Positions 1 to 64,000 of a stretch of DNA of 64,000 nt are shown one piece after another (position 1 is the stretch's first letter; every line of letters begins with the position of its first letter). A program made the position numbers and the translations under genes. The notes beneath the pieces were generated by a model that worked only from the letters and a program-made list of their open reading frames with translations, did not search any database and was not told the DNA's origin. Source of the stretch: Alphaproteobacteria bacterium (GTDB lineage: Bacteria > Pseudomonadota > Alphaproteobacteria > Reyranellales > Reyranellaceae); assembly GCA_016870115.1 (NCBI GenBank), contig VGCH01000008.1, positions 1-64,000 of the forward strand, written 5' to 3'.

Positions 1-90
1 GCCGGCTGCGCTACGCCGATCGGCTTCGCCGGCCACGCTCCAACTAGCGCAACGGCCAACTCTGAACTAGCATTTCATCTGGACCACTCG

Positions 91-435
91 ATGGGGACCG
101 ATCACTTCCACCGCCTGTGCGAGGTGAACGTAGAGATGCAGGTGCGCCGACTCGCGGCCACGCCGATCGTCGAGAACGCCTGGGCGCGCGGCCGCGTGCT
201 GCATCTGCACGGATGGCTATACGGAATGGACGATGGGCTGATCCGCGACCTCGGCCCGCACCTCTCCTCGCGCGAGGAACGCGACACCTTGCCGTCGATC
301 GACGACCGCGTCCGCCATCCGGTGGAGCCGCGGAGCGCGCTTCGTCGGCAGGCGGAAGCAGCCTTCGCCGCAACCGAACCCGTCGAGGTCGCCTCGTCGC
401 CCTGTTCGATGCCGCCGATCGACAAACCGCGCTGA
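91..435 (+). pseudogene. beta-carbonic anhydrase, C-terminal fragment
   Basis: The frame contains LCEVNVEMQV, AWARG, LHGWLYGMDDGLIRDLG, which matches the C-terminal third of Can-type beta-carbonic anhydrases (CO2 hydration). The zinc-binding Cys-Asp and His-x-x-Cys region of the family is absent. The same frame is open to the window edge, but its first 30 codons do not resemble the family, and the other two forward frames hit stops there. The last 40 residues, after the RDLG motif, also look unrelated. I read it as a truncated, probably non-functional remnant. The ATG at 91 is only the first in-frame Met. A full-length gene is excluded unless the left edge is misassembled. Confidence 0.6.
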
Positions 436-447
436 CGCGCCGGCCCC

Positions 448-1251
448 TCAGCCCGCCGTGTAGCCGCCGTCCACCACCAGACCCGAGCCGGTCATGAAGC
501 CGGCATCGTCGGAGGCGAGAAACACGATGCCGCGGGCGATGTCGTCGGCTTCGCCCAGCCTGCCGATGGGGTGGAGCCCGAGCGCCGCCTTGCGCGCGGC
601 CTCGGTATCGTTGGTGCCCACGGCCCTAGCCCGCATCGCGAAGGTCTGCTGTCCCATGTCGGTGTCGATGACGCCCGGATGGATCGAATTCACGCGGATG
701 CGCCAGCCCTTGCGTCCGAACTCAAGCGCTGTCGACTTGGTGAAGAGCGTGACGCCGCCCTTGGTGAGTGAATAGAGCGGATCGAGTTGCGAGCCGACCA
801 GTCCCGCGATCGACGCCAGATTGACGATCGCCGACCCGTGCGGGCTGGTGGTGCCGCGGGCGCGCAGATGCGGCAACGCCGCGCGCGTGCCCAGCACGAC
901 ACCGGTCAGATTCACGGCGACCAGGCGATGCCACTCATCGAGCGTCGCCTCCTCGATGCCCTTGCCGACAAAGATGCCGGCGTTGTTCACGAGAATGTCG
1001 AGGCCGCCGAATCGCGAGACGGTGGCGTCCATCGCGGCCCGCCACGAGTCCTCCTGCGTCACGTCCAGCGGCACGAACAGCGCGTGGCCGCCCGCCGCTT
1101 CGATCTCGCGCACGGTGGCCCGGCCGCGTTCCTCAAGAACATCGCCGATGGCCACGCGGGCGCCGACCTCGGCCATCAACCGCGCGGTCGCGCCGCCAAT
1201 GCCGCGCGCGGCGCCGGACAGGAACGCGACCTTGCCGTCGAGCCGGTTCAT
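448..1251 (-). CDS. SDR family oxidoreductase
   Basis: A classical short-chain dehydrogenase/reductase of 267 residues using NAD(P). Visible motifs are the cofactor loop SGAARGIG (12-19), NNAG (89-92), Ser147, and YxxxK (Tyr160, Lys164), with a C-terminal VDGGYTAG. The ATG at 1251 is chosen because it places the glycine motif at the usual distance from the N-terminus and sits 10 bp after the acyl-CoA dehydrogenase stop, so the two are probably co-transcribed. The frame is open further upstream, but that extension is unlike SDRs. The neighbourhood suggests oxidation or reduction of a hydroxyacyl or alcohol intermediate in CoA-thioester catabolism. The substrate cannot be read from sequence. 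Confidence 0.9.
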   Translation of the reverse strand: MNRLDGKVAFLSGAARGIGGATARLMAEVGARVAIGDVLEERGRATVREIEAAGGHALFVPLDVTQEDSWRAAMDATVSRFGGLDILVNNAGIFVGKGIEEATLDEWHRLVAVNLTGVVLGTRAALPHLRARGTTSPHGSAIVNLASIAGLVGSQLDPLYSLTKGGVTLFTKSTALEFGRKGWRIRVNSIHPGVIDTDMGQQTFAMRARAVGTNDTEAARKAALGLHPIGRLGEADDIARGIVFLASDDAGFMTGSGLVVDGGYTAG

Positions 1252-1261
1252 GGCGACGCTC

Positions 1262-2488
1262 TCAGCCCTTGCCGCCCATCTTGTTGAACGGGATGTCCTT
1301 GTCGACGCGCACATCCGCCGGCATGCCGAGGACGCGCTCAGCCACGATGTTGCGCAGGATCTCGTCGGTGCCGCCCGCGATTCGGAAACCCGCGCCGCCG
1401 ACCCACTGCGCCTGGAAGCCGCCGGCCTGCGGCACCTCGTCCTTCAGGATGCCGGCATGGCCCATCAGCTCCATCGCGAAGGCGCCCATGTCCTGCATCT
1501 TGGCGGCCGCCACGATCTTGATGATCGAGGATTCCGGTCCTGGAGTCTGGCCGCGCGACAGCGCCGTCAGCGTGCGATAGCGCGTGAGCTTCAGACCCTG
1601 TGTCTGGACGTACCACTCGGCGATCTTCGAACGGACCTGCTGGTTGCGGATCGCGATGCCGTCTTCAAGCTCGGTGTCGCGCGCGAGCTCCATCAGCTCG
1701 TCGACGTCGAGACCGCCCGACGGCATGCCGACCGCCAGCCGCTCGTTCATCAGTGTGGTGAGTGCTGCCTTCCAGCCATCGCCCACCTTGCCGAGGCGCT
1801 GCGCGTCGGGGATGCGCACGTCGGTGAAGAACACCTCGTTGAAGTTGGCGCCGCCCGAGATCTGCTTGATCGGTCGCACCTCCACTCCCGGGCTCTTCAT
1901 GTCGAGGAAGAACATGGTGAGGCCCTGGTGCTTGGGCACCGACGGGTCGGTCCGGGTCAGCAGGATCCCGTAGTCGCAATAATGCGCGCCCGAGGTCCAG
2001 ACCTTCTGGCCATTCACGATCCAGTCGTCGCCCGAGCGCTCGGCGCGGGTCCGGATGCCCGCGACGTCGGAACCGGCAGCCGGCTCTGAGAAGAGCTGGC
2101 ACCATATCTCGTCGCCATGCAGCGCGGGCTTCACGTAGCGCTTGAGCTGATCCTGGCTGGCATAGGCCATCATCGTCGGGATGCACATGCCGAGCCCGAT
2201 ATCGAAGAAGCCGAGCGGCACCAGGAAGTTCTGTTCCTCCTGCTGGTAGATCACCTGCAGGATCGGGGACGCGCCGCGACCGCCGAATTCCTTGGGCCAG
2301 GTCATGCGGGCGTAGCCGGCCTGCGCCTTCTTCGCCTGCCAGGCCTTGGCTTTCTTCAGAAGCTCGGGATCGTCGTTGCGCGCCCGATTGCTCTGCCGAT
2401 CGTCGCTCTTGCGCACCGCGTTGGCTTCGAGCCAGGCGCGCACTTCCTTGCGGAAGGCGGCTTCTTCGGGAGTGTCGTTGAAGTCCAT
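1262..2488 (-). CDS. acyl-CoA dehydrogenase, larger subunit type
   Basis: A 408-residue FAD-dependent acyl-CoA dehydrogenase catalysing alpha,beta-desaturation of an acyl-CoA. The N-terminal helical domain starts MDFNDTPEE. The middle beta domain carries QLFSEPAAGSD and VNGQKVWTSGAH. The C-terminal domain ends in GGTDEILRNIVAERVLG. The usual EGT catalytic loop reads GGT here, but NERLAVG offers a glutamate at a position where some family members (isovaleryl-CoA dehydrogenase) carry the base. It lies 13 bp downstream of a second, smaller acyl-CoA dehydrogenase on the same strand, which suggests a heteromeric enzyme. The ATG at 2488 fits the family N-terminus. Substrate unknown; short-chain, branched or side-chain acyl-CoAs are all possible. 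Confidence 0.92.
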   Translation of the reverse strand: MDFNDTPEEAAFRKEVRAWLEANAVRKSDDRQSNRARNDDPELLKKAKAWQAKKAQAGYARMTWPKEFGGRGASPILQVIYQQEEQNFLVPLGFFDIGLGMCIPTMMAYASQDQLKRYVKPALHGDEIWCQLFSEPAAGSDVAGIRTRAERSGDDWIVNGQKVWTSGAHYCDYGILLTRTDPSVPKHQGLTMFFLDMKSPGVEVRPIKQISGGANFNEVFFTDVRIPDAQRLGKVGDGWKAALTTLMNERLAVGMPSGGLDVDELMELARDTELEDGIAIRNQQVRSKIAEWYVQTQGLKLTRYRTLTALSRGQTPGPESSIIKIVAAAKMQDMGAFAMELMGHAGILKDEVPQAGGFQAQWVGGAGFRIAGGTDEILRNIVAERVLGMPADVRVDKDIPFNKMGGKG

Positions 2489-2501
2489 GTCCGCCTCCGC
2501 C

Positions 2502-3626
2502 CTATGCCGCGTTCTTGCGTTCGAGCCTGGTCACGAGTTTGTCCTTCCACGCCATCGGCCCGCCCAGCGACAGCGAGAGCAGCCGCGCGCGGCGATAGTG
2601 GAACTGGGTGTCGGCCTGCCAGGTGAAGCCGATGCCGCCGTGGGTCTGGATGTTTTCCTTGGCGGCGTAGTCATAGGCGTCGGTCGCGGCAACCCGCGCC
2701 GCCGCGGCCGCGAGCGGCAGGTCGGCACCGCCCTCGGTCAGCATCATCGCGCCGTAGTAGGCGTTGGAGCGCGCGATCTCGAGCTTCACGTAGCAGTCGG
2801 CGAGCTTGTGCTTGATCGCCTGGTACGATGCGATCGCCCGGCCGAAGGCTTGGCGCTGCAATGCGTAGTCGCGAGCCATCCACATCGCGGCCTCGGCGCC
2901 GCCCACCTGGGCAAACGCCATGTAGACGGCCGCCGCGTCCTGCAGGCGCTCGAGCACGCGCCAGCCCTCGCCCTCGGCGCCCAGCAGCTCGGCTGTCGCG
3001 TCGGCGAAGGTGAGTTCGGCGTGCTTGCGCGTCGGATCGACCGTCTCCAACCGGCGACGCGTCACGCCCTTCTGCGCGAGATCGACCAGCGCCAGCGAGA
3101 GCGCGCGCTCGCCTTGCCCGCCGGTATTCACCAGCACAATGGCAAAGGTCGCGAGCTCGCCGTCGGTCACCGGCAGCTTCACGCCATTCAGCCGGCCATT
3201 GCCGAAGCGCGTCGCAACACCCCTCGGCTTCAGCGGCTGAGGTCCTTCCGCAAGCGCCACGGTGCCGACGGCCTTGCCTTGGGCGAGCAGCGGGAGCCAC
3301 TTCGCCTGCTGTGCGGGCGAGCCCGCCATTTTCAGCGCCTCGGTGGCGAGAATCACCGATGTCTCAAACGGGACCGGCGCGCAGGAGCGGCCGATCTCCT
3401 CCGCGACCACACACAGCTCCAGCGGTCCCAGCCCCAGACCGCCATGGGCTTCGGGGATCGTAGTGCCAGGAATGCCGAGGTCGATCAGGCCCTGCCAGAC
3501 CTCGGCCGCATGGGTTTCGGGGCCCTCCAACACGCGCCGCACGGTCGTCATGGGGCACTTGTCGTTGAGGAACTTGCGCACCTGATCCTTCAGGAGCTTT
3601 TGGTCGTCGGAGAAATCGAAGTTCAT
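2502..3626 (-). CDS. acyl-CoA dehydrogenase, probable partner subunit
   Basis: A 374-residue acyl-CoA dehydrogenase-family protein, first gene of the pair with the one ending at 1262. It shows the N-terminal MNFDFSDDQKLL helix, the IPEAHGGLGLG loop, ALAEGPQ in the middle domain, RQAFGRAIASYQAIKH and the C-terminal QTHGGIGFTWQ. The C-terminal EGT-type catalytic loop is not visible: the sequence runs RARLLSLSLGGP instead. No glutamate is obvious at the alternative helix position either. This resembles the non-catalytic partner of paired bacterial acyl-CoA dehydrogenases, as described for actinobacterial FadE pairs. The heteromer is inference. The start at 3626 is about 90 bp from the divergent gene at 3714. 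Confidence 0.9.
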   Translation of the reverse strand: MNFDFSDDQKLLKDQVRKFLNDKCPMTTVRRVLEGPETHAAEVWQGLIDLGIPGTTIPEAHGGLGLGPLELCVVAEEIGRSCAPVPFETSVILATEALKMAGSPAQQAKWLPLLAQGKAVGTVALAEGPQPLKPRGVATRFGNGRLNGVKLPVTDGELATFAIVLVNTGGQGERALSLALVDLAQKGVTRRRLETVDPTRKHAELTFADATAELLGAEGEGWRVLERLQDAAAVYMAFAQVGGAEAAMWMARDYALQRQAFGRAIASYQAIKHKLADCYVKLEIARSNAYYGAMMLTEGGADLPLAAAAARVAATDAYDYAAKENIQTHGGIGFTWQADTQFHYRRARLLSLSLGGPMAWKDKLVTRLERKNAA

Positions 3627-3713
3627 GATCGGAAGACCCTAGCAAGCCAGCCCGGTCCGGGGAACGGCTTGGGGTTTCGACAGGCGGGCGCGACGATGTG
3701 CTACGGTCGCGCG

Positions 3714-4052
3714 ATGACCCCGTCCGACATACGCGATTGGCACGCCCACATCTATTTCGACGCCGCGACACGCGAGCCCGCCTGGGCCTTGCGCGAGAGG
3801 ATCGAGAAGAGTTTCCAGATCGAGTTGGGCCGCTTCCACGAGCGGCCGGTCGGCCCGCACCCGCGCGGCAGCTACCAGGTGCTGTTTCGCAACGACCAGC
3901 TCGCGGTCTTGCTGCCGTGGCTGGCGCTCAATCGCGGCGAACTCACGGTGTTCGTGCATCCCAACACGGGACAGGATCTCGAGGATCATCGCGATCGCGC
4001 GCTGTGGCTCGGACCCTCCGAAACCCTCAATCTCGACGTGCTGAAAAGCTGA
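3714..4052 (+). CDS. DOPA 4,5-dioxygenase family protein
   Basis: A 112-residue single-domain protein. The pattern WHAHIYFD near the N-terminus, HPRGSYQVLF in the centre, and LTVFVHPNTGQDLEDHRDRALWLG near the end matches the small DOPA-dioxygenase-like family, whose conserved histidines are thought to bind metal. Plant and fungal members open the catechol ring of DOPA; most bacterial members have no assigned substrate. The ATG at 3714 directly precedes TPSDIRDWHAH and is preferred to the long upstream open frame, which is antisense to the acyl-CoA dehydrogenases. It is followed 10 bp later by the CinA-like gene. Confidence 0.82.
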   Translation: MTPSDIRDWHAHIYFDAATREPAWALRERIEKSFQIELGRFHERPVGPHPRGSYQVLFRNDQLAVLLPWLALNRGELTVFVHPNTGQDLEDHRDRALWLGPSETLNLDVLKS

Positions 4053-4062
4053 GGAGCTCCGC

Positions 4063-4545
4063 ATGCAGGATCTGTTGCCCGTCGCCGCCCGGATCGGCGA
4101 ACGCTTGAAGGCGCGGCGCGAGACCATCGCGATCTCGGAGTCCTCGACCGGCGGCCTGTTGTCGGCGGCGCTCCTGTCGGTGCCGGGCGCCTCGGCCTAT
4201 TTCATGGGCGGCGCCGTAGTCTACACCCGCCCCGCCGCCGATGCGTTCCTCGCCGTGCCACGCGAGAAGCGCGCGGGCGTGCGCTCGTCGAGCGAGCCCT
4301 GGGCGCTGCTCGCGGCCGAGCATGTACAGGAGCGGCTCAAGACCGCGTGGGCGCTGGGCGAGACGGGCGCCGCCGGACCGACCGGCAATTCCTACGGCGA
4401 TCCCGCGGGCCACACCTGCTTTGCGATCCTCGGGCCTGGCGTGCGGATCGCGAAGACGCTTCGCACCGGCTCGCAGGACCGCGTCGCCAACATGCGCACC
4501 TTCGCCCGCGAGGCGCTGCTGCTCCTGGAAGCGCAGATCACCTAG
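4063..4545 (+). CDS. pncC: CinA C-terminal domain protein (nicotinamide-nucleotide amidohydrolase)
   Basis: A 160-residue stand-alone CinA C-terminal domain. The family deamidates nicotinamide mononucleotide in NAD recycling. The signature SESSTGGLLSAAL near residue 28, a conserved YFMGGAVVYT stretch, and TGAAGPTGNSYGDPAGH match PncC/YgaD-type enzymes. The N-terminal molybdopterin-binding domain of full CinA is absent. A good ribosome site (GAGGAG at about 4050) supports the ATG at 4063. It follows the DOPA-dioxygenase-like gene by 10 bp and is probably co-transcribed with it. It converges on the SDR gene ending at 4563. Confidence 0.88.
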   Translation: MQDLLPVAARIGERLKARRETIAISESSTGGLLSAALLSVPGASAYFMGGAVVYTRPAADAFLAVPREKRAGVRSSSEPWALLAAEHVQERLKTAWALGETGAAGPTGNSYGDPAGHTCFAILGPGVRIAKTLRTGSQDRVANMRTFAREALLLLEAQIT

Positions 4546-4562
4546 CCGGCGCGGCGAAGACC

Positions 4563-5366
4563 TCAGGTCTGGACCGGAGCGCGGCGCATGCTCGCGGTCA
4601 TGCCGCCATCGACCACGAACTCCTGGGCGGTGACGTAGGACGCCGCGTCGGTGCAGAGGAACAGCACCACCTCAGCCACATCGCGCGCCTCGCCGACACG
4701 CACCAGCGGCACGACGGCCGCCGCCCGCTCGCGCGGATCGATGGGCGCGTTGCGGCGATTGCCTTCGGCGCCGGTGGGAATCTTGCCCCAGATCGGGGTG
4801 GCGATGATGCCGGGATGCACGGAATTGCAGCGGATATTGTCGTGCGCGTGCTCCAGCGCGACAGACTTTGAGAACAGCCTGACGCCGCCCTTGGTCGCGG
4901 AGTAGCCGGCAAGGCCCGGCGCCGCGCGCAACCCCGCGATCGACGACATCATGACGATCGAGCCGCCGCCGGCGCGCCGCAGGGCCGGGATGGCGCTGCG
5001 CACGGTAAGGAACACGCCATCGAGATTGATCGCCTGCTGACGCCGCCAGTCGGCGAGCGTCATGGTCTCGATCGGCGCCATGATCCCGATCCCGGCGTTG
5101 GCCACGGCGATGTCGAGTCGACCGAAGCGCTTTTCCGCCTCGGCGACCACCGCGGGCCATCCGGCCTCATCGCAGACATCGTGACGATGGAAGTGGGCGC
5201 GACCGCCCGCCTTGCCGATGCGCGCGACGACGTCGCGACCCATCGCCTCGTCGAGATCGGTGAGCAGTACCGCCGCACCCTCGGCGGCAAACAGCTCCGC
5301 GCACGCAGCCCCGATCCCCGACGCGCCGCCGGTGACCAGCGCAACCTTGCCCGCGACCCGCGCCAT
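4563..5366 (-). CDS. SDR family oxidoreductase
   Basis: A 267-residue classical SDR. The NAD(P)-binding loop GGASGIG is at 13-19, ANAG near 89-92, Ser142, and catalytic YSATK with Tyr155 and Lys159. The N-terminus MARVAGKVALVTGG supports the ATG at 5366. Its start is 4 bp from the stop of the upstream enoyl-CoA hydratase on the same strand, so the two are very likely one operon. In that setting a 3-hydroxyacyl or related alcohol dehydrogenase role is plausible, but the substrate cannot be determined. Confidence 0.9.
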   Translation of the reverse strand: MARVAGKVALVTGGASGIGAACAELFAAEGAAVLLTDLDEAMGRDVVARIGKAGGRAHFHRHDVCDEAGWPAVVAEAEKRFGRLDIAVANAGIGIMAPIETMTLADWRRQQAINLDGVFLTVRSAIPALRRAGGGSIVMMSSIAGLRAAPGLAGYSATKGGVRLFSKSVALEHAHDNIRCNSVHPGIIATPIWGKIPTGAEGNRRNAPIDPRERAAAVVPLVRVGEARDVAEVVLFLCTDAASYVTAQEFVVDGGMTASMRRAPVQT

Positions 5367-5370
5367 ACGA

Positions 5371-6147
5371 CTAGCGGGCGGTGAAGTTGGCGAGCCGCTT
5401 CTCGGCCCAGGCCTTCACGCCCTCCTTGAAGTCGGCGGTCTTGCGCGTCCAGTCCTGCTCGGTGAGTTCGCGCTCCGTCGCGAGCTCGGCGGCGTCGGCG
5501 AAACCGCGCCGCATGGTCTCGCGGGTCGATTGCACCGCGAGCGGTGCGGACTGCGCGATCTCGGTCGCGAGCGCGATCGCGGCTTTGCGGACCTCGGCGA
5601 GCGGCGCCAATACGTCGGCCAGCCCCATCGCCACCGCTTCCTCGCCGGTGACACGACGGCCCGTATAGAAGAGGAGGTTCGCCTTCTGCTGCCCCACCAG
5701 GCGCGGCAGCGTGTAGGTCAGCGAGAATCCGGGATGGAATCCCAGGCGGTTGAAGTTGGCGCTGAAGCGCGCCTCGGGCGCGGCGACGCGGAAATCGGTC
5801 ATCACGGCGAGGCCTAGTCCGCCGCCGATCGCCGCTCCCTGCACCGCTGCCACGCTGGGCTTGCGGGCGCGGAAGAGTCGCGTGGCTTCCTTGTAGAGGT
5901 GCTTGCCGCTCTCGGCGGTGTTGCCGGTGTTGGGCCGGTTTGCGAAGTCGGCGCCGGCGCAGAACGACTTGCCCTGCGCGCAGAGCACATAGCTGCGAAC
6001 GTCGCTCTCACGATCGAATGCCTCGAAGGCGTCGGCGATCTGGTTGATGAGCGCATTGTCGAAATAGTTGTGCGGCGGACGCTGGATTTCGACGATGCCG
6101 ACATGACCTTCGCGGCTGACGCCGATATCCTTGTAGGTGGCGCTCAT
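5371..6147 (-). CDS. enoyl-CoA hydratase/isomerase family protein
   Basis: A 258-residue crotonase-fold protein. It shows GHVGIVEIQRPPHNYFD at the N-terminus, the oxyanion-hole segment GKSFCAGADF, and AVQGAAIGGGLGLAVMTDFRVA, followed by FHPGFSLTYTLPRLVG. Canonical hydratases carry two glutamates in the active site. Here the second position lies in the GFHPGF region without an obvious Glu, so isomerase or another crotonase chemistry is possible. The ATG at 6147 gives the standard length. It is the first gene of an operon with the SDR at 4563-5366 and is divergent from the 3-hydroxyacyl-CoA dehydrogenase. Confidence 0.9.
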   Translation of the reverse strand: MSATYKDIGVSREGHVGIVEIQRPPHNYFDNALINQIADAFEAFDRESDVRSYVLCAQGKSFCAGADFANRPNTGNTAESGKHLYKEATRLFRARKPSVAAVQGAAIGGGLGLAVMTDFRVAAPEARFSANFNRLGFHPGFSLTYTLPRLVGQQKANLLFYTGRRVTGEEAVAMGLADVLAPLAEVRKAAIALATEIAQSAPLAVQSTRETMRRGFADAAELATERELTEQDWTRKTADFKEGVKAWAEKRLANFTAR

Positions 6148-6220
6148 GTTTCCTCCGTTGGCGGACCGGGCGCGATCTTGCCCCGGTCGCGGGGCAGCCG
6201 TCGATACCGCAGGAGCCAGG

Positions 6221-7150
6221 ATGCCGCAAAGCGAACGTCACGCCCTCGTCCTTGGGGGCGGCACCATGGGAGCCGGCATTGTTGCGGGCTTTCTCGGGGC
6301 CGGATGGAACGTCTCGGTCGTGAGCCGCTCGGCGGCGACGCGCGAGGCCCTGCCCGCCATCGTCGCGCGCCAACTCGCCGGCATGGGCAAACCCGGCGAT
6401 ACGGCGGGCCTCGCCACCGTCGCGACTCTGCCCGAGGCGCCGTGGGAGAAAATCGAGATCGCCATCGAAACGGTGACCGAGGACCTCGCGCTGAAACGCC
6501 GGCTCTTCGCCGAGATGGAGCGGCTGGCGCGGCCCGAGATCCCGCTCGGCTCGAACTCGTCGAGCTTCCCGATCAGCCGCATTGGCGAGGGCCTCGCCAC
6601 ACAGCATCGCATGATGGGGCTGCACTATTTCATGCCGGCCCATCTGGTGCCGCTCGTCGAGGTGGTGCGTTCCGTCCACACCGACGTCGCCCTGGCCGAG
6701 CGCGTCGGCGCGCTGCTGCGCTCGATCGGCAAGCGGCCGGTGCAGGTGACGCGTGACGTGATCGGCTTCCTCGGCAATCGCATCCAGGGCGCGCTGATGC
6801 GCGAGGCGCTCTGGCTTATCGAGCAGGGCGTCGCGTCGGCGGAGGACGTCGACGCGACGGTGCGCCTGTCATTCGGTTTCCGCTACGCCGCCGCCGGTCC
6901 CATCACCCAGAAAGAGCACTCCGGCTGGGACACGACCAACGCCGTAGCGAAGATTATCTGGCCCGACCTCTGCAACGCCGACGGACCGCCGCCCGTGCTG
7001 CAGGACAACGTCGCGGCCGGCCGGACCGGCTTCAAGTCCGGCGAGGGCTTCTTCAAGTGGGACGCCGCAGGTATCGCCGCCGAACGCGCGCGCTACGAGC
7101 GCGCGCTCGGCAAGTGCCTCGAGATCTTCCGCGAGGAAGGCCTGATCTAG
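6221..7150 (+). CDS. 3-hydroxyacyl-CoA dehydrogenase family protein
   Basis: A 309-residue NAD-dependent 3-hydroxyacyl-CoA dehydrogenase-like protein that oxidises the 3-hydroxy group of an acyl-CoA. The Rossmann loop LGGGTMGAG lies at 11-19, SNSSS near 111-115, and GLHYFMP carries the expected active-site His near 135, with Glu near 147 as its partner. The C-terminal helical domain includes TRDVIGFLGNRIQ and TGFKSGEGFFKW. The ATG at 6221 is chosen because AGGAG at about 6211 is an ideal ribosome site; an upstream in-frame ATG at 6137 adds a non-homologous stretch. It has a single dehydrogenase module with no fused hydratase. Confidence 0.92.
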   Translation: MPQSERHALVLGGGTMGAGIVAGFLGAGWNVSVVSRSAATREALPAIVARQLAGMGKPGDTAGLATVATLPEAPWEKIEIAIETVTEDLALKRRLFAEMERLARPEIPLGSNSSSFPISRIGEGLATQHRMMGLHYFMPAHLVPLVEVVRSVHTDVALAERVGALLRSIGKRPVQVTRDVIGFLGNRIQGALMREALWLIEQGVASAEDVDATVRLSFGFRYAAAGPITQKEHSGWDTTNAVAKIIWPDLCNADGPPPVLQDNVAAGRTGFKSGEGFFKWDAAGIAAERARYERALGKCLEIFREEGLI

Positions 7151-7151
7151 A

Positions 7152-8777
7152 TCAGCCGGCGGCGCGGCGACGCGACTTGCCCCAGGACGACCACGGCGCG
7201 CGACCCGCGGGCCGCTCGCCGCGCGGGCCGGCATCGTTCGCGGCCGGCCGGTGATGGTCCTGGTGCTGCGGACGGGACGCGTGCTGGGGGCGATCGGCGC
7301 GCTGCGGGCGCGGCGCGTGCTGAGGGCGATCGGCGTGATGCGAACGCGGCTCGTACTCGGGGCGATCGGCGCGCTGCGAGCGCGGTGCGTACTGGGGGCG
7401 ATCGCCGTGCTGCGAACGCGGCTCGTACTGGGGGCGATCGGCGTGCTGCAGACGCGGCTCGTACTGCGGACGATCGGCGTGCTGTTGCCGCTCGCCCTGG
7501 TACTGACGATCGCGCGGCTCGCCGCGCGGGCCGTTCTGGCCACGCGACCCGTGGTGCGCATGCCGCTTGGGGGCGTGATTGCGCTGCGGACGGGCGCCAC
7601 GCTCTTCGCGCGGCGCGGCGGGCTCCGTCCGGTCGACCGTGAGATCGCCCGGCACGCTCAGCACCGCGATGGGCTGGCGCGTGAGCCGCTCGATGGCGCG
7701 CAGCTGGCCGCGCTCGGAACCATCGCACAGCGACCAGGCGACGCCGGCCGCGCCGGCGCGCGCGGTGCGGCCGATGCGATGGACGTAGCTTTCGGTGTCG
7801 GCCGGCAGCTCGAAGTTGATGACGTGGGTGACACCGCGCACATCGATGCCGCGGGCGGCGAGATCGGTCGCCACCAGCACCCGGGCGTGACCGCGGGTGA
7901 AGGCGTCGAGCGCCCGCTGGCGCGCGTTCTGCGATTTGTTGCCGTGGATGGCGGCACTCGACACGCCGCGCGAATCGAGCGCCTCGGCGACGCGGTTGGC
8001 GCCACGCTTGGTGCGGGTGAAGACGATCACCCGCTCAAGCGCCGGATCGGCGAGCAGCCGCTCGAGCAGCGCCCGCTTGGCACGCGCGTCGATGAAGAAC
8101 ACGCCCTGGTCGATGCGGTCGACGGTACGACCCTGCGGGGCGATCTCGACGCGCGCCGGATCCTTCAGGATACGGGCGGCGAGCGCGGCCACATCGGGCG
8201 GCATGGTCGCCGAGAACATAAGCGTCTGGCGCACGGGATTCACGGCCGCAACGATGCGACGCACGTCGTGGATGAAGCCCATGTCGAACATGCGGTCGGC
8301 CTCGTCGAGCACGAGGAAGCCGACGTCGCCCAGGCGCAGGTGGCCCTGCTCCATCAGATCGAGCAGGCGACCGGGTGTGGCGATCAGGATATCGACGCCG
8401 CGGCGCAACGCCTCGATCTGGCGGCCATAGGCCAGGCCGCCGACCAGCACCGCGAGTCGCAGGCCGGTCGACCGCCCATAGGTGTCGAAGCTGCGCGCGA
8501 TCTGCACGGCGAGCTCGCGGGTCGGCGCCACGACCAGTGCGCGTGGCGCGCCGGGGCGGGCGCGACCGCCCTGGGCGGCGAGACGCTGCAACACCGGCAG
8601 CGCAAAGGCCGCGGTCTTGCCGGTGCCGGTCTGGGCGATGCCCAGCACGTCACGGCCCTGCAGGAGCAGCGGGATGGTCTGCGCCTGGATCGGCGTCGGC
8701 TCGGTGTACTTGGCGGCGGAAAGGGCACGCAGCAGCGGCTCGGCAAGGCCGAGCGAATTGAACGAGTTGTCGGTCAC
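7152..8777 (-). CDS. DEAD-box ATP-dependent RNA helicase, RhlE-like
   Basis: A 541-residue RNA helicase, probably for ribosome assembly or RNA turnover. All core motifs are visible: Q motif TPIQAQTIP, AQTGTGKT, PTRELAVQ, TPGRLLDL, DEAD, SATMP, ATDLAARGID and HRIGRTARAG. The core ends near residue 390. A long basic, low-complexity tail follows, with six tandem 12-residue units (consensus HADRPQYEPRSQ) and then RG-rich sequence. The GTG at 8777 gives VTDNSFNSLGL, the usual RhlE-type N-terminus. The in-frame ATG at 8930 would add about 50 atypical residues. The tail probably binds RNA, which is inference. Confidence 0.92.
   Translation of the reverse strand: MTDNSFNSLGLAEPLLRALSAAKYTEPTPIQAQTIPLLLQGRDVLGIAQTGTGKTAAFALPVLQRLAAQGGRARPGAPRALVVAPTRELAVQIARSFDTYGRSTGLRLAVLVGGLAYGRQIEALRRGVDILIATPGRLLDLMEQGHLRLGDVGFLVLDEADRMFDMGFIHDVRRIVAAVNPVRQTLMFSATMPPDVAALAARILKDPARVEIAPQGRTVDRIDQGVFFIDARAKRALLERLLADPALERVIVFTRTKRGANRVAEALDSRGVSSAAIHGNKSQNARQRALDAFTRGHARVLVATDLAARGIDVRGVTHVINFELPADTESYVHRIGRTARAGAAGVAWSLCDGSERGQLRAIERLTRQPIAVLSVPGDLTVDRTEPAAPREERGARPQRNHAPKRHAHHGSRGQNGPRGEPRDRQYQGERQQHADRPQYEPRLQHADRPQYEPRSQHGDRPQYAPRSQRADRPEYEPRSHHADRPQHAPRPQRADRPQHASRPQHQDHHRPAANDAGPRGERPAGRAPWSSWGKSRRRAAG
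7266..7481 (-). repeat. six tandem 36-bp repeats coding the helicase tail
   Basis: The hexamer cgatcg recurs at 7291, 7327, 7363, 7399, 7435 and 7471, exactly every 36 bp (the 7399 copy reads cgatcgcc rather than cgatcggc). Each unit encodes 12 residues of the form [HR]-A/G-D-R-P-[QE]-[YH]-x-P/S-R-x-Q/H in the helicase frame. The two units nearest the helicase core are almost identical and divergence grows towards the C-terminus. A multiple of three keeps the frame through expansion or contraction. Confidence 0.93.
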
Positions 8778-9034
8778 GAAAACGAATCTTCCAGTTGATC
8801 GCTCCCGCGCGCGGCTGGGGCGACTCTTGCTTTGATTGATTGTCCCGGGATGAGGCGCCGAAGAATGGAAAGACGGCGCGTCGCGCGATCGCGAGAAATC
8901 CAGTGTGATGTCTGTATGAGCGCGCGGCATGGCGAAGTCAAGGCAACCATCGCCGCACGCCTGCCTGAGCGCGTTTCAACCTCACCGGAGCTGTACTACA
9001 GTCCGAATCAATCAATCGAGGGAGCGCCAGCACA
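8778..9034. promoter_or_regulatory. 257-bp divergent intergenic region, helicase / Bug receptor
   Basis: No convincing gene lies here. It must contain the promoters of the helicase (leftward) and the solute receptor (rightward). GAGGGAGCG at about 9018 is a good ribosome site for the ATG at 9035. GANTC methylation sites occur at 8784, 8822 and 9005. I could not identify a confident -35/-10 pair. Confidence 0.4.
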
Positions 9035-10003
9035 ATGAAGCGTCGTCATCTCATCGCGGGAGTCGCCGGCGCGACCCTCGCCGCATCGGCGGCGCGCAGT
9101 CAGAGCTGGCCCACCAAGCCGCTGCGCATCGTGATCCCCTTCGCGGCCGGCGGCACGTCGGACATCCTCGCCCGGCTGTTCCAGCCCCGCCTGCAGGAGG
9201 CGCTGGGCCAGCCGGTGGTGGTCGAGAACCGTCCCGGCGCCAACGGCAACATCGCCGTCGACATGATCGCGAAGTCGACGCCCGACGGCACGAGCTTCGT
9301 GCTCACCGACCTCGGCAATCTCGCGATCGCGCCCAGCGTCACCAAGGTGCCGTTCGATCTCGCCAAGGATTTTGCGGCGGTCACCGTGCTCGCCTACTCG
9401 CCGCACATCCTGGCGGTCGCGCCGACGCTCGCGGTATCGACCGTACCCGAACTCATCGCGCATGCCCGCGCCAACAAGGGCAAGCTGAACTACGTGACCG
9501 CCGGCCTCGGCAGCGCGCCGCATCTCGCGGGGGCCCGCTTCGCCCACGCGCTCGGGCTCGACTGGGCCTACATCCCGACCAAGGGCGGCGCCGAGGCGAT
9601 CCAGCAAGTCGCAGGCAGCCACGGCGATCTGCTGTTCAACGGCATGATCGCCACCCTGCCGCATGTGAAGAGCGGCAAGCTGAAGGGGCTCGCCGTCTCC
9701 AGTCCGCGCCGGCACGAGGCGGCGCCCGAGCTGCCGACAGTGTCCGAGGCGAGCGGGCTCGCGAACTTCGTCACCGGCACCTGGCAGGGCGTCCTCGCCG
9801 CCGCTGGAACGCCGGCGCCGATCACGGCGCGCCTGCAGGCCGAGTTCGCGCGCATCGCGGCGCTGCCCGACGTGGCGCAGCGCCTGAAGGAGCTCGGTGC
9901 CGAGCCGATCCTGCGCAAGCCGGCCGAGAGCGACGCCTGGCTCCAGGCCGAGGCCGCCAGCTGGGCGCGGGTCGTGAAGGACACCGGCATCAAGCTCGAA
10001 TAG
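9035..10003 (+). CDS. tripartite tricarboxylate transporter (Bug family) substrate-binding protein
   Basis: A 322-residue periplasmic solute receptor. A signal peptide with twin arginine (MKRRHLIAGVAGATLAASA) is followed by WPTKPLRIVIPFAAGGTSD, the typical first strand and loop of Bug/TctC proteins, then VVVENRPGANGNIA, and DLLFNGM later. Bug receptors bind carboxylates or other small acids and normally feed a TctA/TctB permease. No tctA or tctB is present here, so this is one of the orphan receptors common in alpha- and betaproteobacteria. The start is supported by a strong ribosome site. The DMT transporter gene follows after 4 bp. Confidence 0.93.
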   Translation: MKRRHLIAGVAGATLAASAARSQSWPTKPLRIVIPFAAGGTSDILARLFQPRLQEALGQPVVVENRPGANGNIAVDMIAKSTPDGTSFVLTDLGNLAIAPSVTKVPFDLAKDFAAVTVLAYSPHILAVAPTLAVSTVPELIAHARANKGKLNYVTAGLGSAPHLAGARFAHALGLDWAYIPTKGGAEAIQQVAGSHGDLLFNGMIATLPHVKSGKLKGLAVSSPRRHEAAPELPTVSEASGLANFVTGTWQGVLAAAGTPAPITARLQAEFARIAALPDVAQRLKELGAEPILRKPAESDAWLQAEAASWARVVKDTGIKLE

Positions 10004-10007
10004 CCGC

Positions 10008-10889
10008 GTGTCCACCTCGACCGGCAAGCGCCCCGCGCTTGGCGCGCTCTTCACCGTGCTTGCCATGCTGGGCTTCGCGAGCATGGATGCGATCTCCAAG
10101 TATCTCGTCGCGGACTTCGCCATCGCCCAGATGATGTGGATCCGCTACGCGCTGTTCTGCGCGTTCGCCTGGGTCGTGGTGCGCCGTCGCGGACTCATCG
10201 CCTCGTTCCGCACCCGCCGTCCTTTCCTGCAGGCCGGGCGGGCCACCATCGCGGTGATCGAGAGCGCGATCTTCGTGCTGGCCTTCGTCTTCCTGCCGTT
10301 GGCCGACACCCACGCGATCGCCGCCACCTCGCCTCTCATGGTGATTGCGCTCGGCGCTCTCTTCCTCGGCGAGCGTCTCGATCGTGCGCGCTGGGTCGCG
10401 GTGATCGCGGGCTTCGCCGGCGTTCTCCTGATCGTGCGGCCCGGCTTCCAGTCGCTGGCATGGCCGTTGCTGATCCCGCTGCTGGGCGCCCTCCTCTGGG
10501 CGATCTACCAGATCCTGGTGCGCTTCTCCGCGCGGGAAGACTCGCCCGACACCACGCTCGTCTGGTCCGCGTTCGTGGCGCTCGGCATCACCACGTTGAT
10601 CGGACCCTGGCAGTGGGTGTGGCCCGACGCCGCCTCGTGGGGGCTGCTGCTGGCGATCGGTCTCCTCGGGTCGCTCGCCCACTGGTTCCTGATCCTGGCG
10701 CTGGATCACGCCGAAGCCGGCGCCATCCAGCCCTACAGCTACACCCTCCTCGTCTGGGCCACCGCGCTTGGCCTCATTGTGTTCGGCGATCTGCCGGACG
10801 GCTGGACGCTTGCCGGTGCCGCGGTGATCGTGGCGAGCGGTCTCTATGCGTGGCTGAGCGAGCGACGGGCTATCGCGGCCAGGCCCTGA
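10008..10889 (+). CDS. DMT family (EamA) transporter
   Basis: A 293-residue inner-membrane protein with about ten hydrophobic helices in two EamA repeats. The first repeat includes GFASMDAISKYLV and the helix-ending LGERLDRARWVAVIAGFAGVLLI motif. The second includes LLWAIYQILVRFSARE and GALQ-type AEAGAIQPYSY. Family members export amino acids, metabolites or drugs. The start is a GTG 4 bp after the Bug receptor stop, so the two are probably translated from one message. The pairing does not itself reveal a substrate. Confidence 0.9.
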   Translation: MSTSTGKRPALGALFTVLAMLGFASMDAISKYLVADFAIAQMMWIRYALFCAFAWVVVRRRGLIASFRTRRPFLQAGRATIAVIESAIFVLAFVFLPLADTHAIAATSPLMVIALGALFLGERLDRARWVAVIAGFAGVLLIVRPGFQSLAWPLLIPLLGALLWAIYQILVRFSAREDSPDTTLVWSAFVALGITTLIGPWQWVWPDAASWGLLLAIGLLGSLAHWFLILALDHAEAGAIQPYSYTLLVWATALGLIVFGDLPDGWTLAGAAVIVASGLYAWLSERRAIAARP

Positions 10890-11658
10890 GCGCCACCAAC
10901 CCGCCATCGATAGGCAGGATCACGCCGGTCACCCAGCGCGATTCGTCCGACGCGAGATAGACCGCGCCGTGGGCGATGTCCCAGGCGGTGCCTTCGGTCT
11001 GCATCGGCACCATCTGGCGCCGCCGCTCGCGCGCGGCGTCGCCCATCGACGCGACCATCGGCGTATGCACCGAGCCCACGACGATGCAGTTGGCGCGGAT
11101 GTTCTGGGTCGCGTAGTCGGCCGCCACTGACAGTGTGAAGCCATGCAGGCCCGCCTTGGCGGTGGCGTAGGCGACGGCCCCGGCGCTGCCCATGAGGCCC
11201 AGCGCGCCGGCGATCGAGGACACCATGATCACCGAACCGCCGCCGCCCTGCTTCATGCGCGGCAAGCAGGCGCGCGTGCAGACCATGGTGGTGGTGAGGT
11301 TGGCCTCGATGACGCGGTGCCAATCCTCGATCTTCACCGTCTCGGGCGTGCCGGGTGCGCCGATGCCCACATTGTTGTGCAGGATGTCGACCCGGCCCCA
11401 CCGCGCCATCGCGTCCTTGGCCATCGCCTCGGCCACCTCTTCCTTCGCGACATCGCCGGCATACACCGCGGCGGTACCGCCCTCCTCCGTGATCTGGTGG
11501 GCAAGCTTGCCCGCGCGCTCGGCACTGCGGTTGACCAGCAGGACCTTGGCACCCTCGCGCGCGAACAGGATGGCGGTCGCCATGCCATTCCCCACGCCCT
11601 CGCCGCGCGGCGCCGCGCCGGTCACGATCGCCACCTTGCCCGCAAGCCGTCCCGCCAT
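10870..11658 (-). CDS. SDR family oxidoreductase
   Basis: A 262-residue SDR. The cofactor loop is the extended form TGAAPRGEGVGNG (residues about 12-24), seen in one subgroup of SDRs. NNVG replaces the usual NNAG, and the catalytic pair is in YATAKAG, with VSSIAG before it. The C-terminus LPIDGGL is typical. The ATG at 11658 gives MAGRLAGKVAIVTG; the much longer open frame upstream is antisense to the TPR gene and is rejected. Its 3' end overlaps the convergent DMT transporter by 20 bp. Substrate unknown. Confidence 0.9.
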   Translation of the reverse strand: MAGRLAGKVAIVTGAAPRGEGVGNGMATAILFAREGAKVLLVNRSAERAGKLAHQITEEGGTAAVYAGDVAKEEVAEAMAKDAMARWGRVDILHNNVGIGAPGTPETVKIEDWHRVIEANLTTTMVCTRACLPRMKQGGGGSVIMVSSIAGALGLMGSAGAVAYATAKAGLHGFTLSVAADYATQNIRANCIVVGSVHTPMVASMGDAARERRRQMVPMQTEGTAWDIAHGAVYLASDESRWVTGVILPIDGGLVALRAWPR

Positions 11659-11715
11659 CTTTGCCTCCCCCGCCGTCGTGCTAGGCTCACCCCAACGAAC
11701 AAGGGGAAGATCGCC

Positions 11716-13011
11716 ATGCTGACGGACCGTTTCGGCTACGAGCTTAGCACCGGCTCGGGCGACGCGCGCGACGCCTACGTCGCGGGCTGCGACGGCGTGC
11801 TCTCGGCCGAGCATGGCGACATCGCCACGCTGGAACGCGCCACGCGGCACGATCCGAAGTTCGCGCTGGCCCATATGGCGCTTGCCCGCGCGCGCTTCAT
11901 CGTCGGCGACGCGCTGAGCGCCCGCAAGGCGCTGGCGCAGGCCAAGGAGCACGTGGCGGGCGCGACGGAGCGCGAGCAAAGCCACGTCGCGACCATGGCG
12001 CTCGCCATCGAGGGCAAGCCGGTCGAGTGTTTCGACGCGACCCGGGCCCATCTCGCCCGCTGGCCGTGCGATGCGATGGTGGCCTCGCCGGCGACCGGCG
12101 TGTTCGGCCTGATCGGCTTCAGCGGCCGCATCGGACGCGAGCCCGAGCAGGTCGCGTTCCTCGAGGCACTGCGCCCGCATCTCGGGACCGACTGGTGGTT
12201 CCGCATGGTCTGGGCCTTCGCCCTGCTGGAGTGCGGCCGCGCGGCCGAAGCTCTGGAGGAGATGGAGGCCAGCCTCGCGCTGCGCCCGACCAACGCGCAT
12301 GGCGCCCATATCAAGGTGCACGCGCTCTATGAGCTCGGCCGCATGGGCCCTGCCCTCGGCTATCTGCAGGAGTGGATGCCGACTTACCCCAAGCAGGGAA
12401 TGATGCATTGCCATATCTCGTGGCATGTCGCGCTCTGCCTGCTGGCCGAGAACCGCGCCGACGAGGCCTGGCAGGTCTATCGCGCGCAGGTGCATCCCGG
12501 CGGTGCGTGGGGACCTGCGCTCAACATCGCGACCGACGGACCAGCCTTCCTGTGGCGCGCCGAGCTGGCGGGCGGCACGCGCGATCCCGCGGCATGGCGC
12601 GAGATCGACGCCTATGCGGCGAAGTCTTTTCCGCGCGCCGGCATCGCCTTCGTCGACGTTCACAATGCGCTGGCCGCCCTGGTCGCAGGCAATGACGGCC
12701 GCTTCGCCCAGCTCGTCGATGAGATCGACGCCCGCACCGCGTCGGGCAAGGCGCCGACCGGCGACACGGTGCCCCGCCTGGTCGCGGGACTGCGCGCCTA
12801 CGCCGAAGGCCGCTTCGCGGACTGCGCCCGGACGCTGGAGGAGGCCCGGGCGGACACGGTGCGCATCGGTGGCAGCCGCGCCCAGCGCGACCTGCTGGAA
12901 CAGACGCTGCTGGCCGCCCTCGTGAAGTCCGGGCGGACTGACCAGGCGCGCCGGCTGCTGGCCGGCATCACCGATCGCGTTCCCGTGGTGCGCGTCGCCG
13001 GCCTCGCCTGA
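11716..13011 (+). CDS. tetratricopeptide repeat protein
   Basis: A 431-residue, soluble, all-helical protein with TPR-like repeats, for example FALAHMALARARFIVGDALSARKAL, AFALLECGRAAEALEEM and ALYELGRMGPALGYL. No signal peptide or membrane segment is visible. The architecture matches the bacterial 'tetratricopeptide repeat protein 38 family' pattern (about 430-470 residues), whose function is not established. The ATG at 11716 follows AAGGGGAAG at 11701, a good ribosome site, and is divergent from the SDR at 11658. A protein-protein interaction role is likely. Confidence 0.8.
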   Translation: MLTDRFGYELSTGSGDARDAYVAGCDGVLSAEHGDIATLERATRHDPKFALAHMALARARFIVGDALSARKALAQAKEHVAGATEREQSHVATMALAIEGKPVECFDATRAHLARWPCDAMVASPATGVFGLIGFSGRIGREPEQVAFLEALRPHLGTDWWFRMVWAFALLECGRAAEALEEMEASLALRPTNAHGAHIKVHALYELGRMGPALGYLQEWMPTYPKQGMMHCHISWHVALCLLAENRADEAWQVYRAQVHPGGAWGPALNIATDGPAFLWRAELAGGTRDPAAWREIDAYAAKSFPRAGIAFVDVHNALAALVAGNDGRFAQLVDEIDARTASGKAPTGDTVPRLVAGLRAYAEGRFADCARTLEEARADTVRIGGSRAQRDLLEQTLLAALVKSGRTDQARRLLAGITDRVPVVRVAGLA

Positions 13012-13302
13012 CGGAGTCGTGTCGCGTCCTATTGTCGAGAGTGTTGAAAGTGTCGAGGACAGGGTCAGACCCTTGATCCAGCGGGACTTTTCCGCGATCC
13101 CGGTCGCGAAAACTGTTGAATTTACGGGACTTCGATCTGTTGAATGTCGTGTCGCACCAAAACTGCGACCACGGAGGACAGAGTCGGGGTGGCGGAAGAT
13201 CGTAAGCCTATTATAGGCTTTCCTTCCGCTCCCCTCAAGGGAACAAGCCGCTTCTGGCGTCTCTCCGACCCGTCCGGACCCAGCCAAGACCCTCCATGGC
13301 GA
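13012..13302. repeat. 291-bp intergenic stretch with structured, possibly mobile repeat
   Basis: This stretch lies between two convergent genes and has no credible gene. It is less GC-rich than its flanks. It holds the palindrome GGGTC-A-GACCC (13062-13072), an imperfect inverted repeat TTTTCCGCGA / TCGCGAAAA (13088-13112), a near-perfect direct repeat GAGGACAGGGTC / GAGGACAGAGTC (13055 and 13174), and a strong hairpin AAGCCTA-TTA-TAGGCTT (13204-13220) with outer GGAAG/CTTCC arms. The first element resembles intergenic repeats common in proteobacteria. No transposase is present. The hairpin could also end transcription of either convergent gene, though no U-tract follows it. Confidence 0.5.
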
Positions 13303-14181
13303 TCACGCCGCGAGCCGTCGTTCCAGGAAAGCGCCGACCCGCGCCACGGCCTCGCGGCCAAGCGCCAGACGCGGCCAGAACCAGTGCCAAACATGGGGCA
13401 CGCCCGCGACCAGCGTCAGCGTCGCCTCAACGCCGCACGCGTCCGCGCGCGTCGCGAGACGCCGCGCATCGTCGGCGAGGCGCTCGCCGGCGCCCGCCTC
13501 GATCAGCAGCGGCGGCAGCCCGGCGAGATCGGCATGGACCGGTGAGGCGAGCGGGTCCGTCGCTGCCGTGCCGGCGAGATAGGCCTCGGCATAGCCTGCG
13601 ATCTCACCAGCGCGGACCAGCGGATCGGCATCAAGGTCATCGCCCCGCCAGCGCCGACCGAGGTCGGCCCAGGGCGAGAGGCACGCCGCGGCCGCAGGCA
13701 GCGCGAGACCCGCCGCGCGGGCCGCCAGCATCGTGGCCAGCGTGAGGCCACCGCCTGCGGAGTCACCTGCGATTGCGATCTTGGTCGCCGGTGTCTGCGC
13801 CAACAGGTGCCGGTAGGCCGCCAGCGCGTCGTCGATCGCCGCGGGGAACACATGCTCCGGCGCGAGCCGGTAGTCGGGCACCAGGACCTGCGCGTGTGCC
13901 GCCCGACCCAGCGCCGCCGCCAGATGCCGATGCGAGCGCGGCGAGCCGATGCCGTAGCCGCCACCATGCAGATAGAGCAGCCAGCGGCCGGGCATCGCAC
14001 CATCGACCTCGATTCGCTCGCCTCCCAGCGCGCCCTCGCGCCACGGCACGGCGCGCCCCCCGTCGGGCAGCGCGAAGGCCTGCTCGGCCTTGTCGTAGGC
14101 CGCCCGCCGGACCGCCATCGGTTCAGCGGCCAGCGAGGGCAAGCTCTTGAGGTACGCCATCAGGCGGGCTCGTTCGTCCAT
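13303..14181 (-). CDS. alpha/beta hydrolase, hormone-sensitive-lipase family
   Basis: A 292-residue carboxylesterase-like enzyme of the HSL (fold-3) family. The oxyanion motif LYLHGGGYGIGS is near residue 70. The nucleophile elbow GDSAGGG is near 140. EAGAGERLADD carries the acid, and VPHVWHW the catalytic His. Members hydrolyse short-chain esters. The ATG at 14181 gives a normal family length, and the divergent aminotransferase starts 69 bp away. The cell location is probably cytoplasmic, since no signal peptide is seen. Confidence 0.92.
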   Translation of the reverse strand: MDERARLMAYLKSLPSLAAEPMAVRRAAYDKAEQAFALPDGGRAVPWREGALGGERIEVDGAMPGRWLLYLHGGGYGIGSPRSHRHLAAALGRAAHAQVLVPDYRLAPEHVFPAAIDDALAAYRHLLAQTPATKIAIAGDSAGGGLTLATMLAARAAGLALPAAAACLSPWADLGRRWRGDDLDADPLVRAGEIAGYAEAYLAGTAATDPLASPVHADLAGLPPLLIEAGAGERLADDARRLATRADACGVEATLTLVAGVPHVWHWFWPRLALGREAVARVGAFLERRLAA

Positions 14182-14250
14182 CGGAATTCCCCATCGGTGA
14201 CCGCGATAGGTTAACCTCCCCGCCGATCAGAAGAAAAACCGGAGACGTCC

Positions 14251-15480
14251 ATGACCGCCGCTTTCGATTTCGGCCCGCTGCTCGCCCCCAACCTGCCTCC
14301 AGCGGCGGGGAAGTATGCCGGCTTTCCGCCGTTCAATTTCGTGGGCGGCCACAATGATCCCAAGCAGGTGCCGGTGGCCGATCTGATCGCGGCCGCGACG
14401 GCTGTGCTGCAGCGCGAGGGCCCCTCGCTCGCCACCTATGGCTTGAATAGCGGGCCGCTGGGCTATCGGCCGCTGCGCGAGTTTCTCGCCGGCAAGCTCA
14501 AGGGCCATGCCGGGGTCACCTGCACGCCGGACGAGATTCTGATCACGTCGGGCTCGCTGCAGGCGATCGATCTCGTGAACGGAATCCTGCTCACGGCGGG
14601 CGACACGGTGATCGTCGAGCAGGAGACCTATGGCGGTGCGCTCACGCGGCTCGCGAAGCTCGGCGTGAAGGCGGTGGGCGTGCCGCTCGACGAGGAGGGA
14701 TTGCGCATCGATGCGCTGGATGCCGCTCTCGCCGAGCTGAAGGCGAAGGGGGTGCGGCCGAAATACATCTACACCATCCCGACGGTGCAGAACCCGACCG
14801 GCGCCATCATGAGCGAGGCGCGCCGGCGCGAGCTGCTGGCGGTGGCCGAGCGCTACGGCGTGCCGATCTTCGAGGATGAATGCTACTCCGACCTCATTTG
14901 GTCGGGCACGCGGCCGCGCGCGCTGCATGCGCTCTCGACCACGGGCAACGTGATTCATATCGGCTCGTTCTCCAAGTCGATCGCACCGGCCTTGCGGGTC
15001 GGCTACATCGTGGCGTCGTGGGAGCTGCTCTCGCGCATGCTCGCGACCAAGACCGACGCGGGCTCCGGCGCGCTGGAGCAGATGGTGCTGGCCGAGTATT
15101 GCGCCCGGCACTTCCACGCCCATGTGCCCAAGCTCGCCAAGGGACTGCGCGCCAAGCTCGACGTGCTGCGCGAGGCCTTGTCGGAGAATTTCGGAACGGC
15201 CGCCGAGTTCGGCGATCCGCCGGGCGGGATCTATCTCTGGATCAAGCTGCCGGATGTGGTGGACACGCAGAAGCTGTTCGCCGCCGCCGCCAAGGCCGGC
15301 GTGGCGTTGAACCCGGGGCCGGAATGGTCGACCGACAAGGCCTATGCCCGCAGCCGGCTCCGCCTTTGCTTCGCCAATCCCGAGCCGGAGCAGATCCGCA
15401 AGGGCGTGGCGACCCTCGCCGAAGTCTGCGCCCGCGAGTTCGGCGTGCCTACCCGCATCGCCAATGTCGGGCGCGGGTGA
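14251..15480 (+). CDS. PLP-dependent aminotransferase, class I/II fold
   Basis: A 409-residue fold-type I aminotransferase related to the 2-aminoadipate/MocR-like group. Visible landmarks are YGLNSGPLGYRPLREF, ITSGSLQAIDL, the QNPTG motif in TVQNPTGA, DECYSDL with the PLP-binding Asp, and the Schiff-base lysine in GSFSKSIAPALRVGY. No DNA-binding domain is fused. The family includes 2-aminoadipate, kynurenine and branched-chain aminotransferases, so the amino donor cannot be fixed. The ATG at 14251 follows a GGAGAC ribosome site. The gene stands alone between divergent and convergent hydrolase genes. Confidence 0.9.
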   Translation: MTAAFDFGPLLAPNLPPAAGKYAGFPPFNFVGGHNDPKQVPVADLIAAATAVLQREGPSLATYGLNSGPLGYRPLREFLAGKLKGHAGVTCTPDEILITSGSLQAIDLVNGILLTAGDTVIVEQETYGGALTRLAKLGVKAVGVPLDEEGLRIDALDAALAELKAKGVRPKYIYTIPTVQNPTGAIMSEARRRELLAVAERYGVPIFEDECYSDLIWSGTRPRALHALSTTGNVIHIGSFSKSIAPALRVGYIVASWELLSRMLATKTDAGSGALEQMVLAEYCARHFHAHVPKLAKGLRAKLDVLREALSENFGTAAEFGDPPGGIYLWIKLPDVVDTQKLFAAAAKAGVALNPGPEWSTDKAYARSRLRLCFANPEPEQIRKGVATLAEVCAREFGVPTRIANVGRG

Positions 15481-15489
15481 CGGGACCGA

Positions 15490-16515
15490 CTACCTTTCCC
15501 AGAGCGCGGGGAGTTTCGCGGCGAGCCAGCGGACGAGGTGCGCGTTCACGGCGACGGGCTGTTCCTGCGCCATCCAGTGACCGGACTTGACCACCGCCTC
15601 GGTGAGGTCGGCGCACGCCGTCCGCATCGGTTCGGCGAGACGCGACTTCAGCGTCTCCAGCGTGGCGTCGTAGGCGCCATGGAGGAACAGCACCGGCATG
15701 GCGAGCTTGCCGCCGTTCTTCGCTTCCTTGGCGAACGCGGCGTTGGCGGTGTGGTTCATGTACCAGGAGTCGGGTCCGAAGAAGCCGTTGGTGGCCAACG
15801 CGTCGGCATAGGCCCGCGCGTCGGCCTCGCTCAGCACCGAGGTATCGAGCGGCACATCGGGCGCGGCGTTCGACGGGCCGAACCAGCCGCCGCCCAGGCG
15901 GATCATCGCGCTCATCGACGGCTTGCCGGCATTGGCCGGACTGCCACGGCGGAACAGCACCTTCACCGTCTTGTAGGTATCGGCTTCGAAGCCCTTGCAG
16001 GCCCGCTCGAAATTCTCCTGATAGAACAGCTGGTACTCCCACTGTCCGGCCGGGAACTTGTCGGCGGGATAGACCGAGCGATCCACGAGTGGAATCAGCT
16101 GATCGAACGTGAAGCCCTGCGGGATGTACGGGACGCAGAGGTTGGCCACGCCATGGCAGCGATCGGGATGATGGCTCGCCATCGTCCAGACGACCGGCGC
16201 GCCCCAGTCGTGGCCGATCCACACGGCCTTGTCGCGGCCGAGCGCGTCGATCAGCTCGACCATGTCGCCCGAGATCTCGCGCAGAGCGTAGTCCTCATGC
16301 CGCTTGTGGGCGGTGGAGCGGCCATAGCCGCGCATGTCGGGCGCGATCGCACGGAAGCCAAGTGCGGCCAATGCCGGCAACTGGTGCCGCCAACTGAGCG
16401 ACAGCTCCGGCCAGCCATGGACAAAGACCGCGAGCGGCCCGTCCTTGGGTCCGCAGGCGAGATAGCCCGTGGTGTGGCGCGCGCTCTGATGGCTCAGCGA
16501 CTCGATCGGATGCAT
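15490..16515 (-). CDS. alpha/beta hydrolase, epoxide-hydrolase-like
   Basis: A 341-residue alpha/beta hydrolase. The oxyanion motif FVHGWPELSLSW, the nucleophile elbow WIGHDWGAPVVW (Asp rather than Ser), the acid in LHGAYDA, and the His in KSGHWMAQEQP match soluble epoxide hydrolase/haloalkane dehalogenase-type enzymes with an Asp nucleophile. A cap domain occupies the middle. The ATG at 16515 leads into MHPIESLSHQSARHTTGYL. No signal peptide is seen. Natural substrate unknown. Confidence 0.9.
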   Translation of the reverse strand: MHPIESLSHQSARHTTGYLACGPKDGPLAVFVHGWPELSLSWRHQLPALAALGFRAIAPDMRGYGRSTAHKRHEDYALREISGDMVELIDALGRDKAVWIGHDWGAPVVWTMASHHPDRCHGVANLCVPYIPQGFTFDQLIPLVDRSVYPADKFPAGQWEYQLFYQENFERACKGFEADTYKTVKVLFRRGSPANAGKPSMSAMIRLGGGWFGPSNAAPDVPLDTSVLSEADARAYADALATNGFFGPDSWYMNHTANAAFAKEAKNGGKLAMPVLFLHGAYDATLETLKSRLAEPMRTACADLTEAVVKSGHWMAQEQPVAVNAHLVRWLAAKLPALWER

Positions 16516-16597
16516 TTGGCTCCTCCCCGCCTCTTGCTATCGCATTCCGGGGCGGCTGTCGTCCCGAGTGGACGACGAAGCACGGCAGGACGTCGCG

Positions 16598-17596
16598 CTA
16601 CATCCGGACCGCGACCTTGCCGCGGTTGCCGCCATCGAGCAGGCGGATCAGCGCTTCGGGCGCACGTTCGAGACCATCGAGCGTGTCCATCACCGCCTTG
16701 ACCTTGCCGGCGGCGACCCACTCGGCGATCTGCGCCTCGGCGGCCTCGCGACGATCGAAGAAATCCATGACGATGAAGCCTTCGAGGCGCAGTCGCTTCA
16801 CCACCACGAGACCGGGCACGGCCATCGGACCGGGGCCGGGCTTGTCGACGTTGTATTGCGAGACGTTGCCGCAGCAGGCGACTCGACCGCGCACGTTCAT
16901 CAGCGTCAGGGCGGCATCGAGAACCGGCCCGCCGGTATTGTCGAAGAAAACGTCGATGCCGCGCGGACAGGCGGCCGCAAGCGCGCGGCGCAGACCGGGC
17001 TGGGTGTAGTCGACGACGGCGTCGAAGCCGAGCTCGCGCACCAGCCACTCGCCCTTGTCGGCGCCACGGGCGGTGCCCACGACGCGGCAACCCGCGAGCT
17101 TGGCGATCTGGCCCACCATCGTGCCGACCGCGCCGGCGGCCGCGGACACCAGAACCGTCTCGCCGGGCTTGGGCCGACCGACCTCGAGGAGACCGAAATA
17201 GGCGGTCAGGCCGGTCACCGACAGCGCGCCCACCAGGAGTTCCGGCGCGACATCGGCGCGACGCTTGGTGAGCGCGCTGGCCGGAAGGCAGGCGAAGAGC
17301 TGCCAGCCGAGCGAGCCCTCGACCCGGTCGCCGACCGCGAAGTCGGGGCTGTTCGACGCCACGACCTCGCCGATCGCGAAGCCATCCATCACGCCGCCGA
17401 CCTGGAGCGCGGCGCGATACGTCTTGCCCATCATCCAGGCGCGGTTCGCGGCGTCGAGCGATAGCAAGAGTGTGCGGACCAGCACTTCACCGGGACCGGG
17501 CACCGGCAGCGGCGCGATTTCAAGCCGGAAGGTGTCCGGACCGATGCGGCCCTCGGGGGGCTTGGCGAAGATCCAGCGGCGGTTGGTTTGCGACAT
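16598..17596 (-). CDS. NADP-dependent medium-chain oxidoreductase (PTGR/CurA-like)
   Basis: A 332-residue zinc-independent medium-chain dehydrogenase/reductase of the prostaglandin/leukotriene reductase-like family, which reduces alpha,beta-unsaturated carbonyls with NADPH. The N-terminal NRRWIFAKPPEGRIGPDTF, the cofactor loop SAAAGAVGTMVGQIAK, and FFDNTGGPVLDAAL are characteristic. The structural and catalytic zinc cysteines of alcohol dehydrogenases are absent. The start is 3 bp after the enoyl-CoA hydratase stop, so it is the third gene of an operon with the TauE and hydratase genes. Detoxification of reactive enones is plausible. Confidence 0.92.
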   Translation of the reverse strand: MSQTNRRWIFAKPPEGRIGPDTFRLEIAPLPVPGPGEVLVRTLLLSLDAANRAWMMGKTYRAALQVGGVMDGFAIGEVVASNSPDFAVGDRVEGSLGWQLFACLPASALTKRRADVAPELLVGALSVTGLTAYFGLLEVGRPKPGETVLVSAAAGAVGTMVGQIAKLAGCRVVGTARGADKGEWLVRELGFDAVVDYTQPGLRRALAAACPRGIDVFFDNTGGPVLDAALTLMNVRGRVACCGNVSQYNVDKPGPGPMAVPGLVVVKRLRLEGFIVMDFFDRREAAEAQIAEWVAAGKVKAVMDTLDGLERAPEALIRLLDGGNRGKVAVRM

Positions 17597-17599
17597 GGC

Positions 17600-18400
17600 T
17601 CAGGGATCCCGGAAATTGGCGCTGCGCTTCTGCAGGTTGGCCATGATGGCCTCGACCTGGTTGGGGCTGCCGATCAGTTTCTGCTGCTCCTCCGACTCCG
17701 CGATCAGGCCGGACCGTGCGTCCGTCGCGACCGCGAGATTCAGCAGACGCTTGGCGGCGCGCACGGCATCGGGGCTCTTGCCGGCGATCTCGCGCGCGGT
17801 CTCGAGGGCGGCCGCGCGCGGATCGGCGAGGACCCGCGTGACGAGGCCGTAGCCCAGCGCCTCCTCACCAGTGAAGACGCGGCCCGTGTAGGTGAGTTCG
17901 CGCACGATGTCCTCGCGCGCGAGGTGGCGCATCAGCTGCGTGCCGGCGACGTCGGGGACGAGGCCCCACTTGATCTCCATCACCGAAAAGCGCGAGTCCG
18001 GCCTCGCGTAGCGAAGATCGCAGCCCAGCGCGATCTGCAAGCCGCCACCGAAGGCGACGCCATGCACGGCGGCGATGGTCGGCACCGGCAACTCGCGCCA
18101 CAACCAGGCCGCCCATTGCGGGCGATTGGCGAGACCGTGGGTGCGGCTCACGAGATCGCGCACGCCCGGCACGCCGTCCTTCCCCATGCTGGCAAAGGCC
18201 GCCATGTCGAGACCGGCGCAGAAGGCACGGCCCTCGCCCGAAAGAACGACGGCGCGAAGGCCCTTCATTTCGGCAAGCGTGCGACCCGCTTCGATCAGGC
18301 CCTCGAACATGGCGGGATCGAGCGCGTTCATCTTCTCGGCGCGAATGAGGCGCACATCGGCGACGCCGTCCTTGAGGTCGATGGATACCCTGTCCTTCAT
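17600..18400 (-). CDS. crotonase/enoyl-CoA hydratase family protein
   Basis: A 266-residue crotonase-fold enzyme. It has the segment RAEKMNALDPAMFEGL, the oxyanion segment GRAFCAGLDMA, AVHGVAFGGGLQIALGCDLRYA, and the later EIKWGLVPDVAGTQ. The Glu in MEIKWGLVPD-type segments is in the region where hydratases carry acid residues, but one expected Glu is replaced, so isomerase activity cannot be excluded. The ATG at 18400 has AAAAGGGGAG just upstream, a strong ribosome site, which decides the start. It sits 11 bp after the TauE gene and 3 bp before the MDR gene, in one operon. Confidence 0.92.
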   Translation of the reverse strand: MKDRVSIDLKDGVADVRLIRAEKMNALDPAMFEGLIEAGRTLAEMKGLRAVVLSGEGRAFCAGLDMAAFASMGKDGVPGVRDLVSRTHGLANRPQWAAWLWRELPVPTIAAVHGVAFGGGLQIALGCDLRYARPDSRFSVMEIKWGLVPDVAGTQLMRHLAREDIVRELTYTGRVFTGEEALGYGLVTRVLADPRAAALETAREIAGKSPDAVRAAKRLLNLAVATDARSGLIAESEEQQKLIGSPNQVEAIMANLQKRSANFRDP

Positions 18401-18411
18401 GGACTCCCCTT

Positions 18412-19164
18412 TTATCGCGTCGCGATCTGCCAAATTCCCTGGACGATGTAGACCGTACCCAGCGACAGCACCAGCCGGTTGGTCCAGCGATAGAAGGCGC
18501 GGTCCGACATGTTCTCGAGGATCCGCCGCGCGAGCGTGGTGCCCAGCATGGCGAGCGCCACCGAGCCGACCGCGAGCTCCCAGCCGATCCCGAGATCGCC
18601 GGGCCGGGCCGTCAGCGCGCCGAAATAGACGATCTTCAGGATGTGGCCAGTGGTCTGGGTCACCGCCTTGGTCGCGACATTGGCCTGACGCGAGAGTTCG
18701 GTGCGGGTGAAGAAGGCGTCGAGCAAGGGGCCGGTGACCCCCGCCACCAGATGGAGCGCCGTGCAGATCGCGCCGGCCACGACCGCGTGACCGGGCTTCA
18801 GGATGTTGGGCGCGAATCGGGCAGGCAACAGAAGGGCGATGAACGGCGTAACCCCGATCGCGATCAGCACCAGCGGCTTGTCGGGCACAAACAGGATCGC
18901 CACGAACAGCGCGACCGAAAGCGCCGCGCCGCAGAGATAGAAGCCGATCACGCTCCATCGGACATGGGCGCGCCACAGGATCGCGCGCCAGCCATTGGCC
19001 GCCATCTGGATGATGCCATGCATCACCATCGCGGTCTGGACCGGCAGCGTGGCGAGCAGGAAGCCCATCAGGACCATGCCGCCGGCCATGCCGAAGATGC
19101 CCGACAGGAACGAGGTGGCGACAATGGTCGCGGCGAGGCCCGCGACAATCCAGGGCGTGAACAC
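18412..19164 (-). CDS. TauE/SafE family membrane permease
   Basis: A 250-residue integral membrane protein with about eight hydrophobic segments. The glycine-rich SGIFGMAGGMVLMGFLL near residues 20-40 and the second-half segments with GVTGPLLDAFF and TKAVTQTTGHILK are typical of TauE/SafE permeases, which export or import sulfite, sulfoacetate and other organic anions. The start is a GTG at 19164, shortly after the priA stop on the same strand. It leads an operon with an enoyl-CoA hydratase-like and an MDR gene. The transported anion is unknown. Confidence 0.9.
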   Translation of the reverse strand: MFTPWIVAGLAATIVATSFLSGIFGMAGGMVLMGFLLATLPVQTAMVMHGIIQMAANGWRAILWRAHVRWSVIGFYLCGAALSVALFVAILFVPDKPLVLIAIGVTPFIALLLPARFAPNILKPGHAVVAGAICTALHLVAGVTGPLLDAFFTRTELSRQANVATKAVTQTTGHILKIVYFGALTARPGDLGIGWELAVGSVALAMLGTTLARRILENMSDRAFYRWTNRLVLSLGTVYIVQGIWQIATR

Positions 19165-19172
19165 GGCCGCGT

Positions 19173-21437
19173 CTACATGAAGGAATGGGGATCGATGTCG
19201 ATCTGCACCCGAACCGAGGCGGGCACGCGCACAGTCGAGAGCCAGTCGCCGAGCAGCCGCTGCACCGGCACGTCGCGGGCGGCCTTCACCAGGAAGCGCC
19301 GTCGGTGCCGACCACGCAACAGCGCGAGCGGCGGCTGCGAAGGCCCGAGCACGGTGAAGCCGGTGCGGTGCGGCGCCGCGCGCGCGAGATCCGCGCAGGC
19401 AGTGTCCACCGCCGCCGGATCGGCACCCGACACGATCAGGGCGGCGAGCCGGCCATGCGGCGGCAGGCCGGCATCGCGCCGGTCGTTCTGCTCGGCGTCG
19501 ACAAAGCGGTCGCGATCGGCGGCCGTGAGGGCCGCGATCACCGGATGCTCCGGCATGTGGGTCTGGATCAGCGCGCGCCCGGGCCGGTCCTCGCGGCCGG
19601 CGCGGCCCGCCACCTGATAGAGCATCTGGAAAGTGCGCTCGGCGGCGCGCAGATCGCCGCCCTTGAGGCCGAGATCGGCGTCGACCACCGCGACCAGCGT
19701 AAGCTTTGGAAAGTGGTGACCCTTCGCCGCCATTTGCGTGCCGATCAGGATGTCGATTTCACCGGCGATCATGCGTTCGATGGCGGCGGCGGCCTCGCGC
19801 GTGTTGAACAGCGTATCGGAGGTGAAGAGTTCCATCCGCGCCTCGGGGAACAGCGCGCGCGTCTCCTCCGCCAGCCGCTCCACACCCGGACCGCAGGCCA
19901 CGAACTGGTCGACCGCACCGCAATGGCGGCACGCCTGCGGCGGCGGTTCGGTGTAGCCGCAGTGGTGGCACATCATGATGCGCTTGAAGCGATGCTCGAC
20001 CAGCCAGGAGGAGCAGCGCGGGCATTCCTGCCCGTGCCCGCACGCGCGGCAAAGGGTGAAGGGCGCGTAGCCGCGGCGATTCAGGAACAGGAGCGTCTGC
20101 TCGCCGGCGGCGAGCGTGGCGCGCATCGCCGCCTCGACCGGCGGCGACAGCCAGCGGCCCCGTGGCGGCGCATGGCGGCGCAGATCGATCGCCTCGACCG
20201 TGGCGAGCGCCCGCGCCCGGTGGCGGGCCGGCAGATGGACGGCGCCGTAGCGGCCGGCGCGCACATTCTCCAGCGTTTCGAGCGCGGGCGTGGCCGAGGC
20301 CAGCACGATCGGGATCGCCGCCAGCCGCGCGCGCACCACGGCCATATCCCGCGCGTTGTAGGCGACGCCCTCGTCCTGCTTGAACGCGCCGTCATGTTCC
20401 TCGTCGATCACGATCACGCCGAGATCGTCGAACGGCAGGAAGAGCGCCGACCGAGCGCCCACGACCACGCGCACGCGGCCCTCGGCAATGCCGCGCCACG
20501 CCTCGCGCCGCTCCAGCGCGGTGAGATCGGAGTGCCACGGCACCGGCGATGCACCGAAACGATCCTCGAAGCGCTTGAGCCATTGGGCGGTGAGCGCGAT
20601 CTCGGGCAGCAGCACCAGCGCCTGCCGGCCGGCCCGCAGCGCCGCCGCGATCGCCTCAAAATAGACCTCGGTCTTGCCGGAACCGGGGACGCCGTCGAGC
20701 AGAGTCGCGGAAAAGGCGCGGGCCTCGGTACGGCGCACCAGTTCGGCCGCGGCCTCGGCCTGGGCCGGTGAGAGATCGGGACCTGGCCGTGCCGGGTCGG
20801 GTTCGGCGAAGCGCGCGCGCACGACGCGATCCACCGGCTCCAGCAGACCGGCCGAGGCCATGGACTTGACCGTGCCCGACCCCACCCCGGCCAGTTCTGC
20901 GATCTCGCTCGCGGGCCGGGCGAGCCCGTCGGCCAGAACGTCCAGCACCCGCCGGCGTTGGGGGGTGATCTTGTCCGGCGGCTCGGCGTCCGGCTTGCGA
21001 AGCAGGGTTTCCGAACGTGGTGCCTCAAGGGCCGAGGGCACGCTCATCGCCATGCGCAACACCGCACCGGGCGGCGCGAGGGTGTAGCCGGCGACCCAAT
21101 CGACCAGGCGCCGCAACGGCTCGGCCATCGGCCGGGCCGGCAGGACGGAAGCGATATCGCGCAGTTTCTCCGGTGCCACCTCGCCCGAGCCGGGGCCCCA
21201 GACGACGCCCAAGGTCTCGCGCTTTCCGAGCGGCACGGCGACAAAGCTGCCGACCGCCGCATCGATTCCGGCGGGCACCCGGTAGTCGTAGCCCTCGCCC
21301 AGGGGGAGCGGCAGCATCACCCTCACGACCGCGTTTTCCACCGGTCGCGACGAGGCGCCCACAGCCCCCGGTTCTTGTGGCTCGGAGGGGCATTGGCTAG
21401 AAATTGTGGGCGCGCGCGGGTCTGAGCCACTGGCCAT
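19173..21437 (-). CDS. priA: primosomal protein N', replication restart helicase PriA
   Basis: A 754-residue PriA homologue that recognises stalled forks and reloads the replicative helicase. The N-terminal DNA-binding domain starts near VRVMLPLPLGEGYDYRVP. Walker A GVPGSGKTEVY and the DEEH box IVIDEEHDG follow. The zinc region has paired Cys motifs CRACG, CPRCS, CHHCG and CRHCG. The helicase C-terminal domain has GTQMAAKGHHFP and VAGRAGRE. The first 35 residues before VVRVML are low-complexity, so a downstream GTG start is possible. It is divergent from fsa, an arrangement common in alphaproteobacteria. Confidence 0.96.
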   Translation of the reverse strand: MASGSDPRAPTISSQCPSEPQEPGAVGASSRPVENAVVRVMLPLPLGEGYDYRVPAGIDAAVGSFVAVPLGKRETLGVVWGPGSGEVAPEKLRDIASVLPARPMAEPLRRLVDWVAGYTLAPPGAVLRMAMSVPSALEAPRSETLLRKPDAEPPDKITPQRRRVLDVLADGLARPASEIAELAGVGSGTVKSMASAGLLEPVDRVVRARFAEPDPARPGPDLSPAQAEAAAELVRRTEARAFSATLLDGVPGSGKTEVYFEAIAAALRAGRQALVLLPEIALTAQWLKRFEDRFGASPVPWHSDLTALERREAWRGIAEGRVRVVVGARSALFLPFDDLGVIVIDEEHDGAFKQDEGVAYNARDMAVVRARLAAIPIVLASATPALETLENVRAGRYGAVHLPARHRARALATVEAIDLRRHAPPRGRWLSPPVEAAMRATLAAGEQTLLFLNRRGYAPFTLCRACGHGQECPRCSSWLVEHRFKRIMMCHHCGYTEPPPQACRHCGAVDQFVACGPGVERLAEETRALFPEARMELFTSDTLFNTREAAAAIERMIAGEIDILIGTQMAAKGHHFPKLTLVAVVDADLGLKGGDLRAAERTFQMLYQVAGRAGREDRPGRALIQTHMPEHPVIAALTAADRDRFVDAEQNDRRDAGLPPHGRLAALIVSGADPAAVDTACADLARAAPHRTGFTVLGPSQPPLALLRGRHRRRFLVKAARDVPVQRLLGDWLSTVRVPASVRVQIDIDPHSFM

Positions 21438-21484
21438 TGGGGTAGTCTATCGGGCGGCGGGACGACGCAAAAGGCGAGGCTGGC

Positions 21485-22141
21485 ATGAAGTTCTTCGTCG
21501 ATACCGCCGACATCGCCGAAATCCGCGATCTGGCGGCCAGCGGTTTGCTGGATGGGGTGACGACGAACCCCTCCCTGATCCTGAAGTCGGGCAAGCCGAT
21601 GCTGGACACAATCCGCGAGATTTGCGCGGTCGTGCCGGGCCCAGTGAGCGCGGAGGTAACGGCAACCGAGCACGGCAAGATGCTCGAGGAAGGCCGCAAG
21701 CTCGCCAAACTCGCCCGCAACGTCGCGGTCAAGGTGCCGCTCACGCCCGACGGTCTCAAGACCTGCAAGGTGCTCTCGGGCGAGGGCACGATGGTGAACG
21801 TGACGCTCTGCTTCTCGCCGGCCCAGGCGCTGCTCGCGGCCAAGGCGGGCGCGACCTTCATCTCGCCCTTCGTCGGCCGGCTCGACGATATCGGCCATGA
21901 CGGCATGAGCCTGATCGCCGAGATCATGCAGATCTATCGGCAGTATCCGCACCTCAAGACCGAAGTGCTGGTCGCCTCGGTGCGCCATCCGCAGCATGTC
22001 GTCCAAGCCGCCAAGCTCGGCGCGCATGTCTCGACCGTGCCGCCCAATGTGCTGCGCCAGCTCTTCAAGCACGCACTGACCGACGCCGGCCTCAAGGCCT
22101 TCCTCGACGACTGGGCCAAGACCGGCCAGTCGATCCTCTGA
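21485..22141 (+). CDS. fsa: transaldolase-like fructose-6-phosphate aldolase
   Basis: A 218-residue small transaldolase-family enzyme (TalC/Fsa type). [13 protein letters not shown], the [11 protein letters not shown] motif, the Schiff-base lysine in [11 protein letters not shown] near residue 85, and [10 protein letters not shown] near 165 match the family. Members act as transaldolase in the pentose phosphate pathway or as fructose-6-phosphate aldolase; sequence alone does not separate them. The ATG at 21485 starts exactly at the family N-terminus. It is followed by the DUF484 gene and xerC on the same strand with short gaps. Confidence 0.93.
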
Positions 22142-22155
22142 CCGGACGCGAGCCC

Positions 22156-22887
22156 ATGGCCAACGACGGAACCGTGACCGCCCCCGACGGCTCGGGCCGC
22201 AAGGTGAAGCTGATCACCGCCGAGGATGTCGAGGCCTACCTGCGGGCCCACCCGTCCTTCCTCGCCGACCGGCCCGATCTCTCCGAGGCGATGCTGCCGG
22301 CGGCGAAGCCGCAGGGGCCGGGCGTGATCGACATGCAGCAGGCGGTGCTGAGGCGGCTGCGCGGCGAGATCGACAAGCTCAAGGCCGAGCGCACCGAGAT
22401 CATCGCCAACTCCAAGCAGAATCAGATCGTGCAGAACCGCATCCAGGCGGCGGTGCTGTCGATCATCCACGCCAATACCTTCGAGAAGCTGATCCATGTC
22501 GTGACGCACGAGCTGCCGGGACTGCTCGACGTCGACTTCATCTCGCTCGCGATCGAGGCCAACGAGGATGGCCCCAAGCGCGTGCCGGTGCGCGGCGTCT
22601 ATGTGTTGGGACCGGGCGCCATCGACGCCGCGATCGGACCCGACCGCCACGCCCGCCTGCGCGCCGGCATCATCGGCGAGGCGGCGTTCTTCGGCGACGT
22701 GGCACCGCTCGTGAAGTCCGACGTGCTGATGCGCCTGCGCGTGTCATCGGGCTCGCCCGACGGCGTGATGTGCTTCGGCTCGCGCGACGCTGAGACCTTC
22801 GGGCCCGAGCAGTCGACCGAGCTGCTGTTCTTCCTCGCCAAGGTGCTGGAAAACACCATCCGCGCCTGGCTCGACCTGCCGGAATAG
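22156..22887 (+). CDS. DUF484 family protein
   Basis: A 243-residue cytoplasmic protein of the DUF484 family. The N-terminal part has VEAYLRAHPSFLADRPDL, then a coiled-coil-like stretch (LRRLRGEIDKLKAERTEII), and a GAF-like C-terminal domain ending in ELLFFLAKVLENTIRAWLDL. The biochemical function is unknown. Family members sit directly upstream of xerC in many proteobacteria, as here with a 2-bp gap, which suggests a role with chromosome dimer resolution or cell division. The ATG at 22156 is 14 bp after fsa. Confidence 0.9.
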   Translation: MANDGTVTAPDGSGRKVKLITAEDVEAYLRAHPSFLADRPDLSEAMLPAAKPQGPGVIDMQQAVLRRLRGEIDKLKAERTEIIANSKQNQIVQNRIQAAVLSIIHANTFEKLIHVVTHELPGLLDVDFISLAIEANEDGPKRVPVRGVYVLGPGAIDAAIGPDRHARLRAGIIGEAAFFGDVAPLVKSDVLMRLRVSSGSPDGVMCFGSRDAETFGPEQSTELLFFLAKVLENTIRAWLDLPE

Positions 22888-22889
22888 CG

Positions 22890-23849
22890 ATGCACGCCGA
22901 CGTCGCAAGCGCGCGCGGCGGCTGGCGCGACTGGCTGCGCGCCGAGCGGCGGCTGGCCGGCCACACGCTGGTCGCCTACGACCACGACGTCGCGGGCTTT
23001 CTCGACTTCATGGCGCGCTATCTCGGCGGACCGCCGGATCTCGCCGGCCTCGGGCGGCTGAAGCCCGCCGAGTTCCGCGCCTGGCTGGCCGAACGCGGCC
23101 GCATCGGAATGGCCCGCAGCTCGACGGCGCGGGCCTTCTCCTCGGTGCGCTCGTTCTTCGCCTTCCTCGACAAGCGCGGCCTCGCGCACAACGCCTCGAT
23201 CGGCACTGTCGCGACGCCGCGCCTGCCGCACGCGGTCCCCAAGGCGCTGGCCGAACGCGACATGACCGAGTTCCTCGACGCCGCCGAAAAGCCGCGCCGG
23301 GCGCCGCCGGTGCCGCGCGAGCCGTGGGTGGATCTGCGCGATTGGGCCGTCCTGCTGCTGCTCTATGGCGCGGGCTTGCGCATCGGCGAGGCGCTCGGGT
23401 TGTCGCGCGCCGAGATCGAGGCGCTGCTCGATTCCGGCCAGGACACGCTGCGGGTCGTGGGCAAGGGCGGCAAGACGCGGCTGGTGCCGCTCCTGCCGCA
23501 GGCGCTGACGGCACTGATCGCCTATCGCGAGGCCTGCCCGCGGCTGAAGGCCTTGCCCGCCGACCATCCGTTCTTTCTTGGCGCGCGCGGCGGCGCGCTC
23601 GATCCCGCGATCGTGCAGAAGCGCGTGCGGGAGTTGCGCGACGCGCTGGGCCTGCCGGCGACCGTGACGCCGCACGCTTTCCGCCATTCCTTCGCCACGC
23701 ATCTGCTGGCGGCGGGCGGAGATCTGCGCACCATCCAGGAATTGCTGGGCCACGCCTCGCTGTCGACGACGCAGCGCTACACCGATGTCGACACGGCGCG
23801 GCTGGCGGCCGTCTACAACGCCGCCCACCCGCGCGCCAAAGGCCCGTGA
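22890..23849 (+). CDS. xerC: tyrosine recombinase XerC
   Basis: A 319-residue tyrosine site-specific recombinase that, with XerD, resolves chromosome dimers at dif. The N-terminal SAM-like core-binding domain covers about residues 10-100. Catalytic residues are visible in GAGLRIGEAL (Arg), GKGGKTRLVPL (Lys), HAFRHSFATHLL (His, Arg), LGHASLSTTQRYTDVD (His and nucleophile Tyr). The start is 2 bp after DUF484 and the stop overlaps the next gene's GTG by 4 bp, so the three are translationally coupled. It is a core gene, not a mobile integrase, judging by context. Confidence 0.95.
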   Translation: MHADVASARGGWRDWLRAERRLAGHTLVAYDHDVAGFLDFMARYLGGPPDLAGLGRLKPAEFRAWLAERGRIGMARSSTARAFSSVRSFFAFLDKRGLAHNASIGTVATPRLPHAVPKALAERDMTEFLDAAEKPRRAPPVPREPWVDLRDWAVLLLLYGAGLRIGEALGLSRAEIEALLDSGQDTLRVVGKGGKTRLVPLLPQALTALIAYREACPRLKALPADHPFFLGARGGALDPAIVQKRVRELRDALGLPATVTPHAFRHSFATHLLAAGGDLRTIQELLGHASLSTTQRYTDVDTARLAAVYNAAHPRAKGP

Positions 23850-24667
23850 CCGCGCCGCGAGTCGAAGTCTCGCCCTGGCGCCCCGCACCCTTCGACGTCG
23901 CGGGCGAGTCGGTGTTCGCGGTGGGCGATGTCCATGGCTGCGCGGAACCGCTGGCCCACCTGCTGGAGGCGGTCAGCCGAGCGGCGCGCATGTGCGATCG
24001 CGCGAGCCGACTGGTCTGGCTCGGCGACATGCTGGACCGCGGGCCCTCGACACTGGGCGTCCTGAAGCTCTGGGCGGAACCGGCGACGCGGTGGGGCGTC
24101 GGCCGCGTCGATCGCCTGTTGGGCAATCACGAGCAGCTCGTGCTGCTGGCGCTCGACGGCGGCCCACATGCCGCGAAGGCGCGCACGATGTGGCTGGGGG
24201 AATGGATGGGTGGCACCAGCGTGCTCGACGAGCTGCGTGCCGCGACCGGCCGGCCAGAAGCGCCCTTCGACGCCGCGCTCTGGCGCGACGGATTGGGCGA
24301 GACCGCGGCCCGCCTGTTCGCCGACCAGCAGGGCCACGTGGCACTTGGAACCACCGTCTTCGTCCACGGCGGTCTCGATCCCGCGCAGACACGCGACGCC
24401 TGCCTCGCGCGCCACTGGCGCGACTTCACGGACGCGCGCTGGGCCTGGGTCCACGGCGAGTTCCTCGGTTGGCGCGGCGGCTTCGCGGGTTGGCGCGTCG
24501 TCCATGGCCACACGCCGCCGCACATGCACGCCGAGCTGACCGGCCAGGCGGACCCCCACGAATTCGCGTTCGATCGGCTGGGCCTCGATGGCGGCACCAC
24601 CCGCACCGGCCTCGTGGTCGCCGGCCAGATCGAGGATGGCCGCTACCGGATTTTCCGCGCGAGCTGA
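23846..24667 (+). CDS. serine/threonine-phosphatase-like metallophosphoesterase
   Basis: A 273-residue calcineurin-like phosphoesterase. All metal-binding motifs are present: GDVHGC near residue 30, GDMLDRGP near 58, GNHE near 93, and VVHGHTP near 213. The spacing resembles PrpA-type protein phosphatases and diadenosine tetraphosphatases. The start is a GTG within the GTGA overlap with the xerC stop, which implies translational coupling. The 3' end overlaps the convergent hydrolase gene by 25 bp. Substrate not assignable. Confidence 0.9.
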   Translation: MTAPRVEVSPWRPAPFDVAGESVFAVGDVHGCAEPLAHLLEAVSRAARMCDRASRLVWLGDMLDRGPSTLGVLKLWAEPATRWGVGRVDRLLGNHEQLVLLALDGGPHAAKARTMWLGEWMGGTSVLDELRAATGRPEAPFDAALWRDGLGETAARLFADQQGHVALGTTVFVHGGLDPAQTRDACLARHWRDFTDARWAWVHGEFLGWRGGFAGWRVVHGHTPPHMHAELTGQADPHEFAFDRLGLDGGTTRTGLVVAGQIEDGRYRIFRAS

Positions 24668-25485
24668 TCGGCCAGAAACCCGCGGACATCCTCGACGAAC
24701 TGCCGCCAGGAGGGTTCGTGCGCGCCGTAGTGGGCGCCGCAACAGCCGCCGGGCTTGCTGCGGTTACCCGCGCCTTCGAGGTAGCGCACCGGCAGGCCGA
24801 GCGCGTCGAAGCTGTGGTGCGCGCCGCGATAGATCGCGGTTTGCAGTCCGTCGCGCCCCGCTCCGAGCCGCGCGAACACCGCCTCGCAACGCGCGACCGG
24901 AGTCCAGTCGTCGAGCTCCGCCATCGCGGCGAAGGTGGGCAGGCGCAGCCGCAGCTTCGCGCCCAGCGCGTCGGCGAGCGCGCAGTCGGGATAGACCAGC
25001 ACCGAGGCCTGCGCCTGCGCGGGCTCCCGGTCGTCAGAGCTGGCAAACGCCCGCAACATCGCAACGCCGCCACCGTACGAGTAGCCCATGTAGGCAAGCC
25101 GCTGCGGATCGAAGCCCGGCTGACGCGCGAGCCAGGCGAGGCTGGCGTCGATGTCGTGGGCGCGGGCCTCCGCCTGCGCCTGGCTCGGCCAGTTGCGGCC
25201 GCAGGCATCGCGAATGCCGCGGGCGCCGAAACTGTCGACGACCAGCGCCGCATAGCCCCAGCCGGCGAGAAGTTGCGCCATCCGGGCGGTGTTCATCCCT
25301 GGACCGCCGCAGCCATGGAACACCGCGACCGCGGGCGTCGGCGCGCCCTGGGTGGCAGGGCGATAGAGCTGGGCGGAGAGTTCGACCGTGCGACCGGCCT
25401 CGACCACCGGAACCCGCACCGCCTGCTGCGCCGCGACCGGCGCCGCAAACAGAAGTGCGATCGCGGCGAAGATCCGTCCGATCAC
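24643..25485 (-). CDS. dienelactone hydrolase family protein, secreted (copy 1)
   Basis: A 280-residue alpha/beta hydrolase of the DLH type. An N-terminal signal peptide (IGRIFAAIALLFAAPVAAQQ) points to export. VFHGCGGPG is the oxyanion segment, MGYSYGGGVAM holds a Ser nucleophile in place of the Cys of true dienelactone hydrolases, DDWTP the acid region, and GAHHSFDA the His. The C-terminal KPGGCCGAHYGAHEP has two adjacent cysteines. The start is GTG at 25485, overlapping the stop of the paralogous upstream gene by 4 bp. Together they look like a tandem duplication. Substrate unknown. Confidence 0.88.
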   Translation of the reverse strand: MIGRIFAAIALLFAAPVAAQQAVRVPVVEAGRTVELSAQLYRPATQGAPTPAVAVFHGCGGPGMNTARMAQLLAGWGYAALVVDSFGARGIRDACGRNWPSQAQAEARAHDIDASLAWLARQPGFDPQRLAYMGYSYGGGVAMLRAFASSDDREPAQAQASVLVYPDCALADALGAKLRLRLPTFAAMAELDDWTPVARCEAVFARLGAGRDGLQTAIYRGAHHSFDALGLPVRYLEGAGNRSKPGGCCGAHYGAHEPSWRQFVEDVRGFLADQLARKIR

Positions 25486-26318
25486 GGGCCGCCGAGATGG
25501 GTGAGCAGGAACGCCTCGACGCGCGCCACGCTGTCGCGATAGGCGGGCTCGTTGAAACCGATCCAGGCGCCGCAGCAGCCGCCCGGCTTGTTGCGGTTGC
25601 GCACGTCCTCGCGATAGCGCGGCTTGATCGAGACGCCGTCGAAGCTGTGATAGGCGCCGGGATAGGTCGTGAGCGAGGCCGGCGCCCCGCTAAGGCGAGG
25701 CATCAGATCGTGGCACTTGTCGGCCGGCGTCCAGTCATCCGCCTCGCCGACCAGGATTTGCAGCGGGACGCGCACCGTGAACTTCTTCGCGGTCCGGCCG
25801 CGCAAGGTGCAATCCGGATAGAACGCCGTCACAGCCTTGAAACGTGGTGGCGGCGTGGGCGTCCGGTCGCCCTCCTCCAGAAACGCTGCGAACAGCACCG
25901 CGGCCCCGCCATGGCTATGGCCCTGGATCGCGATCCGGTCAGCCTTCACGAAGGGCTGGGTGCCGAGCCACTGGACCGCGGCATCGGCGTCCCACGCCCG
26001 TTCGCGGGCCTCGACGTTCTGCTTGCCGGTGCAGACCTCTTTCACATTGCGACCGCCGAAACTGTCGAGAACCAGGACCACGTACCCCTTCTCCGACAGC
26101 ACCTTGCCCCAGGTGCGATGGGTGGTGGCGAGTCCACCGCAGCCATGCATCACCACGACCGCGGCGCGCGGACCTTCGCCCGCCGGCCGGTACAACTCGG
26201 CGCCGAGCGTCAGCGTCGCCTTCGGCGTCCGCGCCGGCACTTCGATCTGGGTCATGGACTGCGCCCAACCCGTGCCGGGGAGTGCGATGGCAAGAGCGAC
26301 GAGCAAGGCGCGCATCAT
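25482..26318 (-). CDS. dienelactone hydrolase family protein, secreted (copy 2)
   Basis: A 278-residue DLH-type hydrolase with the same layout as the gene it overlaps. Signal peptide MMRALLVALAIALPGTGWAQ, oxyanion segment VMHGCGGLA, Ser nucleophile in QGHSHGGAAV, acid region DDWTPADKC, His in GAYHSFDG, and the KPGGCCGAWIG motif near the end. The two ATGs at 26318 and 26315 are both possible starts. The tandem pair shares motif order and the double cysteine. They are first and second in a minus-strand operon that is separate from lpd. Confidence 0.88.
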   Translation of the reverse strand: MMRALLVALAIALPGTGWAQSMTQIEVPARTPKATLTLGAELYRPAGEGPRAAVVVMHGCGGLATTHRTWGKVLSEKGYVVLVLDSFGGRNVKEVCTGKQNVEARERAWDADAAVQWLGTQPFVKADRIAIQGHSHGGAAVLFAAFLEEGDRTPTPPPRFKAVTAFYPDCTLRGRTAKKFTVRVPLQILVGEADDWTPADKCHDLMPRLSGAPASLTTYPGAYHSFDGVSIKPRYREDVRNRNKPGGCCGAWIGFNEPAYRDSVARVEAFLLTHLGGP

Positions 26319-26340
26319 GCCGCACTCTACCACAGACCCG

Positions 26341-26622
26341 TCAGCCGGGCCGATCCGGCAGATCGGGGTCGGTGAGGCGTTCGAACTCCGTAAGCTCGCG
26401 TGGCGCCCAGCGGTGACGCCGGGCCGCCACGATCCAGCGCGAGAGGATCGGCCAGCGTCGCCGTGCCGCCCGCACCCATCGCCGCCCCGCCTCGAACTCG
26501 GTGGCGAGCAGGTAGAGTCCCAGCACGAAGAAGATACAGCCTTGCACGATGGGCAAGGCGCCACCGACCACGGCCATCGCGAAGCACGCCACCACCGCGA
26601 TCGCCATCAGCGGCTTGCGCAT
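26341..26622 (-). CDS. small membrane protein, PGPGW-like
   Basis: A 93-residue protein with two hydrophobic segments (about 4-18 and 22-42), then a basic tail RRWVRAARRRWP and an acidic end. The order 'hydrophobic helix, short loop, hydrophobic helix, LLATEFEAGRRW' resembles the PGPGW putative transmembrane family, although the PGPGW signature itself reads PIVQGCI here. Function unknown. The ATG at 26622 lies about 40 bp after the lpd stop, so it may be the last gene of the suc-lpd transcript. Confidence 0.6.
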   Translation of the reverse strand: MRKPLMAIAVVACFAMAVVGGALPIVQGCIFFVLGLYLLATEFEAGRRWVRAARRRWPILSRWIVAARRHRWAPRELTEFERLTDPDLPDRPG

Positions 26623-26663
26623 GGCGTCGATTCCTCTTTGTCGCGGGCGCGGAAAATCACCCG

Positions 26664-28076
26664 CTAGAGATGGATCGGCTTGTCCCACGCGGCAAGGGCC
26701 GCTTCCTTCAGGGCCTCGTTGACCGTCGGGTGGGCGTGACAGATGCGGCCGATATCCTCGGCCGATGCCGCGTACTCCATGGCGAGTGCCGCCTCGGCGA
26801 TCATGGTGCCGGCCTCGGCGCCGATGATGTGGACGCCCAGCACCCGATCGGTTGCCTTGTCGGCCAGTACCTTCACGAAGCCCTCGGTCGCGCCATTGGC
26901 GCGGCTGCGCGGATCGGCGGTGAAGGGATACTTGCCGATCTTGTAGGCGGTGCCGGCGGCCTTCAACTGTTCCTCGGTCCGGCCAACCCAAGCGACCTCG
27001 GGACGGGTGTAGACGATGGAGGGCACCAGATCCCAGTTCACGTGGCCCTTCTGGCCGGCCATCGTCTCGACACACGCGACGCCGTCCTCGCTCGCCTTGT
27101 GGGCGAGCATCGGCCCATCGATGGCGTCGCCAATCGCGTAGATACCCGCCACATTGGTCGCGAAGTGACCGTCCACCGCGATCCGCCCGCGATCCGTGAG
27201 CTTGACCCCGACCTTGTCGAGACCGAGGCCCTCAAGATGCGGCCGACGGCCGATCGCCACCAGCACGACATCGGCCTCCAAAGTCTCGGCCGCGCCGCCC
27301 TTGGCCGGCTCGACCGTCAGCACAACACTCGAACCGGACGCCGCGGCCCGGGTCACCCGGGAGCCCAACTTGAACTTCAGGCCCTGGCGCGTGAGGGCGC
27401 GGTGGAAATGCTTGGTCACCTCGTCGTCGATACCGGGGGCGATGCGGTCGAGGAACTCGACCACCGTCACCTCCGCGCCGAGCCGTCGCCACACGGAGCC
27501 CAGCTCCAGCCCGATGATGCCAGCGCCGATCACCACGAGGTGCTTCGGGACCTGAGCAAGCTCCAGCGCGCCGGTCGAGGACACGATCTTCTTCTCGTCG
27601 ATCGCGACACCCGGCAGGGGCGTCACCTCCGACCCGGTGGCAATCAGGATGTTGCGCGCCGCAAGCGTCGCGCTGACCGAGCCATCCTCGGCCACCACGG
27701 CAACGACGCCCGCGGCTTCAATGCGTCCGGTGCCGCGGAACGAGGCGATCTTGTTCTTCTTGAACAGGAACTCGATGCCCTTGGTGGTTGCGCCCACCAC
27801 CTCGGCCTTGCGCTTCATCATCTGCGGCAAGTCGAGCGCGGGCGCCGCGACCTTGATGCCGTGGGCGGCGAGGTCGTGCCCCGCCTCTTCGAACAGGTGC
27901 GAAGACTGCAGGAGCGCCTTGGACGGGATGCAGCCGACATTCAGGCAGGTGCCGCCAAGCGTCGCGCGCTTCTCGACGACTGCCGTCCGGAGGCCAAGCT
28001 GGGCGGCGCGGATCGCCGCCACATAACCGCCAGGGCCGGCGCCGATCACCACAAGGTCGAAGGACTCATCTGCCAT
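26664..28076 (-). CDS. lpd: dihydrolipoyl dehydrogenase (E3)
   Basis: A 470-residue flavoprotein disulfide oxidoreductase that reoxidises the lipoamide of 2-oxoacid dehydrogenase complexes with NAD. FAD-binding GAGPGGYVAAIRAAQ at the N-terminus, the redox pair in GGTCLNVGCIPSK (near 40-50), the NAD loop GAGIIGLELGSVW, and the C-terminal HAHPTVNEALKEAA with the catalytic His-Glu are all intact. It is downstream of sucB by about 60 bp on the same strand, so this copy most likely serves the 2-oxoglutarate dehydrogenase complex. Start at 28076 fits the family. Confidence 0.96.
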   Translation of the reverse strand: MADESFDLVVIGAGPGGYVAAIRAAQLGLRTAVVEKRATLGGTCLNVGCIPSKALLQSSHLFEEAGHDLAAHGIKVAAPALDLPQMMKRKAEVVGATTKGIEFLFKKNKIASFRGTGRIEAAGVVAVVAEDGSVSATLAARNILIATGSEVTPLPGVAIDEKKIVSSTGALELAQVPKHLVVIGAGIIGLELGSVWRRLGAEVTVVEFLDRIAPGIDDEVTKHFHRALTRQGLKFKLGSRVTRAAASGSSVVLTVEPAKGGAAETLEADVVLVAIGRRPHLEGLGLDKVGVKLTDRGRIAVDGHFATNVAGIYAIGDAIDGPMLAHKASEDGVACVETMAGQKGHVNWDLVPSIVYTRPEVAWVGRTEEQLKAAGTAYKIGKYPFTADPRSRANGATEGFVKVLADKATDRVLGVHIIGAEAGTMIAEAALAMEYAASAEDIGRICHAHPTVNEALKEAALAAWDKPIHL

Positions 28077-28138
28077 GGCCGTCGCCGCTCCCGTTCAACC
28101 TGTCCTGATCCTAAGGATCGCGCGCCCGACCGCTTCCC

Positions 28139-29359
28139 TTACACCCCGAGCAGCAGGCGCTCGGGATCCTCGATGCATTCCTTGACGCGCACCAGGAACA
28201 GCACCGCCTCGCGGCCGTCGATGATGCGATGGTCGTAGGAGAGCGCCAGATACATCATCGGCCGCGCCTTGATCTCGCCGCCTACGACCATGGGCCGTTG
28301 CTGGATCTTGTGCATGCCGAGAATGCCGGACTGCGGTGGGTTCAGGATCGGCGTCGACATCAGCGAGCCGTAGACGCCGCCATTGGAGATGGTGAACGTG
28401 CCGCCGGTCAGGTCGGCGATCGACAGCTTGCCATCGCGCGCCTTGCGGCCGAGCTCGCCGATGCCCTTTTCAATGCCGGCGAAATCGAGCGCGTCGGCGT
28501 CGCGCAGCACGGGAACCACCAAGCCCTGCGGCGTGCCGACGGCGACGCCGATGTCGTAGTAGTTCTTGTAGACGATCTCGTCGCCCTCGATCTCGGCGTT
28601 GACCGCCGGCAGCTCCTTCAGCGCCGCAACGCAGGCCTTGACGAAGAACGACATGAAGCCGAGCCGCGCGCCGTGCTTCTTCTCGAACTCGTCCTTCAGC
28701 CGCTCGCGCATCGCCAGCATCGCGGTCATGTCCACCTCGTTGAAGGTGGTGAGCATGGCCGCCGTGTTCTGCGCGTCCTTGAGGCGGTTGGCGATGGTGC
28801 GGCGCAGGCGCGTCATCCGCACCCGCTCCTCGCGATCGGCACGCATCCGGGGTCCGGACGGCGCCGCCGCGGGGCGCGGCGCTGACGGCGCGGGCGCCGC
28901 GGCAGCGGTCGCGATGGCGGCCAGCACATCGGCCTTGGTGGCGCGCCCGTCCTTGCCCGTGGCCTGGATGGCGGTAGCGGGAACCGCCTTCTCTTCCGCG
29001 AGCTTGCGCGCGGCGGGGCCGGAGGCGGCGAGGTTCGCTGCGGCGGTCGGCGCGGCGGCAACCGGCGCCGCGGGGGCCGGACGCGGGGCGGCCGGCGGCG
29101 GCGGCGCGAGCGTGCCGGCGGCGCCGGCCTCGATGGCGCAGAGCAGCCCGCCCACCTGGACCGTCGCGCCCTCGTCAGCGGCGACCGACAGGATCGCGCC
29201 GGCGACCGTCGCGTTCACCTCGACCGTCACCTTGTCGGTTTCCAGCTCGCACAGGGGCTGGTCGATGGCGACGCGGTCGCCCACCTTTACCAGCCACTTG
29301 GCGATCGTCGCCTCGGTGACGGACTCGCCCAGCGTGGGCACCTTGATCTCGACAGCCAT
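28139..29359 (-). CDS. sucB: 2-oxoglutarate dehydrogenase E2, dihydrolipoyl succinyltransferase
   Basis: A 406-residue E2 that moves succinyl groups from E1 to CoA. One lipoyl domain carries the modified lysine in [11 protein letters not shown] near residue 43. An Ala/Pro-rich linker follows, then the E3-binding domain ([24 protein letters not shown]), and the catalytic domain with [14 protein letters not shown] near residue 375. A second Ala/Pro linker separates the last two. The C-terminal RLLLGV is typical. It is between sucA and lpd in the operon. Confidence 0.96.
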
Positions 29360-29384
29360 GAGGGGTTCCTTCTCCGCCGTCCGG

Positions 29385-32282
<2,898 letters not shown>

Positions 32283-32341
32283 GCCGGTCCTCCTTGGGCG
32301 CCGGGCCGGGGGGTGGCCGGGCGCGGGATCCGCGAAATCGG

Positions 32342-33217
32342 TCAGCCGCGCATCGCGGCCAGCATCTCCGTGCCGAGCGCCGCGGGCGAATCGGCCACGC
32401 GCACGCCAGCGGCGCGCAGCGCCGCGACCTTGAACTCGGCGGTGTCCTGGCCGCCCGAAATGACGGCGCCGGCATGGCCCATGCGACGGCCCGGCGGCGC
32501 CGTGCGACCGGCGATGAACCCGACGGTGGGCTTCTTCACCTTGTCGCGGCGCAGGAACTCGGCGCCCTTCGCCTCGGCGTCGCCGCCGATCTCGCCGATC
32601 ATCACGATGCCCTCGGTCTCGGGATCGCGCAGGAACATCTCCAGGCACTCCACGAAGTTGGTGCCGTTCACCGGATCGCCGCCGATGCCGATGCAGGTCG
32701 TCTGGCCGAGACCGGCCGCGGTCGTCTGCGCCACGGCCTCGTAGGTGAGCGTGCCGGAGCGCGAGACGATGCCGATGCGCCCACGCTTGTGGATGTGGCC
32801 CGGCATGATGCCGATCTTGCACTCGCCAGGCGTGATGACGCCGGGGCAGTTGGGGCCGATCAGCCGCGAGCCGGAACCCGCCAGCGCGCGCTTCACGCGC
32901 ACCATATCGAGCACGGGAATGCCCTCGGTGATGCAGACGATCAGCGGCACGCCGGCATCGACCGCTTCGAGGATCGAGTCCGCGGCGTAGGGTGCGGGCA
33001 CGTAGATCACCGATGCATTGGCACCGGTCTTGGCCACCGCCTCGGCCACGGTGTCGAACACCGGGAGATCGAGATGGGTGCTGCCGCCCTTGCCGGGCGT
33101 GACGCCTCCCACCATGCGGGTGCCGTAGGCGATCGCCTGTTCGGAATGAAACGTGCCCTGGCTGCCGGTGAAGCCCTGGCAGATGACGCGGGTGTTCTTG
33201 TCGACGAGGACGGCCAT
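32342..33217 (-). CDS. sucD: succinyl-CoA synthetase alpha subunit
   Basis: A 291-residue alpha subunit that binds CoA and carries the phosphohistidine. [21 protein letters not shown] is the CoA-binding N-terminus, GGVTPGKGG and [10 protein letters not shown] are family motifs, and the active-site His is in [12 protein letters not shown] near 246. The start codon overlaps the sucC stop (TGATG), so the two subunits are translationally coupled and made in equal amounts. Start and length match the family exactly. Confidence 0.97.
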
Positions 33218-34413
33218 CAGTCGGACTCCTTCACCGCCTTGACGATCTTCTCGGCAGCGTCAGCGAGATTCTCGGCCGACACGATCTTGAGGCCGGACTC
33301 CTTCAGGATCTTCTTGCCCAGCTCGACGTTGGTGCCTTCCAGGCGAACCACCAGCGGGACGTGAAGGTTGACCTCGCGGGCGGCGGCCACGACGCCCTCG
33401 GCGATCACGTCGCAGCGCATGATGCCGCCGAAGATATTGACCAGGATGCCCTCGACGTTGGGGTCCTTGAGGATGATCTTGAACGCCGCCGTCACGCGCT
33501 CTTTGGTGGCGCCGCCGCCGACATCGAGGAAGTTGGCGGGCTCCGCGCCATAGAGCTTGATGATGTCCATGGTCGCCATGGCGAGGCCCGCGCCGTTCAC
33601 CATGCAGCCGATCGCGCCGTCGAGCTTGACGTAGTTCAGCGCGTACTTGCCGGCCTCGATTTCAGCCGGATCCTCCTCGTCCTCGTCGCGCAGCTTCTCA
33701 AGCTCGGCGTGGCGGTAGAGCGCGTTGTCGTCGAAGTTCATCTTGGCATCGAGCGCGATCACGTCGCCCGCACCGGTGACGACCAGCGGATTGATCTCGA
33801 TCAGCGAACAGTCGAGTTCGGCGAACGCGCGGTAGAGCGCGCCCAGGAGCGAGGCGAACGCGCCGACCTGCTTGCCCGACAGGCCGAGCGCGAAGGCGAT
33901 CTTGCGGCCCTGGAAGGACTGGTAGCCGGTCACCGGATCGATCGCGTGCTTGACGATCTTCTCGGGCTGGTCGGCGGCGACCTGCTCGATATCCATGCCG
34001 CCTTCGGTCGAGGCGATGACCGCGACGCGACCGCTGGCACGATCGACCAGCAGCGACAGGTAAAGCTCTCGCTTGATGTCGCAACCCGCCTCGACATAGA
34101 GGCGCTTCACGGTACGCCCGGCCGGGCCGGTCTGCTTGGTGACCAGGTCCGCGCCCAGCATCGCGGTGGCGCTGGCGCCGACCTCGTCGAGCGACTTCAC
34201 GACCCGCACGCCGCCCTTGCCGTTGGGATCGTTCTTGAAGCGGCCCTTGCCGCGGCCGCCGGCGTGGATCTGCGACTTCACCACGAACACCGGGCCCGGC
34301 AGGGCCTTGGCCACGTCCAGGGCCTCGGCCGGGGTATAGGCCACGCCGCCCTTCAGCAGCGGGACCCCGTATTTCGCCAAGAGTGACTTGGATTGGTACT
34401 CATGGATATTCAT
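33217..34413 (-). CDS. sucC: succinyl-CoA synthetase beta subunit
   Basis: A 398-residue ATP-grasp protein that gives the nucleotide site of succinyl-CoA synthetase. [60 protein letters not shown], and FLDVGGGA are all present. It is the first gene of the sucCDAB-lpd run, and its start is 159 bp after mdh. A terminator lies in that gap, so a promoter should be located within about 60 bp of the start. I could not identify it with confidence. Confidence 0.97.
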
Positions 34414-34472
34414 GGCGTCCCGTCGGTCCGGCCTCTGGCGTCAATCGGATGCCGTGGGCTCAATCAGTTTCA

Positions 34473-34505
34473 TAAAAAAACCGAGTGCGCCACGCGGGCG
34501 CACTC
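34473..34505 (-). terminator. rho-independent terminator after mdh
   Basis: A perfect 9-bp stem GAGTGCGCC / GGCGCACTC (34483-34491 with 34497-34505) has a 5-nt loop. On the minus strand it is followed by a seven-T run (34474-34480). It lies about 70 bp beyond the mdh stop and about 60 bp before sucC, so it should end the mdh transcript and separate it from the suc operon. Confidence 0.85.
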
Positions 34506-34572
34506 TATGGGCGGTCCCCGCCCTTGGCAACGACGGGGATGCGTTTTTCTGGGGCTTCGGCGCGGCGCCGAC

Positions 34573-35619
<1,047 letters not shown>

Positions 35620-36564
35620 TCAGCGCGGCTGGCCCATCGGCGGCGGCCGGCCACCGCCGCCCCGTGTGTGGGCGCCACCACGCTTCACGAAGCTCGCATC
35701 CGCCGTCCCCATGAAGCAGCGCGGCACGTGGGGAAACGGCTTGGTGACGACATAGTAGTAGGTGCCCTGCGGGAACTCGGGCGTGACGCCCGTGCGGCCG
35801 TTGCATTCATCGAGATCACCGGAGCCCTGCGTCCAGCCATAGTCCAGGACGTAGGTGCCATCGGGCTTGCCGGAGGGGCCGGGCTGGTCGCGCTCGGCCT
35901 TCAGAGACCAGCTGGGGCGGAGCTCAATCAATCCGCTCTGCGGATTGCGCGGATCGCGGTAGCCGAAGGGGCCGTAGATCGGGAACCCGTCGGCCGCCCA
36001 GCCGATCAGCGCCATCGTGTTGCGGTAGTCCAGCAGCTCCAGAAGCCCCATCGGCAGGCCGTGATAGTGGTAGGACCCGTCAGGCTGGACATGGGCGTTG
36101 TTGCGGTCGATGCCGAGCGGCGTGGCGCCGGACAGCGCCTCGATCATCCAGCCGCTCGAGCGGTCGTTGCGCCAAAACTCCGCGGTATTGGGGTCGAACA
36201 CGACACCGTTCACCGCCACGCCGAACAGATGATTGGGTCGATAGAAAACCACGCAGCCCGTTTTCTGCGGCTTGAGCGGCAGCCGGAAGTAGTAATCCTG
36301 GCGCCGGATCGAGTTGGGATTGCCGTCATTAGGGAAGCGGCCCGTCGCGTGATTGGCGATGCCGTCGGCCCGGATGAAGCGCAAACCCTGGGCCTCGTCG
36401 ATCTCCATCTGCGCGGCGGCGGCGGCGCGACGCACCAGATTGAGCGTCCAGCCGTGGTCGTGGGAGTGGGCGCCCTGCGGTAGGCCATCGTCGTGACTGC
36501 CATGCGCCCAGGCGGCCGATGCCAGTGTCGTCGCGATCAGCGCAAGAAGAGAAATCCGTCGCAT
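35620..36564 (-). CDS. YHYH domain-containing secreted protein
   Basis: A 314-residue exported protein. The signal peptide MRRISLLALIATTLASAAWAHG ends before a histidine-rich stretch (HGSHDDG, HSHDHG). The core carries the defining YHYH motif in DGSYHYHGLP, then GWAADGFPIYGP and LDECNGR, which are characteristic of the YHYH domain family. The histidines suggest metal binding, but no reaction is established. The C-terminal 25 residues are Gly/Arg/Pro-rich. The ATG at 36564 gives a clean signal peptide; a longer frame starts at 36600. It lies between mdh and an alpha/beta hydrolase, in a block that looks accessory. Confidence 0.85.
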   Translation of the reverse strand: MRRISLLALIATTLASAAWAHGSHDDGLPQGAHSHDHGWTLNLVRRAAAAAQMEIDEAQGLRFIRADGIANHATGRFPNDGNPNSIRRQDYYFRLPLKPQKTGCVVFYRPNHLFGVAVNGVVFDPNTAEFWRNDRSSGWMIEALSGATPLGIDRNNAHVQPDGSYHYHGLPMGLLELLDYRNTMALIGWAADGFPIYGPFGYRDPRNPQSGLIELRPSWSLKAERDQPGPSGKPDGTYVLDYGWTQGSGDLDECNGRTGVTPEFPQGTYYYVVTKPFPHVPRCFMGTADASFVKRGGAHTRGGGGRPPPMGQPR

Positions 36565-36615
36565 GCGTACCCCCATTGTCGAGAATACGCGCCTGGGCAC
36601 GAGGTCATCCCCCCT

Positions 36616-37476
36616 TTAGATCGGATGACGCGCCATGTGGTCGAGCAACAGCGCGGTCGCGCGCCCGGCCGCCTGATCCATCACGAAGTGACCGACGCCG
36701 GGCAGAACCTCCATGGTGAAGGGGGCCGCCACGAACTCGCCCGTGCCGTGGGCCGCGTCGGGGCCCACCGTGCCATCCGCATCGCCCCAAATGTAGAGCG
36801 TCGGCACCTGGATGACGCCGATCTCGGCCACCAGCCCGACATTGGCGCGATACCAGGCAAGCGCGGCCTCGAGCGCGGGCTTGCTGCCCAGCACTCCAAC
36901 ATGGCGGGCGATCGCCTCGTCGGGCACGAACTGGCTCGCGAGGTTGCGGCGAAGACGCCGGGCATCATCGGCCAACAGAAGATCGGCGGTCTCGGGTTCG
37001 AGGAACTTGCGATGATGACGCGAGCGGTGCTTCTGCTCGCCGTCGGGCTTCAACAACGCCCGCCGGAACGACGCCGGATGCGGCCGCGACAGGATCGTGA
37101 GCGAGGCGAGCCGCGCGGGATGGAAATGCGCCACGCCCCAGGCCACCTGCCCGCCCCAGTCATGGCCCACCAGATGGAAGCGTCCCTCGGGCCGGCCGGC
37201 CGCCGCCGCGATCTCGACCGCGTCGGCGACTAGATGCTCGAACTTGTAGCTCGCGAGCTGCGCGGGGTCGGGCCGGGCACCGGGCGAATAGCCGCGCTGG
37301 TCCGGCGCCACGGCGCGGTAGCCGCGCGCGGCGAGCGCGGGCATTGCCTCGCGCCAGCTATGCCGCGACTCGGGAAATCCGTGCAGCAGAAGAACAAGAG
37401 GACCGTCGATCGGGCCCGCCACCTCGGCGGTGAAAGCGAGGCCCGATCTGGTCTTGAGGTCGCGCGTCTCGACCAA
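36616..37476 (-). CDS. alpha/beta hydrolase, epoxide-hydrolase-like
   Basis: A 286-residue hydrolase. [13 protein letters not shown] is the oxyanion segment, [12 protein letters not shown] the nucleophile elbow with Asp, [11 protein letters not shown] the acid, and [12 protein letters not shown] the His. The Asp nucleophile suggests epoxide hydrolase or haloalkane dehalogenase-type chemistry. No signal peptide is visible. The start at 37476 is 3 bp from the stop of the interrupted dienelactone hydrolase, so they were one operon. Substrate unknown. Confidence 0.9.
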
Positions 37477-37479
37477 GCG

Positions 37480-38355
37480 TCAGCCGACGCCGTTGGCCTG
37501 GAACCATGCCACCGCGCGCTTCCAGCCATCCTCCGCCGCGTCCTTGCGGAAGGACGGACGATAGTCGGCGTGAAAAGCATGCGGCATGTCGGGATAGGTG
37601 TGGATGGTCGACTTGGTGGCCGCCGGCGTGCCCGCCGCCTTCAGCGCATCCCGCATCTTGTCGACCGTGTCGTTCGGAATGCCCGTGTCGGCGCCGTCAT
37701 AGAGGCCCAGCACCGGCGCCTTCAGATCCTTGGCGATGTCGACGGGATGCTTCGGCGTCATCTCGCTCGCAGCGCCGACGACACGACCGTACCAGGCGAC
37801 GCCGGCCTTCACGCCGGGATTGTGCGCCGAGTAGAGCCAGGTGATGCGACCGCCCCAGCAGAAGCCGGTGACGCCGAGCTTGGCGACATTGGCGCGGCCC
37901 TCGCCCTTCACGAAATCGACGCAGGCATCGAGATCGCCCATGACCTGCGCGTCCGGCACCTTCTACACCAGCTCGGAGATCAGCTTCGGGATCTCGGTGT
38001 AGGTCTTGGGATCGCCCTGCCGGAAATAGAGCTCGGGCGCGATCGCCGCGAAGCCCGCCTTGGCGAAGCGGCGGCAGACATCGGCGATGTGGGCATGCAC
38101 GCCGAAAATCTCCTGGACCACCAGCACGACGCCGAAGCCGGTGCCCGTCGCCGGCATGGCACGATAGGCGGCCATCTCCTTGCCGTCCTTCGTCTTGACC
38201 TTCACTTCGCCCGCGACCAACCCGTCCGCCGGCGTCACGATCATCGTCTGCGCTTGCACCGGCTGCGCGGCCAGCGCGAAAGTCGCGCCCAACGCCGGAA
38301 CACTCGCCACCGCACCACGGCGGCCCATCATCGGAAACACGCGATCGCCATCCAT
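37480..38355 (-). pseudogene. dienelactone hydrolase family protein, interrupted by an amber codon
   Basis: The two halves are in one reading frame, separated only by TAG at 37963-37965. The first half (130 codons) has a Tat-like signal ([20 protein letters not shown]), [12 protein letters not shown], and [15 protein letters not shown]. The second half has the Cys nucleophile in GFCWGGR, DGADTGIP with the acid, and MPHAFHADY with the His. Across the stop the sequence reads KLISELV-stop-KVPDAQV, where homologues usually carry a serine-like residue, so one TCG-to-TAG change explains it. A GTG at 37959 could restart translation. A sequencing error or suppression remains possible. Confidence 0.8.
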
Positions 38356-38431
38356 CGTTACCTCCTAGAAAACCTCACCCTGGCGCGGACTCTACCCACG
38401 CGTCCCGCGCCACCACAACGGGAATCGGCCG

Positions 38432-39601
38432 CTATTCCAGCTTGTCCGGCTCAAGGTGATCGAGCGCCAGGTATTCAGGGCTCTGCATTTCCATCAGCCG
38501 CGAGACGGTGCGCTGGAACTCGAAAGCGCCATCGCCATCGGTATAGAGCAGGTGCGGCTGTGCCGCCGCCGAGCAGATGAACTTAACCTTCCGCTCGTAG
38601 AACGCGTCGATCATGGTGACGAAGCGGGCAGCCTTGTCGCGGCTGTCGGGGCCGAGCTTCGGCACGCCGGACATGATCACCGTATGAAAGTGCTCCGCCA
38701 CGCACAGAAAGTCCGCCGGCCCCATCGGTCGTGCACACCAGTCGGTGAAGCCAACCATTGCCACGCCGGGCGCCGCGTGCGGGACCGGCACGTCGCGACC
38801 CTGGGTGCGCAGCACACGCGGTTGGCCCTCGGCACCGTCGGTGAGCTGGGCAAAGGACTCCGCGAGCTTGTGCTCCGCCCAGGCGCCCGGGGGCGTCAGA
38901 TAGACGTCGAGATTGCGCAGGCGCTGCATACGGTAGTCGCGGTCGCCGCCCAGCTCCATCACATCGAGCCGGCGCTTGGCGAGATCGATGAACGGCAGGA
39001 ACCGGTCGCGCTGAAGACCGCCGCGATAGAGATCGTCAGGCGCGCGGTTCGAGGTCGCGACAATCACCACGCCCTCGTCAAACAGAGTCTCGAACAGCCG
39101 GCCGAGGATCATCGCGTCGGCGATGTTGGTCACCTGAAATTCGTCGAAGCACAGCAGCCGCGTCCGCGCCGCGATGGCACGCGCCACCGGGGGAATGGTG
39201 TCGGCCTGCGGGCCCTCGCCGCGGGCGCTGAGTTCGGCGCGCCGGCGGTGGAGCCGCTCATGCACTTCCAGCATGAACTCGTGGAAGTGAACGCGCCGCT
39301 TCAGCGGCTCCGGCGCATCGGCGAAGAAAAGGTCCATCAGCATCGACTTGCCGCGCCCCACCGGGCCCCAGACATAGACGCCGCGCGGACCCGCCGCGGC
39401 GGGCTTGCGGCCGATGCCGAGCCGCGCGAGCAACCCGGGACGCGATGCCGGCGGTCGCGCGGCCAGCGCCTCATGCAGCGCCTGCAGTCGTTCCGTGATC
39501 CGCTCCTGCACCGCGTCGGCGCGCACCAGCCCGGCGGCGCGGCGCGCGGCGAGATTGGCGAGTGGTCCGGCGCCGGTCGTGGGCTGAGAAGCGGCATCCA
39601 T
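38432..39601 (-). CDS. zapE: cell division protein ZapE (AFG1-like ATPase)
   Basis: A 389-residue P-loop ATPase. The Walker A YVWGPVGRGKSML is near residue 74, followed by RVHFHEFMLEVH, the Walker B LLCFDEFQVTNIADAM, and VATSNRAPDDLY. The C-terminal half has FTDWCARPMGPADFL. The bacterial protein associates with the Z-ring, and the mitochondrial relative AFG1 works in protein quality control. The ATG at 39601 is 51 bp from the divergent fmt start. In many alphaproteobacteria zapE directly precedes mdh; here three accessory genes lie between. Confidence 0.94.
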   Translation of the reverse strand: MDAASQPTTGAGPLANLAARRAAGLVRADAVQERITERLQALHEALAARPPASRPGLLARLGIGRKPAAAGPRGVYVWGPVGRGKSMLMDLFFADAPEPLKRRVHFHEFMLEVHERLHRRRAELSARGEGPQADTIPPVARAIAARTRLLCFDEFQVTNIADAMILGRLFETLFDEGVVIVATSNRAPDDLYRGGLQRDRFLPFIDLAKRRLDVMELGGDRDYRMQRLRNLDVYLTPPGAWAEHKLAESFAQLTDGAEGQPRVLRTQGRDVPVPHAAPGVAMVGFTDWCARPMGPADFLCVAEHFHTVIMSGVPKLGPDSRDKAARFVTMIDAFYERKVKFICSAAAQPHLLYTDGDGAFEFQRTVSRLMEMQSPEYLALDHLEPDKLE

Positions 39602-39652
39602 GGCGGGCGCATACCTACCGGATCGCGGCGGCCCCGCCTATAAGGTTCGGCC

Positions 39653-40603
39653 ATGCGTCTGGCGTTCCTCGGCACCTCCGACTTCGCGGTCCCCGCTCTC
39701 GCCGCGCTGGCGACCGCCGGCCACGAGATCGTGGCGGTCTATACCCGCGCGCCCAAGCCGGCGGGGCGCGGCCAGCAGGAGCGACGGACCCCTGTGCATG
39801 AACGGGCGGCGGCGCTCGGCATCGAAGTCCGCACCCCGCCCAACCTCCGCGCGCCGGACTTCGCGGCCGCCTTCAAGGCGCTCGACCTCGATGCCGCCGT
39901 CGTCGCCGCCTACGGCCACATCCTGCCCAAGGCGTTCCTCGAGGCGCCGGTGCTGGGCTGCATCAACATCCACGGCTCGCTCCTGCCCCGTTGGCGGGGC
40001 GCGGCGCCGATCCATCGCGCGCTGCTGGCCGGCGACGAGGAGACGGGCGTCACCATCATGCGCATGGACGAGGGCCTCGATACCGGTCCCATGCTGTTGG
40101 CAGAAAGCGTGCCGATCTCCGGCACAGACACCGCGCTTGCGCTGCACGATCGGCTGGCCGACCTCGGCGCGCGGCTCATCGTTTCGGCGCTAGACGAACT
40201 CGCGCGGGGCAGCCTGCAGGCGGTGCCGCAGCCCACCGAGGGCATCACCTACGCCCACAAGATCGGCAAGCATGAGGGCGCGCTCGACTGGCTACGGCCG
40301 GCGGCCGAACTGGAGCGGCGTGTTCGTGCCTTCAATCCGTGGCCCGGCGCCTGGTTCGAGCATCGCGGCGAGCGCATCAAGGTTCTGGGCGCCCAGCTCG
40401 CGCTCGCCGGCGGTGCGCCGGGAACGGTCGCGATCGGCCGCGACGGGTTCGCGACGGTAGCCTGCGGTGTCGGAGGCCTGAAACTCGTGCGGGTGCAGCG
40501 CGCCGGCAAGGGACCAGTGGCGGGCGATGCCTTTCTGCGCGGCTTCACGCTGACAGCCGGCGAGGTTCTGGCCGCGCCGTCCGTCGAGGCGCTGCCCGTC
40601 TGA
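39653..40603 (+). CDS. fmt: methionyl-tRNA formyltransferase
   Basis: A 316-residue enzyme that formylates initiator Met-tRNA with 10-formyl-tetrahydrofolate. [33 protein letters not shown], the catalytic loop [29 protein letters not shown], and the C-terminal KVLGAQL domain are typical. The ATG at 39653 matches the family. truA follows after 4 bp. The peptide deformylase gene that often precedes fmt is not in this neighbourhood, where zapE lies divergently instead. Confidence 0.96.
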
Positions 40604-40607
40604 GAAG

Positions 40608-41396
40608 ATGCCGCGCTACAAGCTCACGATCGAATATGACGGCGCGCCGTTCGTCGGCTGGCAGCGCCAGGACAATGGCGCCTCGGTGCAGGGTGCGCTG
40701 GAGGACGCGGCCCGCGCCTTCTGCGGCGAGAGCGTGGCCGTCGCTGGCGCCGGTCGCACGGACGCGGGCGTCCATGCGCGAGGCCAGGTGGCTCACATCG
40801 ATCTCGCACGCGAGCGGCCGACGGACACGATCCGGGATGCGCTCAACTTCCACCTGAAGCCGCATCCCGTGTCGGTCGTCGCGGTCGAACCGGTCGCGGC
40901 CGATTTCCACGCGCGGTTCTCGGCCATCGGTCGGCGCTACCTCTATCGCATCCTCAATCGCCGTGCGCCGCCGGCGCTCGGTCGTGGGCAGGTTTGGCAT
41001 GTCGGTCCGGCACTCGATGCCGACGCGATGGCGCGCGCGGCGCGCGTTCTCGTCGGCCACCACGATTTCAACAGCTTCCGATCGGCCGCCTGCCAGGCCG
41101 CGTCGTCGCTGAAGACACTCGACCGGCTCGACGTCACGCGCGCGGGCGACGAGATCGGCGTCGAAGCCGCCGCGCGGTCCTTCCTGCACAATCAGGTTCG
41201 GATACTCGTCGGCACATTGCGACTGGTCGGCGAGGGCAAGTGGACAGCGGACAATGTCACCGCCGCGCTGGCGGCGCGCGATCGGACCCGCGCAGGCCCG
41301 ACCGCGCCACCCGATGGGCTTTGCCTCGTCGAGGTGACGTACGGATCAGCCGCCAATGGCCGGCACCAGGCCGAGGATGCGTCGGACGGCGAGTGA
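40608..41396 (+). CDS. truA: tRNA pseudouridine(38-40) synthase
   Basis: A 262-residue pseudouridine synthase acting on the anticodon arm. [21 protein letters not shown], the catalytic Asp in [17 protein letters not shown] near residue 52, [16 protein letters not shown], and [17 protein letters not shown] are all visible. The start is 4 bp after fmt, so they are co-transcribed. The last 51 bp overlap the 3' end of the convergent membrane protein gene. The final 20 residues ([12 protein letters not shown]) are weakly conserved, as expected of that overlap. Confidence 0.96.
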
Positions 41397-41930
41397 GAGC
41401 ATGACCAGCGGCAGCCAGTTGATCAGTAGCAGGCCGCCCGCGAAGCCCCACCCCACGCCCAGCACCGACACGGTTGTCGTCAGGAACCAGTAGAAGAAGA
41501 GGCCCTGCACCGAGAACAGCACGATCGTGGTGACGACCGCGGGCGCGACCTGTGCCACCGCACCCGCCATGACCAGCACCACCATCGACGGCAGGGTGAT
41601 CCAGTTCAGCGCCGTGATGTAGCGCGGCCAGACGCCGACATGGCCGGTGCGGCGCGCGATCTCCCACATGACGACCGGAAAGAACAGCCAGTTGAAGAGG
41701 TATTGCAGCGCCTCGAGCAGCGCCACTTCCCACAGGGCCGCGTCGGTCTGATAGCGGCTGTACTGCATCGCCAGATCGAACGCCCAGAGCGGTGCGACCA
41801 GCGCCATCAGCCGGAACGAACGCGCGCAGGCTTCGAAGCTGTTCTCGAAGAGGTAGGGCGCCGCCGGATCGCGTTGCAGGAAGCGCAGCGCGCCGTGGAC
41901 GCCCCGGGCGATCTCGACGGCGCTCAGCAT
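41346..41930 (-). CDS. multi-pass membrane protein of unknown function
   Basis: A 194-residue protein with five likely membrane helices ([79 protein letters not shown]). The N-terminal 45 residues are soluble. I do not recognise a named family. The start at 41930 is 14 bp after dapE on the same strand, so the two are probably one operon. The last 51 bp lie antisense to the end of truA. Position next to dapE suggests no obvious joint function. Confidence 0.75.
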
Positions 41931-41943
41931 CGCGTGCCGCGCC

Positions 41944-43131
41944 TCACCCGGGGAAGCAGCGGTCGAGCATGCGCTCGTAGACCCGCGCGAGCTGGCGCAG
42001 ATCGGCGATCGCGCTCTTTTCGTCGACCTTGTGCATGGTCTCGCCGACGAGCCCACACTCGATCACGGGACAGTACGAACGGATGAAGCGCGCATCCGAG
42101 GTGCCGCCGCTGGTCGAGAGCTCCGGGGCGATGCCCAGCACATCGCGGATCGACTCGACGGCGAGGTCGCTCAGCGCGCCCGGTGGCGTGTAGAACGACT
42201 CGCCCGACACCTGGGCGGCGAGCTCGAACAGGCCGTTGCCGCCCAGTGCGGCATTCGTCCGCTCGAGACGTTCGTTGAGATGGGCGAGCAGCGTCTGGCT
42301 GGTCCACAGGTCGTTGAAGCGCACATTGAAGCGCGCCCGCGCCGTTCCCGGCGCGATGTTGGTCGCCTTGTTGCCGACGTCGAGATTGGTGAATTGCAGC
42401 GTGCTGGGCTGGAAATGCGCGCTGCCCGCGTCGATAGGCGTGCGCACCAGCGCCTCGATCATCGCGGACAGGCGGTGGATCGCATTGTCGAGGCGCTCGG
42501 GATAGGCGACGTGGCCCTGCACGCCGCGCACCGTGAGATCGATGTTCACACTGCCCCGGCGGCCGATCTTGATCATGTCGCCGAGCTTGCGGCTGGAGGT
42601 GGGCTCGCCCACCACACAAAGGTCGACGCGCTCGGCGCGATCGGCCAGCCGCTTCAGCATCTTCACCGTGCCGTTGATCGCCGGCCCCTCCTCGTCGCCC
42701 GTGATCAGGAAGCTGATCGAGCCGCCGAAATCGCGGCCACGACGGGCCAGAAACGACGACGTCGCGGACGCGAAAGCGGCGATCGCGCCCTTCATGTCGG
42801 CGGCGCCACGTCCAAACAGGTAGCCCCCCGCCAGCTCGGCGGCGAAGGGGCCCATCGTCCAGGACGAGAGATCGCCCACCGGCACGACATCGCTGTGGCC
42901 GGCGAAGCAGAAATGCCGGCCGCCGGTGCCGATACGGGCGTAGAGGTTCGCGACGTCGTCCGTGCCGGCCTGGGTGAAGTCCATCCGTTCGCAGGCGAAG
43001 CCCAGCGGTTCGAGGGTGGCCGCGAGCAACGTCAGCGCGCCGGCCTCACGCGGGGTCACACTTTCGCAACGCACCAGCCGGGCGGTGAGGTCGATGACAT
43101 CGATCGCTGTCGTTGCGATGGAATCGGGCAT
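41944..43131 (-). CDS. dapE: succinyl-diaminopimelate desuccinylase
   Basis: A 395-residue M20 metallohydrolase in lysine and peptidoglycan precursor synthesis. FCFAGHSDVVPVGD holds the first metal ligands near residue 75, RGAADMKGAIAAF the bridging Asp, TGDEEGPAINGT the catalytic Glu pair, and VVGEPTSSRKLGDMIKIGRRGS the substrate loop. The dimerisation domain begins near LTVRGVQGHVAYPE. The length is slightly above the usual 375-380. The ATG at 43131 is about 80 bp after the smc stop. A related acetylornithine deacetylase role is less likely. Confidence 0.93.
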   Translation of the reverse strand: MPDSIATTAIDVIDLTARLVRCESVTPREAGALTLLAATLEPLGFACERMDFTQAGTDDVANLYARIGTGGRHFCFAGHSDVVPVGDLSSWTMGPFAAELAGGYLFGRGAADMKGAIAAFASATSSFLARRGRDFGGSISFLITGDEEGPAINGTVKMLKRLADRAERVDLCVVGEPTSSRKLGDMIKIGRRGSVNIDLTVRGVQGHVAYPERLDNAIHRLSAMIEALVRTPIDAGSAHFQPSTLQFTNLDVGNKATNIAPGTARARFNVRFNDLWTSQTLLAHLNERLERTNAALGGNGLFELAAQVSGESFYTPPGALSDLAVESIRDVLGIAPELSTSGGTSDARFIRSYCPVIECGLVGETMHKVDEKSAIADLRQLARVYERMLDRCFPG

Positions 43132-43214
43132 GCGCCAAGCCTAGAGCGGATCGCGCCCCAAGGGAACCACTGGCCGTCCGGTCCGGCCTCGCACGACCGC
43201 GCCGCCGTGAGGCG

Positions 43215-46200
43215 TTAGGCGGCGGCGAGCCGGTCGGCTTCCATCAAATTCACCGACACCAGCTGCGAGACGCCCTGTTCGGCCATGGTGACGCCGTAGA
43301 GGCGGTCCATCTTGGCCATCGTCACCCGATGGTGCGTGATGATGAGGAAACGCGTGTCGGTACGCTGCGCGATGTCCTGCACCAGACCGCAGAAGCGTTC
43401 GACGTTGAGGTCGTCCAGCGGCGCGTCCACCTCGTCCAGCACGCAGATCGGCGCGGGATTGGTGATGAACACCGCGAACAGGAGCGACAGCGCCGTCAGC
43501 GCCTGCTCGCCGCCCGAGAGCAGCGACATCACCTGCAGCTTCTTGCCCGGCGGCATCGCCACGATTTCGAGGCCGGCCTCCAGCGGGTCCTCGGACTCGG
43601 TGAGGCGCAGTTCCGCGCGACCCCCGCCGAACAGCTTGGTGAAAAGCTGCTGGAAGTGCCCGTTCACGACCTCGAACGCGGCGAGGAAGCGCTCGCGACC
43701 CTCGCGGTTCAGGCTCTGGATGCCGTGCCGCAGCCGACCGATGGCCGCGACCAGATCGTCGCGCTCGCTGGTCATGGCCGTGATCTGGGTCTCGAGCTCG
43801 GTGGCCTCTTCCTCGGCGCGAAGGTTCACCGCGCCCATCGTCTCGCGCTCATGCACCAGCCGCTCCAGCCGATGCTCGGCTTTCTCCATCTCGGGCAGCT
43901 CGACGAGCGACTCGACCTCTGCCGCCGCCAGCACGGCCTCGGGCTCGCAGCGCAACCGCTCGGCGATGCGCTCTATCACCCCGCCGCGGTCACGGCCGGC
44001 CTGCTCCACCTGCCCTTCGCGACGCACCCGGCTCTCGCGGGCCCGGCCGAGCTCCGTCTCCGCGCCCCGGAGCACACGATCCGCCTCGGAGAGCCGCGTC
44101 TCACCCGACGCCAGCCGATCCGCCGCGCCCTGTCGCACGGTCTCGGCCTCGGCGATCTTCTCGCCCAGCGCGGTACGCTTGGTCTCGATCTCGGCCGGCA
44201 GGCGCTCAAGTTCGGCCAGCGCCTTGGCGATCTCGTCGCGACGCGCGCCCAACACCTCGAGCTGGCGCGCCGCGTCGTCGGCGCGCCCGGCCCAGCCCGC
44301 GCGATCCTGCGCCACCCGACCGAGTTGCTCGACCCTGAACTCGATATCCCGCGCCTGACGGTCGCGGCGGCTCTCGGCCTCCAGCAGGGCCGCCCGCAGG
44401 TCGCCGATCCGCACGCGCAACGCGCCTGCCGCCACGCGATCGGCCTGGGTGTCGGCGATCGCCGAACGCTGCGCCTCGCGGAAGGTGCGGCGGATCTCGA
44501 CATCGCCGATTTCGCCGGTGACCTCGCCCAGCGTCGCGGCGAGCGCGGTTGCGCGAGCCGCGAGCTGATCGGTCGCGCGTGCGACCTCGGCATGACGATC
44601 GCGGGCTTCGCCGGCGGACCGTTCGGCGGCACCGATCGCGATTTGGGCGCGCTGCTCGGCGGCGCGTGTCGCCTCGCCCGCCTCCGCGGCGCTGCGACGC
44701 GATTGGTCGATCACCGACTGTTCATGGCTGCGGGCGCGGGCCACACACAGCGCTTCGGCCTGACGCGCGGCATCGGCGGCCAGTGCCGCGGCATCGGCGC
44801 GCTGGGCGAGCGCGCCGTGTTCAGCAGCGACGCCCTCGATCTCGGCGCGCACGCGCGCCAGACGATTGCGTTGGCTCAAGCAATTCGCGGCGGCGGTCGG
44901 CGCACCGGCGCGCATGGTGTAGCCGTCCCAGCGCCACACCGCGCCGTCGCGCGAAACCAGCTGCTGGCCCGGCGCCAGCGTGGGCTGCAAGCGCTCGCCG
45001 GTCGCGTGGTCCTCGACGACGCCGATGAAGGCGAGCCGGCGCGCGAGTTCCTGCGGCGCGCGCACGAACTCCGACAGGGCGCGGGCGCCACCCGGCAGCG
45101 AGGGCGCCGCCATGAAAGACGGCAGCGCGACCCAATGGACCGGCGCACCGCCGTCGGACGAGGCCTCAAGATCGTCGCCGAAGGCGGCGCCCAGCGCCGT
45201 CTCCCAGCCCGCCTCGACCGTGAGTGCGTCGATAAGCGGCGGCCACAGCGACTCCGCGTCGGACTTCAGCGCGGCGGCGATGCCGGCTTCCTCGGCGCGC
45301 AACTTCGTCAGGTTGGCTTCAACCGTGCGGGCTGCGGCGCGCGCGGTCTCGTGCGCGGCCTCGGCGGCACCACGCTCGGCGGCGCGCGCGCGTTCCATCG
45401 ACACGCGGTCGGTCTCGGCCTGCCGCGCCCGGGCACGGGCGGCGTCGGACTCGTACCGCTCGGCATCGCGCGCGGCCTCGATGGCGGCGGTGCCCTCAGC
45501 GCGGGCACGCTCCCAGTCGGCGCGGGTCGCGGCGAGAGCCGCGTCCATGTCGGCCATCGCCGGCAGCGCCGAAAGCTCGGCGGCGATGCGGGCGTGCTGG
45601 CCCTGCACTTCGTCGCGACGAGCCGCGAGTCGGGCCAGCCGATCGCGCAGGTCGACAATCGCGCGATCGGCGGCGAGGCGCAGCGCCTCGTCATCGGCGA
45701 TCTGGCGCGTCAGCCGGTCATGCTCCGTCTCCGCCTCATCGACGGCCGTCAGCGCCGCATCGCGCGCGGCTTGCGCGGCCGCGAGGCGTTCGGTCTCGCC
45801 GGTGCCCGCTTCGTCAAGGCGGGCCCGCTCGGCATCGAGACCCTGGATCGCCGCCGTCGCGTCCTCATGCCGGCCCCGCTCGCGGGACATGTCGCCATCG
45901 GTTTCGCCCAGCCGCTGCGTTGCGTCCCGCTGCTGCTCGGCGATGCGCTCGGCTTCGGACGTCAGCGCATCGTGGGCGACGCGCAGACGCTGCAGACCGG
46001 CAGCGGCCGCGGCTTCCTCGTGGCGCAGCGCCGGCAGCGCGGTCGCCGCCTCGGCCTGTGCGGTAGTGGCGAGACCCACCAGCCGCGTGAGGTCGGCGAC
46101 CTCGGCCTCGGCGGTCGCGAGCTCGCGCGTCGCCTCGGCCAGCGCCCGGTCGGCGGCATCGAGCCTGAGCGCCAGAACGGCCGCCTCGGCACGACGGATA

Positions 46201-46874
46201 TGGTCGGTGAGGTTGCGATAGCGGTTGGCCTGGCGGGCCTGACGCTTCAGGCCCTTGTGCTGTTCATCCAGGGCGACCAGCACGTCCTGCACCCGGGCGA
46301 GATTCTGCTCGGCGGCGCGCAGACGCAGCTCGGCCTCGTGGCGCCGGGCAAAGAGGCCCGTGATGCCGGCCGCCTCGTCGATCACCCCACGCCGGTCGGC
46401 CGGCTTGGCGTTGATCAGGGCGCCGACCCGACCCTGGCTCACCATGGCGGTCGAGCGCGACCCGGTGGCGGCGTCGGCGAACAGGGTTTGCACGTCGCGG
46501 GCGCGGATATCCCGGCCGTTGACCGAATAGGCGGAACCGTGACCGCGCTCGATGCGACGCACCACGTCGAGCTGGTCGGCATCGTTCACCGCGGCAGGCG
46601 CATTGCGGCCGCGATTGTCCAGCGACAGCGCCACTTCGGCGATGTTGCGGGCGGGACGCAGGCCCGTGCCGGCGAAGATCACGTCCTCCATCTCGCTGCC
46701 GCGCATCTGCTTGGCGGAGGTCTCGCCCATGACCCACTTCAGAGCCTCGACGAGGTTGGACTTGCCGCAGCCGTTGGGCCCGACGACGCCGGTGAGACCG
46801 GGCTCGATGGCGAGCTCCGTCGGATCGACGAAGGACTTGAAACCGGAGAGACGAAGCTTGTCGAACTGAACCAT
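43215..46874 (-). CDS. smc: chromosome segregation protein SMC
   Basis: A 1219-residue condensin ATPase. The N-terminal head has GPNGCGKSNLVEALKWVMGE (Walker A). Long Ala/Glu/Arg-rich coiled coils cover about 160-500 and 660-1000. A hinge lies near 510-640, where DGGAPVHWVALPSF and DGYTMRAGAP are seen. The C-terminal head has SLLSGGEQALTALSLLFAVF (signature) and PICVLDEVDAPLDD (Walker B). The ATG at 46874 starts MVQFDKLRLSGFKSF, the usual first residues; a TTG three codons upstream is less likely. It is downstream of DsbA-like genes, as in many alphaproteobacteria. Confidence 0.96.
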   Translation of the reverse strand: MVQFDKLRLSGFKSFVDPTELAIEPGLTGVVGPNGCGKSNLVEALKWVMGETSAKQMRGSEMEDVIFAGTGLRPARNIAEVALSLDNRGRNAPAAVNDADQLDVVRRIERGHGSAYSVNGRDIRARDVQTLFADAATGSRSTAMVSQGRVGALINAKPADRRGVIDEAAGITGLFARRHEAELRLRAAEQNLARVQDVLVALDEQHKGLKRQARQANRYRNLTDHIRRAEAAVLALRLDAADRALAEATRELATAEAEVADLTRLVGLATTAQAEAATALPALRHEEAAAAAGLQRLRVAHDALTSEAERIAEQQRDATQRLGETDGDMSRERGRHEDATAAIQGLDAERARLDEAGTGETERLAAAQAARDAALTAVDEAETEHDRLTRQIADDEALRLAADRAIVDLRDRLARLAARRDEVQGQHARIAAELSALPAMADMDAALAATRADWERARAEGTAAIEAARDAERYESDAARARARQAETDRVSMERARAAERGAAEAAHETARAAARTVEANLTKLRAEEAGIAAALKSDAESLWPPLIDALTVEAGWETALGAAFGDDLEASSDGGAPVHWVALPSFMAAPSLPGGARALSEFVRAPQELARRLAFIGVVEDHATGERLQPTLAPGQQLVSRDGAVWRWDGYTMRAGAPTAAANCLSQRNRLARVRAEIEGVAAEHGALAQRADAAALAADAARQAEALCVARARSHEQSVIDQSRRSAAEAGEATRAAEQRAQIAIGAAERSAGEARDRHAEVARATDQLAARATALAATLGEVTGEIGDVEIRRTFREAQRSAIADTQADRVAAGALRVRIGDLRAALLEAESRRDRQARDIEFRVEQLGRVAQDRAGWAGRADDAARQLEVLGARRDEIAKALAELERLPAEIETKRTALGEKIAEAETVRQGAADRLASGETRLSEADRVLRGAETELGRARESRVRREGQVEQAGRDRGGVIERIAERLRCEPEAVLAAAEVESLVELPEMEKAEHRLERLVHERETMGAVNLRAEEEATELETQITAMTSERDDLVAAIGRLRHGIQSLNREGRERFLAAFEVVNGHFQQLFTKLFGGGRAELRLTESEDPLEAGLEIVAMPPGKKLQVMSLLSGGEQALTALSLLFAVFITNPAPICVLDEVDAPLDDLNVERFCGLVQDIAQRTDTRFLIITHHRVTMAKMDRLYGVTMAEQGVSQLVSVNLMEADRLAAA

Positions 46875-46910
46875 GGACTCCAACGCGTGCTGGCCGGCAA
46901 ACCGGACCTG

Positions 46911-47570
46911 TTACTTGACGTGTTTGGCGATGGCCGTGTCGATCGCCTCGATCGATCGCGGACCGCTGTAGCGCTCGCCGTTGATGAAGATCGTGGGCGT
47001 CGCGCTGACGCCCAACGCCTCGCCCGCGCGGCCCTCGGCCACGACCGCGGTCTGGATGGCGTCGTTGGCGAGGCACGCCTTGATCTCGGCGTCGCCGATG
47101 CCGGCGACACGCAGCGACTTCGACAACTCACCGATCGCGTCTTGCGCCACCGCCCACTGCGCCTGGCCCCGGAACATGATGTCGAGCACCGCGAAATAAC
47201 GCTCCTTGCCCGAGCACTCCGCGATCTGCGCCGCCTGCAGCGCCACCCGGTCGAGCGGGAAGTCGCGGTAGACGAGCTTCACCTTGCCGGTGTCGATCCA
47301 CTTCTTCTTGATGTCGGGCAGCACCTGATTGTGGAACGACGCGCAGTGGCTGCAGGTGAGCGAGGCGTATTCCACGATGGTCACCGCCGCCTTGGGGTCG
47401 CCCAGGACCTGGTCGGTGGCCTGAACCGAAAGCGAGGCGGCCGCCCCCCCGGGGGCGCTGGCGACCGGCGCGCCGGCCGGCGGTGCGGCCGGGCGGGTGC
47501 CGGAATAGACCGCGACCGCGATCGCGGCCACCGCCACGACGCCGCCCGCGACTATCAACATGTTCCGCAT
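46911..47570 (-). CDS. DsbA family thioredoxin, membrane-anchored
   Basis: A 219-residue periplasmic thiol oxidoreductase. A single N-terminal hydrophobic anchor (MLIVAGGVVAVAAIAVAVY) and a Pro/Ala linker precede the thioredoxin fold. The redox site is CSHC (73-76) in VEYASLTCSHC. ATPTIFINGERYSG holds the cis-Pro loop near 190. The layout resembles BdbD-type DsbA proteins. The ATG at 47570 has GGGAGGGG immediately upstream, which decides the start over an earlier GTG. A paralogous DsbA domain lies immediately upstream on the same strand. The role is disulfide formation in the envelope. Confidence 0.92.
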   Translation of the reverse strand: MRNMLIVAGGVVAVAAIAVAVYSGTRPAAPPAGAPVASAPGGAAASLSVQATDQVLGDPKAAVTIVEYASLTCSHCASFHNQVLPDIKKKWIDTGKVKLVYRDFPLDRVALQAAQIAECSGKERYFAVLDIMFRGQAQWAVAQDAIGELSKSLRVAGIGDAEIKACLANDAIQTAVVAEGRAGEALGVSATPTIFINGERYSGPRSIEAIDTAIAKHVK

Positions 47571-47638
47571 GCCACCCCTCCCTGACCACCACATCTTGGG
47601 AAATTCGGCGGCTCGGAGTCAAACCCAGAGTCTTTGGG

Positions 47639-48697
47639 TCAGCGCCTTGCTTTCTGGAGCGCGGCGTCCATGCCCTCGACGTCGCCTGGGTTGCCGATAT
47701 TGACCCCGTTCACAAAAAACGTGGGCGTTCCCGTGACTCCGGCCGCTTCGCCCGACTGGACGTCGGACACGACCTTATCCAGCGCCGCGACATTGGCGCC
47801 GCACGCCGCGACCTGCGCCGGGGTTATCCCCAGTCGGCCGAGCAGCCCGCCCAGCGTGGCCACCGGATCGCCGGTCCGCACCCAGCCGTCCTGGCTGCCG
47901 AGCGCGATATCGAGCGCGGCAAAGAACTGGTCGCCCCCGCCGCACTCTAGGAGCTGTGCGGCGCGAGTCGCGACCTGGTCGAACGGGAAGTGCCGGAACA
48001 CCAGGCGCGCGCGCCCGGAATCGATCCAGCGGCGCTTCACCGCCGGCATCACATCGGTATGAACGCGAGCGCAACCCGCGCAGGTGAGCGAGGCATACTC
48101 GATCAGCACGATGGGCGCATCGGCCCGCCCCAGGATGCGATCGCCCGCGCGCGGCCCGGCGAGCGTCGCCCGTGCCTGCGCCCGGGCGTCGTCGAACGCC
48201 GAGACGCCTGCCGCGGCGAGTGCTGCCAACATAAGGCCGCGCCGGGTCGTGGCGATGCGCGCGCCGAGGCGCGCGAGGGCCGCGCGCAGATCGGGATCGG
48301 CGATAGCCGCAGTGCGTTCGCGGTAGCTCGCGAGGGTGGCGGCGTCGGGATCGGCCGGCGCACGGCGCGGCGCGGGGCGATGGATCGGGCCCTGCACCAG
48401 CTTGATGTCCTCGATCGCGCGATGGCCGAAATAGCTGTTCACCCGCTCGACCAGTTGCGCGCGGCCATGCTGCAGCTCGACGGCGGCGGCGCCCGCCACC
48501 CGAAGCCGCATCGTGGCGCCGGCGCGACCGCGCGCGGGCATCAGCGCCTCGGGCTCGCTCACACGCGCGAGCGCGGGCCCCGCGATTTCGGGCCAGTCGG
48601 CCTTGAGCCGCGCCACCGACGCCTTGCGACCGCGCGCCAGCCCCGAGGCCAGTCGCTGGGCCAGCCCGCCGACGGCGCGAAATCCGTTTTCCCGCAT
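47639..48697 (-). CDS. DciA/DUF721 domain fused to a DsbA-like thioredoxin domain
   Basis: One uninterrupted 352-codon frame joins two domains. Residues 1-147 look like DciA/DUF721 (LKADWPEIAGPALARVSEP, AVELQHGRAQLVERVNSYFG, DIKLVQG), the helicase-loader-related family. Residues 151-175 read TRRGLMLAALAAAG and end in ARAQA, a Tat-like signal. Residues 185-352 are a DsbA domain with CAGC (206-209) and TGTPTFFVNG. In related genomes these are normally two adjacent genes. Between them here there is no stop and no ATG, GTG or TTG before the RR motif; the first ATG lies inside the signal. The start at 48697 diverges from mutY. Confidence 0.85.
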   Translation of the reverse strand: MRENGFRAVGGLAQRLASGLARGRKASVARLKADWPEIAGPALARVSEPEALMPARGRAGATMRLRVAGAAAVELQHGRAQLVERVNSYFGHRAIEDIKLVQGPIHRPAPRRAPADPDAATLASYRERTAAIADPDLRAALARLGARIATTRRGLMLAALAAAGVSAFDDARAQARATLAGPRAGDRILGRADAPIVLIEYASLTCAGCARVHTDVMPAVKRRWIDSGRARLVFRHFPFDQVATRAAQLLECGGGDQFFAALDIALGSQDGWVRTGDPVATLGGLLGRLGITPAQVAACGANVAALDKVVSDVQSGEAAGVTGTPTFFVNGVNIGNPGDVEGMDAALQKARR

Positions 48698-48743
48698 GGA
48701 CCCTCGTTCGAAGCCGCGCCTATGGTAGGCGACCGCCGCCGAC

Positions 48744-50922
<2,179 letters not shown>

Positions 50923-50953
50923 CACCAAGAGGTTTCATTTGTATCCGCGGCCC

Positions 50954-51064
50954 TCACACAAAGGGGCTCGGCGCCCACCATTTCTCGAGTCCGTGGCGGT
51001 ACGCCATCGTGCGCTCCCACGAGGCCAGCACGCGGTGGATGCCGCGGGTCATGCGGCAGGACAT
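50954..51064 (-). CDS. possible 36-residue small protein between rnhB and ccrM
   Basis: An ATG at 51064 opens a 36-codon frame with residues MSCRMTRGIHRVLASWERT, then AYRHGLEKWWAPSPFV and a TGA. It has two Arg/Trp-rich parts and high-GC codon use like its neighbours. It lies wholly in the 213-bp gap between rnhB and ccrM, on their strand. A second ATG is at codon 5. No good ribosome site is visible before either ATG, so it may be chance. Confidence 0.3.
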   Translation of the reverse strand: MSCRMTRGIHRVLASWERTMAYRHGLEKWWAPSPFV

Positions 51065-51106
51065 GAACCGTAAGCGGCCCAATCATCCGAGCAGCCGAAT
51101 GTTTGC

Positions 51107-51733
51107 TCACTCTCTACCGATGCCATTCAGGGCATCGGCGACGGGCGCGAAGCTCGCGCGGTGGTGGGGCGTGGGGCCGAGGCGGCGCAACGCGTCCAGG
51201 TGCGCGGCGCTGCCATAGCCCTGGTTGGTTTCCCAGCCATAGCCGGGAAAGGCGCGGGCGAGCGTCGCCATGCGGGCGTCGCGCGCGACCTTGGCGAGGA
51301 TCGAGGCGGCCGCGATCGAGAGCGAGCGGCCATCGCCTCCGATCGCGGCGCGCGCGGGCCAGGCGAGGTCTCGCGGCACGCGGTTGCCATCGACCAGCAC
51401 GCCGGCGGGTGGCGGATCGAGCGCCTCGAGCGCGCGACGCATGGCGAGCATCGTGGCCTGCAGGATGTTCAGCCGGTCGATCTCGCCCACATCGGCCTCG
51501 GCGACGGCAAAGCGCACGCCCGCCGACCTCCGCAAGGCCGCGTCCAGCGCCGCCCGCCGGGAAGGCGCGAGCTTCTTCGAATCGTCCAGGCTGGCGAGCA
51601 GCGCCGCCGGCGCACGGGCGGGATCGAGCACGACAGCGGCAGCGAAAACCGGGCCGGCGAGCGGTCCCCGTCCGGCCTCGTCGACGCCCGCCACCGGGGC
51701 GGGCAGCGTGGCCTCCAGCGAGAAGTCAGGCAT
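51107..51733 (-). CDS. rnhB: ribonuclease HII
   Basis: A 208-residue enzyme that cuts RNA in RNA-DNA hybrids and removes single ribonucleotides. VAGVDEAGRGPLAGPV with the first catalytic acids is near residues 14-28, DSKKLAPSRR near 50, and SIAAASILAKVARDARM with the conserved acid side later. The ATG at 51733 gives MPDFSLEATLPAPVAG and lies inside the last 8 bp of the ppa gene, which suggests translational coupling. ccrM follows on the same strand, as in many alphaproteobacteria. Confidence 0.95.
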   Translation of the reverse strand: MPDFSLEATLPAPVAGVDEAGRGPLAGPVFAAAVVLDPARAPAALLASLDDSKKLAPSRRAALDAALRRSAGVRFAVAEADVGEIDRLNILQATMLAMRRALEALDPPPAGVLVDGNRVPRDLAWPARAAIGGDGRSLSIAAASILAKVARDARMATLARAFPGYGWETNQGYGSAAHLDALRRLGPTPHHRASFAPVADALNGIGRE

Positions 51734-52256
51734 TCCGCGCGCGCGAGATCGCCTCGCGAATGAGTTCCCGCGCCGCCTCGACGTCGACCCACTGGGCCTC
51801 ACTCACCCACTTGCCCTGCTCGAGGTCCTTGTAGTGCTCGAAGAAATGCTGGATTTGCGCCCGCAGGATTTCGGGCAAATCCCGATAGGACGCCACGCCT
51901 CGATAGAACGGATGGAGCTTGTCGACCGGCACAGCGAGGATTTTCTCGTCGGCACCCGCCTCGTCGCGCATCATCAGCGCGCCAACCGGTCGCGCGCGGA
52001 TCACCGCCCCGGGCACCACGGGTGTCTGCGAGACGACCAGCACGTCGCAAGGATCGCCGTCGCCCGAGAGCGTGTGCGGGATGAAGCCGTAGTTGGCGGG
52101 ATAGTGCATGGCGGTGTGCAGGAAGCGGTCGACGAACAGCGCACCCGACGCCTTGTCGATCTCGTACTTCACCGGCAGGCCGCCCTGGGGAATTTCGATC
52201 ACGACGTTCACATCGTCGGGCGGGTTGCGGCCAGCGGGGATTCGGGAAATGTCCAT
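51726..52256 (-). CDS. ppa: inorganic pyrophosphatase
   Basis: A 176-residue soluble family I pyrophosphatase. MDISRIPAGRNPPDDVNVVI, KYEIDKASGALFVDR, MHYPANYGFIPHTLSGDGDPCDVLVV with the Mg-binding Asp cluster (near 65-70), and DKLHPFYRGV are standard. The end EHYKDLEQGKWV is also typical. The ATG at 52256 gives the usual length. The gene is first in a run ppa-rnhB-ccrM on the minus strand. It is divergent from the nucleotidyltransferase-like gene at 52313. Confidence 0.96.
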   Translation of the reverse strand: MDISRIPAGRNPPDDVNVVIEIPQGGLPVKYEIDKASGALFVDRFLHTAMHYPANYGFIPHTLSGDGDPCDVLVVSQTPVVPGAVIRARPVGALMMRDEAGADEKILAVPVDKLHPFYRGVASYRDLPEILRAQIQHFFEHYKDLEQGKWVSEAQWVDVEAARELIREAISRARNA

Positions 52257-52312
52257 GTCGCGACCTCGGTGAAGAGCGGGCAGGATGCGCCGGCAAACGA
52301 GCGGGAGCAAAC

Positions 52313-52879
52313 ATGCCGTCCACAGAGGATCCGGGAGCCGCGCGCATCGCCGCGATCCTGCGCGCCGACGCCGGCGCGATGGCCCAGCTCGCCGCCGTGC
52401 GCGCGCTCGCGCTGCCGGATGCCTGCACCGCGGCGGGGTTCCTCCGCAACCGCGTGTGGGACCATCTGCATGGCATCGCGCCCTCGCGACCACCGCCCGA
52501 CATCGACGTCATCTATTTCGACGCCGCCGACCCCGCGGGCTCCCGCGAACCCGATCACGAGGCGGCCCTCGCGGCCGTCCTGCCCGGGCTTCCCTGGCAG
52601 GTGCGCAACCAAGCGCGCATGCACATCCCGAAGAATCTGCCGCCGCATCGCGACACGGCGGAGGCCATGACGTTCTGGCTGGAGAGTGTCACCCCGGTCG
52701 GCGCGCGACTGGAATCCGACGATCGCCTCACCATCGTGGCGCCGCTCGGTACCGACGACCTCCTCAATCTGGTCTGCCGGCCGACCGCCTGGGGCCGGCG
52801 CGAGCGCGCGGCCTACGAGGCGCGCATCGCGGCCAAGCGCTGGCGCGAATTGTGGCCGCGAGTGCGGTTTCTCGAGTGA
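52313..52879 (+). CDS. nucleotidyltransferase family protein (DUF925-like)
   Basis: A 188-residue protein of the NTP_transf_6/DUF925 family. VWDHLHGIAP, PPPDIDVIYFDAAD with the Asp-x-Asp pair near residues 63-65, PWQVRNQARMH, and AMTFWLESVTPVGARL are characteristic of the family. These are predicted nucleotidyltransferases without a known substrate. The ATG at 52313 follows a GGGAGC ribosome site. It is not in an operon: ppa is divergent and the radical SAM gene is convergent. Confidence 0.85.
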   Translation: MPSTEDPGAARIAAILRADAGAMAQLAAVRALALPDACTAAGFLRNRVWDHLHGIAPSRPPPDIDVIYFDAADPAGSREPDHEAALAAVLPGLPWQVRNQARMHIPKNLPPHRDTAEAMTFWLESVTPVGARLESDDRLTIVAPLGTDDLLNLVCRPTAWGRRERAAYEARIAAKRWRELWPRVRFLE

Positions 52880-52889
52880 GCGATGCCCA

Positions 52890-54032
52890 CTAGAGCAGGC
52901 GCGCCTGTCTCGGATCGGCACGTCGGTCGACGCGCGCTTCGTCGGGGACGCGGAACTGCGTGGTGTCGAGGCGATAGCGCGCGCGGTTGAGGTCGAGCCG
53001 GCGCGCCGCCGCCGCGAAACGCTGGCGCAACAGCTCGGCATAGGCGCCCTCACCCTTCATCCGCCGGCCGAACTCGGCTTGGTACAGCGCCCCGCCGCGC
53101 ATCTCACGCACCAGCCCCAGCACACGCTCCGCGCGGTCAGGGCGATGGGCGCGAAGCCACTCCTCGAACAGCTCCTTGATCTCAAGCGGCAGGCGCAGAA
53201 CGATGTAGCTGGCGCGCGTCGCGCCGGCGGCGGCGGCGGCGTCCAGGATCGCCTCCATCTCGTGGTCGTTCAGGCCCGGGATCATCGGCGAGGTGAGCAC
53301 GCCCACCGGGATGCCGGCATCGGCGAGCTGCTTAATCGCGTCGAGCCTTCGATGCGGCGCCGATGCGCGGGGTTCCATGTCGCGGGCGAGCGCGCGGTCG
53401 AGCGTCGTGATCGAGATCATCACCTCGGCGAGATTGCGTTTCGCCATCGGCGCCAGGATGTCGATGTCGCGCGTCACCATGTGGTTCTTGGTGACGATGC
53501 CCAGCGGATGGTTGAACGACTCCAGAGTGCGCAAGATCTGCCGCGTGACCTTGAGCTCGCGCTCGACCGGCTGGTAAGGGTCGGTGTTGGTGCCGAGCGC
53601 GATCACGTCGCAGCGGTACTTGGGCGCCGCCAACTCGCGGGCCAGCAGCGCCGCCGCCTCGGGCTTGTAGAGAAGCCGGGTCTCGAAATCGAGACCGGGC
53701 GAGAGGCCGAGATAGGCGTGGGTCGGCCGCGCGAAGCAGTAGATGCAGCCATGCTCGCAGCCGCGATAGGGATTGATCGAGCGGTCGAAACCGATATCGG
53801 GCGAGCTGTTGCGCGCGATGATCGTGCGGGTCGCGTCCCGGGTGAGGGTCGTGCGCAGTGGCGGCAACTCGTCGTCGGCATCGAGCGGCGCGGCGGCGCC
53901 CCAACCATCGTCGGTTCGCAGCCGCCGCTCGCGATCAAACCGGCTGGAGTCGTTCGACAGCGCCCCCCGCCCGCGCTGTTGCGGCGTGGCGACGGGATCG
54001 TCGGGATAGAGTGGATCGTCGGGGGTTTTCAT
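52890..54032 (-). CDS. PA0069 family radical SAM protein
   Basis: A 380-residue radical SAM protein. INPYRGCEHGCIYCFARPTHAYLG has the CxxxCxxC that binds the 4Fe-4S cluster, near residue 90. NTDPYQPVERELKVTRQIL and LGIVTKNHMVTRDIDIL are typical of the group, which resembles the spore photoproduct lyase-like family. The C-terminal part has EFGRRMKGEGAYAELLRQRF. No reaction has been established. The N-terminal 50 residues (DDPLYPDDP and a low-complexity stretch) are variable. The ATG at 54032 fits. Confidence 0.9.
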   Translation of the reverse strand: MKTPDDPLYPDDPVATPQQRGRGALSNDSSRFDRERRLRTDDGWGAAAPLDADDELPPLRTTLTRDATRTIIARNSSPDIGFDRSINPYRGCEHGCIYCFARPTHAYLGLSPGLDFETRLLYKPEAAALLARELAAPKYRCDVIALGTNTDPYQPVERELKVTRQILRTLESFNHPLGIVTKNHMVTRDIDILAPMAKRNLAEVMISITTLDRALARDMEPRASAPHRRLDAIKQLADAGIPVGVLTSPMIPGLNDHEMEAILDAAAAAGATRASYIVLRLPLEIKELFEEWLRAHRPDRAERVLGLVREMRGGALYQAEFGRRMKGEGAYAELLRQRFAAAARRLDLNRARYRLDTTQFRVPDEARVDRRADPRQARLL

Positions 54033-54065
54033 CGCCCCGATTCATGAGAACAAAAAGGGAACGAG

Positions 54066-55058
54066 TCAAGCGCCCCATTCGACTCGGACAGCCCGGATGG
54101 CATCGGGCTCGAAGGCCATTGCGATCCGCCGGCGCAGATGCTCGCGCATGCGCGGTTCCAGGCCGGAATCGCTCCATTGCGCGGGATTCGCCGGATCGCG
54201 CGGCGCCGTCGTCTCGACCCGCCACCGCGCCATGAAGAGCGTGGTGCGCAGCCAGGTGAGGCGACGCATCGGGACGATCCACGGTCTGAGCGCCGCCGCC
54301 CGTTTCGGGCCTGCCTCGGCGAAGTACGTTTCCTCGAAAGCCGCGCGTTCCTCTGGCGAAAGCGCCACGCCAATGTCGGGGTGCCATAGGGTCGAGGTCG
54401 GCAGGCTGGCATGCGCGAGATCGATCGCGGCCGAACCGACATGGACCTTCTCCAGATCGACGAAGCGCGCGACACCCGACGCATCGATGATGAAGTTGCC
54501 GGGGTGCGTGTCGGCCAGCGCCACCGACAAGGGCTGCGGTCGGCGACCGAGCGCCAGCCCCATGGCGCGCACGGCGCGCAGCTCCTCGGCGATTTCCGCG
54601 CGCGCACGCGCCTCAGGCACCGCTCGATCGAGATAGCGCGCCGCCGCGACCTCCACGACCTCCAGCGTCGCGAGGAAGGGGTTCTCCTGACGTGGCAGCC
54701 CGAGTGCGGGGTCCGGCAGCGGGAGCGCGTGCAGCCGCGCGAGCGTTGTTGCGACCGCCGGCATTTCCTGCGGCAGGCGCGGCAGGCGACCCGCGATGAA
54801 GTCCACGATCAGGGCGCCCCCCGGCAGCGACTCACACGGAGGCACGACGTCATGCAGCCGCGGCGTGTGGCCGGCGGGCGCCAGGTGACGGAACGCGGCC
54901 GCCTGCAGCGCGAGCCGCCGCGCCGCGTCCGGATCGCCGGGATGCGCATAAGCGATGCGCGCCAACCGTCCATCCGCCAGGCGGACATGCCCATGGGCTG
55001 TCCCGGTCGCGGGCAGCTTCTCACCGGCGGCGATGGCGGCGAGTAGCGCGTTAGTCAC
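54066..55058 (-). CDS. aminoglycoside phosphotransferase-like kinase
   Basis: A 330-residue protein-kinase-like-fold enzyme of the APH/choline kinase group. The N-lobe has GHVRLADGRLARIAYAHP. The catalytic region VALADTHPGNFIIDASGVARFVDLEK has the catalytic Asp with the following HPGN, and the metal-binding Asp in FVDLE. EETYFAEAGPKRAAAL follows. The family phosphorylates small molecules such as choline, aminoglycosides or sugars. The start is a GTG at 55058; no other Met fits. Substrate unknown. Confidence 0.8.
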   Translation of the reverse strand: MTNALLAAIAAGEKLPATGTAHGHVRLADGRLARIAYAHPGDPDAARRLALQAAAFRHLAPAGHTPRLHDVVPPCESLPGGALIVDFIAGRLPRLPQEMPAVATTLARLHALPLPDPALGLPRQENPFLATLEVVEVAAARYLDRAVPEARARAEIAEELRAVRAMGLALGRRPQPLSVALADTHPGNFIIDASGVARFVDLEKVHVGSAAIDLAHASLPTSTLWHPDIGVALSPEERAAFEETYFAEAGPKRAAALRPWIVPMRRLTWLRTTLFMARWRVETTAPRDPANPAQWSDSGLEPRMREHLRRRIAMAFEPDAIRAVRVEWGA

Positions 55059-55144
55059 GGGATCGCGCCGCGCACTTGGCGCTCACGGCCTGTCGGGACG
55101 ATCCACGAAGCGCTCCGATGCAACGCGATGATGCGACGTCCGTG

Positions 55145-55693
55145 TCACCCACTGCGCGGCGCCTTGCCTTCATTCAGTCGCGGCATCAGTTCGGCGAAAT
55201 TGCAGGGCCGGAATCGGATATCGAGCTGAAGCCGCAGGATGTCGTCCCAGCCGTCCTTGCAGGCGCCGGTCGAGCCCGGCAGCGCGAAGATGTAGGTGCC
55301 GTTGGCGACGCCCGCCACGGCACGGCTTTGCATGGTGGAGGTGCCGATCTTCTGGAACGAGATCCAGCGGAAGACCTCGCCGAATCCTTCGATGCGCTTC
55401 TCGAACAGACCCTCCAGCGCCTCGGGCGTCACGTCGCGGCCCGTCACGCCGGTGCCGCCGGTCGTGATCACCACCTCGACCGCGGGGTCGTCGATCCAGC
55501 GTTGCACCGTCGCGCGGATCAGCGCGATATCGTCGGTCACGATGGCGCGGTCGGCCAAACGATGGCCATCGCGGGCGATGCGCTCGACCAGCGTGTCGCC
55601 CGACTTGTCGGTTTCGAGCGTGCGGGTGTCCGAGACCGTCAGCACGGCGATGTTGACCGGCTTGAAGGGTCGGCTGTCGTCAATCCTGTTCAT
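55145..55693 (-). CDS. moaB: molybdenum cofactor biosynthesis protein B
   Basis: A 182-residue MoaB/MogA-fold protein that binds molybdopterin and helps metal insertion or adenylation. VNIAVLTVSDTRTLETDKSGD, DDIALIRATVQRW, VITTGGTGVTGRDVTPEAL near 75-95, and the MRNFAEL-type region near the end are visible. The C-terminal 30 residues include LRPCNFAELMPRL-like sequence. The ATG at 55693 is normal. No other cofactor genes are present in the window. Confidence 0.93.
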   Translation of the reverse strand: MNRIDDSRPFKPVNIAVLTVSDTRTLETDKSGDTLVERIARDGHRLADRAIVTDDIALIRATVQRWIDDPAVEVVITTGGTGVTGRDVTPEALEGLFEKRIEGFGEVFRWISFQKIGTSTMQSRAVAGVANGTYIFALPGSTGACKDGWDDILRLQLDIRFRPCNFAELMPRLNEGKAPRSG

Positions 55694-55767
55694 GCGCGCA
55701 CTCTACATTTCCCCGCTCGCCGGCGCGAGCGCGCGGGGGGAGTGGTGCGTTCCGCTGGCGGCGCGAC

Positions 55768-56226
55768 TTAAGGCCCGGTGAAGCGGCCGTAACTGCGCTC
55801 CGGCGTCCCGCGATAGAGCGACATATGGGTGTGGGTCGCTACGAACGGCTGACCGACGGCGCGACGCGCGAGCGCAACCGTGGTGCGGCCCGGCCGGTCG
55901 AAGCGATCACCGTTGGGGTGGAAACCGTCGGACGTCCAGACGCCCATGCCGATCGCGGTGAGTCGGTCGGCCGAGACGATGGCGTGAATCTTCGCGGGGT
56001 CGAAATCGAACTTGCGGATGGTGCCCCAGACGTTGCGCCACTGTTCACGCTCGGCGAGCTCCTGGCCGATCATAAAGTCGGTGAAGGTGCCGAACGCGAT
56101 CATGTCGTCGGAGAAAAGCGGCCGAGCGCCCTCGTAGTCGACGGCGCGACAACGTACCGACAGATCGGCGAACCAGGTCTTTACCGCCGCGAGATCGTCG
56201 GAATGCGGCTCTTCGCGCAGCTTCAT
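55768..56226 (-). CDS. SnoaL-like / nuclear transport factor 2-like protein
   Basis: A 152-residue single-domain protein. DLAAVKTWFADLSVRCRAVDYEGARPLFSD near the N-terminus, then the strands AIGMGVWTSDGFHPNGDRFDRPGR and FVATHTHMSLYRG form the expected cone-shaped NTF2 fold. The family includes ketosteroid isomerases and polyketide cyclases, but most members are unassigned. The ATG at 56226 is 10 bp after the sppA stop, so it is likely co-transcribed with it. The longer open frame upstream is antisense-like and rejected. Confidence 0.75.
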   Translation of the reverse strand: MKLREEPHSDDLAAVKTWFADLSVRCRAVDYEGARPLFSDDMIAFGTFTDFMIGQELAEREQWRNVWGTIRKFDFDPAKIHAIVSADRLTAIGMGVWTSDGFHPNGDRFDRPGRTTVALARRAVGQPFVATHTHMSLYRGTPERSYGRFTGP

Positions 56227-56236
56227 CGCTCTCTCC

Positions 56237-57064
56237 TCACCTGCCGTAGCGCGCCCACAGGGCCCGCTCTTCCATCGCATCCAGCGCGCCCGGCGCCAGC
56301 TCCTCGAGCCGCGCGCCAAGCCCGGCGCGGGCCAGCAGGCCGCGGCGCGGCCCGATCACCGGCAGCCGGACATCCTCGCCATAGCGTGCCCTCAGGGTCC
56401 CGCGCAGCTCGCCGAGCGAATCGACCAGCCCGAGTTCAAGTCCGCGGCGACCGGTCCAGAACTCGCCGGAGTACAGCGTCGCCTCGTCGCCCTTCAGTCG
56501 GCCGTCGCGCCGCGCGCGTACCCAGGCCTTGAAGTCGTCATGGATCTCCACCTGCAGCGCCTTCAGCCGCTCGACCTCATCGGCGCGCTCCGGCCGGAAC
56601 GGATCGAGCATCGCCTTGCGGTCGCCCGAGGTATGGACACGCCGCTCGACTCCGATGCGATCCAACAACCCGGCAAAGCCGAACCCCGCGCTCACCACGC
56701 CGATGGACCCGACGACCGACGACGGATCGGCCACGATCTCGTCGGCGGCGCAGGCGAGCCAATAGCCGCCCGAGGCCGCGACGTCCTCGACAAAGGCGAT
56801 CGTCGGAAGGCCCTTCTCTGCCGACAGGGCGCGGATGCGCTGGCCGATCAGCGAGGATTGCACGGGCGAGCCGCCGGGTGAGTTCACCGCGAAGGCGACC
56901 GCGCGGGCACGCCTTGTGTCGAACGCGCGCTTCAGGAGCGGCGCCACGGTCTCGATCGACAGGCCACCGCGCCCCAGCCGGCCCCCCGGCGCGATCACAC
57001 CGGACAAGCGCACAACGGGAACGACCGGCGCGCGCCGGAAACGATCAGCGAGTTGCTTCCACAT
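56237..57064 (-). CDS. sppA: S49 family peptidase (SppA-like)
   Basis: A 275-residue serine-lysine protease of the S49 family that degrades cleaved signal peptides or membrane proteins. AVNSPGGSPVQSSLIGQRI is the conserved segment, the Ser nucleophile is in VEDVAASGGYWLACAADE near residue 106, and the Lys in SGDRKAMLDPF near 155. The N-terminus WKQLADRFRRAPVVPVVRLSGVI has no strong membrane anchor, unlike longer SppA. The ATG at 57064 follows the methyltransferase gene by 25 bp. It and the methyltransferase are probably co-transcribed. Confidence 0.9.
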   Translation of the reverse strand: MWKQLADRFRRAPVVPVVRLSGVIAPGGRLGRGGLSIETVAPLLKRAFDTRRARAVAFAVNSPGGSPVQSSLIGQRIRALSAEKGLPTIAFVEDVAASGGYWLACAADEIVADPSSVVGSIGVVSAGFGFAGLLDRIGVERRVHTSGDRKAMLDPFRPERADEVERLKALQVEIHDDFKAWVRARRDGRLKGDEATLYSGEFWTGRRGLELGLVDSLGELRGTLRARYGEDVRLPVIGPRRGLLARAGLGARLEELAPGALDAMEERALWARYGR

Positions 57065-57089
57065 TGCCCGCACTGTCTGGGGGCCGGCC

Positions 57090-57809
57090 TCAGAAGGCAA
57101 GCGCGGCGGCGTCGCGCAGGATCGCCTCGGCCTCCTGCGTGTAGCCGCCCGCACTCTGCAGCGAGAGCGGCGTGGCCACGATGCGGCGCGCGGCGCCGCG
57201 CGCGGCCCGCACCAGCACGCGGCGCGACGGCTCGACGAGGCGGCTCGCTCGAGCCTGCAGCCCTGCCGCCTCAAGCGCGGCCTCCAGCTCACCCAGCCGA
57301 TCGCTGCGATGGACCACGGTCAGCGTTCCGCCGGGCGCGAGGACTTCCCCCGCGCGGGCGATCCATCGCGCAAGGTCGGCGGTGGACTCGACGGTCGCCC
57401 GCGCCTTCACCGGATCGGGCGATGGATCGGCCACCGCCGCCGCAAGATAGGGCGGGTTGGTCGCGATGTGATCGAAGGTTCCGAAACTCCCCGGCCAAGC
57501 GCGGGCCAGATCGTGCTCGATGACGGCGAACCGATCGGAAAGCCCGTTCGAATCCGCGTTCTCGCGAGCGAGCGTCGCCAGCGGCGGCTGGACCTCGACG
57601 CCGGTCAGATGAAGGTCGGCGACCCGCGCCGCGAGGCAGAGGGCGACGGCGCCGACGCCGCAGCCGAGATCCAGGACCCGCTCGCCCGGTCGTGCGGGTA
57701 CGGCGGCGGCGAGCAGTACGGCATCGACCGCGACCCGATAGCCGCGCGCCGGCTGGCGCAGCCGCACGCGCCCGCCAAGCAAGAGGTCTTCGGTTACCGC
57801 CCGGTTCAC
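57090..57809 (-). CDS. tRNA1(Val)-type N6-adenine methyltransferase
   Basis: A 239-residue class I SAM-dependent methyltransferase. LDLGCGVGAVALCLAARV is the SAM loop near residue 45, and DHIATNPPYLAAAV has the NPPY active-site motif of N6-adenine methylases. TEDLLLGGRVRLRQPARGYRVAVDAVLLAAAV matches the TrmN6/YfiC-like family, which modifies A37 of tRNA1(Val). The GTG at 57809 gives VNRAVTEDLLLGG. The upstream in-frame ATG at 57923 overlaps the divergent ispB. In alphaproteobacteria this gene is usually opposite a polyprenyl synthase. Confidence 0.88.
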   Translation of the reverse strand: MNRAVTEDLLLGGRVRLRQPARGYRVAVDAVLLAAAVPARPGERVLDLGCGVGAVALCLAARVADLHLTGVEVQPPLATLARENADSNGLSDRFAVIEHDLARAWPGSFGTFDHIATNPPYLAAAVADPSPDPVKARATVESTADLARWIARAGEVLAPGGTLTVVHRSDRLGELEAALEAAGLQARASRLVEPSRRVLVRAARGAARRIVATPLSLQSAGGYTQEAEAILRDAAALAF

Positions 57810-57883
57810 GGCCCGACCATAGACTGCCCGGGTGCACCCGTCGCTTTGCGGGGCTTGTCCGGGGCTGCTATTTCTTTCCGCCG

Positions 57884-58903
57884 ATGACCAATGTCGTTCC
57901 CCTTGATGGGCGCCGCCGCGCACCCAGCCTCGATCCGCTGTTGGCGCTCTGCGCCGACGACATGGCGCGGGTCGACCGCGAGATTCTCGCCCGCCTGCGC
58001 TCGCCCGTCGGGCTGATCCCCGAAGTCGCCACCCATCTCGTGGGCGCCGGCGGCAAGCGCATGCGCCCGTTGCTGACCGTCGCGGCGGCGCGGCTGTGCG
58101 GCCACAATGGCGGCGACGACAAGCCGGTGCGGCTGGCGACCTGCGTGGAGTTCATCCATTCCGCGACGCTTCTGCACGACGACGTCGTGGACGAAAGCGC
58201 GCTGCGCCGCGGCAAGGCGACCGCAAATGCCGTGTGGGGCGACAAGGCGCCGGTGCTGGTTGGCGACTTCCTGTTCACGCGCGCCTTCGAGCTGATGGTC
58301 GAGGTGGGCTCGCTGGAAATCCTCGGCGTCCTGAGCAAGGCCTCATCGACCATCGCCGAAGGCGAGGTGCTGCAGCTCGTCACGCAGCGCAATGTCAGCA
58401 CGCCCGAGGCCACGTACCTCGAAGTCATCAAGGGCAAGACCGCGCGGCTGTTCGCGGCGGCCGCCGAAGTGGGCGCGATGGTCGCGGGCAAGACGGGTGC
58501 GGAGCGTGTGGCGCTGGAAAGCTACGGCGAGAGCCTCGGCATCGCCTTCCAGCTGGTCGACGACGCGCTCGACTATTCGGGCCGCGAGGCGCGACTGGGC
58601 AAGACGGTGGGCGACGACTTCCGCGAGGGCAAAATCACACTGCCGCTGATCCTCGCCTTCCTGCGCGGCGGCAACGTCGAACGCGAGTTCTGGCGGCGCA
58701 CCATCGAGCGGCTGGAGCAGCGCGACGGCGATCTCGCCCATGCCCAGGAGCTTCTGGAGCGGCATGGCGCCATCGCCGACACGTTCGAGCGGGCCCGCCA
58801 CTACGGCGCCGTCGCCCGCGACGCGCTGGGTCTCTTCCCGGACAGCCCGCTCAAGGCCGCGCTCTGCGAGGCCGTCGAGTTCACCATCGACCGCGCGCAC
58901 TGA
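57884..58903 (+). CDS. ispB: polyprenyl (octaprenyl) diphosphate synthase
   Basis: A 339-residue trans-prenyltransferase that builds the ubiquinone side chain. The first Asp-rich motif DDVVD is at 99-103 and the second is in [12 protein letters not shown] near 225. [11 protein letters not shown] and [12 protein letters not shown] are also conserved. An alanine two residues before the DDxxD region is compatible with a long-chain product; the exact chain length is not certain. The ATG at 57884 is preferred to a longer frame antisense to the methyltransferase. glpK follows 12 bp later on the same strand. Confidence 0.93.
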
Positions 58904-58914
58904 GCGGCCAGGCG

Positions 58915-60399
58915 ATGGCCCGGCATATCCTCGCCATCGACCAGGGCACCACCAGCACCCGCGCCATCGTTTTCGACGACCAGGCGCGGCCGTTGGCCAC
59001 GGCGCTGCGCGAGCTGCCACAGATCTTTCCGAAACCCGGTTGGGTCGAGCACGATCCGGAAGAGATCTGGCGCGCCACCGTCGCGGTCTGCCGCGAGGCG
59101 CTGGCCCAGGCGCAGCTGACGGCGCGCGACTTGGCCGGGATCGGCATCACCAACCAACGCGAAACCGTCGTGGTGTGGGACCGGGCCACGGGGCAGCCGA
59201 TCCACAATGCCATCGTCTGGCAGGACCGCCGCACCGCCGAGCGTTGCGCGGATCTCAAGAAAGCCGGTCACGAGGCGGCGGTGACGGCACGCACCGGACT
59301 TCTGCTCGACCCCTATTTCTCCGGCACCAAAATCGCCTGGATTCTGGACAATGTCGGCGGCGCCCGCGCGCGCGCCGCGCGGGGCGAGTTGGCCGCCGGC
59401 ACGATCGAATGCTTCCTGCTGTGGCGCCTCACCGGCGGCAAGGTCCATGCGAGCGACGCCAGCAACGCCAGTCGCACGCTGCTGCTCGATATCGCGCGGG
59501 GCGCCTGGGACGATGATCTCTTGAAGCTGTTCGATGTGCCGGCCTCGCTGCTGCCGGCGGTCGTCGATTGCGCGGGCCCGCTCGGCACGACGGTGCCCGA
59601 AATTCTCGGCGCACCGGTGCCGGTGCTGGGTATGGCGGGCGACCAGCAGGCAGCGACGCTGGGCCAGGCCTGCGTCCGGCCCGGCATGGTGAAGGCGACC
59701 TACGGCACGGGCTGCTTCGCGATGCTGAACACAGGTCCCGAGATTCTGCGCTCGCGCCATCGGTTGCTGTCGACCGTGGCATGGCAGCTTGGAGGCCAGC
59801 GCACCTACGCGCTCGAGGGCAGCATCTTCGTCGCGGGCGCCGCGGTGCAGTGGTTGCGCGATGGCCTCAAGCTGATCGAGAAATCCTCCGACGTCGCGGC
59901 ACTGGCCGCGAAGGCGAAACCCGATCATGGCGTCGTGCTGGTGCCGGCCTTCGTCGGCCTCGGCGCTCCCTATTGGGACGCCGACGCGCGCGGAGCTCTC
60001 CTGGGCCTCACCCGCGACAGTGGCCCCGCAGAGATCGCGGCCGCGACACTCGACTCGGTCTGCCACCAGACGCGCGACCTCACCGAGGCGATGGCGGGCG
60101 ATGGTGCGGCGATCGCAGCTTTGCGGGTCGATGGCGGCATGGTGGTGAACGATCCGCTGATGCAGCGCCTCGCCGACACGCTGGGACTCGCCGTCGAGCG
60201 GCCACGCGTCACCGAGACCACCGCGTTGGGGGCGGCGTTCCTGGCCGGGCTCGCGGCGGGCCTCTGGCCATCGCTCGACGCCCTGTCCGCGACCTGGGCA
60301 CTGGACCGCGCTTTCGCTCCGGCGGAACCCGCCGCAGCCCGCGACCGGCGGCATGCCGCCTGGAAGGCTGCGGTCACGCGGGTGCGCACGGGCGCCTGA
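58915..60399 (+). CDS. glpK: glycerol kinase
   Basis: A 494-residue FGGY kinase phosphorylating glycerol to glycerol-3-phosphate. [16 protein letters not shown] is the N-terminal ATPase motif, [17 protein letters not shown] and VWQDRRTAE the substrate region, [15 protein letters not shown] the second ATP motif, and [18 protein letters not shown] near residue 405. The ATG at 58915 is 12 bp after ispB. No glycerol facilitator or glycerol-3-phosphate dehydrogenase gene is nearby. Its length is the family standard. Confidence 0.95.
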
Positions 60400-60445
60400 T
60401 CCGCGCTTCCGGTGCGCCCGCCGCCGCTATAGGTTGCCGGCCGTC

Positions 60446-61195
60446 ATGACCCGAGCCAATCCGATCTATTGCGGCATCGACACCACCGACCTCATGGGGG
60501 CGGCGAAGCTCATTCGCGCCCTGGCCGAGGGACAGCATCCGGCGGTGGGCGGCATCAAGCTGGGGCTGGAGTTCTTCCTCGCCCATGGCGCACCGGGTGT
60601 GCGCTACGCCTTTCCCGAACCGCTGCGGGCGGCGGGCACCGGCTTCTTTCTCGATCTGAAGCTGCACGACATTCCCAACACGGCAGCGGGCGGCATCCGC
60701 GCCGTGGCCGACCTCGCGCCGACCTACATCACCGTTCACACCGCGGGCGGCGCTGAAATGATGCGGGCGGCCGCCGCCGAAGCGCGCGCGCAGGCGACGC
60801 GTCTCGGCGTTGCGAGGCCCAAGCTTTTGGGTGTGACGGTGCTGACCTCGCTCGATACCGCCGATCTCGCCGCGATGGGCGTGCCCGCGGCACCCTCGGA
60901 TCAGGTGCGGAGGCTCGCGGCGCTCGCCCGCGCCAATGACCTCGATGGCGTGATCTGCTCGCCGCTCGAGATCGCAGCCCTGCGGGCCGATCTCGGCTCC
61001 GACTTCGTGCTGATGGTGCCCGGCATCCGCCCCGCCGGCAGCGCCGCCAACGACCAGAAGCGGGTCATGACGCCGGGCGAGGCGGTACGGCTGGGCGCCA
61101 GCCACTTGGTGGTAAGCCGGCCGATCGCGCAGGCTGCCGATCCGCGGCAGGCCGCGCTCGCCATCGCCCGCGAGGCCGGCGTCAACCTGCCGTGA
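60446..61195 (+). CDS. pyrF: orotidine-5'-phosphate decarboxylase
   Basis: A 249-residue enzyme giving UMP in pyrimidine synthesis. CGIDTTDLMGAAKL, GIKLGLEFF, the catalytic tetrad in FLDLKLHDIPNTA near residue 70, VHTAGGAEMM, and VPGIRPAG with SRPIAQA at the phosphate site are visible. The ATG at 60446 begins MTRANPIYCGIDT. Its stop overlaps the trpF GTG by 4 bp, so trpF is translationally coupled to it. Confidence 0.94.
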   Translation: MTRANPIYCGIDTTDLMGAAKLIRALAEGQHPAVGGIKLGLEFFLAHGAPGVRYAFPEPLRAAGTGFFLDLKLHDIPNTAAGGIRAVADLAPTYITVHTAGGAEMMRAAAAEARAQATRLGVARPKLLGVTVLTSLDTADLAAMGVPAAPSDQVRRLAALARANDLDGVICSPLEIAALRADLGSDFVLMVPGIRPAGSAANDQKRVMTPGEAVRLGASHLVVSRPIAQAADPRQAALAIAREAGVNLP

Positions 61196-61839
61196 GCCTC
61201 GACGTCAAGATTTGCGGCCTCTCGACGCCTGAGACGCTGGACGCGGCGGTGACGGCGGGAGCGCGCTGGGTCGGTTTCGTCGCCTATCCGCCCTCGCCCC
61301 GGCATATCGATACCGCCACGCTCGCCACGCTGGGCGCCCGTGTGCCCGGTTCGGTCGGACGTGTGCTGCTGTCGGTCGATGCCGACGACGCGTTGCTGGC
61401 CGAGCGCATCGCCACGGGTGTGGTCGACCTCCTGCAGTTGCACGGCGCGGAATCGCCGGCTCGCGTCGCGGCGATCCGCCAGCGCTTCGGCAAGCCCGTG
61501 ATGAAGGTCGCCAAGGTCGCGTCAGCGTCCGATATCGACTCCGTCATCCGCGACTTTGGCGGGATCGCGGATCGGCTGATGTTCGACGCGGCCGGTGGCG
61601 TCCTGCCTGGCGGCAATGCTCAAAGCTTCGACTGGCGCTTGCTCGCGGGTGTCACCATCCCGCGCCCCTGGATGCTGGCGGGCGGGCTGACGGCGGCGAA
61701 CGTCGCCGAGGCGGCGCGCATCTCGGGCGCCACGACCCTCGACGTTTCCTCTGGCGTGGAAAGCGCGCGCGGGGTGAAATCAGCCGCACTGATCCGCGCC
61801 TTCATCGCGGCGGCGCAAGGTAGGGGAGGCACGACATGA
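61192..61839 (+). CDS. trpF: phosphoribosylanthranilate isomerase
   Basis: A 215-residue enzyme of tryptophan synthesis. SLDVKICGLSTPETLDAAV has the catalytic Cys near residue 8, GARWVGFVAYPPSPRHI the conserved stretch, LLQLHGAESPARVAAIRQ follows, MFDAAGG the catalytic Asp, and LAGGLTAANVAEA the phosphate loop. The start is the GTG in the pyrF overlap, and the stop overlaps the next ATG by 4 bp. In many alphaproteobacteria trpBA follow, but here a RidA-like gene does. Confidence 0.94.
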   Translation: MSLDVKICGLSTPETLDAAVTAGARWVGFVAYPPSPRHIDTATLATLGARVPGSVGRVLLSVDADDALLAERIATGVVDLLQLHGAESPARVAAIRQRFGKPVMKVAKVASASDIDSVIRDFGGIADRLMFDAAGGVLPGGNAQSFDWRLLAGVTIPRPWMLAGGLTAANVAEAARISGATTLDVSSGVESARGVKSAALIRAFIAAAQGRGGTT

Positions 61840-62369
61840 AGACCGAGAAGCGGCTCAAGGAACTGGGCATCGAGCTCGCGCCCGCGGTGGCGCCGGTGGC
61901 GAACTACGTGAACGCGGTGCGCACCGGCAATCTCCTGTTCCTCGCCGGCAAGGGGCCGGGTCAGCCCGGCAAGCCGATGCCGACCGGCAAGGTCGGTCGC
62001 GACATGACCAAGGAGCAGGCCTACATCCATGCCCGCGAGACCGGGCTCAGCCTGATCTCGGTGATGAAGGCGGAGCTGGGCGATCTCGATCGCGTGAAAC
62101 GGATCGTGAAGCTGCTCGGCATGGTGAATGCGGTGCCCGAGTTCGGCGATCATCCCGAGGTGATCAACGGCTGCTCGGATCTCTTCGTGCAGGTGTTCGG
62201 CGATCGCGGGCGACACGCCCGCTCGGCCGTCGGCATGGGCTCGCTGCCCCGCGGCATTCCAGTCGAGATCGAGGCGATCGTCGAGATCGAGCCGGACCCG
62301 CCCGCGAAAGCGCGCCGCATCAAGCCGATCGGAAAGACCAAAGCGGCGAAGAAGAAAAAGAAGCGCTGA
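61836..62369 (+). CDS. RidA family protein with lysine-rich tail
   Basis: A 177-residue RidA/YjgF-fold protein. LFLAGKGPGQPGKPMPTGKVG, LSLISVMKAELGDLDRVKRIVKLLGMVN, and RSAVGMGSLPRGIPVEIEAI match the YjgF-like family, which hydrolyses reactive enamine or imine intermediates made by PLP enzymes. The C-terminus extends the family with KTKAAKKKKKR (after residue 165). The start overlaps the trpF stop by 4 bp. It may protect against imines formed during tryptophan metabolism, though that is inference. Confidence 0.9.
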   Translation: MKTEKRLKELGIELAPAVAPVANYVNAVRTGNLLFLAGKGPGQPGKPMPTGKVGRDMTKEQAYIHARETGLSLISVMKAELGDLDRVKRIVKLLGMVNAVPEFGDHPEVINGCSDLFVQVFGDRGRHARSAVGMGSLPRGIPVEIEAIVEIEPDPPAKARRIKPIGKTKAAKKKKKR

Positions 62370-63089
62370 TCAGCAGCCGAGCTTCGTCGCGACATCCTCG
62401 ATCGTCTGGCCGACGACGTCCCAATCGCCGTCGGGCGCGAAGTCGAGCTTCTGGTGCGGGCCATACTCGGTCGGCCGATGCACGAACGCGGTCTTCAGGC
62501 CGCACTTCTGCGCGGCACGCAGATCGTTGTTGTGGGCGGCCACCAGCATCACCTGGGCGGGCTCGAGATACATGCTGCGCACGACGCCGAGGTAGGAGTC
62601 GGGATCGGGCTTGTAGTGCCGGAACGTCTCGCCCGAGAAGCAGTGATCCCACGGGATGCCGGCGTTCTTGGCCATATTGATCAGCAGCGCCACATTGCCG
62701 TTGCTGAGCGTCGCCACCACGAACTTCTTCTTGAGCCGGCCGATGCCCCCGACCGAGTCGGGCCAGGGCCGCAGTTTGTGCCAGAGCCGCGTGAACTCCC
62801 AGGCCGCCGCCTCGCCGGGATGATCGAGGCCACGCTTCGCGAGCAGCATCGCGAACGCCTCCTTGTGCAGCTCGTCGATGTTGGTCCAGGGCAACTCGCC
62901 CGACCGCACCCGCGCCATCTGCGGCTGGTAGAGCCCCCGCCATTCGTCGGCGAAGCTAGTCCAGTCGGTGGCGAGCCCGTGGCGGCGGCCAAGCGCCGGC
63001 AGATCCTCGATGAGACTGCCGCGCCAGTCGACCACCGTGCCGAACACATCGAAGATGCAGACCTTGAGGTTGGCGAACGCGGCGGTCAT
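62370..63089 (-). CDS. haloacid dehalogenase, type II
   Basis: A 239-residue HAD hydrolase of the haloacid dehalogenase group. The nucleophile Asp is in VCIFDVFGTVVDWRGS near residue 14, TLSNGNVALLINMA is motif II, FRHYKPDPDSYLGVV carries the Lys, and MLVAAHNNDLRAAQ the acidic motif. LPWTNIDELHKEA belongs to the cap. Family members dehalogenate 2-haloacids. The ATG at 63089 is selected because the longer open frame is antisense to tag. It converges on the RidA gene with no gap. Confidence 0.9.
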   Translation of the reverse strand: MTAAFANLKVCIFDVFGTVVDWRGSLIEDLPALGRRHGLATDWTSFADEWRGLYQPQMARVRSGELPWTNIDELHKEAFAMLLAKRGLDHPGEAAAWEFTRLWHKLRPWPDSVGGIGRLKKKFVVATLSNGNVALLINMAKNAGIPWDHCFSGETFRHYKPDPDSYLGVVRSMYLEPAQVMLVAAHNNDLRAAQKCGLKTAFVHRPTEYGPHQKLDFAPDGDWDVVGQTIEDVATKLGC

Positions 63090-63104
63090 CGATAGCCTCT
63101 CCGG

Positions 63105-63698
63105 ATGGCGACGCGGCAAGATACGTTGGTCTTCGACGACGGCAAGGCCCGATGTGGCTGGGTGAGCGACGATCCGCTCTACCGCCTCTACCACGACACC
63201 GAGTGGGGACGACCGGTGCGCGATCCGCACGGGCTATTTGAACTGCTGATCCTGGAAGGCTGCCAGGCCGGCCTCAGCTGGATCACGGTGCTGCGCAAGC
63301 GCGAGCGCTATCGTACGGTCTATGACGGTTTCGATCCCCACAAGATCGCGCGCTACCGACCGGCGAAGCTCGCCAAGCTGTTGGCCGATCCCGGCATCGT
63401 GCGCCACCGCGGCAAGATCGAGGCCAGCGTCACCAACGCCCGCGCCTGGCTCGAGCTTGAGGCGCGTGAGGGTTCGGCAGTGCGATGGCTCTGGGGCTTC
63501 GTGGATGGGGCGCCGCGGCGCAACCGCCCGGCGACGCTGAAGCAGGTGCCGGCGCGTACGCCCGAGAGCGACGCGATGTCGAAGGCGCTGAAGAAGGCCG
63601 GCTTCAAGTTCGTCGGTTCGACCATCTGCTATGCGTTCATGCAGGCGAGCGGCATGGTCGACGATCATGTGGCGGGCTGCCACTGCGCGCGGGAGTAG
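63105..63698 (+). CDS. tag: DNA-3-methyladenine glycosylase I
   Basis: A 197-residue base-excision repair enzyme that removes 3-methyladenine. RCGWVSDDPLYRLYHDTEWG near residue 18 and FELLILEGCQAGLSWITVLRKRE with the catalytic Glu match the family. FKFVGSTICYAFMQASGMVDDHVAGCHC carries the late zinc ligands. The ATG at 63105 is divergent from the haloacid dehalogenase by about 15 bp. The M81 gene follows at a few bases. Confidence 0.95.
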   Translation: MATRQDTLVFDDGKARCGWVSDDPLYRLYHDTEWGRPVRDPHGLFELLILEGCQAGLSWITVLRKRERYRTVYDGFDPHKIARYRPAKLAKLLADPGIVRHRGKIEASVTNARAWLELEAREGSAVRWLWGFVDGAPRRNRPATLKQVPARTPESDAMSKALKKAGFKFVGSTICYAFMQASGMVDDHVAGCHCARE

Positions 63699-63702
63699 GA
63701 TC

Positions 63703-64000
63703 ATGTCGAAGCGGGTGTTCATCGCGGCACTGGGAACGGAGACCAACCAGTTCGTGCCCTTCCCCACCGACCTCGCCGCCTTCGCCGAGTACGGCATCTG
63801 GCGGGGCGACGCCACGCGCCATCCGCCGACCTCGTTCACGGGTCCGCTGCATGTCTGGCGCCGCGAAGCCGAGGCGCGCGGCTGGACCGTGATCGAGGGA
63901 CTCGCCACCTTCGCGTCGCCCTCGGGCACCACGGTGCGCGCCGTCTACGAAGGCTTCCGCGAGGAGATCCTGGCCGGCATTCGCGCGGCGATGCCGCTCG
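63703..64000 (+). CDS. M81 family metallopeptidase (MlrC-like), 5' part only
   Basis: The frame starts MSKRVFIAALGTETNQFVPFPTDL and continues DATRHPPTSFTGPLHVW, then GTTVRAVYEGFREEI. This matches the N-terminus of MlrC/M81 family metallopeptidases (the microcystin-degradation group), which are about 480-500 residues long. The gene runs off the right edge after 99 codons. A GGAG site overlapping the tag stop supports the ATG at 63703 and suggests co-transcription with tag. Most relatives have no known peptide substrate. Confidence 0.82.
   Translation, partial: MSKRVFIAALGTETNQFVPFPTDLAAFAEYGIWRGDATRHPPTSFTGPLHVWRREAEARGWTVIEGLATFASPSGTTVRAVYEGFREEILAGIRAAMPL

Follow-up and report, generated by a model that had tools for sequence, protein, structure and literature searches.

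The window analysed here is the whole stretch of 64,000 nucleotides from an alphaproteobacterium of the Reyranellaceae, and one of its open reading frames joins the domain of the DNA-replication helicase loader DciA (DUF721) to a thioredoxin domain of the DsbA-like disulfide oxidoreductase type through an internal Tat-like signal (Table 1). The frame lies on the minus strand, begins with an ATG at 48697, ends with the stop codon at 47641-47639 and encodes 352 amino acids. The 352-codon frame of the initial annotation is real, and the description was off on the strand. Its domain assignment holds, as Pfam matches DciA at residues 10-100 and Thioredoxin_4 at residues 185-348 (E 1.6e-28), plus DSBA. 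The N-terminus MRENGFR is kept in nearly all relatives, which supports the chosen start. The Tat-like signal that had been proposed between the domains is likewise borne out, with TRRGLML at residues 151-157 and, past a short hydrophobic stretch, ARAQ at residues 171-174, the RR and the A-Q being invariant. A structure model of the fusion resolves the DsbA half well and the DciA core poorly, and the C-terminal helix of DciA is present in it.

Table 1. Features of the fused dciA-dsbA locus and its neighbours (positions in the window)
Feature	Position	Strand	Basis
dciA-dsbA fused CDS	47639..48697	-	352 aa + stop; uninterrupted in 60 genomes
DciA core (PF05258, DUF721), residues 10-100	48398..48670	-	Pfam E 3.9e-12; dN/dS 0.14
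DciA C-terminal helix, residues 135-149, with leucines 137, 141 and 144	48251..48295	-	L-x3-L-x2-L in 42/42; helix in structure model
Internal Tat-type signal, residues 152-173: RR 152-153, short moderately hydrophobic core, AxA-type site at 173	48179..48244	-	Invariant residues; hydrophobicity; dN/dS 0.23
Predicted signal peptidase cleavage point A173/Q174 (ARA/Q)	48178..48179	-	Invariant A-Q; cleavage predicted
DsbA/Thioredoxin_4 domain, residues 185-348	47654..48145	-	Pfam; structure model
CAGC active site, residues 206-209	48071..48082	-	Invariant cysteines at 206 and 209
Separate DsbA paralogue downstream, with hydrophobic N-terminal anchor	46911..47594	-	Domain, tree, hydrophobicity
mutY, divergent neighbour, conserved context	48744..49799	+	
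smc, downstream neighbour, conserved context	43215..46883	-	

The two halves of the protein

The DciA domain scores 46.6 bits (curated cut-off 24), and it lies above the cut-off in all 28 of the fused relatives scored. Wherever DciA was matched in a genome of the order there is exactly one copy, hence the fusion is the sole DciA of the fused lineage. The arrangement mutY< fused> dsbA> smc> is found in 40 of the 42 loci examined, and in the other two, one neighbour could not be located within the stretch examined. The DciA gene of Caulobacter similarly lies between mutY and trx-smc (PMC5109545).

The DciA of Caulobacter also shares with the fused one the DUF721 domain, a C-terminal leucine helix and the single copy (PMC9825169, PMC12547741). 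Its leucines L163, L167 and L170 are DnaB-binding residues required in vivo (PMC9825169). The triad L137, L141 and L144, present in 42/42 fused sequences, has the same spacing, the match being one of spacing and not of alignment to the Caulobacter protein. The fused DciA carries the DnaB-binding type of leucine helix, and binding to DnaB is predicted on this basis. The third leucine is followed by the RR after 7–8 residues in 41/42 sequences and after 12 in one, which is about where the Caulobacter protein (179 residues) ends, so the signal begins at the natural end of DciA. The last residues of Caulobacter DciA are functionally important (PMC9825169); its C-terminus is free, whereas the fused DciA runs straight into the signal and DsbA.

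The fused DsbA retains the Thioredoxin_4/DSBA fold, the CxxC motif and the cis-Pro. The closest solved sequences are 3f4r, 3f4s and 3f4t (best E 8.8e-36), entries titled ‘putative uncharacterized protein’ that we take to be Wolbachia alpha-DsbA1. These alphaproteobacterial DsbA proteins have the same fold, CxxC and cis-Pro, but they are stand-alone and exported, while here the domain forms the C-terminal half of a fusion. The active site is variable between its cysteines: it reads CAGC here, CPHC in 33/42 fused sequences and CWSC in L003, the nearest relative in the tree.

Distribution, history and selection

The uninterrupted DciA–signal–DsbA frame was found in 60 of the 75 family genomes searched, namely 59 of the 65 genomes of genus g3, whose frames are 46-56% identical to that of the window, plus the genome of the window itself (genus g1). 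Three of these 60 matches are partial, with the junction still covered. The idea that the fusion is new in its own genome is contradicted by this distribution, since a frame carried by 60 genomes of two genera is ancestral. Among the six g3 assemblies with no fused-frame match, smc was found in five, and each match ends inside smc at the end of a contig, which indicates that the fusion locus is unassembled in these five; the sixth (G072) has no smc match either.

Elsewhere in the family, the order and the sampled class, dciA and dsbA are adjacent but separate, as the initial annotation had stated for related alphaproteobacteria. This is the case, for example, in the other family genera g2, g4 and g5 and in the single genome of the sister family. 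The comparison of the junction with relatives, which had been recommended as a check, shows an uninterrupted frame in the 60 genomes and separate genes in the split relatives. No further uninterrupted full-length fusion was seen among the matches listed from samples of the class (385 genomes) and of the phylum (398 genomes), which were searched with strict cut-offs at which a distant fusion could be missed. Six candidates for independent fusions, picked by shared open-frame lengths (G044, G059, G051, G049, G006 and G009), proved to be neighbouring genes, in frame or close by, that a stop codon separates.

In a tree of 125 DsbA domains the 42 fused copies form one clade (100/99), hence of a single origin. 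The separate copies downstream, 41 in all, cluster together (86/95), and it is this group, not the fused copy, that joins the DsbA of split relatives (84/94); the window's own paralogue accordingly groups with the single DsbA that lies between dciA and smc in those relatives. In the simplest reading of the tree, dsbA would have been duplicated beside dciA, one copy joining dciA and the other staying separate, with the root and the order of events unsettled. The fusion step itself is small, because in L042 (G059, of the distant family f24) dciA and dsbA share a frame and are parted by just one stop codon, immediately ahead of the ATG of dsbA (about 2536-2541, minus strand). Two other f24 genomes (G764 and G706) gave the same type of match with one stop. 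Further DsbA-like genes were also seen elsewhere. In two distant genomes (L044 of G049 and L046 of G041) dciA is followed by two of them, unfused, in a tandem that looks independent, and in genus g5 the split-gene relative G010 has two more DsbA copies distant from its dciA locus (L086 and L087).

Purifying selection acts on the fused frame at the junction. The dN/dS, obtained from 42 fused sequences over 197 moderately distant pairs that are not independent of one another, is 0.14 in the DciA core, 0.38 in the DciA tail (residues 101-130), 0.17 in the C-terminal helix with the junction, 0.23 in the signal, 0.54 in the 11-residue linker and 0.20 in the thioredoxin domain. The 2,289 junction codons contain no stop in the fused frame, against 66 and 12 stops in the shifted frames. 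Moreover, R152, R153, A173 and Q174 are invariant in the 42 sequences while being encoded by 5, 5, 4 and 2 synonymous codons, respectively, so that these residues are themselves selected. The fusion is real, old and selected.

The internal signal and its possible products

The signal combines an RR, a moderately hydrophobic core and an AxA-type site, as Tat signals do. The spacing from RR to AQ is 19-22 residues across the 42 fused sequences. With a mean KD15 of 1.67, the core falls well short of the hydrophobicity of the anchor in the downstream DsbA (2.78). Charged residues precede the predicted cleavage site, in the c-region, which is a feature of cleavable Tat signals (PMC7317946). The residue at -3 of that site is A, L, V, S or T in 39/42 sequences and P in three, and the F of RRxFLK occurs in just 12/42, being often V, L or A. 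Tat signals usually have free N-termini (PMC5449189), whereas this one begins at residue 152 behind a soluble domain; it is for this reason labelled Tat-like and internal. The genome encodes TatC, signal peptidase I and DsbB. RR-type signals also begin the dciA-adjacent DsbAs of several other alphaproteobacteria, which suggests that the signal is probably older than the fusion.

The topological conflict between the two halves, raised in the initial annotation, is supported, and the reading that we favour, with somewhat better than even confidence, is that of a polyprotein: the sole DciA, followed without a linker by a Tat-type internal signal and a DsbA that is exported and released by signal peptidase. 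The DciA part would fold and act in the cytoplasm, and the internal RR signal would take the folded DsbA part via TatABC into the periplasm. Signal peptidase I would then cut after the invariant AxA-type site to give a soluble, free DsbA. Given the invariant site and the weak helix, cleavage after A173 is preferred, and it would leave DciA with about 20 extra residues of signal at its DnaB-binding end, i.e., with about 29 residues past L144, signal included, beside the DnaB-binding helix. This stub may hold DciA at the inner membrane at least temporarily, or it may be trimmed. The short signal core, the proline at -3 in three relatives and the variable F of RRxFLK weigh against the polyprotein, as do the free N-termini usual for Tat signals, the absence of a natural Tat signal after a soluble domain from the papers searched, the functional importance of the last residues of Caulobacter DciA and the poor model of the DciA core. 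It is conceivable, though we hold it only tentatively, that the loader stays on the inner membrane via its stub, with no more than about 8 residues between the signal and the DnaB-binding helix; helicase loading would then be membrane-associated and the supply of loader one-to-one with Tat export.

The main rival is that the chain is not cut at all, the signal being a permanent single membrane helix with DciA inside, DsbA outside and the loader tethered, perhaps linking periplasmic redox to replication. The unbroken frame and the conserved geometry would suit such a protein, and Rieske proteins do have uncleaved Tat signals (PMC7317946). This reading is nevertheless unlikely, as the hydrophobic stretch is short and weak, the c-region is charged, an invariant A-Q stands where signal peptidase would be expected to cut, and the paralogue shows by comparison what a proper anchor looks like.

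A lower probability still is given to translation starting inside the junction or the signal, so that DsbA is made also or mainly on its own and the fused product is minor. The initial annotation was right that no in-frame ATG, GTG or TTG occurs from L137 to the RR and that an ATG (codon 156) lies within the signal, but it left the in-frame TTG157 unlisted. Its suggestion of an internal start has this ATG156 in the window's own genome in its favour, as well as a GTG or ATG 2-4 codons ahead of the RR in some genomes (9 GTG and 4 ATG of 42), but conserved support across the relatives is absent. The eight codons before the RR hold no ATG, GTG or TTG in 26/42 genomes, and there is no start codon between -12 and +6 in 11/42. 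A Shine-Dalgarno match is found for 2% of internal candidates, against 4% at random and 68% of the true starts of the paralogue; the dciA start likewise has no strong Shine-Dalgarno, so that its absence at the junction is not decisive. Synonymous divergence is not reduced at the junction (pS 0.47 vs 0.35 in the core), a start at ATG156 would drop the conserved RR, and an internal start would leave DciA still needing an end of its own. In the 42 genomes there is thus no conserved internal start or ribosome-binding site at the junction, nor is there a conserved shifted-frame stop by which a frameshift could release DciA alone. As neither route has conserved support, one chain with an internal Tat-type signal remains.

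It is very improbable that the fusion remains cytoplasmic in its entirety, with the thioredoxin domain serving DciA or the redox control of replication. Topology would be solved without processing and the downstream paralogue could take the periplasmic role, but the RR and A-Q, invariant despite codon turnover, would be needless in a protein that is not exported. A lost stop, a pseudogene or a sequencing or assembly error in the window's own genome, which the initial annotation had entertained and for which the single change that would fuse the two genes of L042 could be adduced, is ruled out with near certainty by the frame common to 60 independent assemblies and by the purifying selection across the junction.

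Precedents and significance

By analogy, the closest precedents are FbcH of Bradyrhizobium and the Rieske proteins of actinobacteria. FbcH of Bradyrhizobium japonicum is a cytochrome b-c1 polyprotein in which one gene gives two proteins through the cutting of an internal signal, as reportedly described by Thony-Meyer, James and Hennecke in 1991 (PNAS 88:5001). The likeness lies in the two proteins per frame with an internal signal sequence between them. The two FbcH products are parts of a single membrane complex and travel by Sec behind upstream membrane helices, whereas the present fusion pairs a soluble cytoplasmic replication protein with a periplasmic enzyme via a Tat-like signal. The Rieske protein Sco2149 of Streptomyces has a natural internal twin-arginine signal of low hydrophobicity (PMC5449189, PMC7317946). 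There, membrane helices inserted by Sec come first and the signal ends up as the final transmembrane helix, while the one described here follows a soluble domain and no membrane helix. The literature searched contained no natural Tat signal placed after a soluble domain, nor any description of a DciA-DsbA fusion, the 2022 J Bacteriol survey of DciA architectures and UniProt being outside the scope of that search. Both domains and the trick of an internal signal are known; what sets this case apart is a combination that crosses the membrane and contains the only DciA of the cell.

Annotation of the product as ‘thioredoxin domain protein’ or ‘DUF721 protein’ conceals half of it. A single frame encodes two proteins whose sites of action lie on either side of the membrane, a situation that probably requires either cutting or membrane spanning. 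The lineage offers natural tests of two questions: can Tat take a signal that stands after a folded soluble domain, and does helicase loading put up with, or make use of, attachment to the membrane? Here a replication protein essential to Caulobacter is kept genus-wide, in its sole copy, as half of a protein with an export signal.
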